DNA of 64,000 nt. It comes from Cinnamomum chago (lineage: Eukaryota; Streptophyta; Magnoliopsida; Laurales; Lauraceae). Position 1 is the first letter of the stretch, and each line of letters begins with the position of its first letter. Where the stretch lies: the NCBI GenBank assembly GCA_038049695.1, contig CP142451.1, positions 71,378,001 to 71,442,000 of the forward strand, given 5' to 3'. Positions 1-64,000 of the stretch are shown piece by piece. The notes under the pieces were generated by a model. It searched no databases and was not told the DNA's origin. It saw only the letters and a list, made by a program, of their open reading frames with translations. A program made the position numbers and the translations under genes.

Positions 1-662
1 TTGTAGGATATCACAAAAATTTAGGCAGCATTTTAGAAAAACACAATCTTTTTATATCCTCTTCCTAGTTGGATTCTAACCTAAAGCAGTATATTTTAAG
101 TGGTCTTAGGTGGGTCAGTTTGACTGGCTAGATTGATTAAGAAAATAGTGAAATAATGAAATTTGGATCCCTATTATTATTCTATTCCTTGTTACAATCT
201 CACAGCCTCACCAAGATAAAGACACCCATTGCTATCTCTAGTGTTTGTATGTTGGTGTTCTCATTTGATTCTTCTAACTAAGATGCAGTTTTCTATTTTT
301 TCATTATCTTTCCTGTTTTTAGTTCTTCCTTTGCACCACTGATCTGTTGTCAGTCCTCATTTGCCATGAACTGCAACTGCCCACCACCTCTATAGTCATC
401 CAAAAGTCACTCCAAAGAACCTCTCTCCATCCTCTTCTTATTTTTCTTTTTTAATCTTCCCTTTCTCTTGTATTGTCATGGAAGGATTTCTTCATTTCAT
501 TTTCTGTCAGTGAAACAGTTGAAAGTCAAGAAAACTCACTTAATAGTTTTCTATTTCCTGTTTGTTTTCAGTGTGAGGACTACTCAGGAGAGCTTTCATC
601 TGATAACCCAGTTTTACCTTTTCCTTCTCTTGTTGGTTTTTGGTGTCATCTGATATCACTGA
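1..662. other. Non-coding stretch upstream of the U-box fragment
   Basis: I see no convincing gene here. The plus strand between about 410 and 640 is pyrimidine-rich and has short open frames that resemble nothing I know. It could be an intron or the 5' flank of the U-box sequence that begins at 663. A stop codon at 660-662 closes the U-box reading frame on its upstream side, so the coding sequence does not run into this stretch without splicing. Confidence 0.4.
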
Positions 663-1331
663 TTGAAACCCACTACCCATTTATTTAGATGCCCAATCAG
701 CCTAGATTTGTTCACTGATCCAGTTACTCTCAGCACTGGCCAAACCTATGATAGATCCAGCATTGAGAAATGGCTTGCAGATGGGAATCTCACATGTCCT
801 GTTACAATGCAGAGGCTCCATGACTTGTCCATGGTACCCAACCACACTCTCCGGCATCTGATCGATCAGTGGGTTCTCATGGATCCTCAATTCGACGAAG
901 ATCACATAAAAAGTATGGATCCAGACTTCTCCTTCGCTACCTTGAAGAACAACCTTCAATCCCAAGAGGCCAGTTTCATTACAAAGATGGAGACACTCAG
1001 AAAGATCAAAGCTTTGTCAAAGGAATCTAACACCAGGCGCATATGTTTCCCATTACTACTTCAACTGCTATTTGGAAGTCACCACCCAGAAACAAGACTC
1101 TCTGCACAAGGTACAGAGATTGCAGAAGAAGCTCTCAATTGTCTCTTGAATTTATCACCTAGTTCTCAACTTGGGTCTCTTAGTATGCTCAAAGTATCCT
1201 CTAGTTTAGCATCATTGCTCATGTTATTAGACCAGGGGAGTATGAATATCAAGATAAGTTTATGTAATATGGTGGATACCTTTCCCTGGTTTTGTATCCA
1301 TATGTTCCTATTATCAATCACCCCAATTTGA
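663..1331 (+). pseudogene. U-box/ARM-type E3 ubiquitin ligase fragment (PUB family)
   Basis: U-box proteins bind E2 enzymes and act as E3 ubiquitin ligases. Residues 8 to about 75 form a clear plant U-box: the start motif FRCPISLDLFTDPVTL, then TGQTYDRSSIEKW, the CPVT strand and a PNHTLRHLIDQW end. Residues 75-210 look like the linker and first ARM-type helices of the PUB25/26-like group (for example FPLLLQLLFG). The frame opens on TTG, not ATG, and has a TGA directly upstream (660-662); the next in-frame Met is inside the U-box. The 222-residue frame ends after one or two ARM-like helices, while family members usually exceed 400 residues, and the last 15 residues look random, starting near a GT at 1273. 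I therefore read it as a start-less, 3'-truncated copy. A missing first exon joined by splicing is possible but less likely, because HLF just before FRCP also fits the family. Confidence 0.72.
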
Positions 1332-3139
<1,808 letters not shown>

Positions 3140-5153
3140 CTACTTTTCCTCATCCGATTGGGAACTGTTGTAGGTCTCCGTGTATTGATCGAACGTAGCC
3201 TCAACAGCGGATTTGAATTTCCCTATCTTGCCACACAATGAAGTGATAAATCTATCCATGGACGATGCCGGGTTCTTATCCATTGCTCGACCGCACGACC
3301 GCTTAATATGATCAAATAATTCAAACACCTAATACACACACGTAACACTTGTCATTTAAAGAATCGGTCCCAATATTAAACTTTGAAAGTCAAAATAAAT
3401 ATCCTACTCACTCTTTTTTGACTGACAATGGGCTCATGTTCCCCAGTTTGTTCTGGTACAACTGCCTTGGGTGCGTCATCTTGCCTTGGTCGGCCTATGT
3501 GCATTATAGTATTTAAAGAATACCATGCCATATATTCCTCGGTGTGCTCCACTTTGAATGACTTCTTCCCATGCAATACACTGTTATACCTCTTCTCCCA
3601 TAACTCTATCTCTGCTGAGTGTACAATACCGTAATTTGTAACGACTTTTTCTATGCGCTCCGACCTTGGCAATGCCGCTACAAAGGGTGGAGGAACTACC
3701 TGCCTTAGACCGAACTGTTTCATGACCCGACCGGTGTTGTGCCTTTCTAGCACCCAAAAGAATATCAGAGGTGCAGAACATCTGAATAAATATCGGTCTT
3801 CCTTGGGTACTCGTTTTAGGAACGCCTTGCCAAGCCTCTTATAAGGCTGCCAGTCAAACTGTGGAAACGTAATACAGAATGTATTAGATAGAGTATAAAA
3901 GCAGTGCATAAAAATCTCCAAAATAGATCAAATTAATAATTAACTTGATCACCTGCTCGGCTGTAAGGTTGTTGAGTTGTTTGCGTACAGTTCTCAGCCT
4001 TGTAACATGGTAGCTTCCTCCTAGCCTGCTGTGCCATGTGATTGTCAAGGGGAACTGAATGTCATTATTAGGCCATGCCCAAGGCTTTATCACTCGGCCG
4101 ATTGGCATCCCCAAATAGGCCCATATCTGTGAAATTGTTAAAAATATATTGTTGTTAGTGCGTACCAACTTTGTAAAAGACTAATGCATTCAACAAAACA
4201 CTATGATTAATACAAACCTGGAGCAGCTGGAGAGGGCCTGACAAACTCTTGAATGTATGTTCGAACGCATCACTCTCGTTCGTTGGGTCAATACCTACTG
4301 GTTTGCCATCCGAACCAATATCGGTTTTCTTTAGCCCAGCCCACCTCACTCCCTTGTTCAACATTCTGTATAGGTTGGCCAGACAAGTGGGGGCCCAGGC
4401 ATAGGGTTTGAAATCCCTAAATAATTCAAGTGCATATGCGGGCCCCCCTAGAAGAAGAAGCGTTTGAATTGATCTGTCCCGAAACCAAGAAAAAGAGATA
4501 GGCTCTAGTATTGTAAACCTCTTGCTCAGCACTAAGTTTCTTCTTCTTATTATTATTATTTCCTTGATCAGCCTGGATCCAGAAGTGTTGTTCCAACCAT
4601 ATGTACTTAATGGATATTCCATTGAAATCTACACCCATTTGGGGTCGAAGGCCTAGCAATTCTTCACACAAATCTGCGACGTTTGCACTAGGAAATGTTG
4701 TACCGGTGACAGCCGGTCCATTGATCGGTAGTCCGTAGATATATGCAACATCCTCTTGTGTCACTGTCGCCTCGCCGATGGGAAGGTGAAATGTGTTTGT
4801 TTCAGGGCGCCACCGCTCCACCAAACTGGTAATCAATGTGTGATCTATTCTAATCCACCTCATCTGTGGAAGGTGGTATAGTCCGGACATGCGAACATAT
4901 TCTAGCTGCCTCTCGTTTAGATGCCATGTCCCGTAATCAGGGTTAGTCGGAATGCACCTATAAGTACCAAGCTCCTGTCAACATGTAAAAGAGAGCACTA
5001 CAAAAACCATGCATTGATATTCAATTGAAAATGGTAGGTGGTTTAGCAACATACAATCCCATTATATATGGCTGAACTAATATGTGTTTCCTGCTCAGAG
5101 AGAAGATCAACTGTAGCATTTTCGTTTGCATTGTTGCTCTCTGCTTCAGACAT
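3140..5153 (-). pseudogene. Plant mobile domain (PMD, MAIN-like) protein gene, five exons, one-base frameshift
   Basis: PMD proteins (MAIN/MAIL family) are nuclear proteins linked to transcription control and silencing of repeats; the same domain also travels in transposons. I can trace five exons on the minus strand: 5153-5055 (ATG, 33 codons), 4974-4218, 4126-3953, 3858-3412 and 3328-3140 (stop). Every junction is GT-AG and every intron is phase 0. Landmarks are the Y-HLPQMRW start, FHLPIGEATVTQEDVAYIYGLP, TRAYLFFLV, FRDFKPYAWAP--LANLYRML, LLQ/IWAYLGMPIGR split by intron 2, and RVMKQFGLRQ in exon 4. Exon 2 is 757 bases, one more than a multiple of three. The good frame before the run of six G at about 4442-4447 and the good frame after it differ by exactly one base. 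With one G fewer the gene would encode about 554 residues. This is either a recent null allele or a sequencing error. Confidence 0.85.
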
Positions 5154-6742
5154 CTGCAAGTTACAATCAAAAGCAACAATATTAACCCATAACAATATTA
5201 CCTCAATCATTCAAATAGTTCTCGTAAAGATGTTTTTTTATAATCTCTTGAAAGATCAATTAAAGGATTGCTTGTTTTTCCCTTCCATTATTTGTAGGTA
5301 ATTATTGTTCTACTCTTCAGGACAGAATTTGGGTACATTTCTTATTGAAAACTAGCCTAAGATTATCATAAGATTATGAAATCTCTTTGCATATTGGTCT
5401 AATATACCCAAACAATTGGCAACAGAGATGCATGAATTATTTAATTGAAAAGAGAGGGACAAACTGTTTGAGAAAGAAATACAAAAAAGAGGAAAAGTCA
5501 ACAATGCGCTTAAAAACTGCTTTAGGCATTTCCACATGGTAAGGCATCTCCCTGTTCACATTTTTTACTTTATTAGTGAGGAACCTACCTGTGTAGTATG
5601 TTTAAGTGCCCTCTGAGTGTATAACTCACATTAATCATGTTATCAGTCAATGTCCTCAATCTATTGAAGTGCCTGGAAAAAAGTCTTTAGTGTATTCTAT
5701 ACATTTCAAGAAGTGACCGAAAAGCAACTAGATTACACTTAATCTAAGAGTGAAAAAATTATGAAATAAGTAATGCTGTACAAACACACTTTGATGAAAC
5801 TCATATTTAAAAATAAGTAATCTACCCCAACTCTCTCCACCATATGAGTGTGCTACGAACCATACTTAACATTCCATGTGCCTTTAATTTATGTCAATGC
5901 ACAAGGACATGCAGTAAGATCCCATTTCAGACCCTTTTCCTTCATTGTCTGTTGCAAGCCCATTTTGGAGACCCATATGGCCATATTGCTTATTGGTGTA
6001 CAGCCACCCACATCATTAATTTGCAAGACCAAACCAAGTCATTACTTGCTTTGCCTCTATTGCCACTTGACACTTTTTTCTATGCTTGTATGCTTATATA
6101 TACCTATTACCACTTTGCCCAGGGTCATTCAATTATTTATGTCTGTGTCAGTGTGTGGGTGGGTGCGGTAAGGCAAAAATATCACATTTGATCATTTTGT
6201 CCTCATATAATTGTCAAACAGGCTTTACATGGAAAGGGGCTATCCAATCATGTAAAGCCTACTCATTCCCTTGTATTTGAGACACTCCAATTAGAAACGA
6301 CTGGCATGCAAAATTGGGATGAAGTCACACTATATTCATGGGACCATTCTCCCAACAGACCTAGTGCGCTTTACAGAAAGTGGGCCCTTCATGTGAGGTT
6401 AAATGTGGCTCAATCAATTCAGGGTGGTTGTGTATGGAGGCTAATATATAAGAATAGAAAACACAATTGGATCAGTTAATTTCATCCTCCTCATTGATAA
6501 AGCATCAATTTGATGATTTTCTAATTGTACTTAGGTTTTTTATTATTAAGATTCAATAATTGTTAACAGTTAGATCAGTGTCAATTGTCAAATGATGATG
6601 AATGAAAGTTTATGGCCATTGAAAGAAGGAATGGTTGGATTTTTCAAAAGTGGACCTCACACTACAAAATAAAGAGGGGGCAAAGCAGGCTGATTTGAGG
6701 AAAGCCTCAATTTATATTCTTAATATTTATAGAGAAGTGTAG
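5154..6742. other. Gene-free stretch upstream of the PMD gene
   Basis: This holds the 5' flank of the PMD gene, which reads leftward from 5153. The open frames at 5844-6280 overlap in several frames and resemble no family. The part from about 6240 to 6440 has the look of an old short repeat (GTGGGCCC-type wording), but no ends can be set. Confidence 0.35.
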
Positions 6743-6757
6743 TGATGAAATATGACT
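6743..6757. repeat. Target-site duplication of the SINE, left copy
   Basis: The 15 bases TGATGAAATATGACT occur here and again at 6961-6975 without a mismatch, exactly bracketing the SINE. Confidence 0.85.
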
Positions 6758-6960
6758 TTTTTTTTACTCAACTTAGTGGGCTGGGACCCAAGCCCTCTAG
6801 TGAGGGAGTAGACCACGGGTGAGGTGAGGGAGCCCTCTAGTAAGGGAAGAAGACTTTGAATGAGGGAAGGTGCCTACCGAGATTCGAACCGAGAACAAGG
6901 CACTAAGAACCCACATCTCTAACCATTGGGGTGAAAGGCAGTCCATTAATTTTGGTAACA
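6758..6960 (-). mobile_element. tRNA-derived SINE retrotransposon
   Basis: This is a short element of about 203 bp copied by LINE machinery. On the minus strand its head carries an A-box-like stretch (CAATGGTTAGAG) and, about 40 bases on, a B box (GGTTCGAATC). Together they form the internal RNA polymerase III promoter of a tRNA-derived SINE. The body ends in a run of A, seen as T on the plus strand at 6757-6766. A perfect 15-bp target duplication flanks it. The unmutated duplication suggests a fairly young insertion. I cannot name the SINE family. Confidence 0.85.
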
Positions 6961-6975
6961 TGATGAAATATGACT
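6961..6975. repeat. Target-site duplication of the SINE, right copy
   Basis: Exact 15-base repeat of 6743-6757. Confidence 0.85.
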
Positions 6976-8100
6976 ATTGGTATCAAGGAAAGAGATAAGG
7001 AAAGAGGACAGGGGCAATCCCTTCATTTTGGTAACATGAATTGTCAAAAAGAACTGGCCATAGTTTCCACAAAGAAGGATCAGGGCAATTTCTTCCATGG
7101 AATGTGATGGTCTCAACAATCTCTAACTCATCACATGACTTGGGTATATCTCTGGGTTGGCAAGATCTTGGTATCAATTCCCCCAAATAGCCATTAACCC
7201 CCATCCTACTTAACAAAGAAAAATAATACCATCCTAAGACAAGTACCTGAACATCACAGGTGTAAAAATGTTCATTGTCACTTGTTTTCAGCCATAAAAA
7301 TGTTCATTGTCACCAGATCATGCATTTTCCTTTGGCAAGCCATTAAGAACCGAAAAAAATAGAAAGTAGAAGATGCATTTCAAAAAAGACAAATGCCATT
7401 TTTAGGGCATTTTTCTTGCTATGAGGGGTATTGTTACTCAAGGAAGACGAAGACCCTTTTAGAAAGCGATTTCTGAGTGGAGAGTAGATGTTTGCCATAA
7501 GGAAACATTAACCAAACAAAAAGGCATGGACATGTAATAAGGGTTTATCTTAGACGACAATACAGTTAGAAAAGGCCAAAGGGGAGCATCATACCTTCGA
7601 CAAAGACGTGTGGGAGGGGACCACAGTTGGTAGGAGGGCAAGGAGCAGGAGAAGCAGCCGAACCGGATGTTGAGGGGACCACAATTGTTCGAGGGAGAAA
7701 TGGGCGCAGACAGCGAAATGGAAGCCCTGACAGAGAAACAGGAGAAAACGGCTCTTTTGTTCTAATTCGTGTCCACCGCAGGGTCCCTAGGGACCCTTAC
7801 CTTCATAAAAATAAGGTCCCTAGGGACGCTAGTTGAAAGTCTTAAAAAAAACACCTTTTCAGGCAAAATGACTGATATGGTGTGAGGTCGGTTAAAGTGT
7901 TCTTTTAAGCCCAATGGTCATTTAATGTGTTTTTTTTGGTAAAATCCTCTTTAATTTATTAGCATTTTTTGAAAAATCATTTCCAATAGTTTAGGTAGAT
8001 TTTGTTTGCAAATTAATTATTGATAAATTAAAAATGATTTCTGTTGGAGAGAATCCAAAAGTTTTTAGTTTTCAAGGCCAATATTTTAAAATATGGTAAA
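6976..8100. other. Gene-free stretch with two short palindromes
   Basis: No gene is recognised. The open frames at 6983-7216 (minus) and 7627-7836 (plus) have no family resemblance. Two palindromes with the shared core GTCCCTAGGGAC lie at 7781-7796 (16 bp, perfect) and 7816-7827 (12 bp, perfect). Confidence 0.4.
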
Positions 8101-9018
8101 TGAAAATTGAATATCTCTTTAAAGTGACAAGATTCTATACATGCTATCTACTGATTGCACCAAAACTTATGGATATGGGCCTGCTGGAGCATATGAAAGG
8201 GAACAATGCGAATCTAATGATTTGAACTATAGAAATGAAATTTTAAATTATCGGGATAATTCCTTATATGACATATTTGCAATTTTTAAAACCACAAAAG
8301 AGTTATGGGAAGCATTAGGAAAGGAATGTGATACTAAAGATATGGGAACCAACAAAGTTGCAGTGGAAAAATATCTAGATTCTCAAATGGAAGAGAGGAA
8401 ATCAGTGATTGCATAAGTTACAGGTTTTTAGAAAATAATCCATGACATTTAATATGAGGGAATGGATATACCCCTACAAAGTTATAAACAAAAAGAAAAT
8501 GATTCACCATGCAAAAGGATGCCACTATAAAAGAAAAAGGAAACAAAGCAAAGAACCAAGACAATCTCACTCGAGACAATTTTGTAGGGTTGGTTATAAA
8601 TGCGAGCCTTCTAAGCAATTGTAGAGATTGGCGGGTCGATAATAGTGTAATCATGCACATTTCGTAGTGGTAGAAGTGCTTTCGTCTCCTATGAATAGAT
8701 TGGAGATGGACAAGAATTCTACATGAGCAACTCCTCTATAAACAAAATAATTGGTCAACGACTAGTGATATTGTACCACCCATTCGGAAAGTCATTGACT
8801 TTTACCAAAGTGTAGCGTGTGCCCAAAGTGCGAAAAAAAATATGATTTCTAATTCAATCCCAAGTGAAAATGGTTTTAAATTAGTATTTGAAGCCAATAA
8901 ATTTATAATAATTACTAAAAGAAATAGTTTTTCTAGGAAAAGGTTATGTATCTTAAGGCCTTTTCAAATTCAATGTAAATTCCGTTGGTAATAACATTGG
9001 ATCTTCTACTTATATTAC
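8101..9018 (+). pseudogene. Decayed Ty1/copia gag-pol, left part
   Basis: This is a fossil copia polyprotein with many stops. Around 8270-8400 the translation KELWEALGKECDTKD-G-N matches the copia gag (UBN2) block, which normally reads like KELWDSLEKKYKTEDAG. Near 8867-8980 GFKLVFEANKF and the following residues match the stretch after the protease. At 8981-9018 the LFKFNV--SSTYI text matches the lead-in to the GAG-pre-integrase domain. The reading breaks exactly at 9018, where a solo LTR has inserted, and resumes at 12855. The element has lost its reading frame and its own LTRs are not seen. Confidence 0.75.
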
Positions 9019-10559
9019 TGTGAGAACCCGACCCCTAATTTCCTGGATTAGTGTTGTTTTATTTGTGGATTAGTTTCTTTTAGTGGGATTACTATTTGTT
9101 GGGTTGAGTTTGTGAGCTAGAATGGTTTTTCACTAGTTTTGGGGAGTTTTGAGTGCCTTGGTGATTAGTGGGACCCTTTGGGGGTTTTATTAGTGACTTT
9201 GCGCGTGATTGAGAGATTATTCAAAATTTCCGATAATTCTTGTTTTAGCCTCGTTTGACTTAGTTTGTTAATCTCTACAACTTTCGTGTTCATTTCATAC
9301 CCATTTGAAGCTCCCAAAATCAGTTTTTCCAGCCCTGGGGGCAAAATCGGTCTTTTCACATTGAATCTGGACCCAAATTTTGAGATCCCAGAACCATACT
9401 AAAATTACACTTTTTGAGAACTAGATTTTATGAGAAACATTTTCCTCTTCTTCGTCGATTGCATCCGGGGCCCATAAATTGATGTTTTACCCTTGGCAAG
9501 TTTAAGTGTGGTGGGGCCTACACCCACCCATTATAAAAAGATAACTCTCCCCTCTTCTCCCTCATTCGTTGCAGCCCAAAGGGGGAGCTCTGGAACTGAG
9601 CTTCCCCTCCCTTTTCTTCTTGTTTTCTCCTCCCCATTCATTGAGGAAACCCTTGCCATTTGGAAACCGAACCATGCCATCTTCTTCCCCATCTATCTAA
9701 CTTCCCATGGATGCTATTTTTGTGCAAAACCAAGGTGGGCAGCCCCTATTTCAAGCTCGTTCTTGTTGATTGATGACCCTAGAGGTAAGGACTCCTTCCC
9801 ATTTTATTTTTATGTGCAATGGCATCCCCTTAAGTTCTATTTCCTAGTTTGGTTTGAGCCCATTCCTTGTCTTTCATTGTTTGACCCATTTTAAGGTTTG
9901 TTTTGGGGGTTTTGCTTGTGGCTTTGGAGCTTGGATTTGGAAGAGTATTTAGGCTCGATTTCTTGATTAGAAGACCCAAGGCAAGTGGATGAATGTGTTG
10001 TTTTGAAAATTTATATGTTTTATCGAGAGATCTTGATTTTTCACTAATGATTCTTAATGTTCTTTACCTATTCTTTTGCAATGGTTTCTATTGCTTTTAA
10101 AGATGCAAATTGATGAGTTTATTTCTCTCTTGTTCATACTTGGAAATGTATGCATCATGTTGTCAAGATTTCAAAAGGGTTTCACATAAATGAGTTTTCT
10201 CTACCATTGAGATTGATTGTGAGTGGAAAGAATGGAAAGGGAGATATTTAAAATGAGGAGAATGGAAGTGTTTAATGAAGCATTTGAGGAGCTTTTTAGC
10301 TCATTTGATGTCTTGAAAACATTGGTTTATAGTTTTCATTATTTCTTGTTAATAGCTCAATGGATCCTTGTGATTAGTGGGTTTCTTCTCTCTTTGGTGA
10401 TTGAATGTAAAAGATGGAGGTGTTTGGGATGGATGTTTGTGAAATTTTGATTGTGTATGGGAGGAGCTTTTAGCTCATTTTATTGTATGAAGATGAATGG
10501 GAATGAAGGGAAATGGTTTAAGGGAGAAAAAGGGCTCAAATCCGGTTACAGAAGGGCTT

Positions 10560-10910
10560 CTCCGCACCTGGCGATCGGCTGGCTGTCACCTGCCGGCTAG
10601 CCCCCTGGTTACTGGAGGCTAGCCCCTGCTAACTGGAGGCTAGCCGCCTGATGATTGGAGGCTAGCTGCTAGATAACCGCACAGTCGCGGTCACTTTTCC
10701 AGAGAACTGCATTTTCTCCTGAAGTCATGCAGTCAGCCTCACGATTAGCCAGCGGCTAACCGCCGAGCCCATCGACGACTAACCACTATCCAACCGAACC
10801 ACTTCGATTACATTTCCAATAACTTGTTTTCTATCAAGCAAACCGCAGTCAGCCAGTGGCTAACCGCTGATCCCAGCGGCGGCTAACCGCCAGATGATTG
10901 CTGGGTAACC
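10560..10910 (+). repeat. GGCTAGCC palindrome block in LTR A
   Basis: GGCTAGCC occurs at 10595-10602, 10617-10624 and 10638-10645, with a variant at 10660. The spacing is about 21-22 bp because the motif sits in a short tandem unit (ACTGGAGGCTAGCC). Related GCGGCTAACCGC copies follow. The block has a different base composition from the AT-rich DNA on either side. Confidence 0.8.
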
Positions 10911-11894
10911 GAAATCACCTAGGAACCCTGAAACGAAGAGAAATGAAGAAGGTTTTGGTCCCAATCATTTGCGCACCCTTTAGAGAATGATGGGGATTGT
11001 TCACCTGGAGATATGTATGAAGCCCGTTTGAGAAGGAAACCATGTCACAAAGATTCATTGAAGTTTTGAATTCTCAAAAGTGTATAAGGAGCCCGGAATG
11101 TCTTCAAATTCAAAGAGTACCAAGTCTATATCGAAATCGACATACGGGACCCCTATTCACTTTAAACAAAGCAGGAAATCTATATTTTACCCGAAAATGT
11201 ATTAGTTCATTGTATTTCCTTATTCCCGAGACTTACATTACATGACTTGTTTTCCCGAAAGCATTGAAGTTAAACTGGTAACAGTTACTTGTCCCGAAAC
11301 GTATTGCCCGACGTGAAATGACAGTTGTGCCTTAAGCATTCTTGCCCCGCCCATTTATTTACTTGTACTTGATTTATTTACACATGTCTTGATTTTTGAT
11401 ATTTGACCTATGAGTCAGCACCACTAAGCTTGGATAACCTTGTTAGTCTGATCCACTGACTTGGAGATTCCCCACTTGTCCCGCCAGCTGCAATTTGGAT
11501 CCCGATGCCCGATTTATTACCGTGGTCCCGTCCCGAAACCCGGCTCGCTCCCGTGGTTCCCGATACCAAGCTCGCTACCGTGGTTCTGTATGCCCGGCTT
11601 GCCATCGTGGCCCCATCCCGTATTATTATTATATGTATATGTATATTTCGTTGATTCTCCTCGCTTCGATGACTGAGTTCAACGCCCCGATATGCTATTG
11701 TCACTTCGGTGATAGATGACTTAGCTTCATGTGGTTGCCATCTTGCTAGTTCCCGATTCGTTGGATACCTTACATGTTTTATATTGCTTATTTGTTTTCC
11801 AGTAAATGATTCAATTCTTTTATGAAAGTTATTGTTTAAACAAGTTTTAATGCTTTCCAAGGTAAATTCAGTTATTGTTACATTGTTTCCCGTT

Positions 11895-12216
11895 CTATTG
11901 CTACACACGCTTTAAATGAATACCCGGTTTGTCGAATGCCCTTGCTTTTACATATGTTTCAAATGAATATTTGTTTTGCCAGATTTCTATGGTTACACAC
12001 GCTTTTAAGGAATACCCGGTTTGTCGAATACTCATGCTTTTACATATGTTTCAAATGAATATTTGTTTTGCTAGATCTCTATATTTACACAAGTTTTAAA
12101 GGAACACCCGATTGTCAAACATCCATACTTTTATAGATGATGTAAATGAACATATGTTTTGTTAGATCTTCATGTTTAACTCATGCTTTAAACGAATACA
12201 TGTTTTGTCAGGGATC
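11895..12216 (+). repeat. 92-bp tandem repeat inside LTR A
   Basis: Copies begin at 11895, 11987, 12079 and 12171 (the last is partial), so the period is exactly 92 bp. Each carries an ACACGCTTT...ACCCGGTTTGTCGAA...TTTTACATATG pattern. The third and fourth copies are the most diverged. The same repeat occurs, reversed, in the LTR at 59971-63259 but is missing from the shorter LTR at 28167-31110. Confidence 0.85.
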
Positions 12217-12854
12217 CACGATTTTCCACCCGTTTTGATTTTATGCAGCCTTTGATTAAATAACATGAATTATCATATGTTTTATTTTTCAGCACATTTA
12301 TTATCTTTTCACTCACCTGCCAGACCGTCGTGGCTGACCCACTACTTTTGGCACTCAGGTCCAGACTTCTTCGTCTCGAGATGAGTGCTTTTATTGGCTG
12401 TGGAGCCATGATTTGCAGGTTGTCTTGTCGGCTATGTCATGTAGACATTGAGCTTGACATCGGAGTTGCATCACATATGGGTAGTGGTTATTAACTTGTT
12501 ACTGTATGGCTTTTGTTAGCCTTTTCTTGTGATTCTTAATTAATGTACGTTGATAATTGTAACTTGAACATGTATGGGAATGTAATATCCTGTACTGTCA
12601 GCTTTGTACTTGGTTGTAATGGTTTACTCTAGTCTGATATGGTTCTTGATATAATAGCTATATGCTAGAGGTTGAGTACGACGCGAAATCCGATGGCCAC
12701 GGACTCCGAGTCGCAACGCCACGAAAGGTTCTGCAAAAATATTCAGAGTGTATTGGAATGTGTTGTCTTCACACACGCGGATCTTGGGAGAAAGAAAAAA
12801 ATAATTATCCTTAATCCCATTCGCGCCCCAAGATTCTGGTTTGGGGGCGTGACA

Positions 12855-12962
12855 ATTACTGTCTCTTTTTATATTTAGCATGCTAGATTAAGACAAGCTA
12901 ATTATTCATATATTTAGAGCATGATGGGATTAGGATTAATACCTAAAACAGAAATAGATCCT
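12855..12962 (+). pseudogene. Decayed Ty1/copia pol, right part
   Basis: This is the continuation of the fossil copia element across the solo LTR. The reading SFYI-stop-HARLRQANY-----MMGLGLIPK matches the GAG-pre-integrase block (normally LWHARLGHVNY...MMKLGLIP). It is cut at 12962 by the next LTR. Confidence 0.75.
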
Positions 12963-13601
12963 TGTTAGGGATTTTGTGTATTGCAATTTGATGGATGCAT
13001 TATCATATTAGCATCATTTGAATTTTCACACATGCATTGCTTTAGAAAATCTTGAAATCTTGATTTACACATGCATTGGTTTTTAGACTTGTAGAAATAT
13101 TGATTTATGCATGTTTTGATTTTAAACTTGGATGCAATTAATTTTGAAAAGAAGTTTTATAAATCAAGCTAGCCTATATTTTAAATCTTTTAAATCTTTT
13201 TAGGCCTTTTATGTTTCATGTTTTGAATCCTCTTAGTTTGATTTAAATCATGTTTCCAGGCTTTGATTCAATGGCCTAGACCCCCAAGACCAAGTTTCCC
13301 TTTCAAAAATCATTTCTACGAATCTTTATAATTAGAGAAAGTTCGGTCAACCGAACCTTTGTCGGTCAGCTGTCGGTTCCGATTCCAGAATATGAAATCT
13401 GTGTTTTCTTGAACTTCGGTAAGCTGTCGATCAAGTGCCGGTCACATGTTGGTCGACCGAACTTCAGTTCGGTTCATCGACAAGCGTATTTCGGTTAGCA
13501 AGCTTTCGAAATATATAACCGTTGGAATATAACCCTTGAGTTCGGTCGACCGAACCCCAAATGTCGGTCGACCGACAAGCTAGCTGTTGGACAACATTTT
13601 C

Positions 13602-13608
13602 TATAAAT
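13602..13608 (+). promoter_or_regulatory. TATA box of the Sirevirus LTR
   Basis: TATAAAT lies 26 bp downstream of the last GGTCGACC palindrome. This order (palindromes, then TATA) is the published pattern for Sirevirus LTRs. Confidence 0.6.
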
Positions 13609-14264
13609 TGAAGTTCAATCCTTAGCCAAATTTGAGGATCCAAGGAATACTCCTTGAGGTATTTTGAGACCAAACAAAGGGGAATGAGCTAAGGGAGGCT
13701 AGTTGGTCAAAAAGGGAAGCTAAAGCTTGGAATCATAAGTAAATCTTCTATGTAAGCTTAGTTTTCCTTTTTATATGTTTTCATGCTTTGCTTAAATTAT
13801 TAGTAAATCCTTTTAGGCATGTTAACTATGATTTGTTTTGTCCTTAACATATATATATGTATGTGTGTTGAATTGATTTATTGTTTTGGATACATCACCT
13901 TGATTCAAACCAAGTAGGACTCAAATTTGTATATCTAAGTGAATCATGTTTTGGAATCATCTTTGAAATTATATGTAACATGATTTCTATACTTGGTTAA
14001 ATCATTGGTTGTTGTTTTCATCATAAGAAAATCACTTTCAAATCTATCTTATGTTTTGGATTTAACAACTTCACAAATCATATGTACTTTTATTTTAAAG
14101 TTTCACAACTTGCTTTACATTGATAGGTATATCATTTTCAAGTTGAATTTTTAATTACATATGATTTGTCCCTTCACTTCAATCAAATCTATTTTTGTGT
14201 TTGACACTTTCAAAAGCTTTAAGCTTGCATTCATTGAGCTATCATTTTTAACTTAATTGAAGTT

Positions 14265-14286
14265 TTCACACACACACACACACACC
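14265..14286. repeat. (CA)n microsatellite
   Basis: A short CA dinucleotide run lies inside the Sirevirus LTR. Confidence 0.8.
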
Positions 14287-14524
14287 ATGTGCATTCATCT
14301 TCACATTACATAAAGTGTTGTGTGAGTTTTTTTTTCAATTTCATATCTGCCTAATCAAGAGGCATTTTAATTGAGCTTAAATTGTATCTATATCAAGTGT
14401 ATTCTAGACACTACTTAGAGAGAGAACCAACTTTCTGGTTGCATAGGTTATTGCTTAGCCTAGAAAAGCATAGTGTATAGGTTGATGTTAAGCCCTGAAA
14501 AACATCGGATCCTGGACTTTCAAT

Positions 14525-14536
14525 TGGTATCAGAGC
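14525..14536 (+). promoter_or_regulatory. Primer-binding site, initiator tRNA-Met type
   Basis: TGGTATCAGAGC directly follows the LTR end and is complementary to the 3' end of plant initiator tRNA-Met, as used by Ty1/copia elements to prime reverse transcription. Confidence 0.9.
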
Positions 14537-15055
14537 TAGGTTGCTCCATTATACGGCTTAACAACCTGGAGTTGATCTGTTTTTGCTATACTCTAGATTA
14601 GAACCCTAGTGTTGTGTTTTATTGCATAATTATTAAAATGATTTCCACTATGGTCGAAAATGAAATCTTCCTTCCTAGATCTTTATTTCCCCAAAGAATC
14701 ATTTCACCACTCTAAGCCTTTTTTGAGTTAAATCTCCAAGAGTTGGTGGAACCTCAAAAGTGAACCCTCAAGGACAACCTTATCAAGACCTTAGGTGAAT
14801 TTTCAAAGGTTATCAATTTAACAAACCTTAAGGCCTTGAACCTCATTGGACCAACCTATTCTTTATTTTCTCATCATACTGTTGGTCATGTTACATTTGC
14901 ATTTTGTTTCTATATAGTCACATCTCTTAAAATGTAATGTTTCTTTGTGATCATTTGATTTTGTCTTCATGAACTTTTAGTTATATCTCATGGTTTTCAA
15001 AATCTTTTTATTGCAATATTATCTTGATAGATTTTCATTTTGTTCATATAGTTAT
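14537..15055 (+). other. Remnant of Sirevirus leader, no readable gag
   Basis: This is the sequence after the primer-binding site, where gag should start. Only broken frames are seen, and a new LTR starts at 15056. Confidence 0.5.
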
Positions 15056-17477
15056 TGTTGGAAAATAGGTGGGCCATTCAGATAGGTTTCAAAAACTTTT
15101 GAGCCACTTGATACAGGGATTAACTATTTAGAAGGCAACAAACCCAATCCAGGATGCAATCCCTCAAACTCATAAATCATGTACAGCAATATATCCTATC
15201 TAGAAGATAGAAAACAACACATAAACATACAATCACGAAATTTACAACATACAAGGATGTAGATTATACCTTTGGAGCTTTGTAGTACTCTAATGGAGAA
15301 GTTGATCTCTTTCTTTGATGATGAACACCTTCACTAATCAAATCAGAATCTCCAACACCTTTTGATCTTCCACACTATGACCCGTATCAGATTCTCTTTT
15401 CTCAAGAAGATGGTGGAATCTCCAAGAGAAAACCCTAAAGGAAACTAGAGGAGAAACTAGAAGAGGGAGAGGAAAAGAGGTGTGCAACTCTTGCACAATT
15501 GAATGGGCTAGGCGTGAATCATTATATGGAGTAACATGGAGGACGTTCAAGAGGGGTTAATTCCTCTTTATATAGCCCTCAAGCCCACCACTTTTCCTAT
15601 TTGAAATAGAAGTTTAACTCCCATTGCAAAATAGTAACATTCTCCCTTGGTAGTTGCCATAGAAGTCTCACTTCCACAACAATTAGTAGCTTTCTCATTT
15701 CTAATTAAAATAGAAGTCCTACTTCCATTAATAATTAGTAACTTACTATTACCATTATTAGAAGTCTCACTTCAAATAGAAATAGTAACTTTCTATTTCC
15801 TTTTAGAGTTCTACTATAATTAGTATCTTTCTAATAACTTGGGCTAGCGTGGGACCACTAGGGATTCCTTAGAAAGCCGGCTCCAACTGGGACACACGAC
15901 CCCACATCTCATGTGCAATCCGGGCCCACAGTTAATTACAAATAACTCCACTATATAAATGAGTTCTTTCCTTTGATGATGAACACCTTCACTATCCAAT
16001 TCAAAATCTCCAACACCTTTTGATCTTTCACGCTATTACCCCGTATTAGATCTCTTTTCTCAATAAGATGGTGGAATCTCCAAGAGAAAACCTAACTAGT
16101 AACTCCAAGGAACTAGAGGAGAAAGTGAAGAGAACTTAGAGAGGAAGAGAACTTGTGCAACACTTGCACAAAGGGGCTGGATTATCTCACACTAATATGG
16201 ACGTCCAAGAGGGTTGTGTTCCTCCTTTTATAGCCCTCCATTCTACCTCTTTTCCTATTTGAAATAGAAGTTTAACTCCCATTACAAAATAGTAAACTTC
16301 TCCCTTGCTAGTTGCCATAGAAGTCTTACTTCCACAACAATTAGTAGCTTTCTCCTTTCTAATTAAAATAGAAATCATACTTCCATTAATAATTAGTAAC
16401 TTACTATTACCACTATTAGAAGTCTCACTTCAAATAGAAATAGTAACCTTCCTATTAGAGTTCAAGTAGAAATAATATCTTTCTAATAATTTGGGCTAGC
16501 ATGGGGACCATTAGGGATTCCTTAGAAAGCTGGCTCCAACTGGGATACGCGACCCCACATCTCATGTGTAATCCGGGCCCACAGTTAATTGCAAATAACT
16601 CCACTATATAAATGCAATTGCACTCCAGTCTTAGGAATAAATTACAATGAAGACCCTAAACTTCCATAGTACCACAAGTAGACCCCTCTATCAATATTCA
16701 TGGATCAATTGGACCTGTCCACCAAATTAGATCCATATCTTATTATCATTGAGCCCCAATTAATTATATTGATAATTTGGTACCGATCCAATTAACACTT
16801 AATTGGAATGGGTGCGCACTTACCAATGATAAATCCATTAATTGGCACAAGGGGATATTAAAAATAGATTCCATCTTGATCATTGAATGTTTCCACAGCT
16901 CTACTACCACGTATCCAAATCACCGAGGTGTTGACCTATAATTGGCCTCACTCATTGGTGACTCAAAGCAAATGAATATATAGAAACTTGAGTTCATTAA
17001 TGTCTCAGGATTATGAACCTATTGCTAGGGAATTATGAGAGCATGCCTTAAAAGTAAAGACATTGTATATAAGGTGCTTCTCATGGTCCTTCAATACATC
17101 CAATATACCAGCACCATGATCCAGAATCTTACATTCCGATGATCGAGACAAATCACACTATCTCTTAGTGATCAAAGTGCCACAACCTTGTCAGATGAGA
17201 TGCCCAATCTCATCACTGGTTGTGAAGATATTTAAGTATAAGATTTGCAATACATGTCTCCTGTATGTGGATCTCATCCATACACATGTATTACATCTAG
17301 TATACTTGTGGACTCCGGTTCATCTCATGAACCATTATGTCATTCGTATTGGTTATGTGCAAGTATATAATTAAACACCATTCATCTCATGAAAGGAAAA
17401 CATGATCGTATTGATAAATAAAGAAATTAATCAATTTATTACATCATACTCTTGGTATTGAGACCATAAAACTAACA
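15056..17477 (-). mobile_element. Solo LTR with internal duplication
   Basis: On the minus strand the 2422-bp block starts TGTTAGTTTTATGG and ends ATTTTCCAACA, typical LTR ends. No primer site or polypurine tract adjoins it. The flanking five bases differ (GTTAT on the left, AGAAA on the right), so it is not a simple solo LTR with a target duplication; recombination between elements or a flanking deletion would explain that. A direct duplication of about 650 bp lies inside. Confidence 0.65.
15313..16614. repeat. Two direct copies of a ~650-bp segment
   Basis: The text beginning CTTTGATGATGAACACC starts at 15313 and again at 15971 (offset 658). Both copies carry the same later landmarks: GATGGTGGAATCTCC, GAAATAGAAGTTTAACTCCC, TTTGGGCTAGCNTGGG-type text, and the end ACTCCACTATATAAATG at about 15960 and 16613. 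They differ by scattered substitutions and small indels. Confidence 0.85.
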
Positions 17478-18605
17478 AGAAATCCAATGCATGCCCCCCG
17501 TAGAGCTTGAAAGTCCATCTTTGGGGCAGCCATCTCTCTCTCCTCTTCCCTCCTTTATTTTTTCCTTCTTATTTTCTCCATTAATTTTTTTTATTTTGGT
17601 AGCCATGGGCCATGTCCAAGGACTTGTTTTGAAGGAGAATTATTGTGAAGGAGTAGTTGTAAAGATGAAGCTTTTAATGAAAAATCAAGAAGTATTCTTT
17701 GCAAGGGCGGGATAAATTCTGATTGGGGCTATCGATGAAAATAAGTGATTACCTTTTATTTGTCCAAGGACTTGTCTTCATGCCCTAGGCAAACCTCCAT
17801 TCTTAATTTCTAAAAATAAAAATTAATTGTTGACTATCCATGCTTAAGTTTGATAGGCCATGCTTAGGACTTAAATTTTTTTTATGGTTTATGTTTACTT
17901 TTGATGCATAGTGCTTAGATTATTTTTATTCTTTTATGAAGTAAAGGAAGTCTTGGGTTTTGGATTTTGTAATTAAAAGGGGATTTTTAAAAGTTAAATT
18001 TTCTAATTCAAAAACATTGATTTGTCTTTGGTTTGAAGTAAAAATTGACATAAGTTAGGGTTACTTTGAAATAAATTTGGGACTCTTGTTGGATTCCTAT
18101 GCTTTAATCACTTTAATTAATTGGTAGTTTTTATCTTTCTAAATTGGTTGCTTGCGTATATTTTTAAATTTATTCAAAATTTTCCTTAAGTGATAATTAG
18201 TTAGCTTCCTTAATCTAAAAGTTTCTTTAATTAGCTCCCTATGGTTTCGACCAATACTTGTCATTGTCTCATATAGGCAGCCATGCACTAACGGTAAAAT
18301 AACATCTTAAAGATCACATCACACTCCTTTTTCCTTGAAACATCAGCCTCATATCTACTTGTGGAGGGCTAATTTGTATCTAAACTATTCATCAAATGGT
18401 TCTGATATGCAAAGTGTACCTTGGGTGGGGCAACTTGATCTAACTTGTGTAGAGCAGTCCTTTTCATCTTTTTGGTGCTTAACATGTGGGCCTGCCTTTA
18501 TGAGTTTTTTGACAAGGGCCCATCCAAAGATGTTGGGAGCATGCAATCGTGGTTATAGGTATGCAAGACGGTACCTTGAATGGTGAATGTCATCGTATAT
18601 GATGC
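17478..18605. other. Gene-free stretch
   Basis: Nothing recognisable as a gene is seen. The stretch 18336-18560 again has the wording of an old DNA-transposon-derived repeat. The rest is AT-rich. Confidence 0.35.
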
Positions 18606-21600
18606 TGTCACGCCCCTGGAGCGGATTTAAGCAATGACCGCTTCTCGGGGAGTTTGATGGGGGGAGCAAATGTGAACAAATAAAAAAATTTCCCCCAACT
18701 TTGTGCTTTCCACGTGATATCACAATGTGAGTATCTGTCAGGTTTTGAAGAATAGTCAAACAAATAGCGGAAGCTTGTGTAAACTCATAAAAAAAATAAA
18801 AAGATATAAGATGAGACAAGCATCAGAGTAAAGCACACCATTTTCAAGATGAGCATTAAACCAATAAAGTTAAATATTCACAAAAGTATTAATTAAAATT
18901 CCAAAGGCCATAAAAACAAAGGCCTTAATAAAAGAGTACAAAGGGTAGAAAACTATCCAACAAGGATGTAATAAGCCTAAAAAGACGTGGCATTCCCTCT
19001 CGCACAAGCTTCATGCCTCAATTTGACATGTCAGCACTCCATTCTACATAACCATGCGGCTCCCCTTGGATTGCCTCAATTTCCTACTCAAGGGGAGCAG
19101 GATTGTCACCTACAACACCAAAGCGTAGTATTGGCTTACAAATAGACTAAGTAAGAGCTCAATGTAAATAACATCATTATGTTGCTTCAAAACAGAGTAT
19201 GATGACAATTGATCAAATGAAATCAATTAAATACTAATCTAGGCATGATAATGCGTGAATTGCATTAAACATACTGAATAATGTTAATAGACAAAACCTT
19301 ACAATTACTTCTAACCAAACTGACAAGCCACACTACTAAATTCTCCAATGTTGTCCAGTTGCCCCGGAACGACCGTAGTAGGTAGCAAACCAAATAGAGG
19401 GGGATACCTAGGTACTGAGGTGAGCTTTGGGACATCTCAAACAAGAAACAACGTTCCAACGGATGAGACCCCCCCCCCCCCCCCCCCCCCCCAATATAAA
19501 ACTAGTTCTCACCGTGTTTCCGTGAGAACTATTGGTGGGGCCTACGTAACAACCCATCCAAACCATGCACAAAGTAGGGACCCCCTGATAGTTTCTAAGG
19601 ATTGGCACACATATCCGAATGGACTGATTTGCTGGATTGAGGGTTGAGTCTTTTTTTTTTTTTTTTTTTAATATGGAGTCATTAAACTTGTGGGCCACTG
19701 ATGAAGGGGTTGGGTTCAAACTTGATACTTGGAGTGGTCTCACATAGATCTTTCCATCACCCAATGGGAACCACTGAAAGTTCTCATATAATAGTTCTCA
19801 CCTAAATAAATCCGTATATATATACACACAGACACATAATTTATTAGCTTGAGTAGTGCCACTCAAATTTCATGAAATACATTGTCAAAAAGAAGGGAAA
19901 CTACGCAAATGCTAAACAAAACCTTCGGACTAATCTTTCAAAACGGCAACTAAACAAAACCTTCAGACTAATCTTTCAAAACGGCAACCCTACTAATGTC
20001 TCAAAACTGATTAAACATGCAAAATGGACTACGCAAAGTTTATGAAAGGTCAATGACATATAACCAAGTGCTAACAGTATGAAAGTGACAAATATTGAAT
20101 AGGACAACGATTATTGGATTAGACTTAACTTGGAAACCCTAAATTACGAACACTGAAGTCTAACCCAAATTGGGTAGCTTATCGGTACAAAAGGGGAGAC
20201 CCCAAAAAGGGTGGAACTGGTAGAGGTGGATCCGGCCCACTCGGAAGGTAGCGGGCATTCAGGGCCTTACTTACGATCCCAGAAGGCCATAACCATGGAT
20301 CCTATCATCCAAGGGAACATATGAGGTATCAAGTGCCCACATATCCCACGACGTGGCATATGTGTGTTTAAATTACCTAAAATAATTCACATGTGTTGTA
20401 GGGTATATAGTAGAACAATGACTCGCAACGCAAAAAGGGATTGGATGCTTCCTACATGCAAATAGACAAGTAGACTGGCTAAAACTATATCTAATTGATT
20501 GATCAACAAATGACCCATTACTAAGTTTCATTATAAGTCATGGGATGCCATCATCATGCTCATGCATTCTCATTCATCACTATGTAACCTTAGAGTCTAT
20601 GAATACTTAGATTTCATGTCGCTTGGTGTTCTGATGGTGTTAGGTATTCAAGAATCTAAGATAACCCGAGGACACACTACACGTCTCCAGACATTCCTAA
20701 GAGTGTGCCATCTCGAACATCACCTCTATAATGTTAAGTCCCAAGTGTTGGGTGCCATCGGGTGACATGTCCATTCTTATGTCCTAAGGTTCAATATTTT
20801 AGTCACAAGAACCAAGGTGTCTTTTCCTCTGATTGGTCCACTAGAGGGGGTATTCGTTGGCCCAATTATATTGTATAAATCCACAAGTAACCAGGGAAAG
20901 CAGTGGGGAGAAACGAAGTCAAACATTCGATGGCCCAATTACATTGCATAAATCCCACAAGTAACCAGCGAAAGCACTGGGGAGAAACGAAGTCGAACAG
21001 CCCATCAAATAAGGCCCACTCTGGGCCAGCTTTGGGTGATCTGACATGGTGCTCTATTGGCCCATGTCCGATTAACCTCCTAGTTAGACATGGGCCAATA
21101 GAACCCCATGTCTGACCAAGTCTGTCCCATGTTCGAATGAGACAGATCTAGCTCTTTTGACTGCTTACCTCCCATTCCTTTGGCCAACCTTTGGGGGTTT
21201 TTTTAGCAGTAATTAGAGGGTCCTTTGGGCATCCGATTTTATTAAATTAAGTATCCAAAACTGACTGATTAAGTATAGTAACAATGAGCTAAACATGGGT
21301 TTCTAAGCATGAACATTGAGTAGAATTTACTTCATAAAAAATACTTTCAAACTAGTTGTGAAATTTAAATTAATCACTTGCCTTGTACTTCTTAAACCTC
21401 AAAAGCAAAAATGAAACTCCTAAATCCAACGTGGCCCACCCTGCACACAACCCAAAGGCCGAATATCCTATAAAATCGCCAATTATTAGAAAATGGGCGA
21501 GGAGATGGAATTAGGCCATGAAAATTGGGGTCCATGGCTAAAATCCTATGTTTAAGAACATACTAAAACTTAAGAGGAATTCCTTACCTCTAAATGCTCC

Positions 21601-22253
21601 AAATCCACTGATTTCGATGGAAACTGGGGCAACCCACTACGGATTCTAATGAAAATGGGTGTAGATGTTTGCATTGATGATGTGTAGATTCCTATCAGAG
21701 CATAATCTTGATTCACCGAGCAAACGAAGATGAAATGGGGGCTCAATGTGGTTGTCGGAATTGTAGCTTGAGGGAGAAGGAAGAAGAAAGAATTGTCACA
21801 CTTGGATTCGTTATAGATATTATTTCATGGAGCTTTCATCTAGAACACGACTCATTTTGATGGTTAGAAAATCAAATTAGAAGTTGAATTCATTGTGTCC
21901 ACATGTCAATGATGGCAAACTTGTAATTCCCCATAAAGTAAGTCTATTTAATTAAGAAGAAACCTGAAAAGTCGCGAAACAAAGAGTTTTCAAACATCAA
22001 ATACTCAAGAGGTGAATATGAAAGTTTCATGGCATGACCCAGGCTATCTAACGAAACTAATCCGGTATTCTTATGAAAAACCAAAACTGCCTTTGACACT
22101 GACCGAAAGTAACATACTACCCTTTCTAAGTCAGAACTTGGTCGAAACACAATCAATTGAACTCGAATGTTATTGAAACACTAAAACTCAATTAACACTA
22201 AACATGCTTAATTAGAATTTAAATTATATCATAGTTAGGATCATGGTCTTACA
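18606..22253 (-). mobile_element. 3' LTR of a Ty3/gypsy chromovirus
   Basis: On the minus strand the 3648-bp LTR starts TGTAAGACCATGATCC and ends GGGGCGTGACA (plus strand TGTCACGCCCC at 18606). It is directly preceded, in element orientation, by a polypurine tract and by pol remnants with a chromodomain at the end, so it is a 3' LTR. It contains a C run at about 19469-19491, a T run near 19652-19669 and a 73-bp tandem pair at about 20859-21004. The matching 5' LTR is not in the window. Confidence 0.8.
20859..21004. repeat. 73-bp tandem duplication inside the gypsy LTR
   Basis: GGCCCAATTA..GTAACCAG..GGGGAGAAACGAAGTC text occurs at 20859 and 20932 with a few substitutions, so the period is about 73 bp. 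Confidence 0.75.
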
Positions 22254-22266
22254 TCCTCGCCCACTT
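22254..22266 (-). promoter_or_regulatory. Polypurine tract of the gypsy element
   Basis: The minus-strand reading AAGTGGGCGAGGA abuts the LTR start TGTAAG. This is the usual plus-strand primer site of chromoviruses. Confidence 0.8.
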
Positions 22267-25177
22267 AAAAAATTCGGTCCTCTAAATGAAATCACATATG
22301 TAAAGAAGTAAATGGGGATACTACTTCTGTACGTGATCTCAAAGTTCACATGTTTCTTCATTTGGGCTATATGGTTTTCCGATAAAACTTTAACCCAATC
22401 AATGGTCCTTGTCCTAGGAATTTTTTCCTTGATGTCAAAGATTTGCACATGCTTTTCCACATATGGTGCATCTTCTTTAATCCCTAATGGGGACTAGCAC
22501 GTAAGAATGATCTGCAAACTTCTTTAGTATAGACACACGGAAGACATTGCATATTCCTGATAGCTCTAGAGGTAGTATCAATCTATAATCCACATCTTCA
22601 ACTTTGCTACGCACCTTAAAAGGACTGATATATCTTCATGACAATTTGCCCTTTTGTCTGAAACCCAGGGTTCCTCTGGTAGGTGGTACTTTTAGGAATT
22701 CTTTTTCACTGACTTAAATTTTGAAATCCCTTTTATGAGTAGGTTATACTTTTAGGAATTCTTTTTCACCGACTTAAAATTCGAAATCCCTTTTATGAGC
22801 ATCTATATAAGTCTTTTGTCTACTTTAAGCTAGCTTAAACCGTTCTTGAATTAGCTTGACCTTATCACTTGATTGACCAACTATAGATGGTCTATGAAAG
22901 ATCCAAACTCTGACCTTTTCCCAACATCTTCTTCATAAATTGCCTCGTATGGCATCATACCAATACTATAATGAAATTTGTTATTGTATGAAAATTCACA
23001 TAGAGGCAATTAAGTCTTCATCCCACCGACTATTGAGATCTTGGACACACGCTCTTTGCATATCTTCTAGGGTTTGATTAGTCATTTTGTTTGTCCATTA
23101 GCCTACAAATGATACAATGTATTGAAGTTTAGACTCATGCCCAGTGCTTCATGCAGAGTTATTAATGACCTGGAGAGGAATATGCTATCTTTATCAAATA
23201 ATATTGAAACTAGTACTCCATGAATTCTGATAATTTCTGTAATGTATAGCTTGGTGAGCTTCTCCATAATAGGTCCTTTACCCATTTTCATCAATAGGGA
23301 ATTCACTGACTTAGCCAAACGATCCACTATTAGCCATATATAGCCATTACCTTTTTTAATCCTTGGGAGACTTGAAATAGAATCCATTGTAACGTCCTCC
23401 CACTTTCATTTTGGAATCTCTAATTAACGAAGCAATCCAAGATGTTTTTGATGTTCTGCCTTGATCTACTAACATACCAGACATCGAGAGACGAAATAGG
23501 CGGATTCTCTCTTCACGTTATTCCACCAAAAATATCACTTTAAGTTTTGATTCATCTTTGTACTGTTTGGATGCATAAAATATCCCGCATGGCATGCTTC
23601 TATCATGATATAATTCTTTAAATCTTCTACGGAAGGTACACACAAATGATCACAAAAGCACAACACATCATCACTGACTGTTGGCCTTTTTGCTAGGTGT
23701 TGAAATATCTTAAACAATTCTAGGTCATTTCACTGACTATCCTTGACTTTAAGGATAAGGATCGTTGCAAATCCTTGACTTTATAGATAAGGATCGATGC
23801 AAACATCGGCATACTTGCTAACATTACGTCTTTACTAAGGGACTCGCAGAATTCTTCCATCCAAGCCGATCTTGTGCACATATGGGCTAGAGTCGAAGGT
23901 TTAGCAGCTTGGTTTGCTGTCATTGACTTTCTGTTCAAAGCATCTGTAACTACGTTTTCCTTCCTTGGATGGTATTTTATTAAAAAAATCATAATATTTA
24001 ATATATTACATCCATCTTCTTTGCCTCATGCCCATTTTCTTATTAGAGAAAAGATATTATAGGTTTTGATGATCTAAATGAACCTCAGATTTCCCTCTAT
24101 AAAGATAATGTCTCCACATTTTAAAGAAAAATACTACAACGACCAACTCCAAATCATGGGTTGCATAGTTCTGTTTTCCTCTTTCAATTGTCTTGTCCCA
24201 TCAACGATGACTTTCCCATTTTGCATCAGGACACAACCTATGTCGGCATTTGACTCATAAATGAATATTACAAACCCTCTTCTTCCAACCGGTAGAATAA
24301 CAATCGGTGCCATTGTTAATTTCTGCTTCAACTGCTTGAAACTAGACTCACATCCTTCATTCCACACATATGACATGTTCTTCCGCATGAGCCTTGTCGA
24401 TGGAGTTGCTATCAACAAAGATTCTTGAACAAATCTTCTATAGTATCCCTCCAAACCCAAAAAAACTCTGAATTTATATCACATTCTTTGGTCCTTCTCA
24501 GTTTACAACTGCTTTGATTTTCGAGGGATCCACTGTTAATCCATTCTTTGATATGATGTTGCCGAGGAAATCAATTTGTTCTAACCGAAACTTGCACTTT
24601 TTTAGCTTGGAATATAATTGGTTGTCTTTTAACATTTGTAAAGAAGTACTTAAATGTTTTTTGTGTTCTTCCTGAGACTTGAAATACACCAATACATATC
24701 GATGAATACTACTGTGAACTGATCCAAGTACAGTGCAAATATCCAATTTTTCAACGCCATAAGAACTCCAAGTGCATTTGTCAATCCAAATGGCATCACC
24801 CATATCTGGTTGTGAACATTGTGTTTGGTAAATCTTGGTCATGAACTCTAAGTTGATGATATCATGCCTCAAGTCAATATTTGGGAAGTGTGCTGCACCT
24901 TGGAATTGATCAATCAATTCATCCATTCTCGGCAAATGATACTTTTCTTGGTTTTGAGCTAATTCAATTGCCAGTAGTCTATATACATTCTCATAGAGTC
25001 GTACTTCTTTTTCACAAAAAGTATCGGTGATCCCCATGGAGAAACGCTTGGTTCGATAAATCCCTTGTCAAACAGCTCTTACAACTACACTGTCAACTCT
25101 CGTAACTCTGCTGGAACCATCCAATATGGTGCTTTTGATATTGAAGTAGTCCCTGACATAAAGTTGATGGTGGAGTC
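22267..25177 (-). pseudogene. Ty3/gypsy chromovirus pol remnant (RT, RNase H, integrase, chromodomain)
   Basis: The polyprotein of the element whose 3' LTR is at 18606 is broken by many stops and frameshifts. Reading leftward: RT pieces at 24498-25177 (MDELIDQFQGAAHFPNIDLR, then DFLGNIISKNGLTVDP); the RT/RNase H join at 24134-24460 (GLEGYYRRFV, ADIGCVLMQNGKVI); RNase H end at 23720-23992 (IKYHPRKENVVTDALNRK); an H2C2-type finger region at 23535-23717; integrase core at 23103-23390 (LPRIKKGNGYIWLIVDRLAKS, IHGVLVSILFDKDSIF); and a chromodomain-like end at about 22300-22460 (VQIFDIKEKIPRTRTIDWVKVLSENH). The chromodomain puts it in the chromovirus branch. The RT is interrupted at 25177 by a copia insertion and continues at 32367. 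Confidence 0.88.
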
Positions 25178-26207
25178 TGCTAGGATTTTGAGTGTTGGCT
25201 AATTCATGGGTTGGACAAAATTCTGGGTCCATTGAGTTGTAATTCTTATTTTTAGAAAATGACTGTGTTTCTGCTATGAAGATAGAAACCTGGAAGGATT
25301 AGGAGTTAAAAGAATGAAAGAATTAGAAATTAGAAGACTGGAAGGATTAAAGGAAGAAAGTCTTGTAGAATTAGAAGTTGGAAATTAGAGAGAATTAGAA
25401 GTATGCTAAAGGGATAAAATGAAGTTTGATAGATTTGAAAGAAGAAAGCTGGGAGAAATTAGGAATGCTAAAAGTTCAGATCATCCATAATGGGGTACGC
25501 TCGAGTGACCAGTATCATCCGCTCAAGCGAACATAGTCAAAAGAGCCATATGCCTGACAAAGCCCATGCGCACGAGCGAAAGTTCCATCCACTCGAGCAA
25601 ACTAGGCGGTTGAATCCTACGAAAATAAAAAACCTGATTCTAATTGTTCCCAAACTGCTTGTTTTAGTTCTAATCATCTTAGGCAACCTTAAGCACATCA
25701 TAAAGGGTATTTAAAGGACTCAAGAGCTAATCTAAAGATCCACCTCACCTCTCAAAGTTCTGAATTAGAGATCTAATTGAGAGAATTATTCTCTAGAGTC
25801 TTTTACTGAAGCCATCATCTAGAGAGAAACATTTTTTACTTCCCTAGTAGAAGATCATCTTCTTGTGTAGAAGATTTGAGGAGTTAAGAACATGATTGAG
25901 TCTGTTGCAATCAACGGTGTGAAGTCATTGAAGCGTGAAGCGACACAAGGTAACTGTAGTCCTTAGGTAGTAGATATTCGGGGAGGAATCTGAGTTTCTT
26001 GTAACTACGAGATTTATAGTGCTTGATTGTTGATACAGTTCGGATTTGTGATTTTTCACCTAGTTAGGGTTTTCCGTGTTATATCTGGTGTCCTTGTGGT
26101 GTGTGTGTTTTTAGTTTATTTTATGCTACATAGTTTATTGTTTTTGCACACTGTTGGGTTGTTTTGTTGAGTTGACCAATCTAGAGATCTCATACCCGAA
26201 ACTTTCA
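25178..26207 (+). repeat. 5' LTR of the gag-only Sirevirus
   Basis: The 1030-bp LTR starts TGCTAGGATTTTGAG (a T-to-C change from the 3' copy TGTTAGG) and ends GAAACTTTCA. It carries CGCTCGAG-type motifs at about 25499-25610 and a TATTTAAAG box near 25708. It has an extra piece of about 45 bp near 25245 that the 3' copy lacks. Confidence 0.88.
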
Positions 26208-26209
26208 AT

Positions 26210-26221
26210 TGGTATTAGAGC
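26210..26221 (+). promoter_or_regulatory. Primer-binding site
   Basis: TGGTATTAGAGC follows the LTR. It is one base different from the initiator-Met site TGGTATCAGAGC. Confidence 0.85.
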
Positions 26222-26265
26222 AGGTTGCACTAATTTGTTGTGTTTGATCTTAAGAGATTTCTAGA

Positions 26266-28080
26266 ATGATACTCAATCATGAAGAGACATCAACTTCTAA
26301 GCCTCATTTTCTTGATGGTTCTAATTATGTTTATTGGAAACAAAGGATGATTGGGTTCCTTAAGTCCATTGATGATGATGTTTTGGATGTCGTCGAGGAG
26401 GGTCACTCTAAATCAACGATTGTTACTAAAGGGAAAATTGTTCCTAAACGGAAAGCCTAATGGACTAAGGATTCGAAGCATGCCTCCAATTGTAATGACA
26501 AGGCAATGAATGGTATTTACAATGGAGTGTTCGCTAAAGAGTTCCGTAGGATTTTCACATGTAAAACTGCAAAAGAATCATGGGAGGTCTTACAGACTAT
26601 GTATGAGGATACAGACACAATGAAGCAATCTAAATTGCAAAGGCTAACTAAAGAATTTGAAACCATCGTGACAGAAGAAGATGAGACCATCGACCAATTC
26701 TACGCTAAGCTGAATGATATTGTCAATCATGTTTTCAATCTGGAAGAAAGAATTTAAGAAAACAAGATTGTCAAGAAAATCCCGAGGTCTCTACCTTCAA
26801 GGCTTGATTCTAAAGTCAATGCTATTAAAGAAAATAAGAATAGGTCAACCAAATAGTCGGAAATCTTTTAGACCTTTGAAGCAAACCATTTGGATAAAGG
26901 AAAATAAAAAAGGAAAGGTATTGCTTTGAAAGCCATCTCAGAATCAAGAAAGAAACCTGAAAAGAAAATTGAGTCTGATTCAGAGTCTGAGGCTGAAGAT
27001 GATGTGGCTGAGTTTATGAACTGCTTCAAGAAGTACATGAAGTCAAAACAAGCCAAGTGGAAGAATTTCAAATCTGAGAAGAAGGATCATGTTAAAGGAA
27101 CCAAGTGTTTTGGGTGCCAAGGCTATAGTCACTATTCTAATGAGTGTGCCAACAAGAAAAAATGGTACACAAAAAAAGGCTCTTAACAAGACTTAGGATG
27201 AAGAATCTCTTGAAAAAGAAAAGGATCATGAGGTAGATTCATTAGAAACTGTTAATGGCAAGTTTGTGGCTTTCATGGCTAAGTCTGTGTCCGACAATGA
27301 TGCTGATAATGATGATGAGATGTCAGATCAAGAGAAAGATTGGGAAGAGTTGTACCATACTACATATGCTGATTGTGTCAGGATGACCAAGTATGGCAAC
27401 AATATCATTATCAAGTTTAAAACTGCTCAAGAAGAAAATTCTGCATTGAAGAATGAGTTAGAGCAAGCATGTGAAAAGGTTCATCTCTTGGAAAGTGATA
27501 AAAATTGCATCTCTGAAAATTTGACTACTAAGAGTCAAAAATTTGAGAAGGCGGAACAAGAGATTCAGAATCTGAAAACCGAGTTGCAGACTGTGAAATT
27601 TGAAAATAAAGACCCGCAAGGAAGACTGAAGATTACTCTGTCTGAGCTAGAAGTAAAGCATGTTTCTCTAAACAAGATGAAAAATGGTTCAAAGACTCTT
27701 ATAGACATCTTATGTAGTCAGAAGTCTCCTTTTAACATAAGCGGTCTCGGATATGATCATAGTGCATCCACTTCGAACGCAAAAAGTAAAACAGTTTTTG
27801 TTTCAAATGTTGTACACACTACTCCACATACTACACATGTTCATAATATGATGAGTAGTTTGAAGAAAAAGAATGTATCATGCGCTTCACGCACGTCCAT
27901 TTGTCATCATTGTGGATTAAAAAGACACATTCGTCCCCATGGTAAGAAGCAGCAAAGTCTTCCAAAGACCAAGCAATGGCGGAAGAATCTCTTTCTAAAA
28001 GAAGGTCTGATTTGCCTAAGGAGTTTGCTCACACTCTGCTAAAAGATCAAACTACACAAGTGTGGGTGGCTACATATAAA
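26266..28080 (+). pseudogene. Sirevirus gag (broken)
   Basis: The gag protein forms the virus-like particle that packages retrotransposon RNA. The frame starts at 26266 (ATG). The copia gag block PHFLDGSNYVYWKQRM is followed by KESWEVLQTMYEDTDTMKQSKLQ and FETIVTEEDETIDQFYAKLNDIV. A CX2CX4HX4C zinc knuckle (CFGCQGYSHYSNEC) lies near 27106-27150, and a long charged coiled-coil-like part at 27400-27700, as in Sirevirus gags. Stops at 26458, 26755, and several to 26930, plus one at 27184, break it. No DSG protease motif follows. Confidence 0.85.
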
Positions 28081-28166
28081 AAGCCCTGATTGAGAAGATC
28101 AAGCTCCTACCCCTATTGCCGCTACGAAGATACATTCAGGGGGAGTTGCAATTGAGGAAGAGCTAT

Positions 28167-31110
28167 TGTAGGACCCCGACCCGAGAGAACACGATTAGTG
28201 CTAGTTAAGTTGCGTGTTAGTGCTAAGCTTGATTAGTGATTTTGGCTAAGTTGGATTTGGAATAGCTTTGATTCTAGTTTTGGGCTTCTGTGAATGCTTT
28301 GATAGCTAGTAGGGCCCTTTGGGGGTTCCTTTTCATGACATTGCACATGTTTGGGGATTTATCGGAGATTTTTGCATTCATGGTTTTATTCTCGTTTTAT
28401 TGGTATTGTTAAGCCCTACAACTTTCATGTTGATCCCGCCCCCATTTGAGATCCTGAAACCCGATTTCATCCTGAAACCCGATTTCATAGCATTGAGGGC
28501 AAAACAGTCATTGCACACCAAATCTGTACCCAAAACTTGATATTCCCGAAACCCGCGAAACATATACTTTTTGGAAACTAGATATTTCGACGATCATTTC
28601 TTCCTTCTTCGTCGAATCCATCCGAGGTCCCGAAAGAGATGTTTTCAGCCAAACTAGCTCCTTTAGTTGTGGGACCCAAACCTCATGTCTTAACAAAGAG
28701 AAACCCAACCCTTCATTCACTCCATTCTTCTTGCTCCAGCACAACAACTGAACCTAGGGTTTTCTCTTGCTTTTCTCTTCTTCTTCTTGCTTCTCCATCT
28801 CTAATCCTCACCAATCTTGCACCAAACTCGAAATGGAGATCATCAACCTCTCCCTCATCTTGCAAGCTTCATCTTGATACCATTTTTGGAGGAATCTTCC
28901 AACCTTGAGATCTTCTTTGAGCTAGTTCTCTTCTTTTGAAGGTCATCCAAGTAAGTAATCCTCCCCATCTCCTAGATTAGTGTTCCTCTAGCCCTTGAGA
29001 AGCTACATTTGCATTATTGAAAGTTCTATCATTTTCATTCTTTGTGTAACCCATTTTAGGGTTGTTTTGGGGTTTTTTTTTATTGTAGCTTGGATTTGAG
29101 CTATAGAGGTGACTTGAGGCTTGGTACAGCTAGCTTGGACTTGAGGCAAGTGAATGATGAAGTGCTTTAAGTTTTAAATGGTTTGTTGAAGCATTTATGG
29201 ATTTTCATGCTTTCATTAATGTGTTTATGGTTGAAATAAATGCCCTTTTTGCATCTTGATAGTCTCATTTAATGTTTTGTAAACATGTTGGTTTAGCATT
29301 TATTGTCTTTTGGATATATCCTAAATGAATGTTTGTGAAATGGTTTCCTTCATCCTTCCTTTGTATTGGACTTGATATGGAAGAAGTGATAGAGTGAACA
29401 CATAATGGGGAGAATGGTTTTGAGGAGGAGAAAGGGCTTAAATCTGAACACAGTGGGTGATTCCCGCACCTGGCAGTCAGCCTGCGGTCACCCGGCGGCT
29501 AGCCGCCTGGTGCTTGCCGGCTCACCGCCAGCTAGCCGAAATATCACGGTTGCTTTTCCAGAGAGCACACTTCTCCACCTGAAAACTCGGTCAGCTCCAC
29601 GGTTAGCCAGCGGCTAACCGCCAGGTGACCGAAATTTCCCAGGTTTCGGAGAGCTCCTCGCTCGAGCGAACTCTCCGGTTCGCTCGAGCGCTGAGCTTTG
29701 TCAATCGAAGAAGATTCACTAGGCATTGTATGAGGCCAACCGAGAAAGAAACCATATCACGAAAATGTCGTTCGAAGTTTTGAAAATTCAAAGTGTATAA
29801 GGAGCCCGAAATGTCTTCAAACTCAAGGAGTACCAAGTTATCATTGCAATCGACATACGGGACCCCTATTCACCTTAAACAAATCTTGAAATCATTATTT
29901 TTCCCGGGATTGTATTAATTCATTGTATTTCCTCATTTCCAAGATTTACATTACATGAGTTGTTTTCCCGAAAGCATGATAGTTACATTAGTAACATTGA
30001 CTTGTCCCGAAGAGTATTGCCCGGCACGAAATGAAAGTTATGCATTTGAGTACTCTTGCCCCGTTCCTTTATTTACTTGAACTTGAGGGATTTTTTCATA
30101 TGTCTCAATTTGTGATTTAACCTATGAGTCGGCATCACTAAGCTTGGACACCTTGTCAGTTTGATCCACCGACTTGGAGATCCCTCTTCCTTCCCGCCAG
30201 CTGCAGTTTGGATCCCGATACCCGGTTTATCACCGTGGTCCCGTCCCGATACCCGGTTCGCTACCGTGGTCCCGTCCCGTCCCGTATATTTATATTGTAT
30301 ATATGATTTACGTTGAATCTCCTCACCTTATGTGACTGAGATTAACGTCCCATGATACTGATGTCACTTTAGTGACAGAGGACTTAGCTTTATGTGATTG
30401 CCATCTTGTTAGTTCCCGTTTTCCTTGGATACCTTATATGTTTTATCTTGTTTACTTGTTTTCTAGCAAATGATTTATCTTCTTTATGAGAGTTCTTGCT
30501 TAAACAGACTTCTATGCTTTTCAAGATATTTCATTCATTATATGTTGTTGTATCCTTTCACTCTCTTGCCAGACCGTCGTGTCTGATACATTTGCTTTGG
30601 TACTCAGGTCCCGTTGCCAGTTTCCTTGAGGAGGAGCCGGAGGAGGCGGTAGGTGAGCCACAACCTCTAGTCGAGTGGCGTGCTGACGATGTCATGTAGA
30701 CATCGGGTTGCTAAGAGAGGCGTAACATTTTGAGGAGGACTAATTAACCATTCTTTTGGGTTATTATTTTGTTATATTGGCCTTTGTTGACCTCTAATTT
30801 TGGGAATTGTAATTAAATGTCACTTGTATAAACTCTAACTACTTTTGGGAAACATGCTATAGATCATTGCTCATTCTGATACAGTACTTTAGACTTGATG
30901 TTAATGCCTTCATGACTAGAAATAGTCCGACTATTTGATTTGCTACACGCTTTCGCATTTAATAGAAATGTTCAGTTATGGTTGTGATATCCTCACCGCG
31001 GACACTTGTAGGAAATTAAATGTAAGTATGTATGTTTTAAATAAACTATTGATGTTTACTTAGTCCCGATCCCGGATCAGTCACGTGGGGCCCGGTCCGG
31101 GGTCGCGACA
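28167..31110 (+). mobile_element. Solo LTR (LTR B), gypsy chromovirus type
   Basis: The 2944-bp block begins TGTAGGACCCCGACCC and ends GGTCCGGGGTCGCGACA. The flanks are GCTAT (28162-28166) and ACTAT (31111-31115), a five-base target duplication with one change. Long parts align with LTR A (for example the ATCCACCGACTTGGAGAT and CCCGGTTCGCTACCGTGG sections near 30160-30280), so it belongs to a related but different family. It lacks the 92-bp tandem array of LTR A. No coding domain is present. Confidence 0.85.
29659..29690. repeat. Paired CGCTCGAGCG palindromes in LTR B
   Basis: CGCTCGAGCGAA (29659-29670) and TTCGCTCGAGCG (29679-29690) are perfect inverted copies of each other around an 8-bp spacer. 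Each half is itself a 10-bp palindrome with two extra bases. GGCTAGCC-like motifs lie upstream at about 29490-29540. Confidence 0.9.
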
Positions 31111-31355
31111 ACTATTGATCCTAATTGTCAAGTAAGCTATTGTTATCATCATTAGATTTGCCAATTATGGACGAAAAGGGGGAGAAAGGTGACAGATCAA
31201 GGGGGAGAACAAGATGTTCAAAGGAAGCTAGTGACAATGCAGATCTACTGTGTTGTTTACCAATTTTTAAAATTCAATGCATTTGGTTTTATTTTCGGTA
31301 GATCAATTTGTATTGTCATAGGAAGTTTTGTTGCTGAATTACCAAATGGGGAGAT

Positions 31356-32366
31356 TGTTAGGATTTTGAGTGTTGGCTAATTCATAGGTTGGACAAAACT
31401 CTGGGTCCATTGAGTTGTAAAGATAGAAGCCTGGAAGGATTAGGAATTAAAAGAGTGCAAGAATTAGAAATTAGAAGACATGAAGGATTAAAGGAAGAAA
31501 GTCTTGCAGAATTAGAAGTGGGAAATCAGACAGGATTAGAAGTATGCTAAAGGGAGAAAATGAAGTCTGATAGATTTGAAAGAAGAAAGAGGGGAGAAAT
31601 TAGGAGTGCTGAAATTCCGGATCATCCAGAATGGGGTCCGCTCGAGTGACCAATATCATCCACTCGAGTGAACATAGTCAAAAGAGCCAGACGCCTGACA
31701 AAGTACTTTTTGCGCTGAGACAGAACCTCATGCGGTCGAGAGAAAGTTCCATCCGCTTGAGCGAACTAGGCGGCTGAGTTGTATGAAAATTAAAAACCTG
31801 ATTCTAATTGTGCCCAAACAGCTTGTTTTAGTCCTAATCATCTTAGACAACCTTAAGTACATCATAAAGGCTATTTAAAGGGCTCAAGGGCTAATCTAAA
31901 GATACACCTCACCATTCAAAGTTTAAAGTTAGAGATATAATTGAGAGAATCATTCTCTAGAGTTTTTTTTATTGAAGCCTTGTGCTGAAGAGATCATTTA
32001 GAGAGCAACTTCTTTTACTTCCCTAGTAGAAGATTTGAGGAGTCAAGCACGGGATTGAGTCTGTTGCAATCAATGGTGTGAAGTTGTTAAAGCGTGAAGC
32101 AACACAAAGTAACTGCTACCCTTAGGTAGGGGATATCTGGGGAGGAATCTGAGTTTCTTGTAACTACGAGATTCATAGTGCTTGATTGCTGATCCAATTC
32201 AGATCTGTGGTTTTTCACCCAATTAGGGTTTTCCGTGTTATATCTGGTGTCCTTGTGGTGTGTGCTTTTTGAGTTTATTTTCTGCTACATAATTTATTGT
32301 TTTTGTACACTATTGTGTTCTTTTATTGAGTTGACCAATTTAGAGATCTCATACTCGAAACTTTCA
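31356..32366 (+). repeat. 3' LTR of the gag-only Sirevirus
   Basis: The 1011-bp LTR runs from TGTTAGGATTTTGAG to GAAACTTTCA, preceded by a purine-rich tract (AAATGGGGAGAT) that primes the second strand. CTCGAG-type motifs lie at about 31640-31770. Confidence 0.88.
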
Positions 32367-32776
32367 AAGTTTATCTCTCGAATAGGTGGTAAATCAGGGA
32401 TTTCTTCTAAAAACACATTGGGAAACTCGCATACCACTAGTATCTCCTCCACCGCTTTAGATCATTTAGTCTCCATGATAAGCGCTATATACCATTCACA
32501 TCAAGACTTAATCAATCAATCTACCTTCAATGCCGAAATGATGTGAGTTGCGTAATCCTTCTTAGTACCCTTAAAACTAAAGTGAACACCTCTTTCACAC
32601 AAGCTGGATGTAATTTTCTCGTGGAAATAAGCAATGTTTGCATGACATCCTACCTACCTTTCCATTCCCAGAATAACATCAAAATCATTCATGTCTAACA
32701 GAATAAGGTTCGTTGGCATTACAACATCTCCTATTGCCCCTTCACATTGGGGATAGTATACATAATTGCCTACAGT
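32367..32776 (-). pseudogene. Ty3/gypsy protease-RT linker remnant
   Basis: This continues the gypsy pol from 25177. On the minus strand it reads NYVYYPQCEGAIGDVV, LLDMNDFDVILGME, ANIAYFHEKITSSL and EEIPDLPPIREINF, which match the region between the protease and RT of chromoviruses. It carries scattered stops. It is interrupted at its upstream side by the insert at 32782. Confidence 0.8.
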
Positions 32777-32781
32777 AGTAG

Positions 32782-33470
32782 ATTAGGACCCACTAGAAGG
32801 AATGCCAGTCTAATTATTCAAATCAAGGTAGCAGATGTAACCAATCAAACAAGATAGAACTAGTAAATAAATCTATCAAGCAATCACCACAAGAAGGTAG
32901 ATACAAATTTAACGTGGAAACGATTTCCAAGGAGAAAAAACACGATCTAAAAATCAAGATTTCACGAATAGTTACAAAATATAGTCACAACTCCTTTACC
33001 TCAGTCTGTACCTCGACCTAAGGACTGTAGTTATTCTTGCACAAAATCTACCAACACAACTTCCACCGTGCACCGTTCTCTTTACTTGATCTTCTTGCAC
33101 CTTATCAACCAAGATGATCAATCTTCTATGAGAGAGTAGAAGCAACAAAACCTTCTAGAGCATCCCTTCAGAACAATCTCTTAATGGCTCTAGAGAAACA
33201 AGGAAATCTCTCTTAATGTATTCTAATCTCAGGTCAAGATAGATAATCAACTTCTTATCTTGTATCTTTCAGTTGAGAGAAACACCCAATATATAGCCCT
33301 AAATCCGTGCATAAGACTTCTAATTAAACTCCAATCAGAATAGAAGTCATAAAACAAACTCTTTATCAGAGCTATGATCAAATTGGGCATCAGCGCCATT
33401 CTCGCTATAGCGGGACAATTCTCTGTCTCGGCCTGATACAACAGACAACGTCTGAGACTTTTGGCCTAAT
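32782..33470 (-). mobile_element. LTR-like insert with ATTAGG...CCTAAT ends
   Basis: The 689-bp block is flanked by AGTAG on both sides (32777-32781 and 33471-33475). It interrupts gypsy protease sequence (LPYVLTVAT before, STTVGNYVY after, on the minus strand). Its ends are inverted copies, ATTAGG and CCTAAT, not TG...CA. The inside looks like a copia LTR read on the minus strand: a palindrome CGCTATAGCG near 33401-33410, then a CTATATATTGGG TATA region near 33290. I infer a solo LTR with unusual ends or an unknown small element. Confidence 0.55.
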
Positions 33471-33475
33471 AGTAG

Positions 33476-33589
33476 CTACTGTTAACACATAGGGTAAATC
33501 TAAAGTATGCACAACTATGATCTTAGCCAAAGCAGGGGATAAGTATGAATGTGTGGACCTAGGGTCAAACAACACCTTAGGGCCCGTTC
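33476..33589 (-). pseudogene. Ty3/gypsy aspartic protease remnant
   Basis: On the minus strand the frame VLFDPRSTHSYLSPALAK matches the chromovirus protease block around the catalytic D-S/P-G triad, with the glycine changed to arginine. It is cut by the Harbinger element at 33590, and the upstream gag and 5' LTR are not seen on the far side. Confidence 0.75.
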
Positions 33590-34724
33590 GTTTACTAGCA
33601 TTCCTGACAGGAATTCAGGCTGCAGGGGGTTTTTGAATTCCTGTCGGAAATGCTTTGTTTGATTGAGTTTCAAGTGTGGATATGTGATACCTAGGTATTC
33701 CAGAAGCAGCTATCGACGAGGTTTTGAAATGCTGGGATGGGGAGTAGCATTTGAGAATTCCGATTGCTTTCATTCATTCCGACGAGAAGAGGATTCCCTA
33801 ACGGTCATCTGCAGATTCAAATCTAAACCTTCTTTCTATTGATTTTTTCCCTGGTAAGCATCTCCCCTTTCTCTTTCATCCTCTGTTCTATATTTTTTTT
33901 CTCAACATTGATTGTTTGCAAGGCAATATGATGTATCTCAGATTAAAAAAGAGATGATTTCTCAATTATGTGATTTACTATTCCAATGGTTTCTTGCATG
34001 CTTGGGTTTGATGATGAACTTGAGCAGAGAACCCCTTTCCTCTCATGTTAGGGTTTGGTGAGGAGCCTAGCAAAAATGATGCTTCTTCTTCTTCTCATCT
34101 TTGATGGAAGTATTGGAGATGGTTGGAAGCCGACGGATATTTTCGAGCCCTATCAAAATATGGATGGCACTATGCACCCAAAACCTTCGATATTTATTAT
34201 TTCATAAGAAAAAACCCACGTTCCCTCTGCAACTCCTTTCCACCCATTTTCTGTCTCTCTCCTCATATTTGGTTTCAAGTTGGGTGGTTTCTTTTTAGTT
34301 GTCTTCAAGATTATGGTCTGGGACTATGGGGTTTGTTTTTGTTTGAAGAAGGGTTTTGAAAATGGGGATCCAAAGTTTTGTGCTTTCAAGGGTCTGTGCT
34401 TTTGATGCTACCATTTTATCATGTTACTTTGTGTTGTTGTTTATCATGTTACTTTGAAGTCGTCTATGTTTCTATCAACGACAGTAATTTTCTGTGGATT
34501 CTATGGTTATTTGAGATATGAGCTTTCAAATGTGGTACTTACTCAATTTTTCTTTTAATTTAGATGGTGTCATGTCTGCATTGTGTTAGATGGTAGCTTG
34601 CTCCAAGAAATATTATAAAATGTTTTTTGTGAGGTGTTAGTTTGTCCATACTCTGTTTTTCTCATGTAGGTGTTTCTAAGTTTCTAAGATGGTAAGATCT
34701 TTGTTTAATATATGGTGATAAAAC

Positions 34725-34945
34725 ATGCACTACACCAAAAACAGGAAATTGGAACGGATAAGCGTTCCTAATCCTTCCGTTCCTAATCCGTTAATCCGTT
34801 CCAATTTCCTATTTTTGGAACGGATTAACGGATTAGGAACGGTTATCCGTTCCAAAAATAGGAAATTGGAACGGATTAAGGGATTAGGAACGGAAGGATT
34901 AGGAACGCTTATCCGTTCCAATTTCCTGTTTTTGTTGTAGTGATG
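34725..34945. mobile_element. CACTA-type foldback MITE, TSD ATG
   Basis: The element itself is 34728-34942 (215 bp), starting CACTACACCAAAAACAGG and ending with the near-perfect inverse CCTGTTTTTGTTGTAGTG. ATG lies on both sides (34725-34727 and 34943-34945), a three-base duplication as for CACTA transposons. Nearly the whole element is self-complementary, built from GGAACGGATTA-type subrepeats, so the two strands give almost the same translation. It has no coding role that I can see. Confidence 0.88.
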
Positions 34946-35410
34946 GAGGGTTCTGTTTAATGTATTTTGATTCTGTTATCAACTATTTTTCATGTAAAGA
35001 AATTCCAAGAGTTGTTGCCATACTTGTTAGTAGTATTTCAATCTTTATTGTTATATTTTCCTAATTCGCACATGTTACCATCTTGTCCCCACACATCTAA
35101 GACTTAAAACTATTTCTACTCCATGGTTTTAATAGATTTTTTTTATCGCCTTTAGGTGCTGATATTTCTCAACCAAAGTTTGCTACTTTTTTTTATCTGT
35201 GGAGATTATACACCATGGCAGGTATTATTTGTTCCCAACTTATATTATGAATTTATACCTTTGTTCTATTGATTTCAAGATGCATAGAAGTGTTATTTTT
35301 ACACATAGAATCTTAATTATTAATTTCATTTCTTAATGTAATGCATCATTACATGATATTTATATAAAGAACATTTTGATTAATCAACGACAAAATTGGA
35401 CACCGCTATT

Positions 35411-36717
35411 ATAGTATCCGTCGTAGTCATTATGGTGGTTGTATGTTGTGAGTTAGCTGCATTACGGTTGAGCTTAGAAGATGAAAGACCAAGAAAAAAG
35501 CACCGCATTTCATCATTGTCCGGCGACATATGGATCAAAGAACTCTTGTTTAGCACAGGTCCTCAATGCCATGAGAACCTTCGAATGAATCCTGAATGCT
35601 TTCATATTTTGCGTGACACATTCAGGCATCGTAATCTCCTTCAATCAAGACGCCTTTTATCAGTTGATGAGCAAGTAGCAATGTTTTTACATATATTAGC
35701 TCATAGTGTTACTAATTGAGTGACTGCAAATCGATTTAACCATTAAGGAGAAACAACTAGTCGTTATTTTCATGAAGTGCTAAATGCAATTAGCAAGGTC
35801 TATCCGAACTATATTTTCATTCTAGAAAACACTCCCATTCCGCAACAAATTATGGCGAATAAAAGATTCTATCCATATTTTAAGGTTAGCTCCTTTTATC
35901 AATTTTCTAATACCAATAATTATTCTTTACATTAACATGTTCTCACTTTGCTCAAAATCTTCATTGGCTCATTAGGATTGCATAGGAGCCACTGATGGAA
36001 CTCATATACTTGCTCATGTCTCACTTTCAATGCAAGCCATGTATCGAAATAGGAAAGGGTTTCTTTCTCAAAATTGCCTCATGGCATGTGGATTTTATAT
36101 GAAATTCCATTATGTGCTTGCAGGGTGGGAAGGTTCTGCGACGGATGCTACTGTCCTTTGGTCTGCGTTGAATAGGGGAGATAGGTTGAAAGTCTCAGAT
36201 GGTAATCTAAATAAACGGATAGGTTGAAAGTCCCAGATGGTAATCTAAATAAACTTGTTCACTTACATCCTCTTGAAAATCTAGCATTTAATTTATCACA
36301 ACTATTTGATTTGTAAATGTAGGTAAATTTTATCTAGTCGATGCTGGTTATAGCAATCGACCAGGGTCCTTGACACCATATAGAGGTGTCCGTTATCATC
36401 TTAAAGAGTTTAACATCAGTTGCCCTTTGAAGAATGCACAAGAGCTTTTTAATTTGCGTCACTCTTCATTACGTACCACGATAGAAAGGGTATTTATAGT
36501 GTTAAAAAATCGATTTCCCATCTTAAGGATGCCACGTGGGTATTCATTGACTACCCAAAGAGATATTGTAATTGCGTGTTGTGTCCTACACAACCATATT
36601 GCTTTGTATGGTGCTAGAGATGAATTTCTTCAAAAAATAAGAATGACCCCATCAAATGCTCCAGAGATTGATCCTCAATTGAGAGCTGCAAGAGATGGGG
36701 TCACAGTTCCAAGGTGA
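35411..36717 (+). pseudogene. PIF/Harbinger transposase (DDE_Tnp_4), three exons, inactive
   Basis: This nuclease would cut out and reinsert the element. Exon 1 (to about 35884) includes ENLRMNPECFHILRDTFRHR; exon 2 (35976-36201) includes DCIGATDGTHI (first catalytic D) and GWEGSATDATVL (second D); exon 3 (about 36323-36717) includes YLVDAGYSNRPG and TTIERVFIVLKNRFPIL (catalytic E), then CCVLHNHI. Two stops lie in exon 1: TGA after HSVTN (35718-35720) and TAA in place of the serine in NH-S-GET. The splice donor of exon 2 lies in a 38-bp tandem duplication. The start codon is uncertain; the first ATG in frame is near 35429. Confidence 0.82.
36180..36255 (+). repeat. 38-bp tandem duplication across a splice donor
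   Basis: GATAGGTTGAAAGTCYCAGA, the donor GGTAATC and the following bases occur at 36180-36217 and 36218-36255 with one difference. Both copies keep a usable GT donor. Confidence 0.85.
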
Positions 36718-36840
36718 ACTAGAGATACATGGACTACATTTTGAGACACCATAGCTGAGCAAATGTGGGCAGATTATGAGTTACAACTAGAGGAGGGAAT
36801 GACATAAAAACAAGCATGCAATTTTTGGCATTTACAAATC

Positions 36841-38131
36841 ATGGTGTTTTGCTTAATGATGCTATCTTTTTCAAGAGTAATTCTTGACATATGTTTTTTT
36901 TTATCGAACATGAATTGGTTGATGGGGGCCCGGCCTTTTGTCCTCTCCTTCCTCCCCAGGGGCTGCCGGGTACGGCGAAGGAGGAAAAGAGAGTTATCAA
37001 CATTTTTGTACGGGTATGCTGGATTTTCTATTCTACTTGGAATTTGAAGTGGTGATCCGGAGATTCACCTTCACAAGTAGAAAGGAAATCAATTCTTCTT
37101 TCTAACTTTCCATTGCACATATATTTTAAGAAAGAGACACAATTTTTTAAATGTCGTGAGAGGCGATTTCATTTTGTTTGCCGTGAAAGGTGATTTTTGT
37201 TTGCTGTGAAAGGCGGTTTTGTGACGTGAAAGGCAATTTACAAATCTCATCAATAATGAAAGACAAGAAATGTGGTTTTTTGTCTCTTTACAAAGAATAC
37301 AAAATAAAATAGAAAAGTGAGAAAAAGCATCTGACTTCTTTGGAGATTGCGGGGACTCGTTCAGATCAACGGTCGCAAGTCAAGTATGGACTTCTCCATC
37401 GTCCTTTAGATGAGAACGCTTGATGCTTTGATTCATTGTCTTGGCTTGGACTTCAGTTTTTTAGAGGATAAAGATCGAAGAGAGGTCCTATATCCAATAA
37501 AAAAATGAGTAAACGGGCTGAAGAGCCGTGTTTAGGCCATGTTGGGTAGAAGGAGAGAGGAGACCTTGGGGAGGATGGCCCTCCAAGGGACTTCGATCAG
37601 CTTGTGGTGTTTCTTTTGCAGCAGAGTAGCAGGGTTTCTTTAAGAATTCTTCGGAATTTTTCTTGAATTTTTCTGGACTTCTTTGGATTTTTCCGGACTT
37701 TTCTGGATTTTTTCTGGACCTTTTCTTCTTGGAATAACCCCCCTTTTATAGGCTTTTGGTGGCCATAAGGTGGGTTTATGAGCATTGATGGCATTGATGC
37801 TCCATGATGAGAGGAGTTACAAGTTTTAATTCTTTGATTTTGTAACTCCTTTTTCCTTGAATATGATTGGCCGATGGAGAATGATGGGCATTTAATCGCC
37901 CGTAATCTCCATGATGAGGGGAGTTTCATGGTTTTAAGGCCATGATTACTTGGATTTGTAACTCCCATTTGCTTGATTTTGATTGGGCCGTCCAAAATTA
38001 TGGGTTAATGACCGCATTAAGTTGTCATAAAATGGGACAATTAACTGCATTAAGTGGTCACCAGGGCATTTGAAGAGTCGCGGGCCATGCCACGTCTTTT
38101 GAATTCTTCTTGTGATGATCGTCGATGGATC
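36841..38131. other. Unidentified, LTR-like non-coding DNA
   Basis: No gene is recognised. Short repeats GTGAAAGGCGATTT lie at about 37155-37245. On the minus strand a CTATAAAAGGGGG box near 37740-37751 precedes a run of TCCAGAAAA repeats (about 37650-37720), which suggests a promoter of an LTR or other repeat. It is interrupted at 38131 by the Sirevirus and its continuation begins at 46433. Confidence 0.4.
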
Positions 38132-39650
38132 TGAAAGTCCAAGATCGAATCCTAGAGGGGGGGGGGGTAAATAGGGTGAGCTCAAATACCTAGACCATTT
38201 TTAATTCTCTTTGCTTTTAAGTCTCTTATGCTTTGAAGAAGAATAATAGAGTCAACCAAAAGAGCATCATCCATGAAAAGTAAGCATAAAGATAATCACC
38301 ATAACACAAACAAGTATAGTGGTTCGGCCAACATGCCTACATCCACTCCCGGTACACCTACCGGATTTCACTAACTCAATTAAGGTTTAGGATCACCTCA
38401 AACCTTACAATTCATCATTATGCTTTTCAAGGCTAAGTATAAACCTTTACAACATATGCTTTTCAAGGCTAAGCATAAACCTTAACAACTAGAAATTTTC
38501 TCTTAAGAAATATGCCTACGAATGCATGGATTAAGAGAGCTATTTAAGTGCAAAAGAGTGCCTCTAAATAGGCTAAATAGAAAGTGAAAACTCAACTTCT
38601 AGAAACATGCATATGGATGACAAAGTCTATGAATATTGCATTTACTAGAAATTACTCTTCCTCGTTTTGAAAAGATAAAACTTTGAATGATGCAAAGATG
38701 ATAATTATATGTTTGAGAAAGAGTTGTTTGCCTAACACATGAATTTAACAAAGTGAACTAACTTGTTTTCAAAGAAGAATAACTAAAGCTTAACAAGTTG
38801 GTTTTGAACCAAGAAACCAAATTCATGTGAAACAAAGACTATATGTTGGATTCATAATGCTATGAGATGTTTAAAGTTCCAAGCATGTTATGAAAAACAA
38901 CACTACAATAGAAAAACATCTAATTAATCATGCATTGAAGAAAATCAAAGGTAAAGTACCAAAACATGATTTTTAAAGGACTTAGGATAAGAGAAGCACA
39001 CCCATTTAGAAGAACAAAGTTTGAATCATTGGAATGGCTTCATAATCCCTTCAAAGATGCTCTAGAAAAGTTGCAAGTCCTTGGCCTCAAAAGTCTCTTG
39101 AAGATCAACAACTTTTTCCAAAGAAAAGGCCACTTTTTATAAAGAAAAAGTTCCCAACGGCTAGTCCCCGGTTGACCTGGTACAGGGCCGGGTTGACCGG
39201 GTACACACAACGGCTAGAAAACTGACCATTGGTGCTTAAAAACCCTGTCGACCTGCTGTGTGCCCGGTCGACCTGGTGATGCCCAGAAATCTGAATTTTT
39301 GAAGAAACTTGCAATTGAGGGCAACATTCCAGGGGACTTTGAGGCACATCTCACAAGCATGAATTCATGACAGAAAAATGATGAAAACTGAATTTCTAAA
39401 TTCATGAAAACTCCAAATCAAAATAATGATTTTAAAGAAAGAAACTTTGGAAAGCTTGGAAGATTTTTGAAATCAAATACTCCAATATCTTAAGAGACAA
39501 ACCTTCATGCATATCATGCGATAAAGACAAAGATTAAGAAAGAGAAATATGCATGAAGATCCTAAGAATAAGGACATGAATGAATGAGAGGACAAGCTTA
39601 TGAAAATGAATGCATCCTATCAAATTGCAACAAAAATAAAAACTCTAACA
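38132..39650 (-). repeat. 3' LTR of the full-length Sirevirus
   Basis: On the minus strand this runs from TGTTAGAGTTTTTATTTTTG to GGACTTTCA (1519 bp). It differs from the 5' LTR by scattered substitutions, by a second copy of a ~34-bp AACATATGCTTTTCAAGG segment near 38450, and by a shorter palindrome array near 39255. A G run (38158-38167) lies close to its end. Confidence 0.92.
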
Positions 39651-39663
39651 ATCTCCCCCTTTG
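39651..39663 (-). promoter_or_regulatory. Polypurine tract
   Basis: The minus-strand reading CAAAGGGGGAGAT adjoins the 3' LTR start TGTTAGAG. Confidence 0.85.
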
Positions 39664-40070
39664 CAATTTGATGGCAACTCTTGAAGCTTGAACTCTCTCT
39701 CAATCTCCTTTGAATCTTGAACAGCAACTACTTTGGATATTTAAGGAGCTTTGGATATTCGGGAGCATTTGGATATTTTGGAGCTTTGGATTTTCCTTGC
39801 AGGAGCGACGACTTAAGACGACCAAACCTAGAAGCTACACAAAATAACACTCTAGGCAAAGCTACTCCCCCTCAACATTAGCAACCCTTGAATCTTCTCC
39901 CCCTCAATTGGTGAACACCTTGAGGAACAATTGATATTTCTCTCCCCCTTTGACATCTAATTGCAAAGGAGCCTGCCCATCGAAGATAAAACATACAACC
40001 TTGTTAGTAGCACCTGTTTATAAGAGATATAAAAATAAAATGTGGTAACAGGTGATTAGCCAACAAGAAT

Positions 40071-43000
40071 TTAGAATTCAGGGCAAGGGCCAATGCCCAA
40101 TTGATGTCTCAATTTTATGAAATGATCATTTCCAAGGGGTTTAGTAAATAAGTCAGCCAATTGGATATCTGTAGGAACAAACATTAACTCAATAGTGCCT
40201 TGGTCAGCATGATCACGTAAGAAATGATAGCGAATGTCAATGTGCTTAGTGCGAGAGTACTGAACAGGAATTTTAGAAATACTAATGGCACTAGAGTTGT
40301 CACACATGATAGGCATGCATTGTTGTGGAACATTATAGTCTAACAAGGTTTGTTTCATCCACAACAGCTACATGCAGCAATATATTCAGCTTCTGCAGTA
40401 GACAAGGATACAGAATTTTGCTTTTTACTATGCCAGGCTACTAAGCAGTTCCCTAAGAAATAGCAGCAGCCACTACTGCTTTTCCTATCGTCTATTGATC
40501 CTCCCCAATCTGCATCACTATATCCAATTAATTGCAGAGTTGAGTCATGAGGATACCAGATACCATAATGAGAAGTCCCATTAACATTTTTTATGATACG
40601 TTTAACAACTTTAATGTGAGATTCTCGGGGATCAGATTGATACCTAGCACATATTCCAACACTAAAAGAGATATTAGGTCAGCTAGCAGTGAGATAGAGA
40701 AGGCTTCCTATCATGCTCCTATAAAGTTTCTGGTCAGCTTTCTTACCCTGAAGATCACTAGAGATTTTAGTAGTAGAGCCCATGGGATTGCAGCTAGTCT
40801 TAGATTCTCCTAAGCCAAACTTTCTCACTATTTCTAGAGCAAACTTGGATTGACTAAGAAAGATACCATGATAAGTCTAACTAACTTGTAATCCTAGAAA
40901 GAAGTGTAGGGGTCCTACCAGACTCATTTCAAAAGTGGAGCTCATCAATTTAGAAAATCCTTGAGCAAGTTGATTAGATGTGGATCCAAAAACAATGTCG
41001 TCAACATATATCTGAGCGATGAGAATATCTTTATCAACCTTTTTAATGAAGAGAGTCTTGTCCACATTTCCACACTCATATTCATTTTCAAGTAAGTGAC
41101 TTGTAAGCTTTTCATACCAGGCTCTTGGGGCTTGTTTCAATCCATAGAGAGCCTTCTTCAACTTAAATACATATTCCGGATGATGAGGATGCTCGAAGCC
41201 TTGAGGTTGAGTGACATACACATCTTCCTCAATTTCACCATTTAAAAAGGCACTCTTCACATCCATTTGAAACAGTTTAATCTTCATGCTACTGGCATAA
41301 GCCAATAAAATCCGAATAGACTCCAAACGAGCTATAGGAGCAATGGTTTCCTCAAAATCAATTCCTTCAACTTGAGCATACCCTTTGGCTATAAGTCTAG
41401 CTTTGTTCCTTATTACATTTCCTGATTCATCTAGCTTGTTCTTGAAAATCCATTTGGTGCCAATTTGACTTTTGCCTTCAGGAAGAGGTACAAGATCCCA
41501 CACATCATTCTTTTTAAACTGATTTAATTCTTCTTGCATGGCATCCATCCATTCAGACTTGGTTTCTGCTTCAGAGAAGTTCTTGGGCTCAATTTGTGAA
41601 ACAAAGGAATAGTGAGCACACAGATTATGAACCTGTCTTCTTGTCATGACTCCTTTTGTGATGTCTCCAATGACATTATCCAAGTTGTGATTTCTTAATA
41701 ACTTTATGGGCATAGTAGGGACTGAGAGGATTTCTTCTTCAATTTCAGATGAAATAGGCTGCTCAACTAAGGTCTCTTCTTCATCATGAAGAACTTTCTT
41801 AATTTGATTAGTCTTATCAAAGACAACATGAGCTGATTCCATAACAGCCATCGATATGAGGTTGAACACTCTATAAGCCTTGCTTTTATCCGAATAGCCT
41901 AAAAATATCCCTTCATCAGATTTTGAATCGAACTTTTCAAGATGCTCTCTATCTCTTAAAATATAGCACTTACTACCAAACACTTTAAGATAACCCAGAT
42001 TTGGTTTTCTTCCAAAATATAGCTCATAAGGGGTTTTGTTAGTGTTCTTTGTCAAATAAACACGATTGATAAGATAGCAAGTGGTATTTATAGCTTCAGC
42101 CCATAAGTTACGAGGGAGATCTTTCTCATTAAGAAGGGTTCTAGCCATTTCTTGAATAACTCTATTTCTTCTTTCAGCTACTCCATTTTGCTAGGGAGTT
42201 TTTGGAGCCGAAAATTGATGATTGATCCCATGGGTTTCACAGAAGTCTGCAAATCTTTCATTTTCAAATTCGCCTCCATGATCACTTCTTATTTTCTTCA
42301 TTTTGCAGTCCTTCTCAACTTGAATTTTCTTGCAAATCCTTATAATATTATCTACTGCATCTGATTTTGCATGAAGAAAGGCTACCCATCCAAATCTAGA
42401 ATAATCATAAACCATAACTAGGATATACTTTCTCCCACCAATACTCTGTACAGGTGCAGGTCCAATGAGGTCCATATGAATGAGTTCAAGAGGACGAACA
42501 TAGGATATATCTTTTATACCTTTAAAACTTTTCTTGATTTGTTTACCCATTTGACAAGCCTTGCACAATCAGATTTGTAATCATCTAATTTGGGTATTCC
42601 TCTAACAATTTCTTTCTTGGATAAGATCTTCATCAGTTTGTAATTTATATGACCCATTCTTTGATGCCACAACTGATTTTCTTGAACTTTTGACATTAAA
42701 CACATGGATTCATTTTCACAACATTCTTCTATGGTGTAGATGTTATCTTTAGTACGTAATCCAGTGAGTAGAACTTTGTGGGATTTCTCATCCAGAACTT
42801 TGCAAGATTTGCTATAAAAAACAACTTTGTTTCCTTTATCACATAACTGACTTATGCTCAAGAGATTATGCTTTAAGCCATCCACAAGGAAAACATATTT
42901 TAAAGTAGGCATTTGATCTCCTCCAACACATCCTTTTCCAATAATCTGAGCTTTCCGATTATCTCCAAATGACACATTTCGTCCATCATAGTTCTCAAGC

Positions 43001-44800
43001 ATGATTAATCTAGAACGGTCTCCAGTCATATGTTTGAAGCAACCACTATCCAAAAACCATCTAGAGTTTTCCTTAACTTTAAGAGCGGTTTGAACTAGAA
43101 AGTTCTTGACACTTTTCTCTTTTTCAATCCAAGTAGCCTTAATGAAGGTAGAGGTAGTGGTCTTGGGAACAAACTTAAAAGGAGCTCTAGAAAGATGATT
43201 TTGAGACATCCTAAACTTAAAGGGGCAATTTGGAACTAGATGACCTATTTGATTGCAAAAGTGACAAGTCCATTTAAAGGAAAAGAAGATTTTATCTATA
43301 GGTTTGAAATGAGTCCTAGAAATATGTTGAAATTTATTCTTCTTGCTACTAGAGCAACATTCAAAACCTATACCATTCTTGTTACCAAAAATTTTGTTCA
43401 TACCTAACATTTGATAGAATTTGTCATTTCCCAAGGTAAATTTTTCAACAACATCTTTTCCCTTTTTAAGTTTCATTTGTAGAGATCCTGATTCTTGTTG
43501 ACTAGATTCTAGCAGACATTGTAATTTATGAATTTCTTTTTCAGCTTTAGCTCGATTGTCATTAGAGGTAGTCAGCTTAGATTGAACATTTCTTATCTCA
43601 TTGTCTTTCAAGATTAATTGATCTTTTAAAACATTTAGCTCATTCACAAGCCTTTTATATTCAATTTTTAAACTTTTATTTTTCTTGGTTATGACTTCAC
43701 ATAGTTCATATAGTTCCTCATAGGCTTGATGAATATCATTTTCACTATTCTCATCATTTACTTCTTCTACTAAAACATTATGATCATTGTTTTCTTCAAT
43801 GGGAGTAAATAGAAGCCAAGAAGTGGAGTTATCATTATCTTCATCATTTTGAGGTTCATTATTGTCACTACTTTCATCTTCATCATCATCACAAGTTATG
43901 TTCAAAACTTTCTTTCCTTTCTTATCTTTCTTTCCAGATTCTTTAGGGGGGGGACAATTTAAAGCGATGTGACCAAAACCTTTACAGTTGTAACATTGCA
44001 CATCCTTCTTGGTAAAAGATCCCCTTGAGTTCCTTTGAAAATTTTCATTTCTAGAATCCTCAGAATTTTTATAGTTCTTTTTGTTTCTAAGGATATTCCT
44101 AAACTTCTTGACAAGCAAGATGGCGTTTTCATCATCACTGTCACTCTCATTATCATTTTCTTTATGTTGGGAGCTAAGAGCTACACCTTTCTTCTTGCTA
44201 GGGACTTCAAAATCTAATTCATAAGTGAGAAGATTTCCTCTAAGTTCTTCAATTTTGATCTTGTCAACATCTTTACTTTCAGTTATATCTACTATCTTGG
44301 GTTTGAACCTTTTGGGGAGAGATCTTAATATTTTTCTAACAGCTTTGGACTCATCCATCTTCTCTCCTAGACCTATGAGGGAATTAACAATCTCCATGAA
44401 TTTAGTATAGAACTCGTCAAAGGTTTCTTCCTCTTGCATTTTGAGTTCTTCATACTTAGTAGATAACATTTGGATTTTAGCTACTTTGACTTGATTAGTC
44501 CCTTCATGAGTGGTCTCTAAGGTATCCCACACTTCCTTAGCAGTAATACAATTTACTACCCTGTTGAACTCTTCTTGAGACAAAGCACAAAACAAGGCAT
44601 TTTTAACTTTTGCATTTAGATTTGCCCTATCTTTCTCTCCTTGAGTCCAGTCTTTCTTAGGCTTATGCTTGATAGATATGACATGTCCTTCCGAATCTTG
44701 TTCAGTTATAATGGGTTCATGATACCCTTTGAGATTCTAGAAAGACTTGCATCCTAATCTTCCAATATTGGTAATGAGAGCCATTAAACAAGGGTGGTCT
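40071..44800 (-). pseudogene. Sirevirus gag-pol polyprotein with several stops and frameshifts
   Basis: The polyprotein supplies capsid, protease, integrase, RT and RNase H. Reading leftward: gag from about 44800 (NYQYWKIRMQVFLES, EVWDTLETTHEGTNQVK), zinc knuckle CYNCKGFGHIALNC (about 43960-44005), coiled coil (43500-43750), second knuckle CHFCNQIGHLVPNC (43230-43275), protease WFLDSGCFKHMTGD (near 43020-43060), GAG-pre-integrase LWHQRMGHINY, integrase (42191-42568, HMDLIGP and DHGGEFEN), RT (40877-42148, QMDVKSAFLNGEIEEDVYV and IYVDDIVFGS), RNase H (ending 40074, SAISISKIPVQYSRTKHIDIRYHFLR). Breaks: a one-base shift near 44735, a one-base loss near 42570 before CKACQMGK, TAG for Q at 42192-42194 in TP-Q-QNGV, and stops after GLQVS (40874-40876), in LTAS-stop-PNI and near 40360. 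It cannot make a complete protein. Confidence 0.92.
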
Positions 44801-44909
44801 ATTAGTGGCATGACCTTCTCCTAATTGGGCTTGCATTATGACCACAAAAGCAAAAACTCACTCTAAGGATTCTAACTCTAGGTTGTTAGACCTAAACAAG
44901 AGCACCTAG

Positions 44910-44921
44910 GCTCTGATACCA
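44910..44921 (-). promoter_or_regulatory. Primer-binding site of the full-length Sirevirus
   Basis: On the minus strand TGGTATCAGAGC, matching initiator tRNA-Met, lies two bases after the LTR end. Confidence 0.92.
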
Positions 44922-44923
44922 AT

Positions 44924-46432
44924 TGAAAGTCCAAGATCGAATCCGAGAGGGGGGGGGGGGGGTGAATAGGGTGAGCTCAAATACCTAGACCATTTTTAAT
45001 TCTCTTTGCTTTTAAGTCTCTTATGCTTTGAAGAATAATAATAGAATCAACCAAAAGAGCATCATCCATGAAAAGTAAGCATAAAGATAATCACCATAAC
45101 ACAAGCAAGTATAGTGGTTCGGCCAACATGCCTACATCCACTCCCGGTACACCTACCGGATTTCAGTAACTCAATTAAGGTTTAGGATCACCTCAAACCT
45201 TACAATTCATCACTATGCTTTTCAAGGCTAAGCATAAACCTTAACAACTAGAAATTTTCTCTGAAGAAATATGCCTATGAATGCATGAATTAAGAGAGCT
45301 ATTTAAGTGCAAAAGAGTGCCTCTAAATAGGCTAAATAGAAAGTGAAAACTCAACTTCTAGAAACATGCATATGGATGACAAAGTCTATGAATAATGCAT
45401 TTACTAGAAATTACTCTTCCTCTTTATGAAAAGATGAAACTTTGAATGATGCAAAGATGATAATTATATGTTTGAGAAAGAGTTGTTTGCCTAACACATG
45501 AATTTAACAAAGTGAACTAACTTGTTTTCAAAGAAGATAAACTAAAGCTTAACAAGTTGGTTTTGAACCAAGAAACCAAATTCATGTGAAACAAAGACTA
45601 TATGTTGGATTCATAATGCTATGAGATGTTTAAAGTTCTAAGCATGTTATGAAAAACAACACTACAATAGAAAAACATCTAATTAATCATGCATTAAAGA
45701 AAATCAAAGGTAAAGTACCAAAACATGATTTTTAAAGGACTTAGGATAAGAGAAGCACACCAATTTAGAAGAACAAAGTTTGAATCATTGGAATGGCTTC
45801 ATAATCCCTTCAAAGATGCTCCAAAAAAGTTGCAAGTCCTTGGCCTCAAAAGTCTCTTGAAGATCAACAACTTTTTCCAAAGAAAAAGCCACTTTTTATA
45901 AAGAAAAAGTTCCCAACGGCTAGTCCCCGGTCGACCTGGTACAGGGCCGGGTCGATCGGGTACACACAACGGCTAGAAAACTAACCGTTGGTGCTTAAAA
46001 ACCCTGTCGACCTGCTGTGTGGGACCCGATCGACCGGCCACACAGGCAGGTCGACCTGGTGATGCCCAGAAATCTGAATTTTTGAAGAAACTTGCAATTG
46101 AGGGCAACATTCCAAGGGACTTTGGGGCACATCTCACAAGCATGAATTCATGACAAAAAAATGACGAAAACTGAATTTCTAAATTCATGAAAACTCTAAA
46201 TCAAAATAATGATTTTAAAGAAAGAAACTTTGGAAAGCTTGGAAGATTTTTGAAATCAAATACTCCAATATCTTAAGAGACAAACCTTCATGCATATCAT
46301 GCGATAAAGACAAAGATTAAGAAAGAGAAATATGCATGAAGATCCTAAGAATAAGGACATGAATGAATGAGAGGACAAGCTTATGAAAATGAATGCATCC
46401 TATCAAATTCCAATGAAACAAAAACTCTAACA
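44924..46432 (-). repeat. 5' LTR of the full-length Sirevirus
   Basis: 1509 bp, TG...CA. It contains GGTCGACC at 45929-45936 and related palindromes to about 46060, including a GATCGACCGG segment (46026-46047 area) missing from the 3' LTR. A G run of about 14 bases lies at 44949-44962. Confidence 0.92.
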
Positions 46433-46983
46433 GGATCCACATGTTATTTGATGTTGGATGGCGATGCAACTTCGGACATTGGTTGATATCAATGGGCCGG
46501 TGACATCTGTCTTGTTGATTTCTAGATCGATCGGACAGAAAGTATACTTTCTTAGTCAGCCGGTTGGCGATCTTGGAGCGATCTATGATGATTTCATGCT
46601 CTTGACGGGGGATCCGAAATGCTGATGAAGATTAGTCGATTTCAAGCATAAAAAATCAAATTTTTGGAAAACCATAGGGTCTGAAATTCCCAAAATGCGA
46701 AAAAGGGTTGGAAAACAGGCCACCAGGCAAAAAATCCGGCAACTCGGATTTCCAGGGTCGTCGACGACCATGGGGATCCTTCCCCTTCCGGTCGCCGTTT
46801 CTCGACCGTTTTTCTATCTTTTTTTCTCCTGTAATTTTCTTGACATTTATCCTCATTTACTGACTTGATTCTCTTGAAGAAAAATTGACAAGAAGCCATG
46901 CAAATCGGAGGACAGAGTTTCCTATTTTTTTGGGAAGGCCAGAGACTTTGTAGTCGATTTCCCGTCAAGAATCAAAAGTAGGT
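46433..46983. other. Unidentified repeat-derived DNA
   Basis: This continues the DNA left of 38132 and is closed on the right by the next LTR. The overlapping minus-strand frames at 46583-46968 resemble no family I know. Confidence 0.4.
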
Positions 46984-48570
46984 TGAAAGACCAAGACCGA
47001 ATCCTAGAGGGGGGGGGGGGGGGTGAGTAGGATGAGCTCTAAAAACTTAGGCCAATTTTAACTTTTAAGTCAATTAAGATTTGATGGAGATTAATTATCT
47101 TGTGATAGAATGGAATTTCTAAAATAAGCATACACAAGGAATCACCAACTACAATCTTCATACAACCAAGAGAAAATCATCCATGTAAAGAGAGCAATAG
47201 ATCAATCACCATGACAAGCACATTTATAGTGGTTCGGCCAAATTGCCTACATCCACTCCCGGTACACCTACCGGTATTCACTACTTCCAATTAAGGTTTA
47301 GGATCACCTCAAACCATACAATCAACACTATGCTTTTCAAGGCTTAGCATAAACCTTTACAACATATGCTTTTCAAGGCTAAGCATAAACCTTTACAACT
47401 TAGAATTTTTCTCTTAAGAAATATGCCTAAGGATGCATGGATTAAGAGAGCAATGAAGTGCAATGGAGTGCCTCTAAATAGGCTAATTAGAAAGTGAAAA
47501 CTCAACTCCTAGAAACATGCATAATAATGACAAAGTCTATGAATGATGCATTTTCTAGAAATAACTCTTTCTCTTTGAAAAGATGAAACTTTGATTTATG
47601 CAAAGATGATAAACTTAAGATAGAGAAAGAGTTGTTTGCCTAACACATGGATTTAGCAAAGTGAACAAACTTGTTTTCAAAGAAGATGAACTAAAGGTTA
47701 ACAAGTTGGTTTTTAAAACAAGGCAGCAAAATCATGTGAAATAAAGATCATATGTTGATTTCATAATGCTATGATATGTTTAAAGTTCTAAGCATGTTAT
47801 GAAGAACAACATTTCAATAGAAAGACATCTATTCTAATCATGCATTGAATAAAATCAAAAACAAAGAAACATGCATGATTTTAAAAAGCTTAGGATTAAA
47901 GAAAGCACACCCATTAGTAGATCAAAGGTTGAATCAATGGAATGGCTTCATAATCCCTTCAAAGATGCTCTAGAAAAGTTGTAAATGCTCGGCCTCAAAA
48001 GTCTCTCCAATGTCAACAACTTTCTTCAAACAAAAAACCACTTTTTATAAAGAAAAAGTTGCCAACGGCTAGTCCCGGGTCGACCTGGTACACACAACGG
48101 CCATATTTCTGACCATTGGTGCTGCAGGACTAGTCGACCTGCAGTGAGCCGGGTCGACCCACCACACTGGCAGGTTGACATGAAAAGTGCCCAGAATTCT
48201 GAAAATCTTAGAAACTTGCAATATTTGAAGGGCACTTTCCAGGGGACTTTGAGGACCATATCCAAACATAAATCCATGAATGAAAGACGATGAAAACTAA
48301 ATTTCTAAAGTCATGAAAAACTCCAAATCAAAATAATGATTTTAAAGATAGAAACTTTGGAAAGCTTGAATGGATTTTAGAAACAAAAACTTCATGATCT
48401 TAGGAGGCAAACTGAATTTGAAAACCATGCAAATCATTTGATAAAAACAAAGATTAAGAAGGAGAAATATGCATGATGATCTTATGAGTAAAACCATGAA
48501 TGAATGAGAGGACAAGCTTCATGAAAGTGAATGCAACCTATCAAATTGCAACAAAATAAAAACTCTAACA
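46984..48570 (-). mobile_element. Sirevirus solo LTR, TSD TAGGT
   Basis: On the minus strand the 1587-bp block starts TGTTAGAGTTTTTATTTTG and ends GGTCTTTCA. TAGGT lies on both sides (46979-46983 and 48571-48575), unchanged. It aligns along its length with the LTRs of the full-length Sirevirus, including the G run (47009-47023) and the GGTCGACC palindromes (about 48075-48170), but is clearly a diverged family member. It arose by recombination between two LTRs. Confidence 0.92.
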
Positions 48571-49710
48571 TAGGTATGACCTGATATTTGAGGTGAAGCC
48601 TTTTGAGCAGTAGATAGGACCAGCCATGGGCTTTTGTTTCAGTTTTGAAGCCGTGTCGGGTCCCGTTGCCAGTAGACTTGATTATGCTGCGGGGAAGATG
48701 TCGTGCTTTGATGTACTGTCAACCGCTGTCCAATTGACTTGAAATTTGACAGGAAACCTATTGGAGTAATTTTGAGATGATCCATTAGCTCCGATTTGGA
48801 TGTCATGGTCCCGGGGTGCTTCGCCATCGGTAGCCTTGATTTTGTTTAGGAGCGTCAAAGTCGGGTCAAATGTTGTTGGAATGACCTGAAATTTGACGTG
48901 CAACCATTTGGAAGCATGTTGAAGCCACCCATGTACTATGTTTGATGGGTGCTGGCCTTGATAGTTCTCGCCGTCGAGAGGCTTGATTTTACTACTCAAG
49001 GGTTAATGGAGGGTCAAACGTTGTCGGTTTGACTTGAAATTTGGCATGGAGCCTTTTGGAGGCATTTTGAGACCATCCGTAGGCTCTGATCGAAGTTTTG
49101 ATGTCCACGACACTGTCACCGCTAGGAGCGCCTATTTGGCTGCTAAATGAGTGAAGTTAGGCTAAATGATGTTGGAATGGCCCGAAACTTGATATAGAGC
49201 CTCCTAGTGACATCTTAGGGCCAACTGTGTGCTCTGTTTTGTGTCACAGGGTCTCTGGCTTCACCGCCACTAGAAGCGCCTGCCCAGCTGTTGGAGGAGT
49301 GAAGTTGGGTCAAATGATATTGGAATGGCCCAAAACTTCATGTGAACCCCTTTTTTGGTTGTCTTGAAGGATCTTGCAGTTTTTGTTTGATTCTGACAAG
49401 ATCTGATGCTTGAAGTAGCATTGCCTGCTTGTAATAGGATGCAGCTTCTTGATGTTGAAGAGGCAAAGTGACATTTTTGGTGTCAACAAATGCCCCCTCG
49501 AGGTACAGCGACGAGTAGCTTTTGGAGTCGATGTGCCTCGAAGAGAAACTTGAAGGAGAGCTTTTGAATTGACCAAGAGTCTTTGAGCATTTTTTTTAAT
49601 AGCCTTTTGAGTTTCCAAAGGGGATTTTATGGTAGTGAGAGGGATCACGTACCATCTCAAGGCAAAGTTTTGAAAATGACATGAGGGAGTTGGATTTTGG
49701 GTTTTCCTTT

Positions 49711-50020
49711 TGACCTTGTGAACCTAAGGGCTATATGTGGCACATTGGGCGGTCAATAGGATTTTTCTTTTTGACCTTGTGACCTAACAAGCTGTATGTG
49801 ACAGGTTAGGGGGTCGGGGTTTCATTTTCTATTTTGACCTTGTGACCCAACAAGTTGTATGTGGCAAATTGGGGGGTCAGATTTGGTATTGACCTTGTTA
49901 CCTAACAAGCTGTATGTGGCGAGCTAGGGGGGTCAAGATTTGATTTTTTTTTTTTTGTTCTGGCCTTGTGACCTAACAAGCTGCATGTGGCAAGTTAGGG
50001 GACCAGAGTTTGGTTTTTTG
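49711..50020. repeat. Tandem array, 55-71 bp units, with hairpin core
   Basis: TGACCTTGTGACCTAACAAG-type units start at 49711, 49772, 49835, 49890 and 49961. Each has CTAAC...GTTAG or a variant as an inverted pair around GCTGTATGTGGC, then a G run and GTC. Confidence 0.85.
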
Positions 50021-50290
50021 TGGAATGTCAATTTCAAGATTTTGGCTTAATTTGGTTCATGAGGTTGGATGATTTGAATTTTTGGAAACTCATGAGGTTT
50101 TCTTTTTTTTTACTTGAATGGTTCAATCAACTCAAGAGAGGCATGGAACCATTTTGTATGCTCTTAGTAAACGAGATTTTTGATAGGAAGCCCCCTTTTA
50201 GTGCCTAGGTGGTCAAACCTATCTCATGTGGGCTAACCTATGGGATCTTAAGCTTTAGAAGATGGCTTAGATCTCATGTGGTGTCATTTT

Positions 50291-50506
50291 GAAAAGAATA
50301 TTTAAAAATATCTCCTTTGGATAAAGAATATCTAAAAATATTCTTACTTGGAGAGAATCTCTCATGTTTCCTTGATTTTGGGAGAGATTTTCTCAAAGTA
50401 TATTTCTTTGTGAGAGAGTATTTCTCATTCCCTTTCTTTTTGGAGAGAATTTCTCAAAGAATCTTCTCTTTAGGAGAGAATATCTCAAATTTCTTTTCTT
50501 ATGGAA
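50291..50506. repeat. Seven-unit ~31-bp array of small palindromes
   Basis: Units start near 50291, 50320, 50351, 50382, 50412, 50443 and 50474. Each holds an imperfect palindrome such as GAGAGAATCTCTC, GAGAGATTTTCTC or GAGAGAATATCTC, followed by a pyrimidine-rich spacer. The first two units are AATATT versions. Confidence 0.88.
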
Positions 50507-50599
50507 AAGTTGCTAGTTTTTAGCACTCACCTCCTTGGTCGTTCAAAATTGGGCACCATCTAAACGAATGAATGACATGGGATCTCAAAGTATATACTA

Positions 50600-51120
50600 A
50601 CTCGACGATTACAAGGTATTGATGAGGAAACGTTACATGGACTTGTGATTCCTAAACCAAATTCTTGTTTTGTGATTTGTATCGTCTTGAAAAGAATGTT
50701 TTCCAAGGTTTTGATCTAAAAACCCCGGTTGAGAGTCATTGCGTGAATCGTGTTTTCATACACATCGTGTCGGGACTACTAATTCGTTTATTTTCATGAA
50801 CAAGCGTGTGTGTACTTGATATAGTGTGAGTAGTTTCCGAATTTTAAAGTGTCAAGCATTTGTTTTACAAGTTCGTGTGTATTTCGGGTTGGCTCCACTA
50901 AGCTTAAACGACCTTGTCGGTCTGATCAATTGCCTTGGGTCCTTAAATCTTGTGCCAACATTAGTTTGGAATATCGTGCATGTTTATTCAGCCCGTTCCG
51001 CGGCGAGACAAAGAATTTATCGTGAGTGTTCTCGTCACCTTGTGTGACGGAGAATATAGCTACATGTGGTTACCAAGGTATTGTTTTCGAATGGTTGTCT
51101 TGATTTATCATCTGATCTTC
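50600..51120 (+). repeat. Degraded fragment of a chromovirus-type LTR
   Basis: The section 50890-51090 reads CTCCACTAAGCTTAAACGAC, CTTGTCGGTCTGATCAATTG, then CTCGTCACCTTGTGTGACGG and ATGTGGTTACCAAGG. It matches in order the parts of LTR A near 11420-11740 and LTR B near 30130-30400, with many substitutions. Ends cannot be set. Confidence 0.65.
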
Positions 51121-51651
51121 TAAATGCTACAGTCCTTGAAATGCTTTGTTTTATTTGGCTTCTCTTTATCGTACATGTGGTTTTATGAATCTCAAACTAT
51201 TTGATATATATATAACATGATTGTACTTGAAGGGAAGTGTTAAGCAATCTAATCTTATAAGATCCTAGTAATCATGGATGGGAATCAGATCTGATCCTTC
51301 AAAGACTAGCAGTGCTGTGTCATAATCCCACATTCAATGGAGATTTGATTCATCTTAGATCTTGTAGACAACACTAATGTGTCATACATCCACATTTAGT
51401 GGAGATCTGATCATTTTAGATTTTGTACACGTATACAAACAGCTACAGTTGCTATTATTTCAAAACAAATGTACAGACCATGTGTCTATAAATGTAACTG
51501 CACAACTCATAATACATTCATCGATTCAGACATTATTTCATTCTTTTTCATTGATGTTATGTTACATCTAAGGTGTAGTTTAGATTTATGTCCAAATAAT
51601 GTTTGGTTCAAACTTTGAATACTGTGGCCTAATGAATTACTGATTTCTTCT
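51121..51651. other. Gene-free flank of the CACTA element
   Basis: No gene is recognised. The last 35 bases (51617-51651) repeat 58015-58049 on the far side of the CACTA element, so this is the same DNA as the upstream part of the ABCC gene region. It may be an intron or the flank of that gene. Confidence 0.45.
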
Positions 51652-51674
51652 CACTACGTCAAAAATCACCAAAA

Positions 51675-51905
51675 ACGACGGCCATTGGCCGTCGTTTTTC
51701 ATGAAAATCGACGGATTTAGCCGTCAATCCAGCCGTCGAAAATTTCAAGGTCGTTTTTTAAAATCGACGGCCAATGGCCGTCGGGAAATCTATCCAAAAC
51801 GACGGCTTATAGCCGTCTGAAATAACCGTCTGCCCACAGCGGTCGTTTTTTAATTTATTTTTTTAATAAGAAATTTAAAAAAACGACGGGTTTTGGCCGT
51901 CGTTT
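51675..51905. repeat. Subterminal repeats of the CACTA element
   Basis: ACGACGGCCATTGGCCGTCG, CGACGGCCAATGGCCGTCG, ACGACGGCTTATAGCCGTC and ACGACGGGTTTTGGCCGTCG are short inverted repeats clustered within 250 bp of the left end. Confidence 0.85.
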
Positions 51906-52363
51906 TTTATTTTAAAAAAATAAAAAAAAAATATTATTCTGATTTTTCTAAAGAGTGACTTTTGGTAGATGAAAGCACTTTTCCTTTTTTTGTTGAAAGA
52001 GGGATTAGATCAATTAAGAAACACTGATAAAGTGGATGAACCAAATAAGCAGACAATGTCAAGATAAATATTGTCATAAATTAAAAAATCCACTACTATG
52101 AAATGTCCAAATAAATACATGCAAATATGTACATCTTATACGTACTGATGGATATTCTAACTGAAAGAGGGCGTTACGCAAGTAAGCAATTATCCACACA
52201 AGCACAAACTGGACCTATTTTGGTTTCCACGCCATGGCTTGAAGCCAGCCAATAGACTCCAACGGTAATATATTCAGGAGCCTGGGCATAACAGATTACC
52301 ATCAAAGTGTCTAACTACAAGTATATTTCTGTTATTTTGAACAAAATGAGTTTAGTATCTTAC

Positions 52364-53098
52364 ACAATTGAATATTGATGGAGCTCCAGGTCCTGCATCT
52401 ATAATTGCAAAGTCAAAACAAGAAAGAACAACTAAAGTATAGCATAGCAGTAGCTGAATCATCATAAACTCTCACTTCATACGCAAACGAAAAGTCATTC
52501 TAAAACTTCATCATTTAATTCAGTATAATAACTAGTCTAAGAGATTATAACAAGCCATTTAGAGGGGACGGGGGGCGAAGAAGTAGAAAATGAGGTTATT
52601 CAGTACCTATCTCCAGATCATGCCAAAGGTGCGCTGCAACTTCCCGTCTGGAAAAGCTTGAAAGTATTCTTTCATTGAGAGCTGGATGCACTTGGTGTGA
52701 GTTAGATGACTTGTTTCGGGTTTCACTAGGCAGTGCCATAACTGCAAGTTGAAACCAGATATAAAGAAATCTTTCAATTACCTGACTTTCTGAAGATCCA
52801 GAAGGTGAGGTTCCCTGTTCACAATGTATGCCCAAGAATTCCAGAGCCTTGCTCCCTAAATCCACTGCTGTAACTATAAAAACACAAAACCCAGAAAGAA
52901 AAACAGAAAATTAAATACCCCAGATGAAGAAGACCAAAAAAAAATTACAGAGTCGAGATTTTTTTTCTCCTCATCATCAGTGAATAACAATATACCTTGA
53001 TAAGATGAGGTTTTGAGAAGCCTTTCAATCAGTTTCCTGTTTATAAGGCTGTCATCAACAACTAGAGCATGGAATTTGGTTTCAGCAGGTATAGCCAT
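52364..53098 (-). CDS. Chimeric response-regulator / inorganic-pyrophosphatase fragment gene
   Basis: Three exons: 53098-52996, 52873-52607 and 52392-52364, with GT-AG introns of 122 and 214 bp, open in one frame for 133 codons. Exon 1 and the first part of exon 2 are the N-terminus of a type-A response regulator of the ARR8/9 type ([17 protein letters not shown], then [13 protein letters not shown]). They have the acidic pocket DD but stop before the phospho-acceptor Asp. The source exon's donor (SESQ/GTAATT) and a 40-bp piece ending in AG follow. They are too short to be spliced as a plant intron, but read through in frame ([14 protein letters not shown]). Then comes the start of soluble inorganic pyrophosphatase with its own Met ([35 protein letters not shown] in exon 3), short of all catalytic residues. 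After 52364 a GT donor is used; a possible last exon is 52281-52174 (35 codons and stop). Neither parent activity can be complete. Expression is not shown. Confidence 0.75.
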
Positions 53099-53179
53099 TG
53101 CTGATTGCTAGAGGAAGATAAGAAGAAAAAACAAGGAGAAGAATTTGCAATAGCAAGAGAAAGAAGAAGAGAATCAGTG

Positions 53180-53185
53180 TTTATA
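53180..53185 (-). promoter_or_regulatory. TATA box upstream of the chimeric gene
   Basis: TATAAA on the minus strand lies 82 bp before the ATG at 53098, followed by a pyrimidine-rich leader. It was probably captured with the response-regulator 5' end. Confidence 0.6.
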
Positions 53186-53262
53186 GAAGGAGAATAACCC
53201 ATAGGAAATACCCCCACCAAAATCCCACTCCATAGAAAGCAAGATCCAACCAGATTTCATCA

Positions 53263-53543
53263 GAATCTGATCCTTAGCTTCCCATTCGCATCCACAACTA
53301 CCACCTCACCCCTGCTTGCAGGTGTCTCCATACCCCATCCCCACCTAGGTGTCACCAATCCCCCTCTGTTCCTCACCTTGTCTCCCACCTTGAATGCTCT
53401 CACCTTCTCCATTTCCCATGCCTTGCATACCCATAGCAGACATGCTGCCCAACCTTCAAGCTATCTACCTTTTCAACATCTGTGTAGTGGGTCATCCACC
53501 TTCCTTTTTGGAAACACCCTGCCAACTCTAAATAGCCACTGTC
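53263..53543 (-). pseudogene. KEG-type E3 ubiquitin ligase fragment captured by the CACTA element
   Basis: KEEP ON GOING (KEG) is a multidomain RING E3 ligase of the trans-Golgi network that controls ABA signalling; its C-terminal half is a series of HERC2-like repeats. From 53543 (just after an AG acceptor) the minus strand reads DSGYLELAGCFQKGRWMTH, YTDVEKV and LKVGQHVC. In a different frame, from about 53425, it reads KAWEMEKVRAFKVGDKV, then TPRWGWGMET and VVVVDANGKLRIRF, ending at a stop at 53260-53262. In a complete KEG these two pieces are several hundred residues apart, so an internal deletion has joined them. Same strand as, and directly upstream of, the chimeric gene. Confidence 0.82.
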
Positions 53544-54984
53544 CTGAACACATCAACATGACAAGGCCATCCTTTTCTATTATTATTTTTTTTATCTCTC
53601 ACAGCCATGTCAAACATTCATGGAAAGGGCATTTGTTTTGAAAGCTGCTGCAATTTTCAAAAACCAGCCCCCATTGTGGAGATACAGAAACTGGAAAATA
53701 CACACCAGCAAGATCGTTACATTTGGTATAAGTGGGTTAGACTTAGATCTGTCATAGGTGCACACACTGAAATATGGCAGTGACATGCCCAACCTTGTTA
53801 ACGTCACCATCACCCTCCCTCATTTTGCCCTGTTCAGTAAATTCATTACTGACTTGACATGTATATTTAAGAAATTCTTCATGAAGTGTTATGACATTTA
53901 AATAAAAGATGCTCCACAATATGGATCTAGTACTGAAAAATCACCTTATGTTGCAAAATATATGTCGGTAAATTAATGTTTAAAAATGATCCTTGGTGAT
54001 AAGTTCCATTCCTGATATCAGTCAGTAGCTGGGATTTAAGAGAGATGAAAGGAAAATGCAAATGCAATAGATAGGCAATGGCAGCTTCAATCTTCTTATG
54101 CATATGCATTCTTCTTTCTTTTAGCAATGGTTTTCTACTTTACTTGTTTGGAAAATAAATGTTAGGATAATTTGATCCATCTGCTCAACAACTCTCTATC
54201 AATCCAATCAAGAAAAAAAAATCCAGCACAAACCAAAACCATCATTATCATTTGTTAATCATCTTCACCAATCAACTGACTTCATCATCTCTATCACCCT
54301 CACTGCATCTTTTTTCCTCTCACCCATGAACCCACTTACTCATCAAACACCATTCTGAAACCAACCCATTTGAAGTGTATGCCAGCCTCCAAACTCACAA
54401 ACCAAGCACACCGCCAACACACTTCCTAAGTTCAGATTTCCCAACAAATAAACAGTATGGAAGGATGCTTATTAAGTTTTTTATTTTGATCATGCACGTG
54501 TGCATGCAATCTTTTTTGTCATTATTCCTGCAGCCCCATGGTTGACTTGGGCATTAGGCATTCTAGTTTCACAGACTGTGCATGTGCAATGTAACAGAAT
54601 TCAGCATAATCCATGTGTCAATCTGCATATGTATAGTGGTCCTATCAAAAGGATAGTTATTTTTTCACCATAATCACTGGTTAAATAAGAAAATTTTAGG
54701 ACCCATATGATCATGAGATCTTAATGCAGGAGAGGAACCTTTTCATGAATTCTTCAACTCTGTTAGTAGAGATGTGGGAATAATAAGAACCAATGAAGAA
54801 AATTGAACATGCAGAAACTCAGAAGTAGCAACTTACATAAATTCTCTATTATTATCAACAGTTAGGTCGTGGATGCAAATAAATAAAAACCGATACGGCT
54901 TGTTGAGCAAACACTGTCATTCTTTGTTTCTTCTCCCTATTCACATCTTTTCTACATGGCATAATAAGTCATCAAAGCCACCTA

Positions 54985-55040
54985 CCTAAGCCACCGACCT
55001 AAGCCACAAGCCACAGTCCTAAGCCACCCTAAGCCACATT
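54985..55040 (+). repeat. AAGCCACC(TA) short tandem repeat
   Basis: Repeated CCTAAGCCAC words lie just upstream of a TATATAAAG box near 55107. The part 54870-55370 may be a small LTR-like or promoter-bearing insert within the CACTA element, but I cannot fix its ends. Confidence 0.45.
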
Positions 55041-57959
55041 CTGAAGCATTTTTCACGAGGTAAATTGGCATACTTCTCCATGTGCCCACCACCCTTTCCC
55101 TTGTGTCTATATAAAGAGGCATTTGGTTTGGTTGTTGTTGTAGTAAGAAGTGAGATCCACTCTAGTGAAGTGAGATTTGAGTGTAGTTGTGTTGAGTGTC
55201 ATAGAGTTAGTGTAATATGTATTACATGTGCGGGTGTTCTCTTGTATTAAGTTTGTGTCTTTATATAAGTTGTGTTAGTGACAAGATCAAAACTTGATGA
55301 ATGCTCTCACTTGTGTGATGTATTGTCGCGCCCGAGCCCACCTTTAATTTCCTACACTGCTATGGTCATATCTGCATCAATTTTTGTTCAAGAAACAGAG
55401 TACATTTTCTTACTGGTACAGATCTTACTAAAAACCTAATTTTTTTTTTAATGTTTCCTTTAATGCTTTATGGTATTTTGGATGCAGAGTTGCAGATACT
55501 GTGTTGGAATATGATATTAACCAATAAAAAAGGCTTTACTCAAGAAGCTTTTCACCAAAACAAATAGAAGTTGATTCCATGGTTGCTGACACTGCCATGT
55601 AATGCTGATGATTAATTATAATCATGTTATATAGCAGGCATTGAACAAGTGGAGAGAGTCCTAATTAGCAAGAAATACAAAAAAAGAAGTGCCAGAGAAG
55701 AAAAAGCCCAATTCACCTGAAATTAGATCCCAGCCAGTGCAACAAGATCTTGGTCTTTAAACCAAAGGGCAAGGTGGGAAGACTTAACTTCCTAAGTTCA
55801 GATTTCCCAACAAATCAACATATCATTCCACCATTTGTAATAAATCATCAAACAACCAAACTTAGCTTCCTAACCCACTAACCCAAGATACTAGTCCCAC
55901 CAATATGGTTTATAGAATGATGGGTGGCAGAGTTACTGAGAAGAAGATGATGACCCAAATATCAGACAACGTTCACACCCAAATATCAGACAACATTCAC
56001 ATCAAAATATCAGACAACAGTAAGTTACCCACATTGCTAGCAAGATTGTTGGTTTAACAATAGAAAACTAAAAATAAGTTTTCAAACCACCCAAAGGACT
56101 ATAGAATTCAGCATAGTTAGCTGGCCCATCTCGTGGGCTTTTTTTTTATTTACTCTTTGTTATCAGCACTGATTTGTTTGTTCTCCCATTGTAGAGATTG
56201 CAAAATTTGGAGCATGAGGAGAGAGCATACTAACATATTGTTACAAAGTGTGGAAAATGAAAGACAGCAAGTAAACTAACTTCTATTCCGCAAGTGATTA
56301 CTGGTCCAATAATGGTCAGATCTATCAATCTGCCAACCAGCCTTCGAAACCTACCTACATCTCACAGGGTCTCTCTTTTCGCAAACGTGGGTTTCAACGA
56401 TTCAACCCCAACATCCTTCTCATCAAAGTGGTACATAGTATATTTTCTTTGAGAGATTGAAACCTCACCAAGACCTTACTCAGATCAATTGGGTAGGGGT
56501 AAGCTTTGTTCGTTGGCGGAACATGATGATGATAATAATGAAGTCTTATTGTGCTTCAGGATGAGAGAGTAACATTTTAGTATTGCACAAAAGTCCCAAA
56601 CCAAGTCTAGAAAAAACACTCAAAATCCCTCATTTCAGAACTACACATGGATAGCCCACACAACAACTTCAACCCATCTTCTCCAAAATGATACCTTCTT
56701 TTATATATGAAAGAAATTGCAAAATCAGTTCATTCAAGCATAAAGTCAAACACATTCAAGAAAGGGGGGTACACGTAGACCCTAGAAAAGAAATCAAAAT
56801 ATATGTAATATTTCTACATGGTTGTGACAAGGTTGATAAATATGAGGGCATTTTCCTTTCTCTTGAAGATATAAGAAATAGAAGATAACACAGAACTAGA
56901 ATATGTTATGGCCTATAGGCCATATGAAGACCAATTAGTTCTTCTGATTTCCAGGCTGGTTGACAAATTTGTGGTTAATTAACTTAAATCTTAAAAATGC
57001 AACACTACTGGTGCTTTGTCGCTATGGCTAAAAAGGTTGGTTGTCTATAGTTCGCATTTGATTGTGGAAAACAGGGGATTTATCTGTATGAGATGAATGG
57101 AGAATTTCAGTTGATTTATTTGAGCACTGATGCGAATATGTGAAGCAACCAAATCGATCTTAGGAAATCTGTTTTGCAGAAAGATGAGGATATCACTATT
57201 TTTTTTTTCAATATATTCAATCGTTGTGGGGATTTAGAGAAAATATCTGAAATTAAAACAAGGATAGAACCCAACACATGTAATGCAGATAGGAAACACC
57301 AACAAAGCATAAAAAGAGAAATCTGTGCGTGGGTTGGTGTGTGGGCGTGTGTTAGTTTGAGAGAGAGAGAGGAGACTTACGAGTGATGTTTTGACGCAAG
57401 CAAAGACACGGACCCCTGCAACCCAGATGGAGAAGCGAAGGTAAAACTGTATTTAAATGCGAGTAGGAATAGTAGCAGCAAACGCCCTGAGAATGAGTCG
57501 AAGCAAACGAAAGGAAATCATCTTGATAGCACTGGAAAGTAGAAAGTAGAAACCATTTGCCGTCTCATTACATTTTCCAAAGCAAGTGCTGCAGGGGCAT
57601 TCATTCATCCCCTGCAGGTGTTGAGGAGAGGGAGAGAGACCGAGTGGGAGAGAGGGAGAGGTGCCGCTGCAGATCGAAGTCGAGGTGCCGCTGCCGATCA
57701 AATATGTGCGTAGCGGGGAGAGAGGGAGAAAGGGGGAAAATAGATAGGGTAAGTGGCGGGAGAGAGGGAAAGAGAGTGAAAGGGCGCGAGGGTGTCGAGA
57801 ATGCCCAAATATGCCCGGGGTCTTCTTTTTTTTTCACATTAACGACCGCCATCGCCAATCGGTAACAGTGGATTATCCGTCGAAACACGACGACGGCCCG
57901 CATCAGTCGGTAAGACCAAAGTGTAGGAGTCGTTCTTCAGCCTTTTTGACGTAGTGTTT

Positions 57960-58100
57960 ATGCATCCAGTGCCATGGAAAATCTGAATCCATATCGGCTA
58001 GGTTGTGGTTCTTCGAATACTGTGGCCTAATGAATTACCGATTTCTTCCATGCTTCCAGCGCCATGGAAAATCTGAATCCATATCGGCTAGGTTGTGGTT
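57960..58100. repeat. 90-bp tandem duplication at the CACTA target
   Basis: ATGCATCCAGTGCCATGG and the following bases at 57960-58010 recur at 58050-58100. The remainder of the unit, GAATACTGTGGCCTAATGAA onward, is at 58015-58049 and, on the other side of the CACTA element, at 51617-51651. The original site was therefore a tandem duplication with a 90-bp period, and the transposon landed in its first copy. Confidence 0.88.
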
Positions 58101-58278
58101 TTTTTTTTTTTTAATCTTTGCACTTCATACACTTTTTACAAATATGAGACAGTTAGCATTACCCGTCTTGGTAATCTGCCTCCTAATTAGAATGATGTAA
58201 TGATTCATAGCTGTAACAAACCTGAGATTGTTAGGATTACCCTGTGCTGCATTAATGTAATACTCATGTAAACCGCAG

Positions 58279-58742
58279 TCGTTGAAAATGGAGAGAGCTG
58301 GAACATGGGTCTGCGACAACTCGTCTGTCTTGGCTGTGTGATATTGAAGAGAAGAAAGGTCTTGGTCCTTGATGAAGCAACTGCTTCAGTTGATACTGCT
58401 ACCGACAACCTCATTCAACAAACACTGAGGCGACAATTCTCAGACTCTACAGTCATCACAATTGCACATAGGATGACATCTGTTCTTGATAGTGACATGG
58501 TCTTGCTTCTTGATAATGGTTGTTATATAGTCCCATTCTCATTCTTTGTCCCTCTTTTTTGTTATTTTCTTAGGAACTTAAATGTATTTATTTTATTTTA
58601 TTTTTGTGCATGAGCAGGTGTTGTTGCAGAATACGGCTCACCAGCCAAATTGCTTGAAAATAAGGCCTCTCTATTTGCAAAACTTGTGGCGGAGTATAGT
58701 GTGAGATCAACTTCTAGTTTTGAAAACTCAATTAATCTCTGA
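58279..58742 (+). CDS. ABCC (MRP)-type ABC transporter, last two exons
   Basis: ABCC transporters pump glutathione and other conjugates across the tonoplast or plasma membrane. Exon 58279-58518 and exon 58618-58742 are joined through a GT-AG intron (AATG/GTTGTT ... GAGCAG/GTGTTG). The second nucleotide-binding domain is visible from VVENGESWNMGLRQL (signature region) through Walker B VLVLDEATASVD and the switch ITIAHR to the typical end AEYGSPAKLLENKASLFAKLVAEYSVRS, stop at 58740-58742. The signature reads NMGLRQL where relatives have S-M/V-GQRQL, so a conserved Gln is Leu, and LGR is LGC. Walker A and all transmembrane exons are absent from the window, and no upstream exon is visible between 57960 and 58278. 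The C-terminus resembles the ABCC3 group. It may be a gene whose other exons are far away, or a leftover 3' fragment. Confidence 0.82.
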
Positions 58743-59970
58743 GAGATGTATCAAGCTGTGTTCAGCTGAGATCCTTGTTCTAAACTTTGGCTGGTGATGA
58801 GGATGCAATGGGGATGATTTGCTAGCGATCACTTTCCTGTGGGTAAGTAGCTCACAAAGGCAGGTCCTTTGCTTTCTGAAGTCCATGCCCAAAAATTGTG
58901 AGGAGAAATGTACATCTCATTTGCCTATACTTTGCAAATTGTGAAGGTATATCCCAGTTACCTACATTTTGCATATTCTAATCTCAAGGACATGGAATAG
59001 TTATCAGTTGAATGCATCCTTGTAATATGAGGTAAGATCTAGTTGCTGTATGTTGTAGAACTTTGTTGGCCTTGTATTTATTCTCACAACATAAAGTGAT
59101 TATGAAAGCTAAATAAAGTAAGTTTTGAGGAAACTGTGGCATATTGGCATGGTAATGTGATTATCAAATACTGATCATCAGTGTTGTTTGGATCCAAGCT
59201 CATCAGGATGATGTGAGCCGCACTCGTTGCACAATCCAAGGTAATTGTGGGATCCATCTGAGGAGGTAGAGGTTGAGAGAAAGGAAGAGGATTAGATTTC
59301 GGAAAGGTATTCGCAGGAGGGAGTGGGGATGACACGGCTCTCCATCTCTATTTCTTTTGACACAGAAGAATTGATGTCCATAGGAGTTGGGTGTCAGTAG
59401 GGATGTATACAGGTATTCGGTTCTTTGATTATCCAGAGGTTCTGACCCATAAAAAATCAGGTTTGAAACCTATTTTAGATTCCATTTCATACATGAATTT
59501 AGGTGCGGAACCCAATTTACGTTTCAGTTGATAAATGGGCCCATATTTGGATCTATACAAGTTTTGACCTCTGGATCTGTCATACTAGTCTTTACAACTA
59601 TGGGTCTATACAAGTTTTGACCTGTGAATCTGATATACTAGTCTTTAAAGTTGTAAATTGTTGCTCAAAATCAACTTTGATTGTTCATGTTCATGTTTAA
59701 TCTTGAAGGTAATAGATTTGATGCATTGGTATAAGTTGAATGATGTCCTCATTTCAAGTAAGAAACAAAATATAAAAAAATGAAAAAAAAAGTCGGAACT
59801 GGATCTTATCCTCTAGGGGGAATCAATTCCAAAGCCGGATTTGGGTCGTTTTGTCGAAAAAAGCTCTAGAAACAACAAACCAGATTCCGACCTCTTTATG
59901 TTTATGACTGAATGTGGGCTTTGTTTTTTTCATTTTCCTGGCCTGGGATGTGGGTTTCTTAATGGGGTCT
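58743..59970. other. ABCC 3' flank and gene-free DNA
   Basis: A likely 3' UTR runs to about 59130, with AATAAAG at about 59113 as a candidate polyadenylation signal. After that I see no gene. A 53-bp tandem pair is at 59552-59657. Confidence 0.45.
59552..59657. repeat. 53-bp tandem duplication
   Basis: TCTATACAAGTTTTGACCTS text begins at 59552 and 59605 and matches over 53 bp with a few changes. Confidence 0.85.
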
Positions 59971-60599
59971 TGTCACGCCCCCAAACCAGAACCTCAGGGG
60001 CGCGAATGGGATTAAGCATGAATATAGTTTTCTTTCTCCCAAGATCCGCGTGTGTGAAGACAACACATTCCAACACACTCTGAATATTTTGCGGAAGCTT
60101 TCGTGGTGTTGCGACCCAGAGTCCGTGGCTATCGGATTCCGTGTCGCACTCAACCGATAGCATATAGCTATTATATCAAGAATCATCTCAGACTGGAATA
60201 AACTATTACAACCAAGTACAGAGCTGACAGTAACAGGATATTATATTCCCAAATATGTTCAAGTTACAAATTATCAATTTGCATTAATTAAGAATCCCAA
60301 GTAAAGGCCAATGAAGCCATACAATAATAAGCTAATAACCACTACCCATATGTGACGCAACTCCGATGTCAAGTTCAATGTCTACATAACATAGCCAACA
60401 AGACAACTTGCAAAACATGGCTCCACAGCCAACAAAAGCACTCATCTCGGGACGAAGAAGTCTGGACCTGAGTACCAAAAGTAGTGGGTCAGATACGACG
60501 GTCTGGCAGGTGGATGAAAAGATAATAAATATACTGAAGAATAAAACATATGATAAATCATGCTATTTGATCAAAGGATGCATATAATTAAACGGGTGC

Positions 60600-60930
60600 A
60601 AAATCGTGGATCTCTGACAAAACATGTATTTGTTTCAAGCATGGGTAAAACATGAAGATCTAACAAAACATATGTTCATTTACATCATCTATAAAAGCAT
60701 AGATATTTGATAATCGGGTGTTCGTCTAAAACATGTATAAATATAGTGGTCTGGCAAAACAAACGTTCATTTGAGACTTAGGTAAAAGCATAAGTATTCA
60801 ACAAACCGGGTATTCATTTAAAACGTGTGTAATCATAGAAATCTAGCGAAACCAATGTTCGTTTGAAACATATGTAAAAGCATGGGTATTTAACCAATCG
60901 GGCATTCATTTAAAACATACGCGTGTACAA
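60600..60930 (-). repeat. ~90-bp tandem array in LTR C
   Basis: This is the reversed counterpart of the 92-bp array in LTR A. The ACCGGGTATTCATTTAAAAC / AAACATATGTAAAAGCAT text recurs about four times, more diverged than in LTR A. Confidence 0.75.
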
Positions 60931-62037
60931 GGAATGGAAAACAATATAACAATAACTTTCATAAAAGAAATGAATCATTTATCGGAAAACAAATAAACAA
61001 TATAAAACATGTCAAGTATCCAAGGAATTGGGAACTAACAAGATGACAATCACACAAAGCTAAGTCCTCTATTATCAAAGTGACAAGAGTATAACGGGAT
61101 GTTGGTCTTAGTCACACAAGGTGAGGAGATTCAACGAAAAGCATAAATACAATATAAATATACGGGACGGGACCACGGTAGCGAACCCGGTATCAGGACG
61201 GGACCACGGTAATAAACCGGGCATCGGGATCCAAACTGCAGCTGGCGGGACGGGAGGGGGATCTCCAAGTTGGTGGATCAAACCGACAAGGTTATCCAAG
61301 CTTAGTGATGCCGACTCATAGGTCAATTAACAAATCGAGACATCAACAAGTAAATCAAGTGCAAGTAAATAAACAGGCGGGGCAAGGATGTTCAAGGAAT
61401 AATTTCCATTTCATGTGGTGCAATACATTTCGGGACAAGTAACTGTTACTAGTGTAACTTCAATGCTTTCGGGAAAACAAGTCGTATAATGTAAATCTCG
61501 GAAATGAGGAAATACAATGAACTATTACAATTTCGGGTAAAATATTGGTTTCAAGATTTATTTAAGGTGAATAGGGGTCCCCCGTATGTCGATTATAATA
61601 ATGACTTGATACTCCTTGAGTTTGAAGACATTCCGGGCTCCTTATATACACTTTATGATTTTCAAAACTTTAAAATGAGCTTATAGATTGTACTAGACGG
61701 TATGATTAAAAATCAAAACTATAAACAGTCCATCCTAAGTATGATGTTAATCCTGAAGCATCGTACAACCTACTCAGTCACCGAAAGGGATAGAATTCGC
61801 GATACCCAAGGAAATAGACCTCGCGTATAGATATAAGGAGGATATCGCATTGTCCCATACTCGTTTAAGATTGAATTGGATTTTATTCCGATGCAACCGA
61901 ACTAACTGTGAAGAACGTCGGCTCAAGACATCCTCACATATAGTCCAATGAGTCCAAAAAGGGTAGCCAAAGTCCCACATAAGCCCATCCAACAACAGGG
62001 TAAAAATCCCTTCCAGCAAGGATTTCTTAGTTGGCCC

Positions 62038-62230
62038 GGTCGACCCCATACACAGCAGCCCCGGTCGACCTAAGAAAATCAGGTCGACCTGGTCCCTGTG
62101 TGCCCGGTCAACCGAGCCCATGGCCGGTCAACCGGGAGTTGTAACTGAAACGGGTGCACAGTGTTTTGGTTAGGCTCCCAGGGAGCCTGACCCTGTGTCG
62201 CCGGTCGACCGAGCCCCCATGGGGTCGACC
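62038..62230. repeat. GGTCGACC palindrome block in LTR C
   Basis: Perfect GGTCGACC octamers lie at 62038-62045, 62063-62070, 62082-62089, 62213-62220 and 62223-62230, with GGTCAACC variants between. Confidence 0.9.
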
Positions 62231-63259
62231 GCGTACACTGCGGAACAGAACCCAGGTTCTGTTCTGCAGTGGGCTGGGTCCTTCTCTTTTTCCCTCCTTT
62301 CAACACTTATACAAACTGAGCTTTTCCTTGCTTCAACAAACATCCTAACTAAAATAAAACTCCCATCAAAACTTCAATGAACATTAACTCCAAACACCTT
62401 CTTCTTCACATTCAAACATCAAGGAAAAGAAAACCACTATCCATAGATTCATCTATACTTTAACAACACAATGGATACATTTATCAAGATTTATAATAGA
62501 GAAATCAACTCATCAATATGTATTTCAAAAGTAATAGAAATCAAGGCAAGGAAAACTATGAAAACACATGTAAAAATCATTAAGAACCAATAGTGTAAAA
62601 CAAGAGATTTCCATGAAACATGTAAATGTTCAAAAACTTATCCATTTATCCACTTGCCTTGGGTCTTATAATCAAGAAACCAAGCTTAAACACTCTTCCA
62701 AATCCAAGCTCCAAAACTACAAGCAAAAACCCCCAAAACAAACCCTAAAATGGGTCAAACAATGAAAAACAAGGAATGGGCTCAAACCAAACTAGGAAAT
62801 AGAACCTAAGGGAAAACCATAGCTCAACAATAGAGGATGGAAAGAAGTCCTTACCTCTAGGGCCATCAATCAACAAGAAGAAGCTTGAAATAGGGGCTGC
62901 CCACCTTGGTTTTGCACAAAAATAGCATCCATGGGAAGTCGAAGAGATGGGGAAGAAGATGGCATGGTTGAGTTTCCAAATGGCAGGGCTTCCTCCATGA
63001 AAGGGGGAGGAGAAAACAAGAAGAAAAGGGAGGGGAAGCTCAGTTGTAGAGCTCCCCCCTTTGGCTGCAACGAATGAGTGAGGGGAGAGGGGAGAGGGGA
63101 GAGTCATCTTTTATAATGGGTGGGTGTGGGCCCCACCACGCTCAAAACTTGCCAAGGGTAAAACATCAATTTCTGGGCCTCGGATGCGATCGACGAAGAA
63201 GAGGAAAATGTTTCTCATAAAATCTAATTTAAAAAAAAGTATAATTTTGGCATGATTCT

Positions 63260-64000
63260 TGTTAGACCCCGACCCAGACCATTTCGATTAGCGTGCGATT
63301 AGTATGTGTTTAGTCCTAAGTGGGTTTAGTTGTTGTCGGGTTAGAAAGGATTAGTTTAGTCTTGGACATAGCTTTGGGAATTTTGAGAACGTTCAGCAAT
63401 AGTTAGACACACTCGGAAAGGCCCGAGTGCACGTGTAAGTTTGGGAGGATCGTATTGATTTCCGTGTGAGTGTGATTTTGATTTCATTTGATTGATTTTT
63501 CTATGTGTTACAACTTTCGTTTTAAGCCCATTCTTGTTTGAAGCCCAAAAACCCATGTTTTGGCTCAAAGAGGGTAAAATTGCCTTTTGTGCACAAATCT
63601 GGACACAATGTTCGAGATCTCAAAACCATGTCAAAAATATACTTTTTGGAAACTAGATATTTCGACGATCGCTTTATCCTTCTTCGTCGAAGTCATCTGA
63701 GGCCCAAAAGATCGTGTTTTCGTCGTTCCAAAGTCAAGTCAGTTGGGCCCCACTTGCTAGTGCCTTAAGTAACTCATCTATTTCCCCTCTTTGCTTTTTC
63801 ATTCTAAAACCCAAATCTCTGCAGCTGTTCTTGACCTAGGGCAAGGGAAACCCTTGTTCTCTTCCTCTTCATTCCCCTTGCATACTTTGGCTAGAGAGCT
63901 CCAAATAGAATTCCAAGCTTACCATCTCCTTCATCTCCTTGCAAGCTTTCCATCCATACAAATCTCTTGGGGTTCTTGTGAGACAAGCTCTTCATCTTCT
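63260..64000 (+). mobile_element. Chromovirus-type LTR (LTR D), running off the window
   Basis: It starts TGTTAGACCCCGACCC at 63260 inside LTR C. The order of later landmarks (CTACAACTTTC-type text, GGAAACTAGATATTTCGACG, CTTCTTCGTCGAA) follows LTR B near 28167-28620, so it is of that related family and in the opposite orientation to LTR C. The right end is beyond the window. Confidence 0.78.

Follow-up and report, generated by a model that had tools for sequence, protein, structure and literature searches.

The 6,305-bp stretch from 51652 to 57956 is a non-autonomous CACTA (cut-and-paste) element carrying pieces of three host genes, a cargo that was assembled in steps. The element did not shuffle these genes together itself, as the original prediction held, because the joints between the pieces are likewise found in members of a second CACTA family (F2) and in a further pair of loci (C8); what stands is a CACTA element with three unrelated genes in one direction and introns kept, and what falls is three-gene capture by this element. 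Quite probably it is a hybrid Pack-CACTA, its cargo joined stepwise elsewhere and an internal part of the resulting block taken up by a member of its own family (F1). All coordinates are positions in the window, the whole 64,000-nucleotide stretch of DNA analyzed, and L-numbers denote other loci of the genome. The features are as follows.

51649..51651, no strand: left target-site copy TCT (TTT at the right, one mismatch in 3 bp)
51652..51665, plus strand: left terminal inverted repeat (TIR) CACTACGTCAAAAA, 14/14 to the right end
51652..52227, plus strand: left backbone of the CACTACGTCA family (F1), with at least a partial match in 20/20 further loci fetched
51671..51910, no strand: left subterminal palindromic repeats CGACGGC/GCCGTCG, five copies
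52228..52763, minus strand: soluble inorganic pyrophosphatase (PPase) piece, 92.6% to L029 (likely parent, contig 2), with exon 1 (52607-52739), intron 1, the start of exon 2 (52360-52392) and part of intron 2
52764..53262, minus strand: type-A response regulator (ARR) piece, 93.6% to L033 (likely parent, contig 1, 118.94 Mb), with 5' region, exon 1 (52996-53098), intron 1, exon 2 (52782-52873) and the start of intron 2
53263..53551, minus strand: KEG SH3_15 repeat exon piece, 96.0% and 94.9% to L030 (likely parent, contig 10)
53552..54030, no strand: segment common to other F1 copies (L010 to 54030, L011 to 53838)
54027..56102, no strand: patchwork of segments, each with a separate genomic distribution
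56098..57956, no strand: right end, probably derived from a different subfamily, with 56098-57868 matching L056 at 96.4%
57943..57956, minus strand: right TIR TTTTTGACGTAGTG, 14/14 to the left end
57957..57959, no strand: right target-site copy TTT, one mismatch against the left TCT

The terminal repeats are perfect over 14 bp, as originally described, and the subterminal palindromes described with them are clear at the left end but much more degenerate at the right. The insertion lies in one unit of a direct repeat of about 90 bp, of which 3 bp were duplicated: the joined flanks of the element align without gaps over 93 bp to the neighboring unit (87 identical), an empty-site paralogue. In 1.06 Gb, an 18-mer from the left end is present 15 times and a reversed control 0 times. 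The reported lack of a transposase agrees with the absence of any transposase family from the 20 interior ORFs scanned, a subset of the short ORFs there. On that same basis the element has no transposase of its own, and it has the other properties of a Pack-CACTA: a TIR starting with CACTA, a 3-bp duplication, subterminal repeats, host coding DNA with identifiable parents, and a further copy to which it has moved in one piece. Helitrons have neither TIRs nor target-site duplications and Pack-MULEs duplicate about 9 bp, so that the TIR and target duplication rule out a Helitron and the 3-bp length of the duplication rules out a Pack-MULE. Retrotransposon-mediated (processed) capture is ruled out by the retention of ARR intron 1 and PPase intron 1 with their splice signals.

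The host-gene pieces are confined to 52228-53551, all on the minus strand; they belong to the families originally named, but do not fill the whole interior. The KEG piece matches SH3_15 in Pfam (E 6.8e-8), and 11 of the 71 homologues listed are named KEG or KEG-like (61-78% identical to the parent stretch). The ARR piece, as 65 aa from two exons joined by hand, matches Response_reg at E 3.9e-4 and 21 bits, under the Pfam cut-off of 30.2. For PPase, two exons joined by hand match a PDB chain at E 9.4e-17 and the unspliced frame gives 2.1e-8; a Pfam search with the 55-aa piece gave no match. Retained intron sequence comprises ARR intron 1, PPase intron 1, and part of PPase intron 2, with splice signals present in both first introns, in keeping with the claim of three unrelated genes on one strand with introns kept. 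A search of the genome for the parent genes found likely parents on three different contigs (2 for PPase, 1 for ARR, and 10 for KEG). Since ARR-like pieces are numerous (L031, L032, and L036), the ARR locus on contig 1 is a candidate parent, the best one seen. The KEG piece carries a 700-bp internal deletion at 53437 with 3-bp microhomology (AGC). Further captured genes were not found in the ORFs scanned in 53552-57956, of which ten gave no Pfam match at E 0.1 and three, in a separate scan, gave none at E 1.

The order of assembly can be followed in other copies. All four joints (ARR|KEG, PPase|ARR, the KEG deletion, and 53551) recur, base-exact, in copies of F2, C8, or both that have no F1 left backbone. 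The ARR|KEG joint is found in L034 with KEG undeleted and ARR exon 3 still in place, and in the F2 copies L047 and L048; the PPase|ARR joint is found in the F2 copies L043 and L055, with more PPase sequence than in the window element; and the whole trio, again with extra PPase sequence, is found in the C8 pair, L042 and L046, near C8:60.28 and 59.87 Mb. Two loci, L037 and L039, each have one of the KEG deletion and the 53551 joint without the other, which places the deletion before that joint. The F2 family has a different TIR from F1, CACTACAAGAAA, seen as a left end at L047 (read in L051) and at L048; a right end lies beside L043, where there are two candidates, each F2 copy showing one end only. 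Seven cargo loci have F2 subterminal sequence on their upstream side, with its orientation unchanged among them. L055 is assigned to F2 solely because it is 97% like L043 across 5.8 kb; a GTAGTG in L055 was dropped as an F2 right end and taken as chance, as it has no adjoining subterminal repeats and differs in the sister L043. In a tree of 52228-53155 from nine copies, F1 forms one clade (support 94) that is sister to F2 (support 89, resting on few sites, with two shared by F1 and F2 only), and the C8 pair falls outside.

These copies show a history in which the KEG and ARR pieces were joined at the outset, by the joint that survives in L034. Later, and in either order, KEG lost its 700 bp and ARR was severed within intron 2 and fused with the PPase piece; after its deletion, KEG was also joined to other sequence at 53551. 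Last, an F1 element probably took up an internal, shortened part of the block. Aberrant excision or repair between neighboring CACTA copies could have joined a left end and a right end of different F1 subfamilies, giving a hybrid that might still be moved by transposase supplied in trans.

The two ends probably come from different F1 subfamilies, because the right 1.86 kb matches L056, whose own left end is only 70% like that of the window element; this comparison is with one element, whose match ends at window position 57868, before the right TIR. Further elements with the 56098-57956 segment lie at C6:61.04, C7:4.01, C4:60.57, C5:34.09, and C5:29.22 Mb. The original prediction was to fall if its ends belonged to different elements: they seem to belong to two subfamilies, but L009 shows that the hybrid has moved in one piece. 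Neighboring CACTA copies in tandem, which the hybrid model requires, were not seen. Within the patchwork, the repeat at 54185-54415 occurs in at least 25 other places.

How the cargo came to be in this element can be read in several ways. That the window element captured three genes one after another might be suggested by their position inside one intact element and by the presence of the trio in four F1 copies (the window element, L009, L010, and L011), but the recurrence of all four joints without the F1 backbone and the longer PPase sequence in PPase-bearing F2 and C8 copies make this very improbable. A possible but on balance doubtful account is that the block was first built by another kind of element, such as a Helitron, or in unique DNA, and that both CACTA families later took parts of it. 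This would fit the C8 pair, which has the full trio with extra PPase and lies outside F1 and F2 in the tree, the absence of a recognizable CACTA end from the 9 kb examined around L042, and the fact that no single F2 copy seen carries all three genes; against it, the KEG-side flank of L042 is common to an F2 copy for 67 bp beyond 53616, and F2 subterminal sequence accompanies the seven cargo loci.

Alternatively, cargo and right ends may have been swapped between elements by ectopic recombination or gene conversion, without aberrant transposition. The right halves of the window element and L009 do differ sharply from those of L010 and L011 beyond a common left 2.2-2.4 kb, in favor of such exchange, but no long sequence is shared by the F1 backbone and PPase at the 52227/52228 breakpoint, which end joining fits better than homologous exchange, and we consider this account rather unlikely. 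Parts of the KEG+ARR+PPase block, identifiable by its artificial joints, reside in two or more families whose TIRs differ. We lean slightly toward the view that CACTA families in this genome exchange ready-made gene mosaics; transposons would therefore be one another's source of host sequence, and captured exons could outlive any one family.

The search for sister copies found L009 on contig 9, which shares both ends and the same cargo (97.9% over 991 bp and 98.5% over 5,337 bp) and has its own target duplication, ATA/ATA. Its match stops exactly at both TIRs, with 300 bp of flank searched on each side for matches above 60 bits. Identity is high across the whole element, as it would be in a segmental duplication, but the flanks are dissimilar within those 300 bp, the target duplications differ, and an empty-site paralogue lies beside the window element, so that this origin is hardly credible. 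Excluding an insert in L009, the two differ at 77 of 6,301 sites (K2P 0.0123), which corresponds to about 0.4-1.2 Myr at rates of 1.5e-8 to 5e-9 that are uncalibrated for this plant. A right end was found in 16 of the 20 fetched relatives, and the 3-bp duplication is perfect in 11 of 12 insertions, the exception being L028; this count drops L027 (left TIR cut), takes L017, L019, L020, and L021 once (same flanks), and uses the second of two candidate ends for L012. No autonomous F1 copy was identified. Frames of at least 90 aa were listed for the 20 fetched loci, and the two long ones near the F1 left end of L024, whose right end was not found, were scanned, one being MULE/FAR1-like and the other having no Pfam match. 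Transposase_21 candidates are plentiful (1,658 at first look, and 150 of the 150 scored pass the cut-off), which is compatible with supply in trans but is no test of it.

Multi-gene Pack-CACTAs with introns are already published, and the distinction of the window element is its unusually legible history. The soybean CACTA element Tgm-Express1, inserted in a flower-color gene, is similar in size (5.7 kb) and likewise carries exonic and intronic pieces of unrelated host genes with introns kept, five there and three here (PMC1947982). As described there, Tgm-Express1 is a single insertion with chimeric transcripts demonstrated (PMC1947982), whereas the window element is known from sequence alone; for the latter, in turn, likely parents, the joints, and a second family hosting the cargo can be seen. 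In the work proposing that Pack-CACTAs arise as hybrids of neighboring copies (PMC8903248; review PMC13317346), the elements are similarly non-autonomous, with TIRs, target duplications, and host DNA from several loci; the window element differs from that account in that its ends probably come from two subfamilies with left ends about 70% alike and in that the same joints occur in a CACTA family with another TIR. A grapevine study describes a ULP1 domain shared by several CACTA and MULE families, and suggests that MULEs captured it repeatedly and independently or that it was often lost (PMC2528002). As in grapevine, one host-derived sequence is spread over several transposon families of one genome, but here the same artificial joints in several families point to one origin followed by transfer.

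The building of multi-gene cargo by Pack-type elements has so far mostly been inferred from end products. With likely parents, intermediates, and derivatives in one genome and joints exact to the base, a large part of the sequence of events is legible: an initial joining, then deletion and renewed joining, a move to another host family, and a swap of the right end. Capture can thus be separated from later circulation, and each multi-gene element should not be counted as a separate capture. The copy series also offers material for testing the neighboring-copy model of gene capture.

The cargo also contains a spliced frame of 134 codons, consisting of the ARR N-terminus, a 14-residue linker, and the PPase N-terminus. 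It is fully open in six of nine copies; L055 has a stop, and L042 and L046 each have a 1-nt deletion. Of the six open copies, two (L010 and L045) have lost the ARR intron-1 donor. With the linker excluded, the nine copies show 17 nonsynonymous, 1 stop, and 8 synonymous distinct variants on 275:86 sites. On the same basis, pN/pS is 0.90 over all pairs and 0.81-3.76 against the parents, the latter on one to five synonymous changes. Purifying selection on the cargo was rejected, the nine copies giving no sign of it, and the open frame looks neutral. The gene pieces are unlikely to have a protein function, and any effect they have would be exerted through chimeric or antisense RNA.

The element at 51652-57956 has terminal inverted repeats (TIRs) that agree at 14/14 positions, the left one followed by five palindromic CGACGGC/GCCGTCG units, and it is bordered by TCT on the left and TTT on the right. 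Its joined flanks align without gaps to the neighbouring copy of the target repeat at 58011-58103 (87/93 bp identical), which shows directly that it was inserted with a 3-bp target duplication. No transposase match came from the 20 interior ORFs that were scanned. Features of the element and of its surroundings in the window (G000:C1:71378001-71442000, in a searched assembly of 1.06 Gb and 14 contigs) are:

51652 (start), left TIR, CACTACGTCAAAAA, inverted match at the right end, 14/14
57943-57956, right TIR, inverted CACTACGTCAAAAA, 14/14 against the left TIR
53551-53263, minus, KEG (E3 ligase) piece, first in transcription order
53262-52764, minus, ARR (response regulator) piece, second in transcription order
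52763-52228, minus, PPase (soluble inorganic pyrophosphatase) piece, third in transcription order
40880-44736, minus, Copia-type gag/pol pieces
36310-36714, plus, DDE_Tnp_4 piece, PIF/Harbinger-type
3379-4977, minus, plant mobile domain in two pieces
663-1328, plus, U-box exon

Directly right of the element, and antisense to its gene pieces, lie the final pair of coding exons of an ABCC-type transporter (58272-58739, plus; best PDB match ABCC13, E 9e-33; second exon recognised by eye). A motif search of the window found no upstream ABCC exon, so this is either part of a gene or a gene whose other exons lie very far away.

Likely parents were located for all three pieces. The KEG piece, a fragment of the KEG repeat region, is 96.0 and 94.9% identical to a contig 10 locus (L030) with an open SH3_15 frame of 395 aa, and lacks 700 bp of that parent, with AGC at the deletion joint; 11 of the 71 homologues listed for the L030 stretch are named KEG or KEG-like, and the named homologues are flowering-plant sequences. 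The ARR piece (93.6%) has its likely parent on contig 1 at 118.94 Mb (L033 and L041), classed as type A on its receiver exons and short polyQ tail, both recognised by eye. For the PPase piece (92.6%) the likely parent is on contig 2 (L029 and L040), its later exons recognised by eye. Intron 1 is retained in both the ARR and PPase pieces. The ARR piece ends ahead of the exon whose translation in L033 shows the DYCMPGM motif, which holds the phosphorylated aspartate, and the PPase piece encodes 55 residues and then stops. Parental function would not be expected of any of the three. A Transposase_21 match (G000:C2:77485492-77486118) lies ~11 kb from the likely PPase parent; with 1,658 first-look candidates genome-wide, this proximity may be chance.

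A predicted spliced RR-PPase frame can be composed from the cargo, and it bears no sign of selection. In Tgm-Express1, captured pieces can be spliced into chimeric transcripts if the element lies within an expressed gene (PMC1947982); those transcripts are demonstrated, whereas splicing of the window cargo is predicted from sequence.

Searching the genome with the element's left 449 bp gave at least 44 matches (40 of 91 candidates scored), from which 20 loci beyond the window were fetched. Right ends were located in 16 of these and not found in L015, L016, L024, and L026; L016 has merely 0.8 kb in common with the window element. Leaving out L027 (cut left TIR) and counting four same-flank copies as one insertion, 11 of the 12 remaining insertions of the window element's family (F1) have a perfect 3-bp duplication, the exception being L028. 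The four copies (L017, L019, L020, and L021; G000:C4:34.22-34.35 Mb), spaced 39-42 kb with shared flanks, are probably a segmental tandem array that carried the transposon along. One sister copy, L009 on contig 9, aligns from TIR to TIR (97.9% over 991 bp, 98.5% over 5,337 bp) with unmatched flanks and its own duplication, ATA/ATA. Within its PPase piece, at the position of window 52642, it carries an LTR-like insert of ~0.88 kb (starting TG, ending CA, AACTT on either side) that the window copy lacks. L010 and L011 share their left 2.4 and 2.2 kb with the window, all three gene pieces included; their right halves differ from the window's and agree with each other.

Joints were compared across the window element, 15 other copies, and all three likely parents (L016, L031, L032, and L036 left out). 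The ARR-KEG joint is present in each of the five F1 copies (window, L009, L010, L011, and L045), in a full-trio pair of unassigned family (C8; L042 and L046), in L047 and L048 of a second CACTA family with a different TIR (F2), and in L038, L039, and L034; it is eroded in L035, and L043, L055, and L037 do not cover it. The KEG deletion is carried by the window, L009, L010, L011, the C8 pair, L047, L048, L037, L038, and L039; L034 and L035 continue with parent sequence there, and L045, L043, and L055 do not cover the site. The joint of KEG to other sequence at 53551 occurs in the window, L009, L010, L011, the C8 pair, L047, and L048, and is absent from L037, L038, and L039. The PPase-ARR joint is found in all five F1 copies, the C8 pair, L043, and L055; L034 and L035, which lack it, continue through ARR intron 2 into exon 3. 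The backbone-PPase joint at 52227 is, among the copies compared, exclusive to the five F1 copies, and in L042, L043, L046, and L055 parent PPase sequence carries on past that position. This distribution gives a relative order of assembly: in the order so reconstructed, ARR-KEG is the oldest joint, the KEG deletion is earlier than the 53551 joint, PPase-ARR is later than ARR-KEG, and the block version with the F1 joint is the shortest.

Both L047 (extended in L051) and L048 start with CACTACAAGAAA and CCGACG-type subterminal repeats. A genome search with the F2 subterminal sequence gave 1,115 first-look candidates, of which 40 were scored; the sequence lay upstream, in the same orientation, at no fewer than seven cargo loci:

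C5:2.81 Mb (the query's own locus)
C11:14.77 Mb
C4:88.44 Mb
C2:63.24 Mb
C1:24.48 Mb
C1:41.31 Mb
C3:44.23 Mb

All three genes were not seen together in any F2 copy examined. With the parents as outgroup, a tree of nine copies over 52228-53155 places F1 in one clade (94) with F2 as its sister (89) and the C8 pair outside both. Multi-gene Pack-CACTAs have already been published; a limited literature search found no example in which two CACTA families with different TIRs have the same set of captured joints.

The right part of the element has a distribution of its own: 55400-57960 is complete only in the window and L009, and the sequence from 56098 onward is nearly complete at six other places (94-96% identity) and partial at more. 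One of the six, L056 on contig 2, matches at 96.4% over 1,782 bp, reaching window 57868; its left end is CACTACGTCAAAAA, with a subterminal part just 70% like the window's. The window element is therefore probably a hybrid of two subfamilies sharing one TIR, a reading based on L056 as a single case, in which no right TIR was observed. In a model described in a review (PMC13317346), Pack-CACTAs that lie close together are deprived of complementary ends, and a hybrid results that takes in the intervening DNA. Hybrid ends of this kind are predicted by the model; the adjacent donor pair that it requires was not seen in the data examined. Beside L043 (G000:C4, 57.188-57.190 Mb) are two candidate inverted F2-type right ends, 0.7 kb apart and in the same orientation, a close spacing such as the model requires.

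Other sequence is embedded in the interior. The repeat at 54185-54415 recurs at 25 or more other places with 96-99% identity (of the matches listed, 24 are short and one lies within a longer match), and 54845-55345, present in the window and L009 and missing from a related stretch (C12:11529834-11529966), is probably a nested insertion of ~0.5 kb. Other captured genes seem to be present in F1 relatives: L027 (2294-2977, minus) and L028 (1927-2436, minus; window orientation), which have F1-type ends, contain a long open frame that looks like part of a TSS/REC (clustered-mitochondria) gene.
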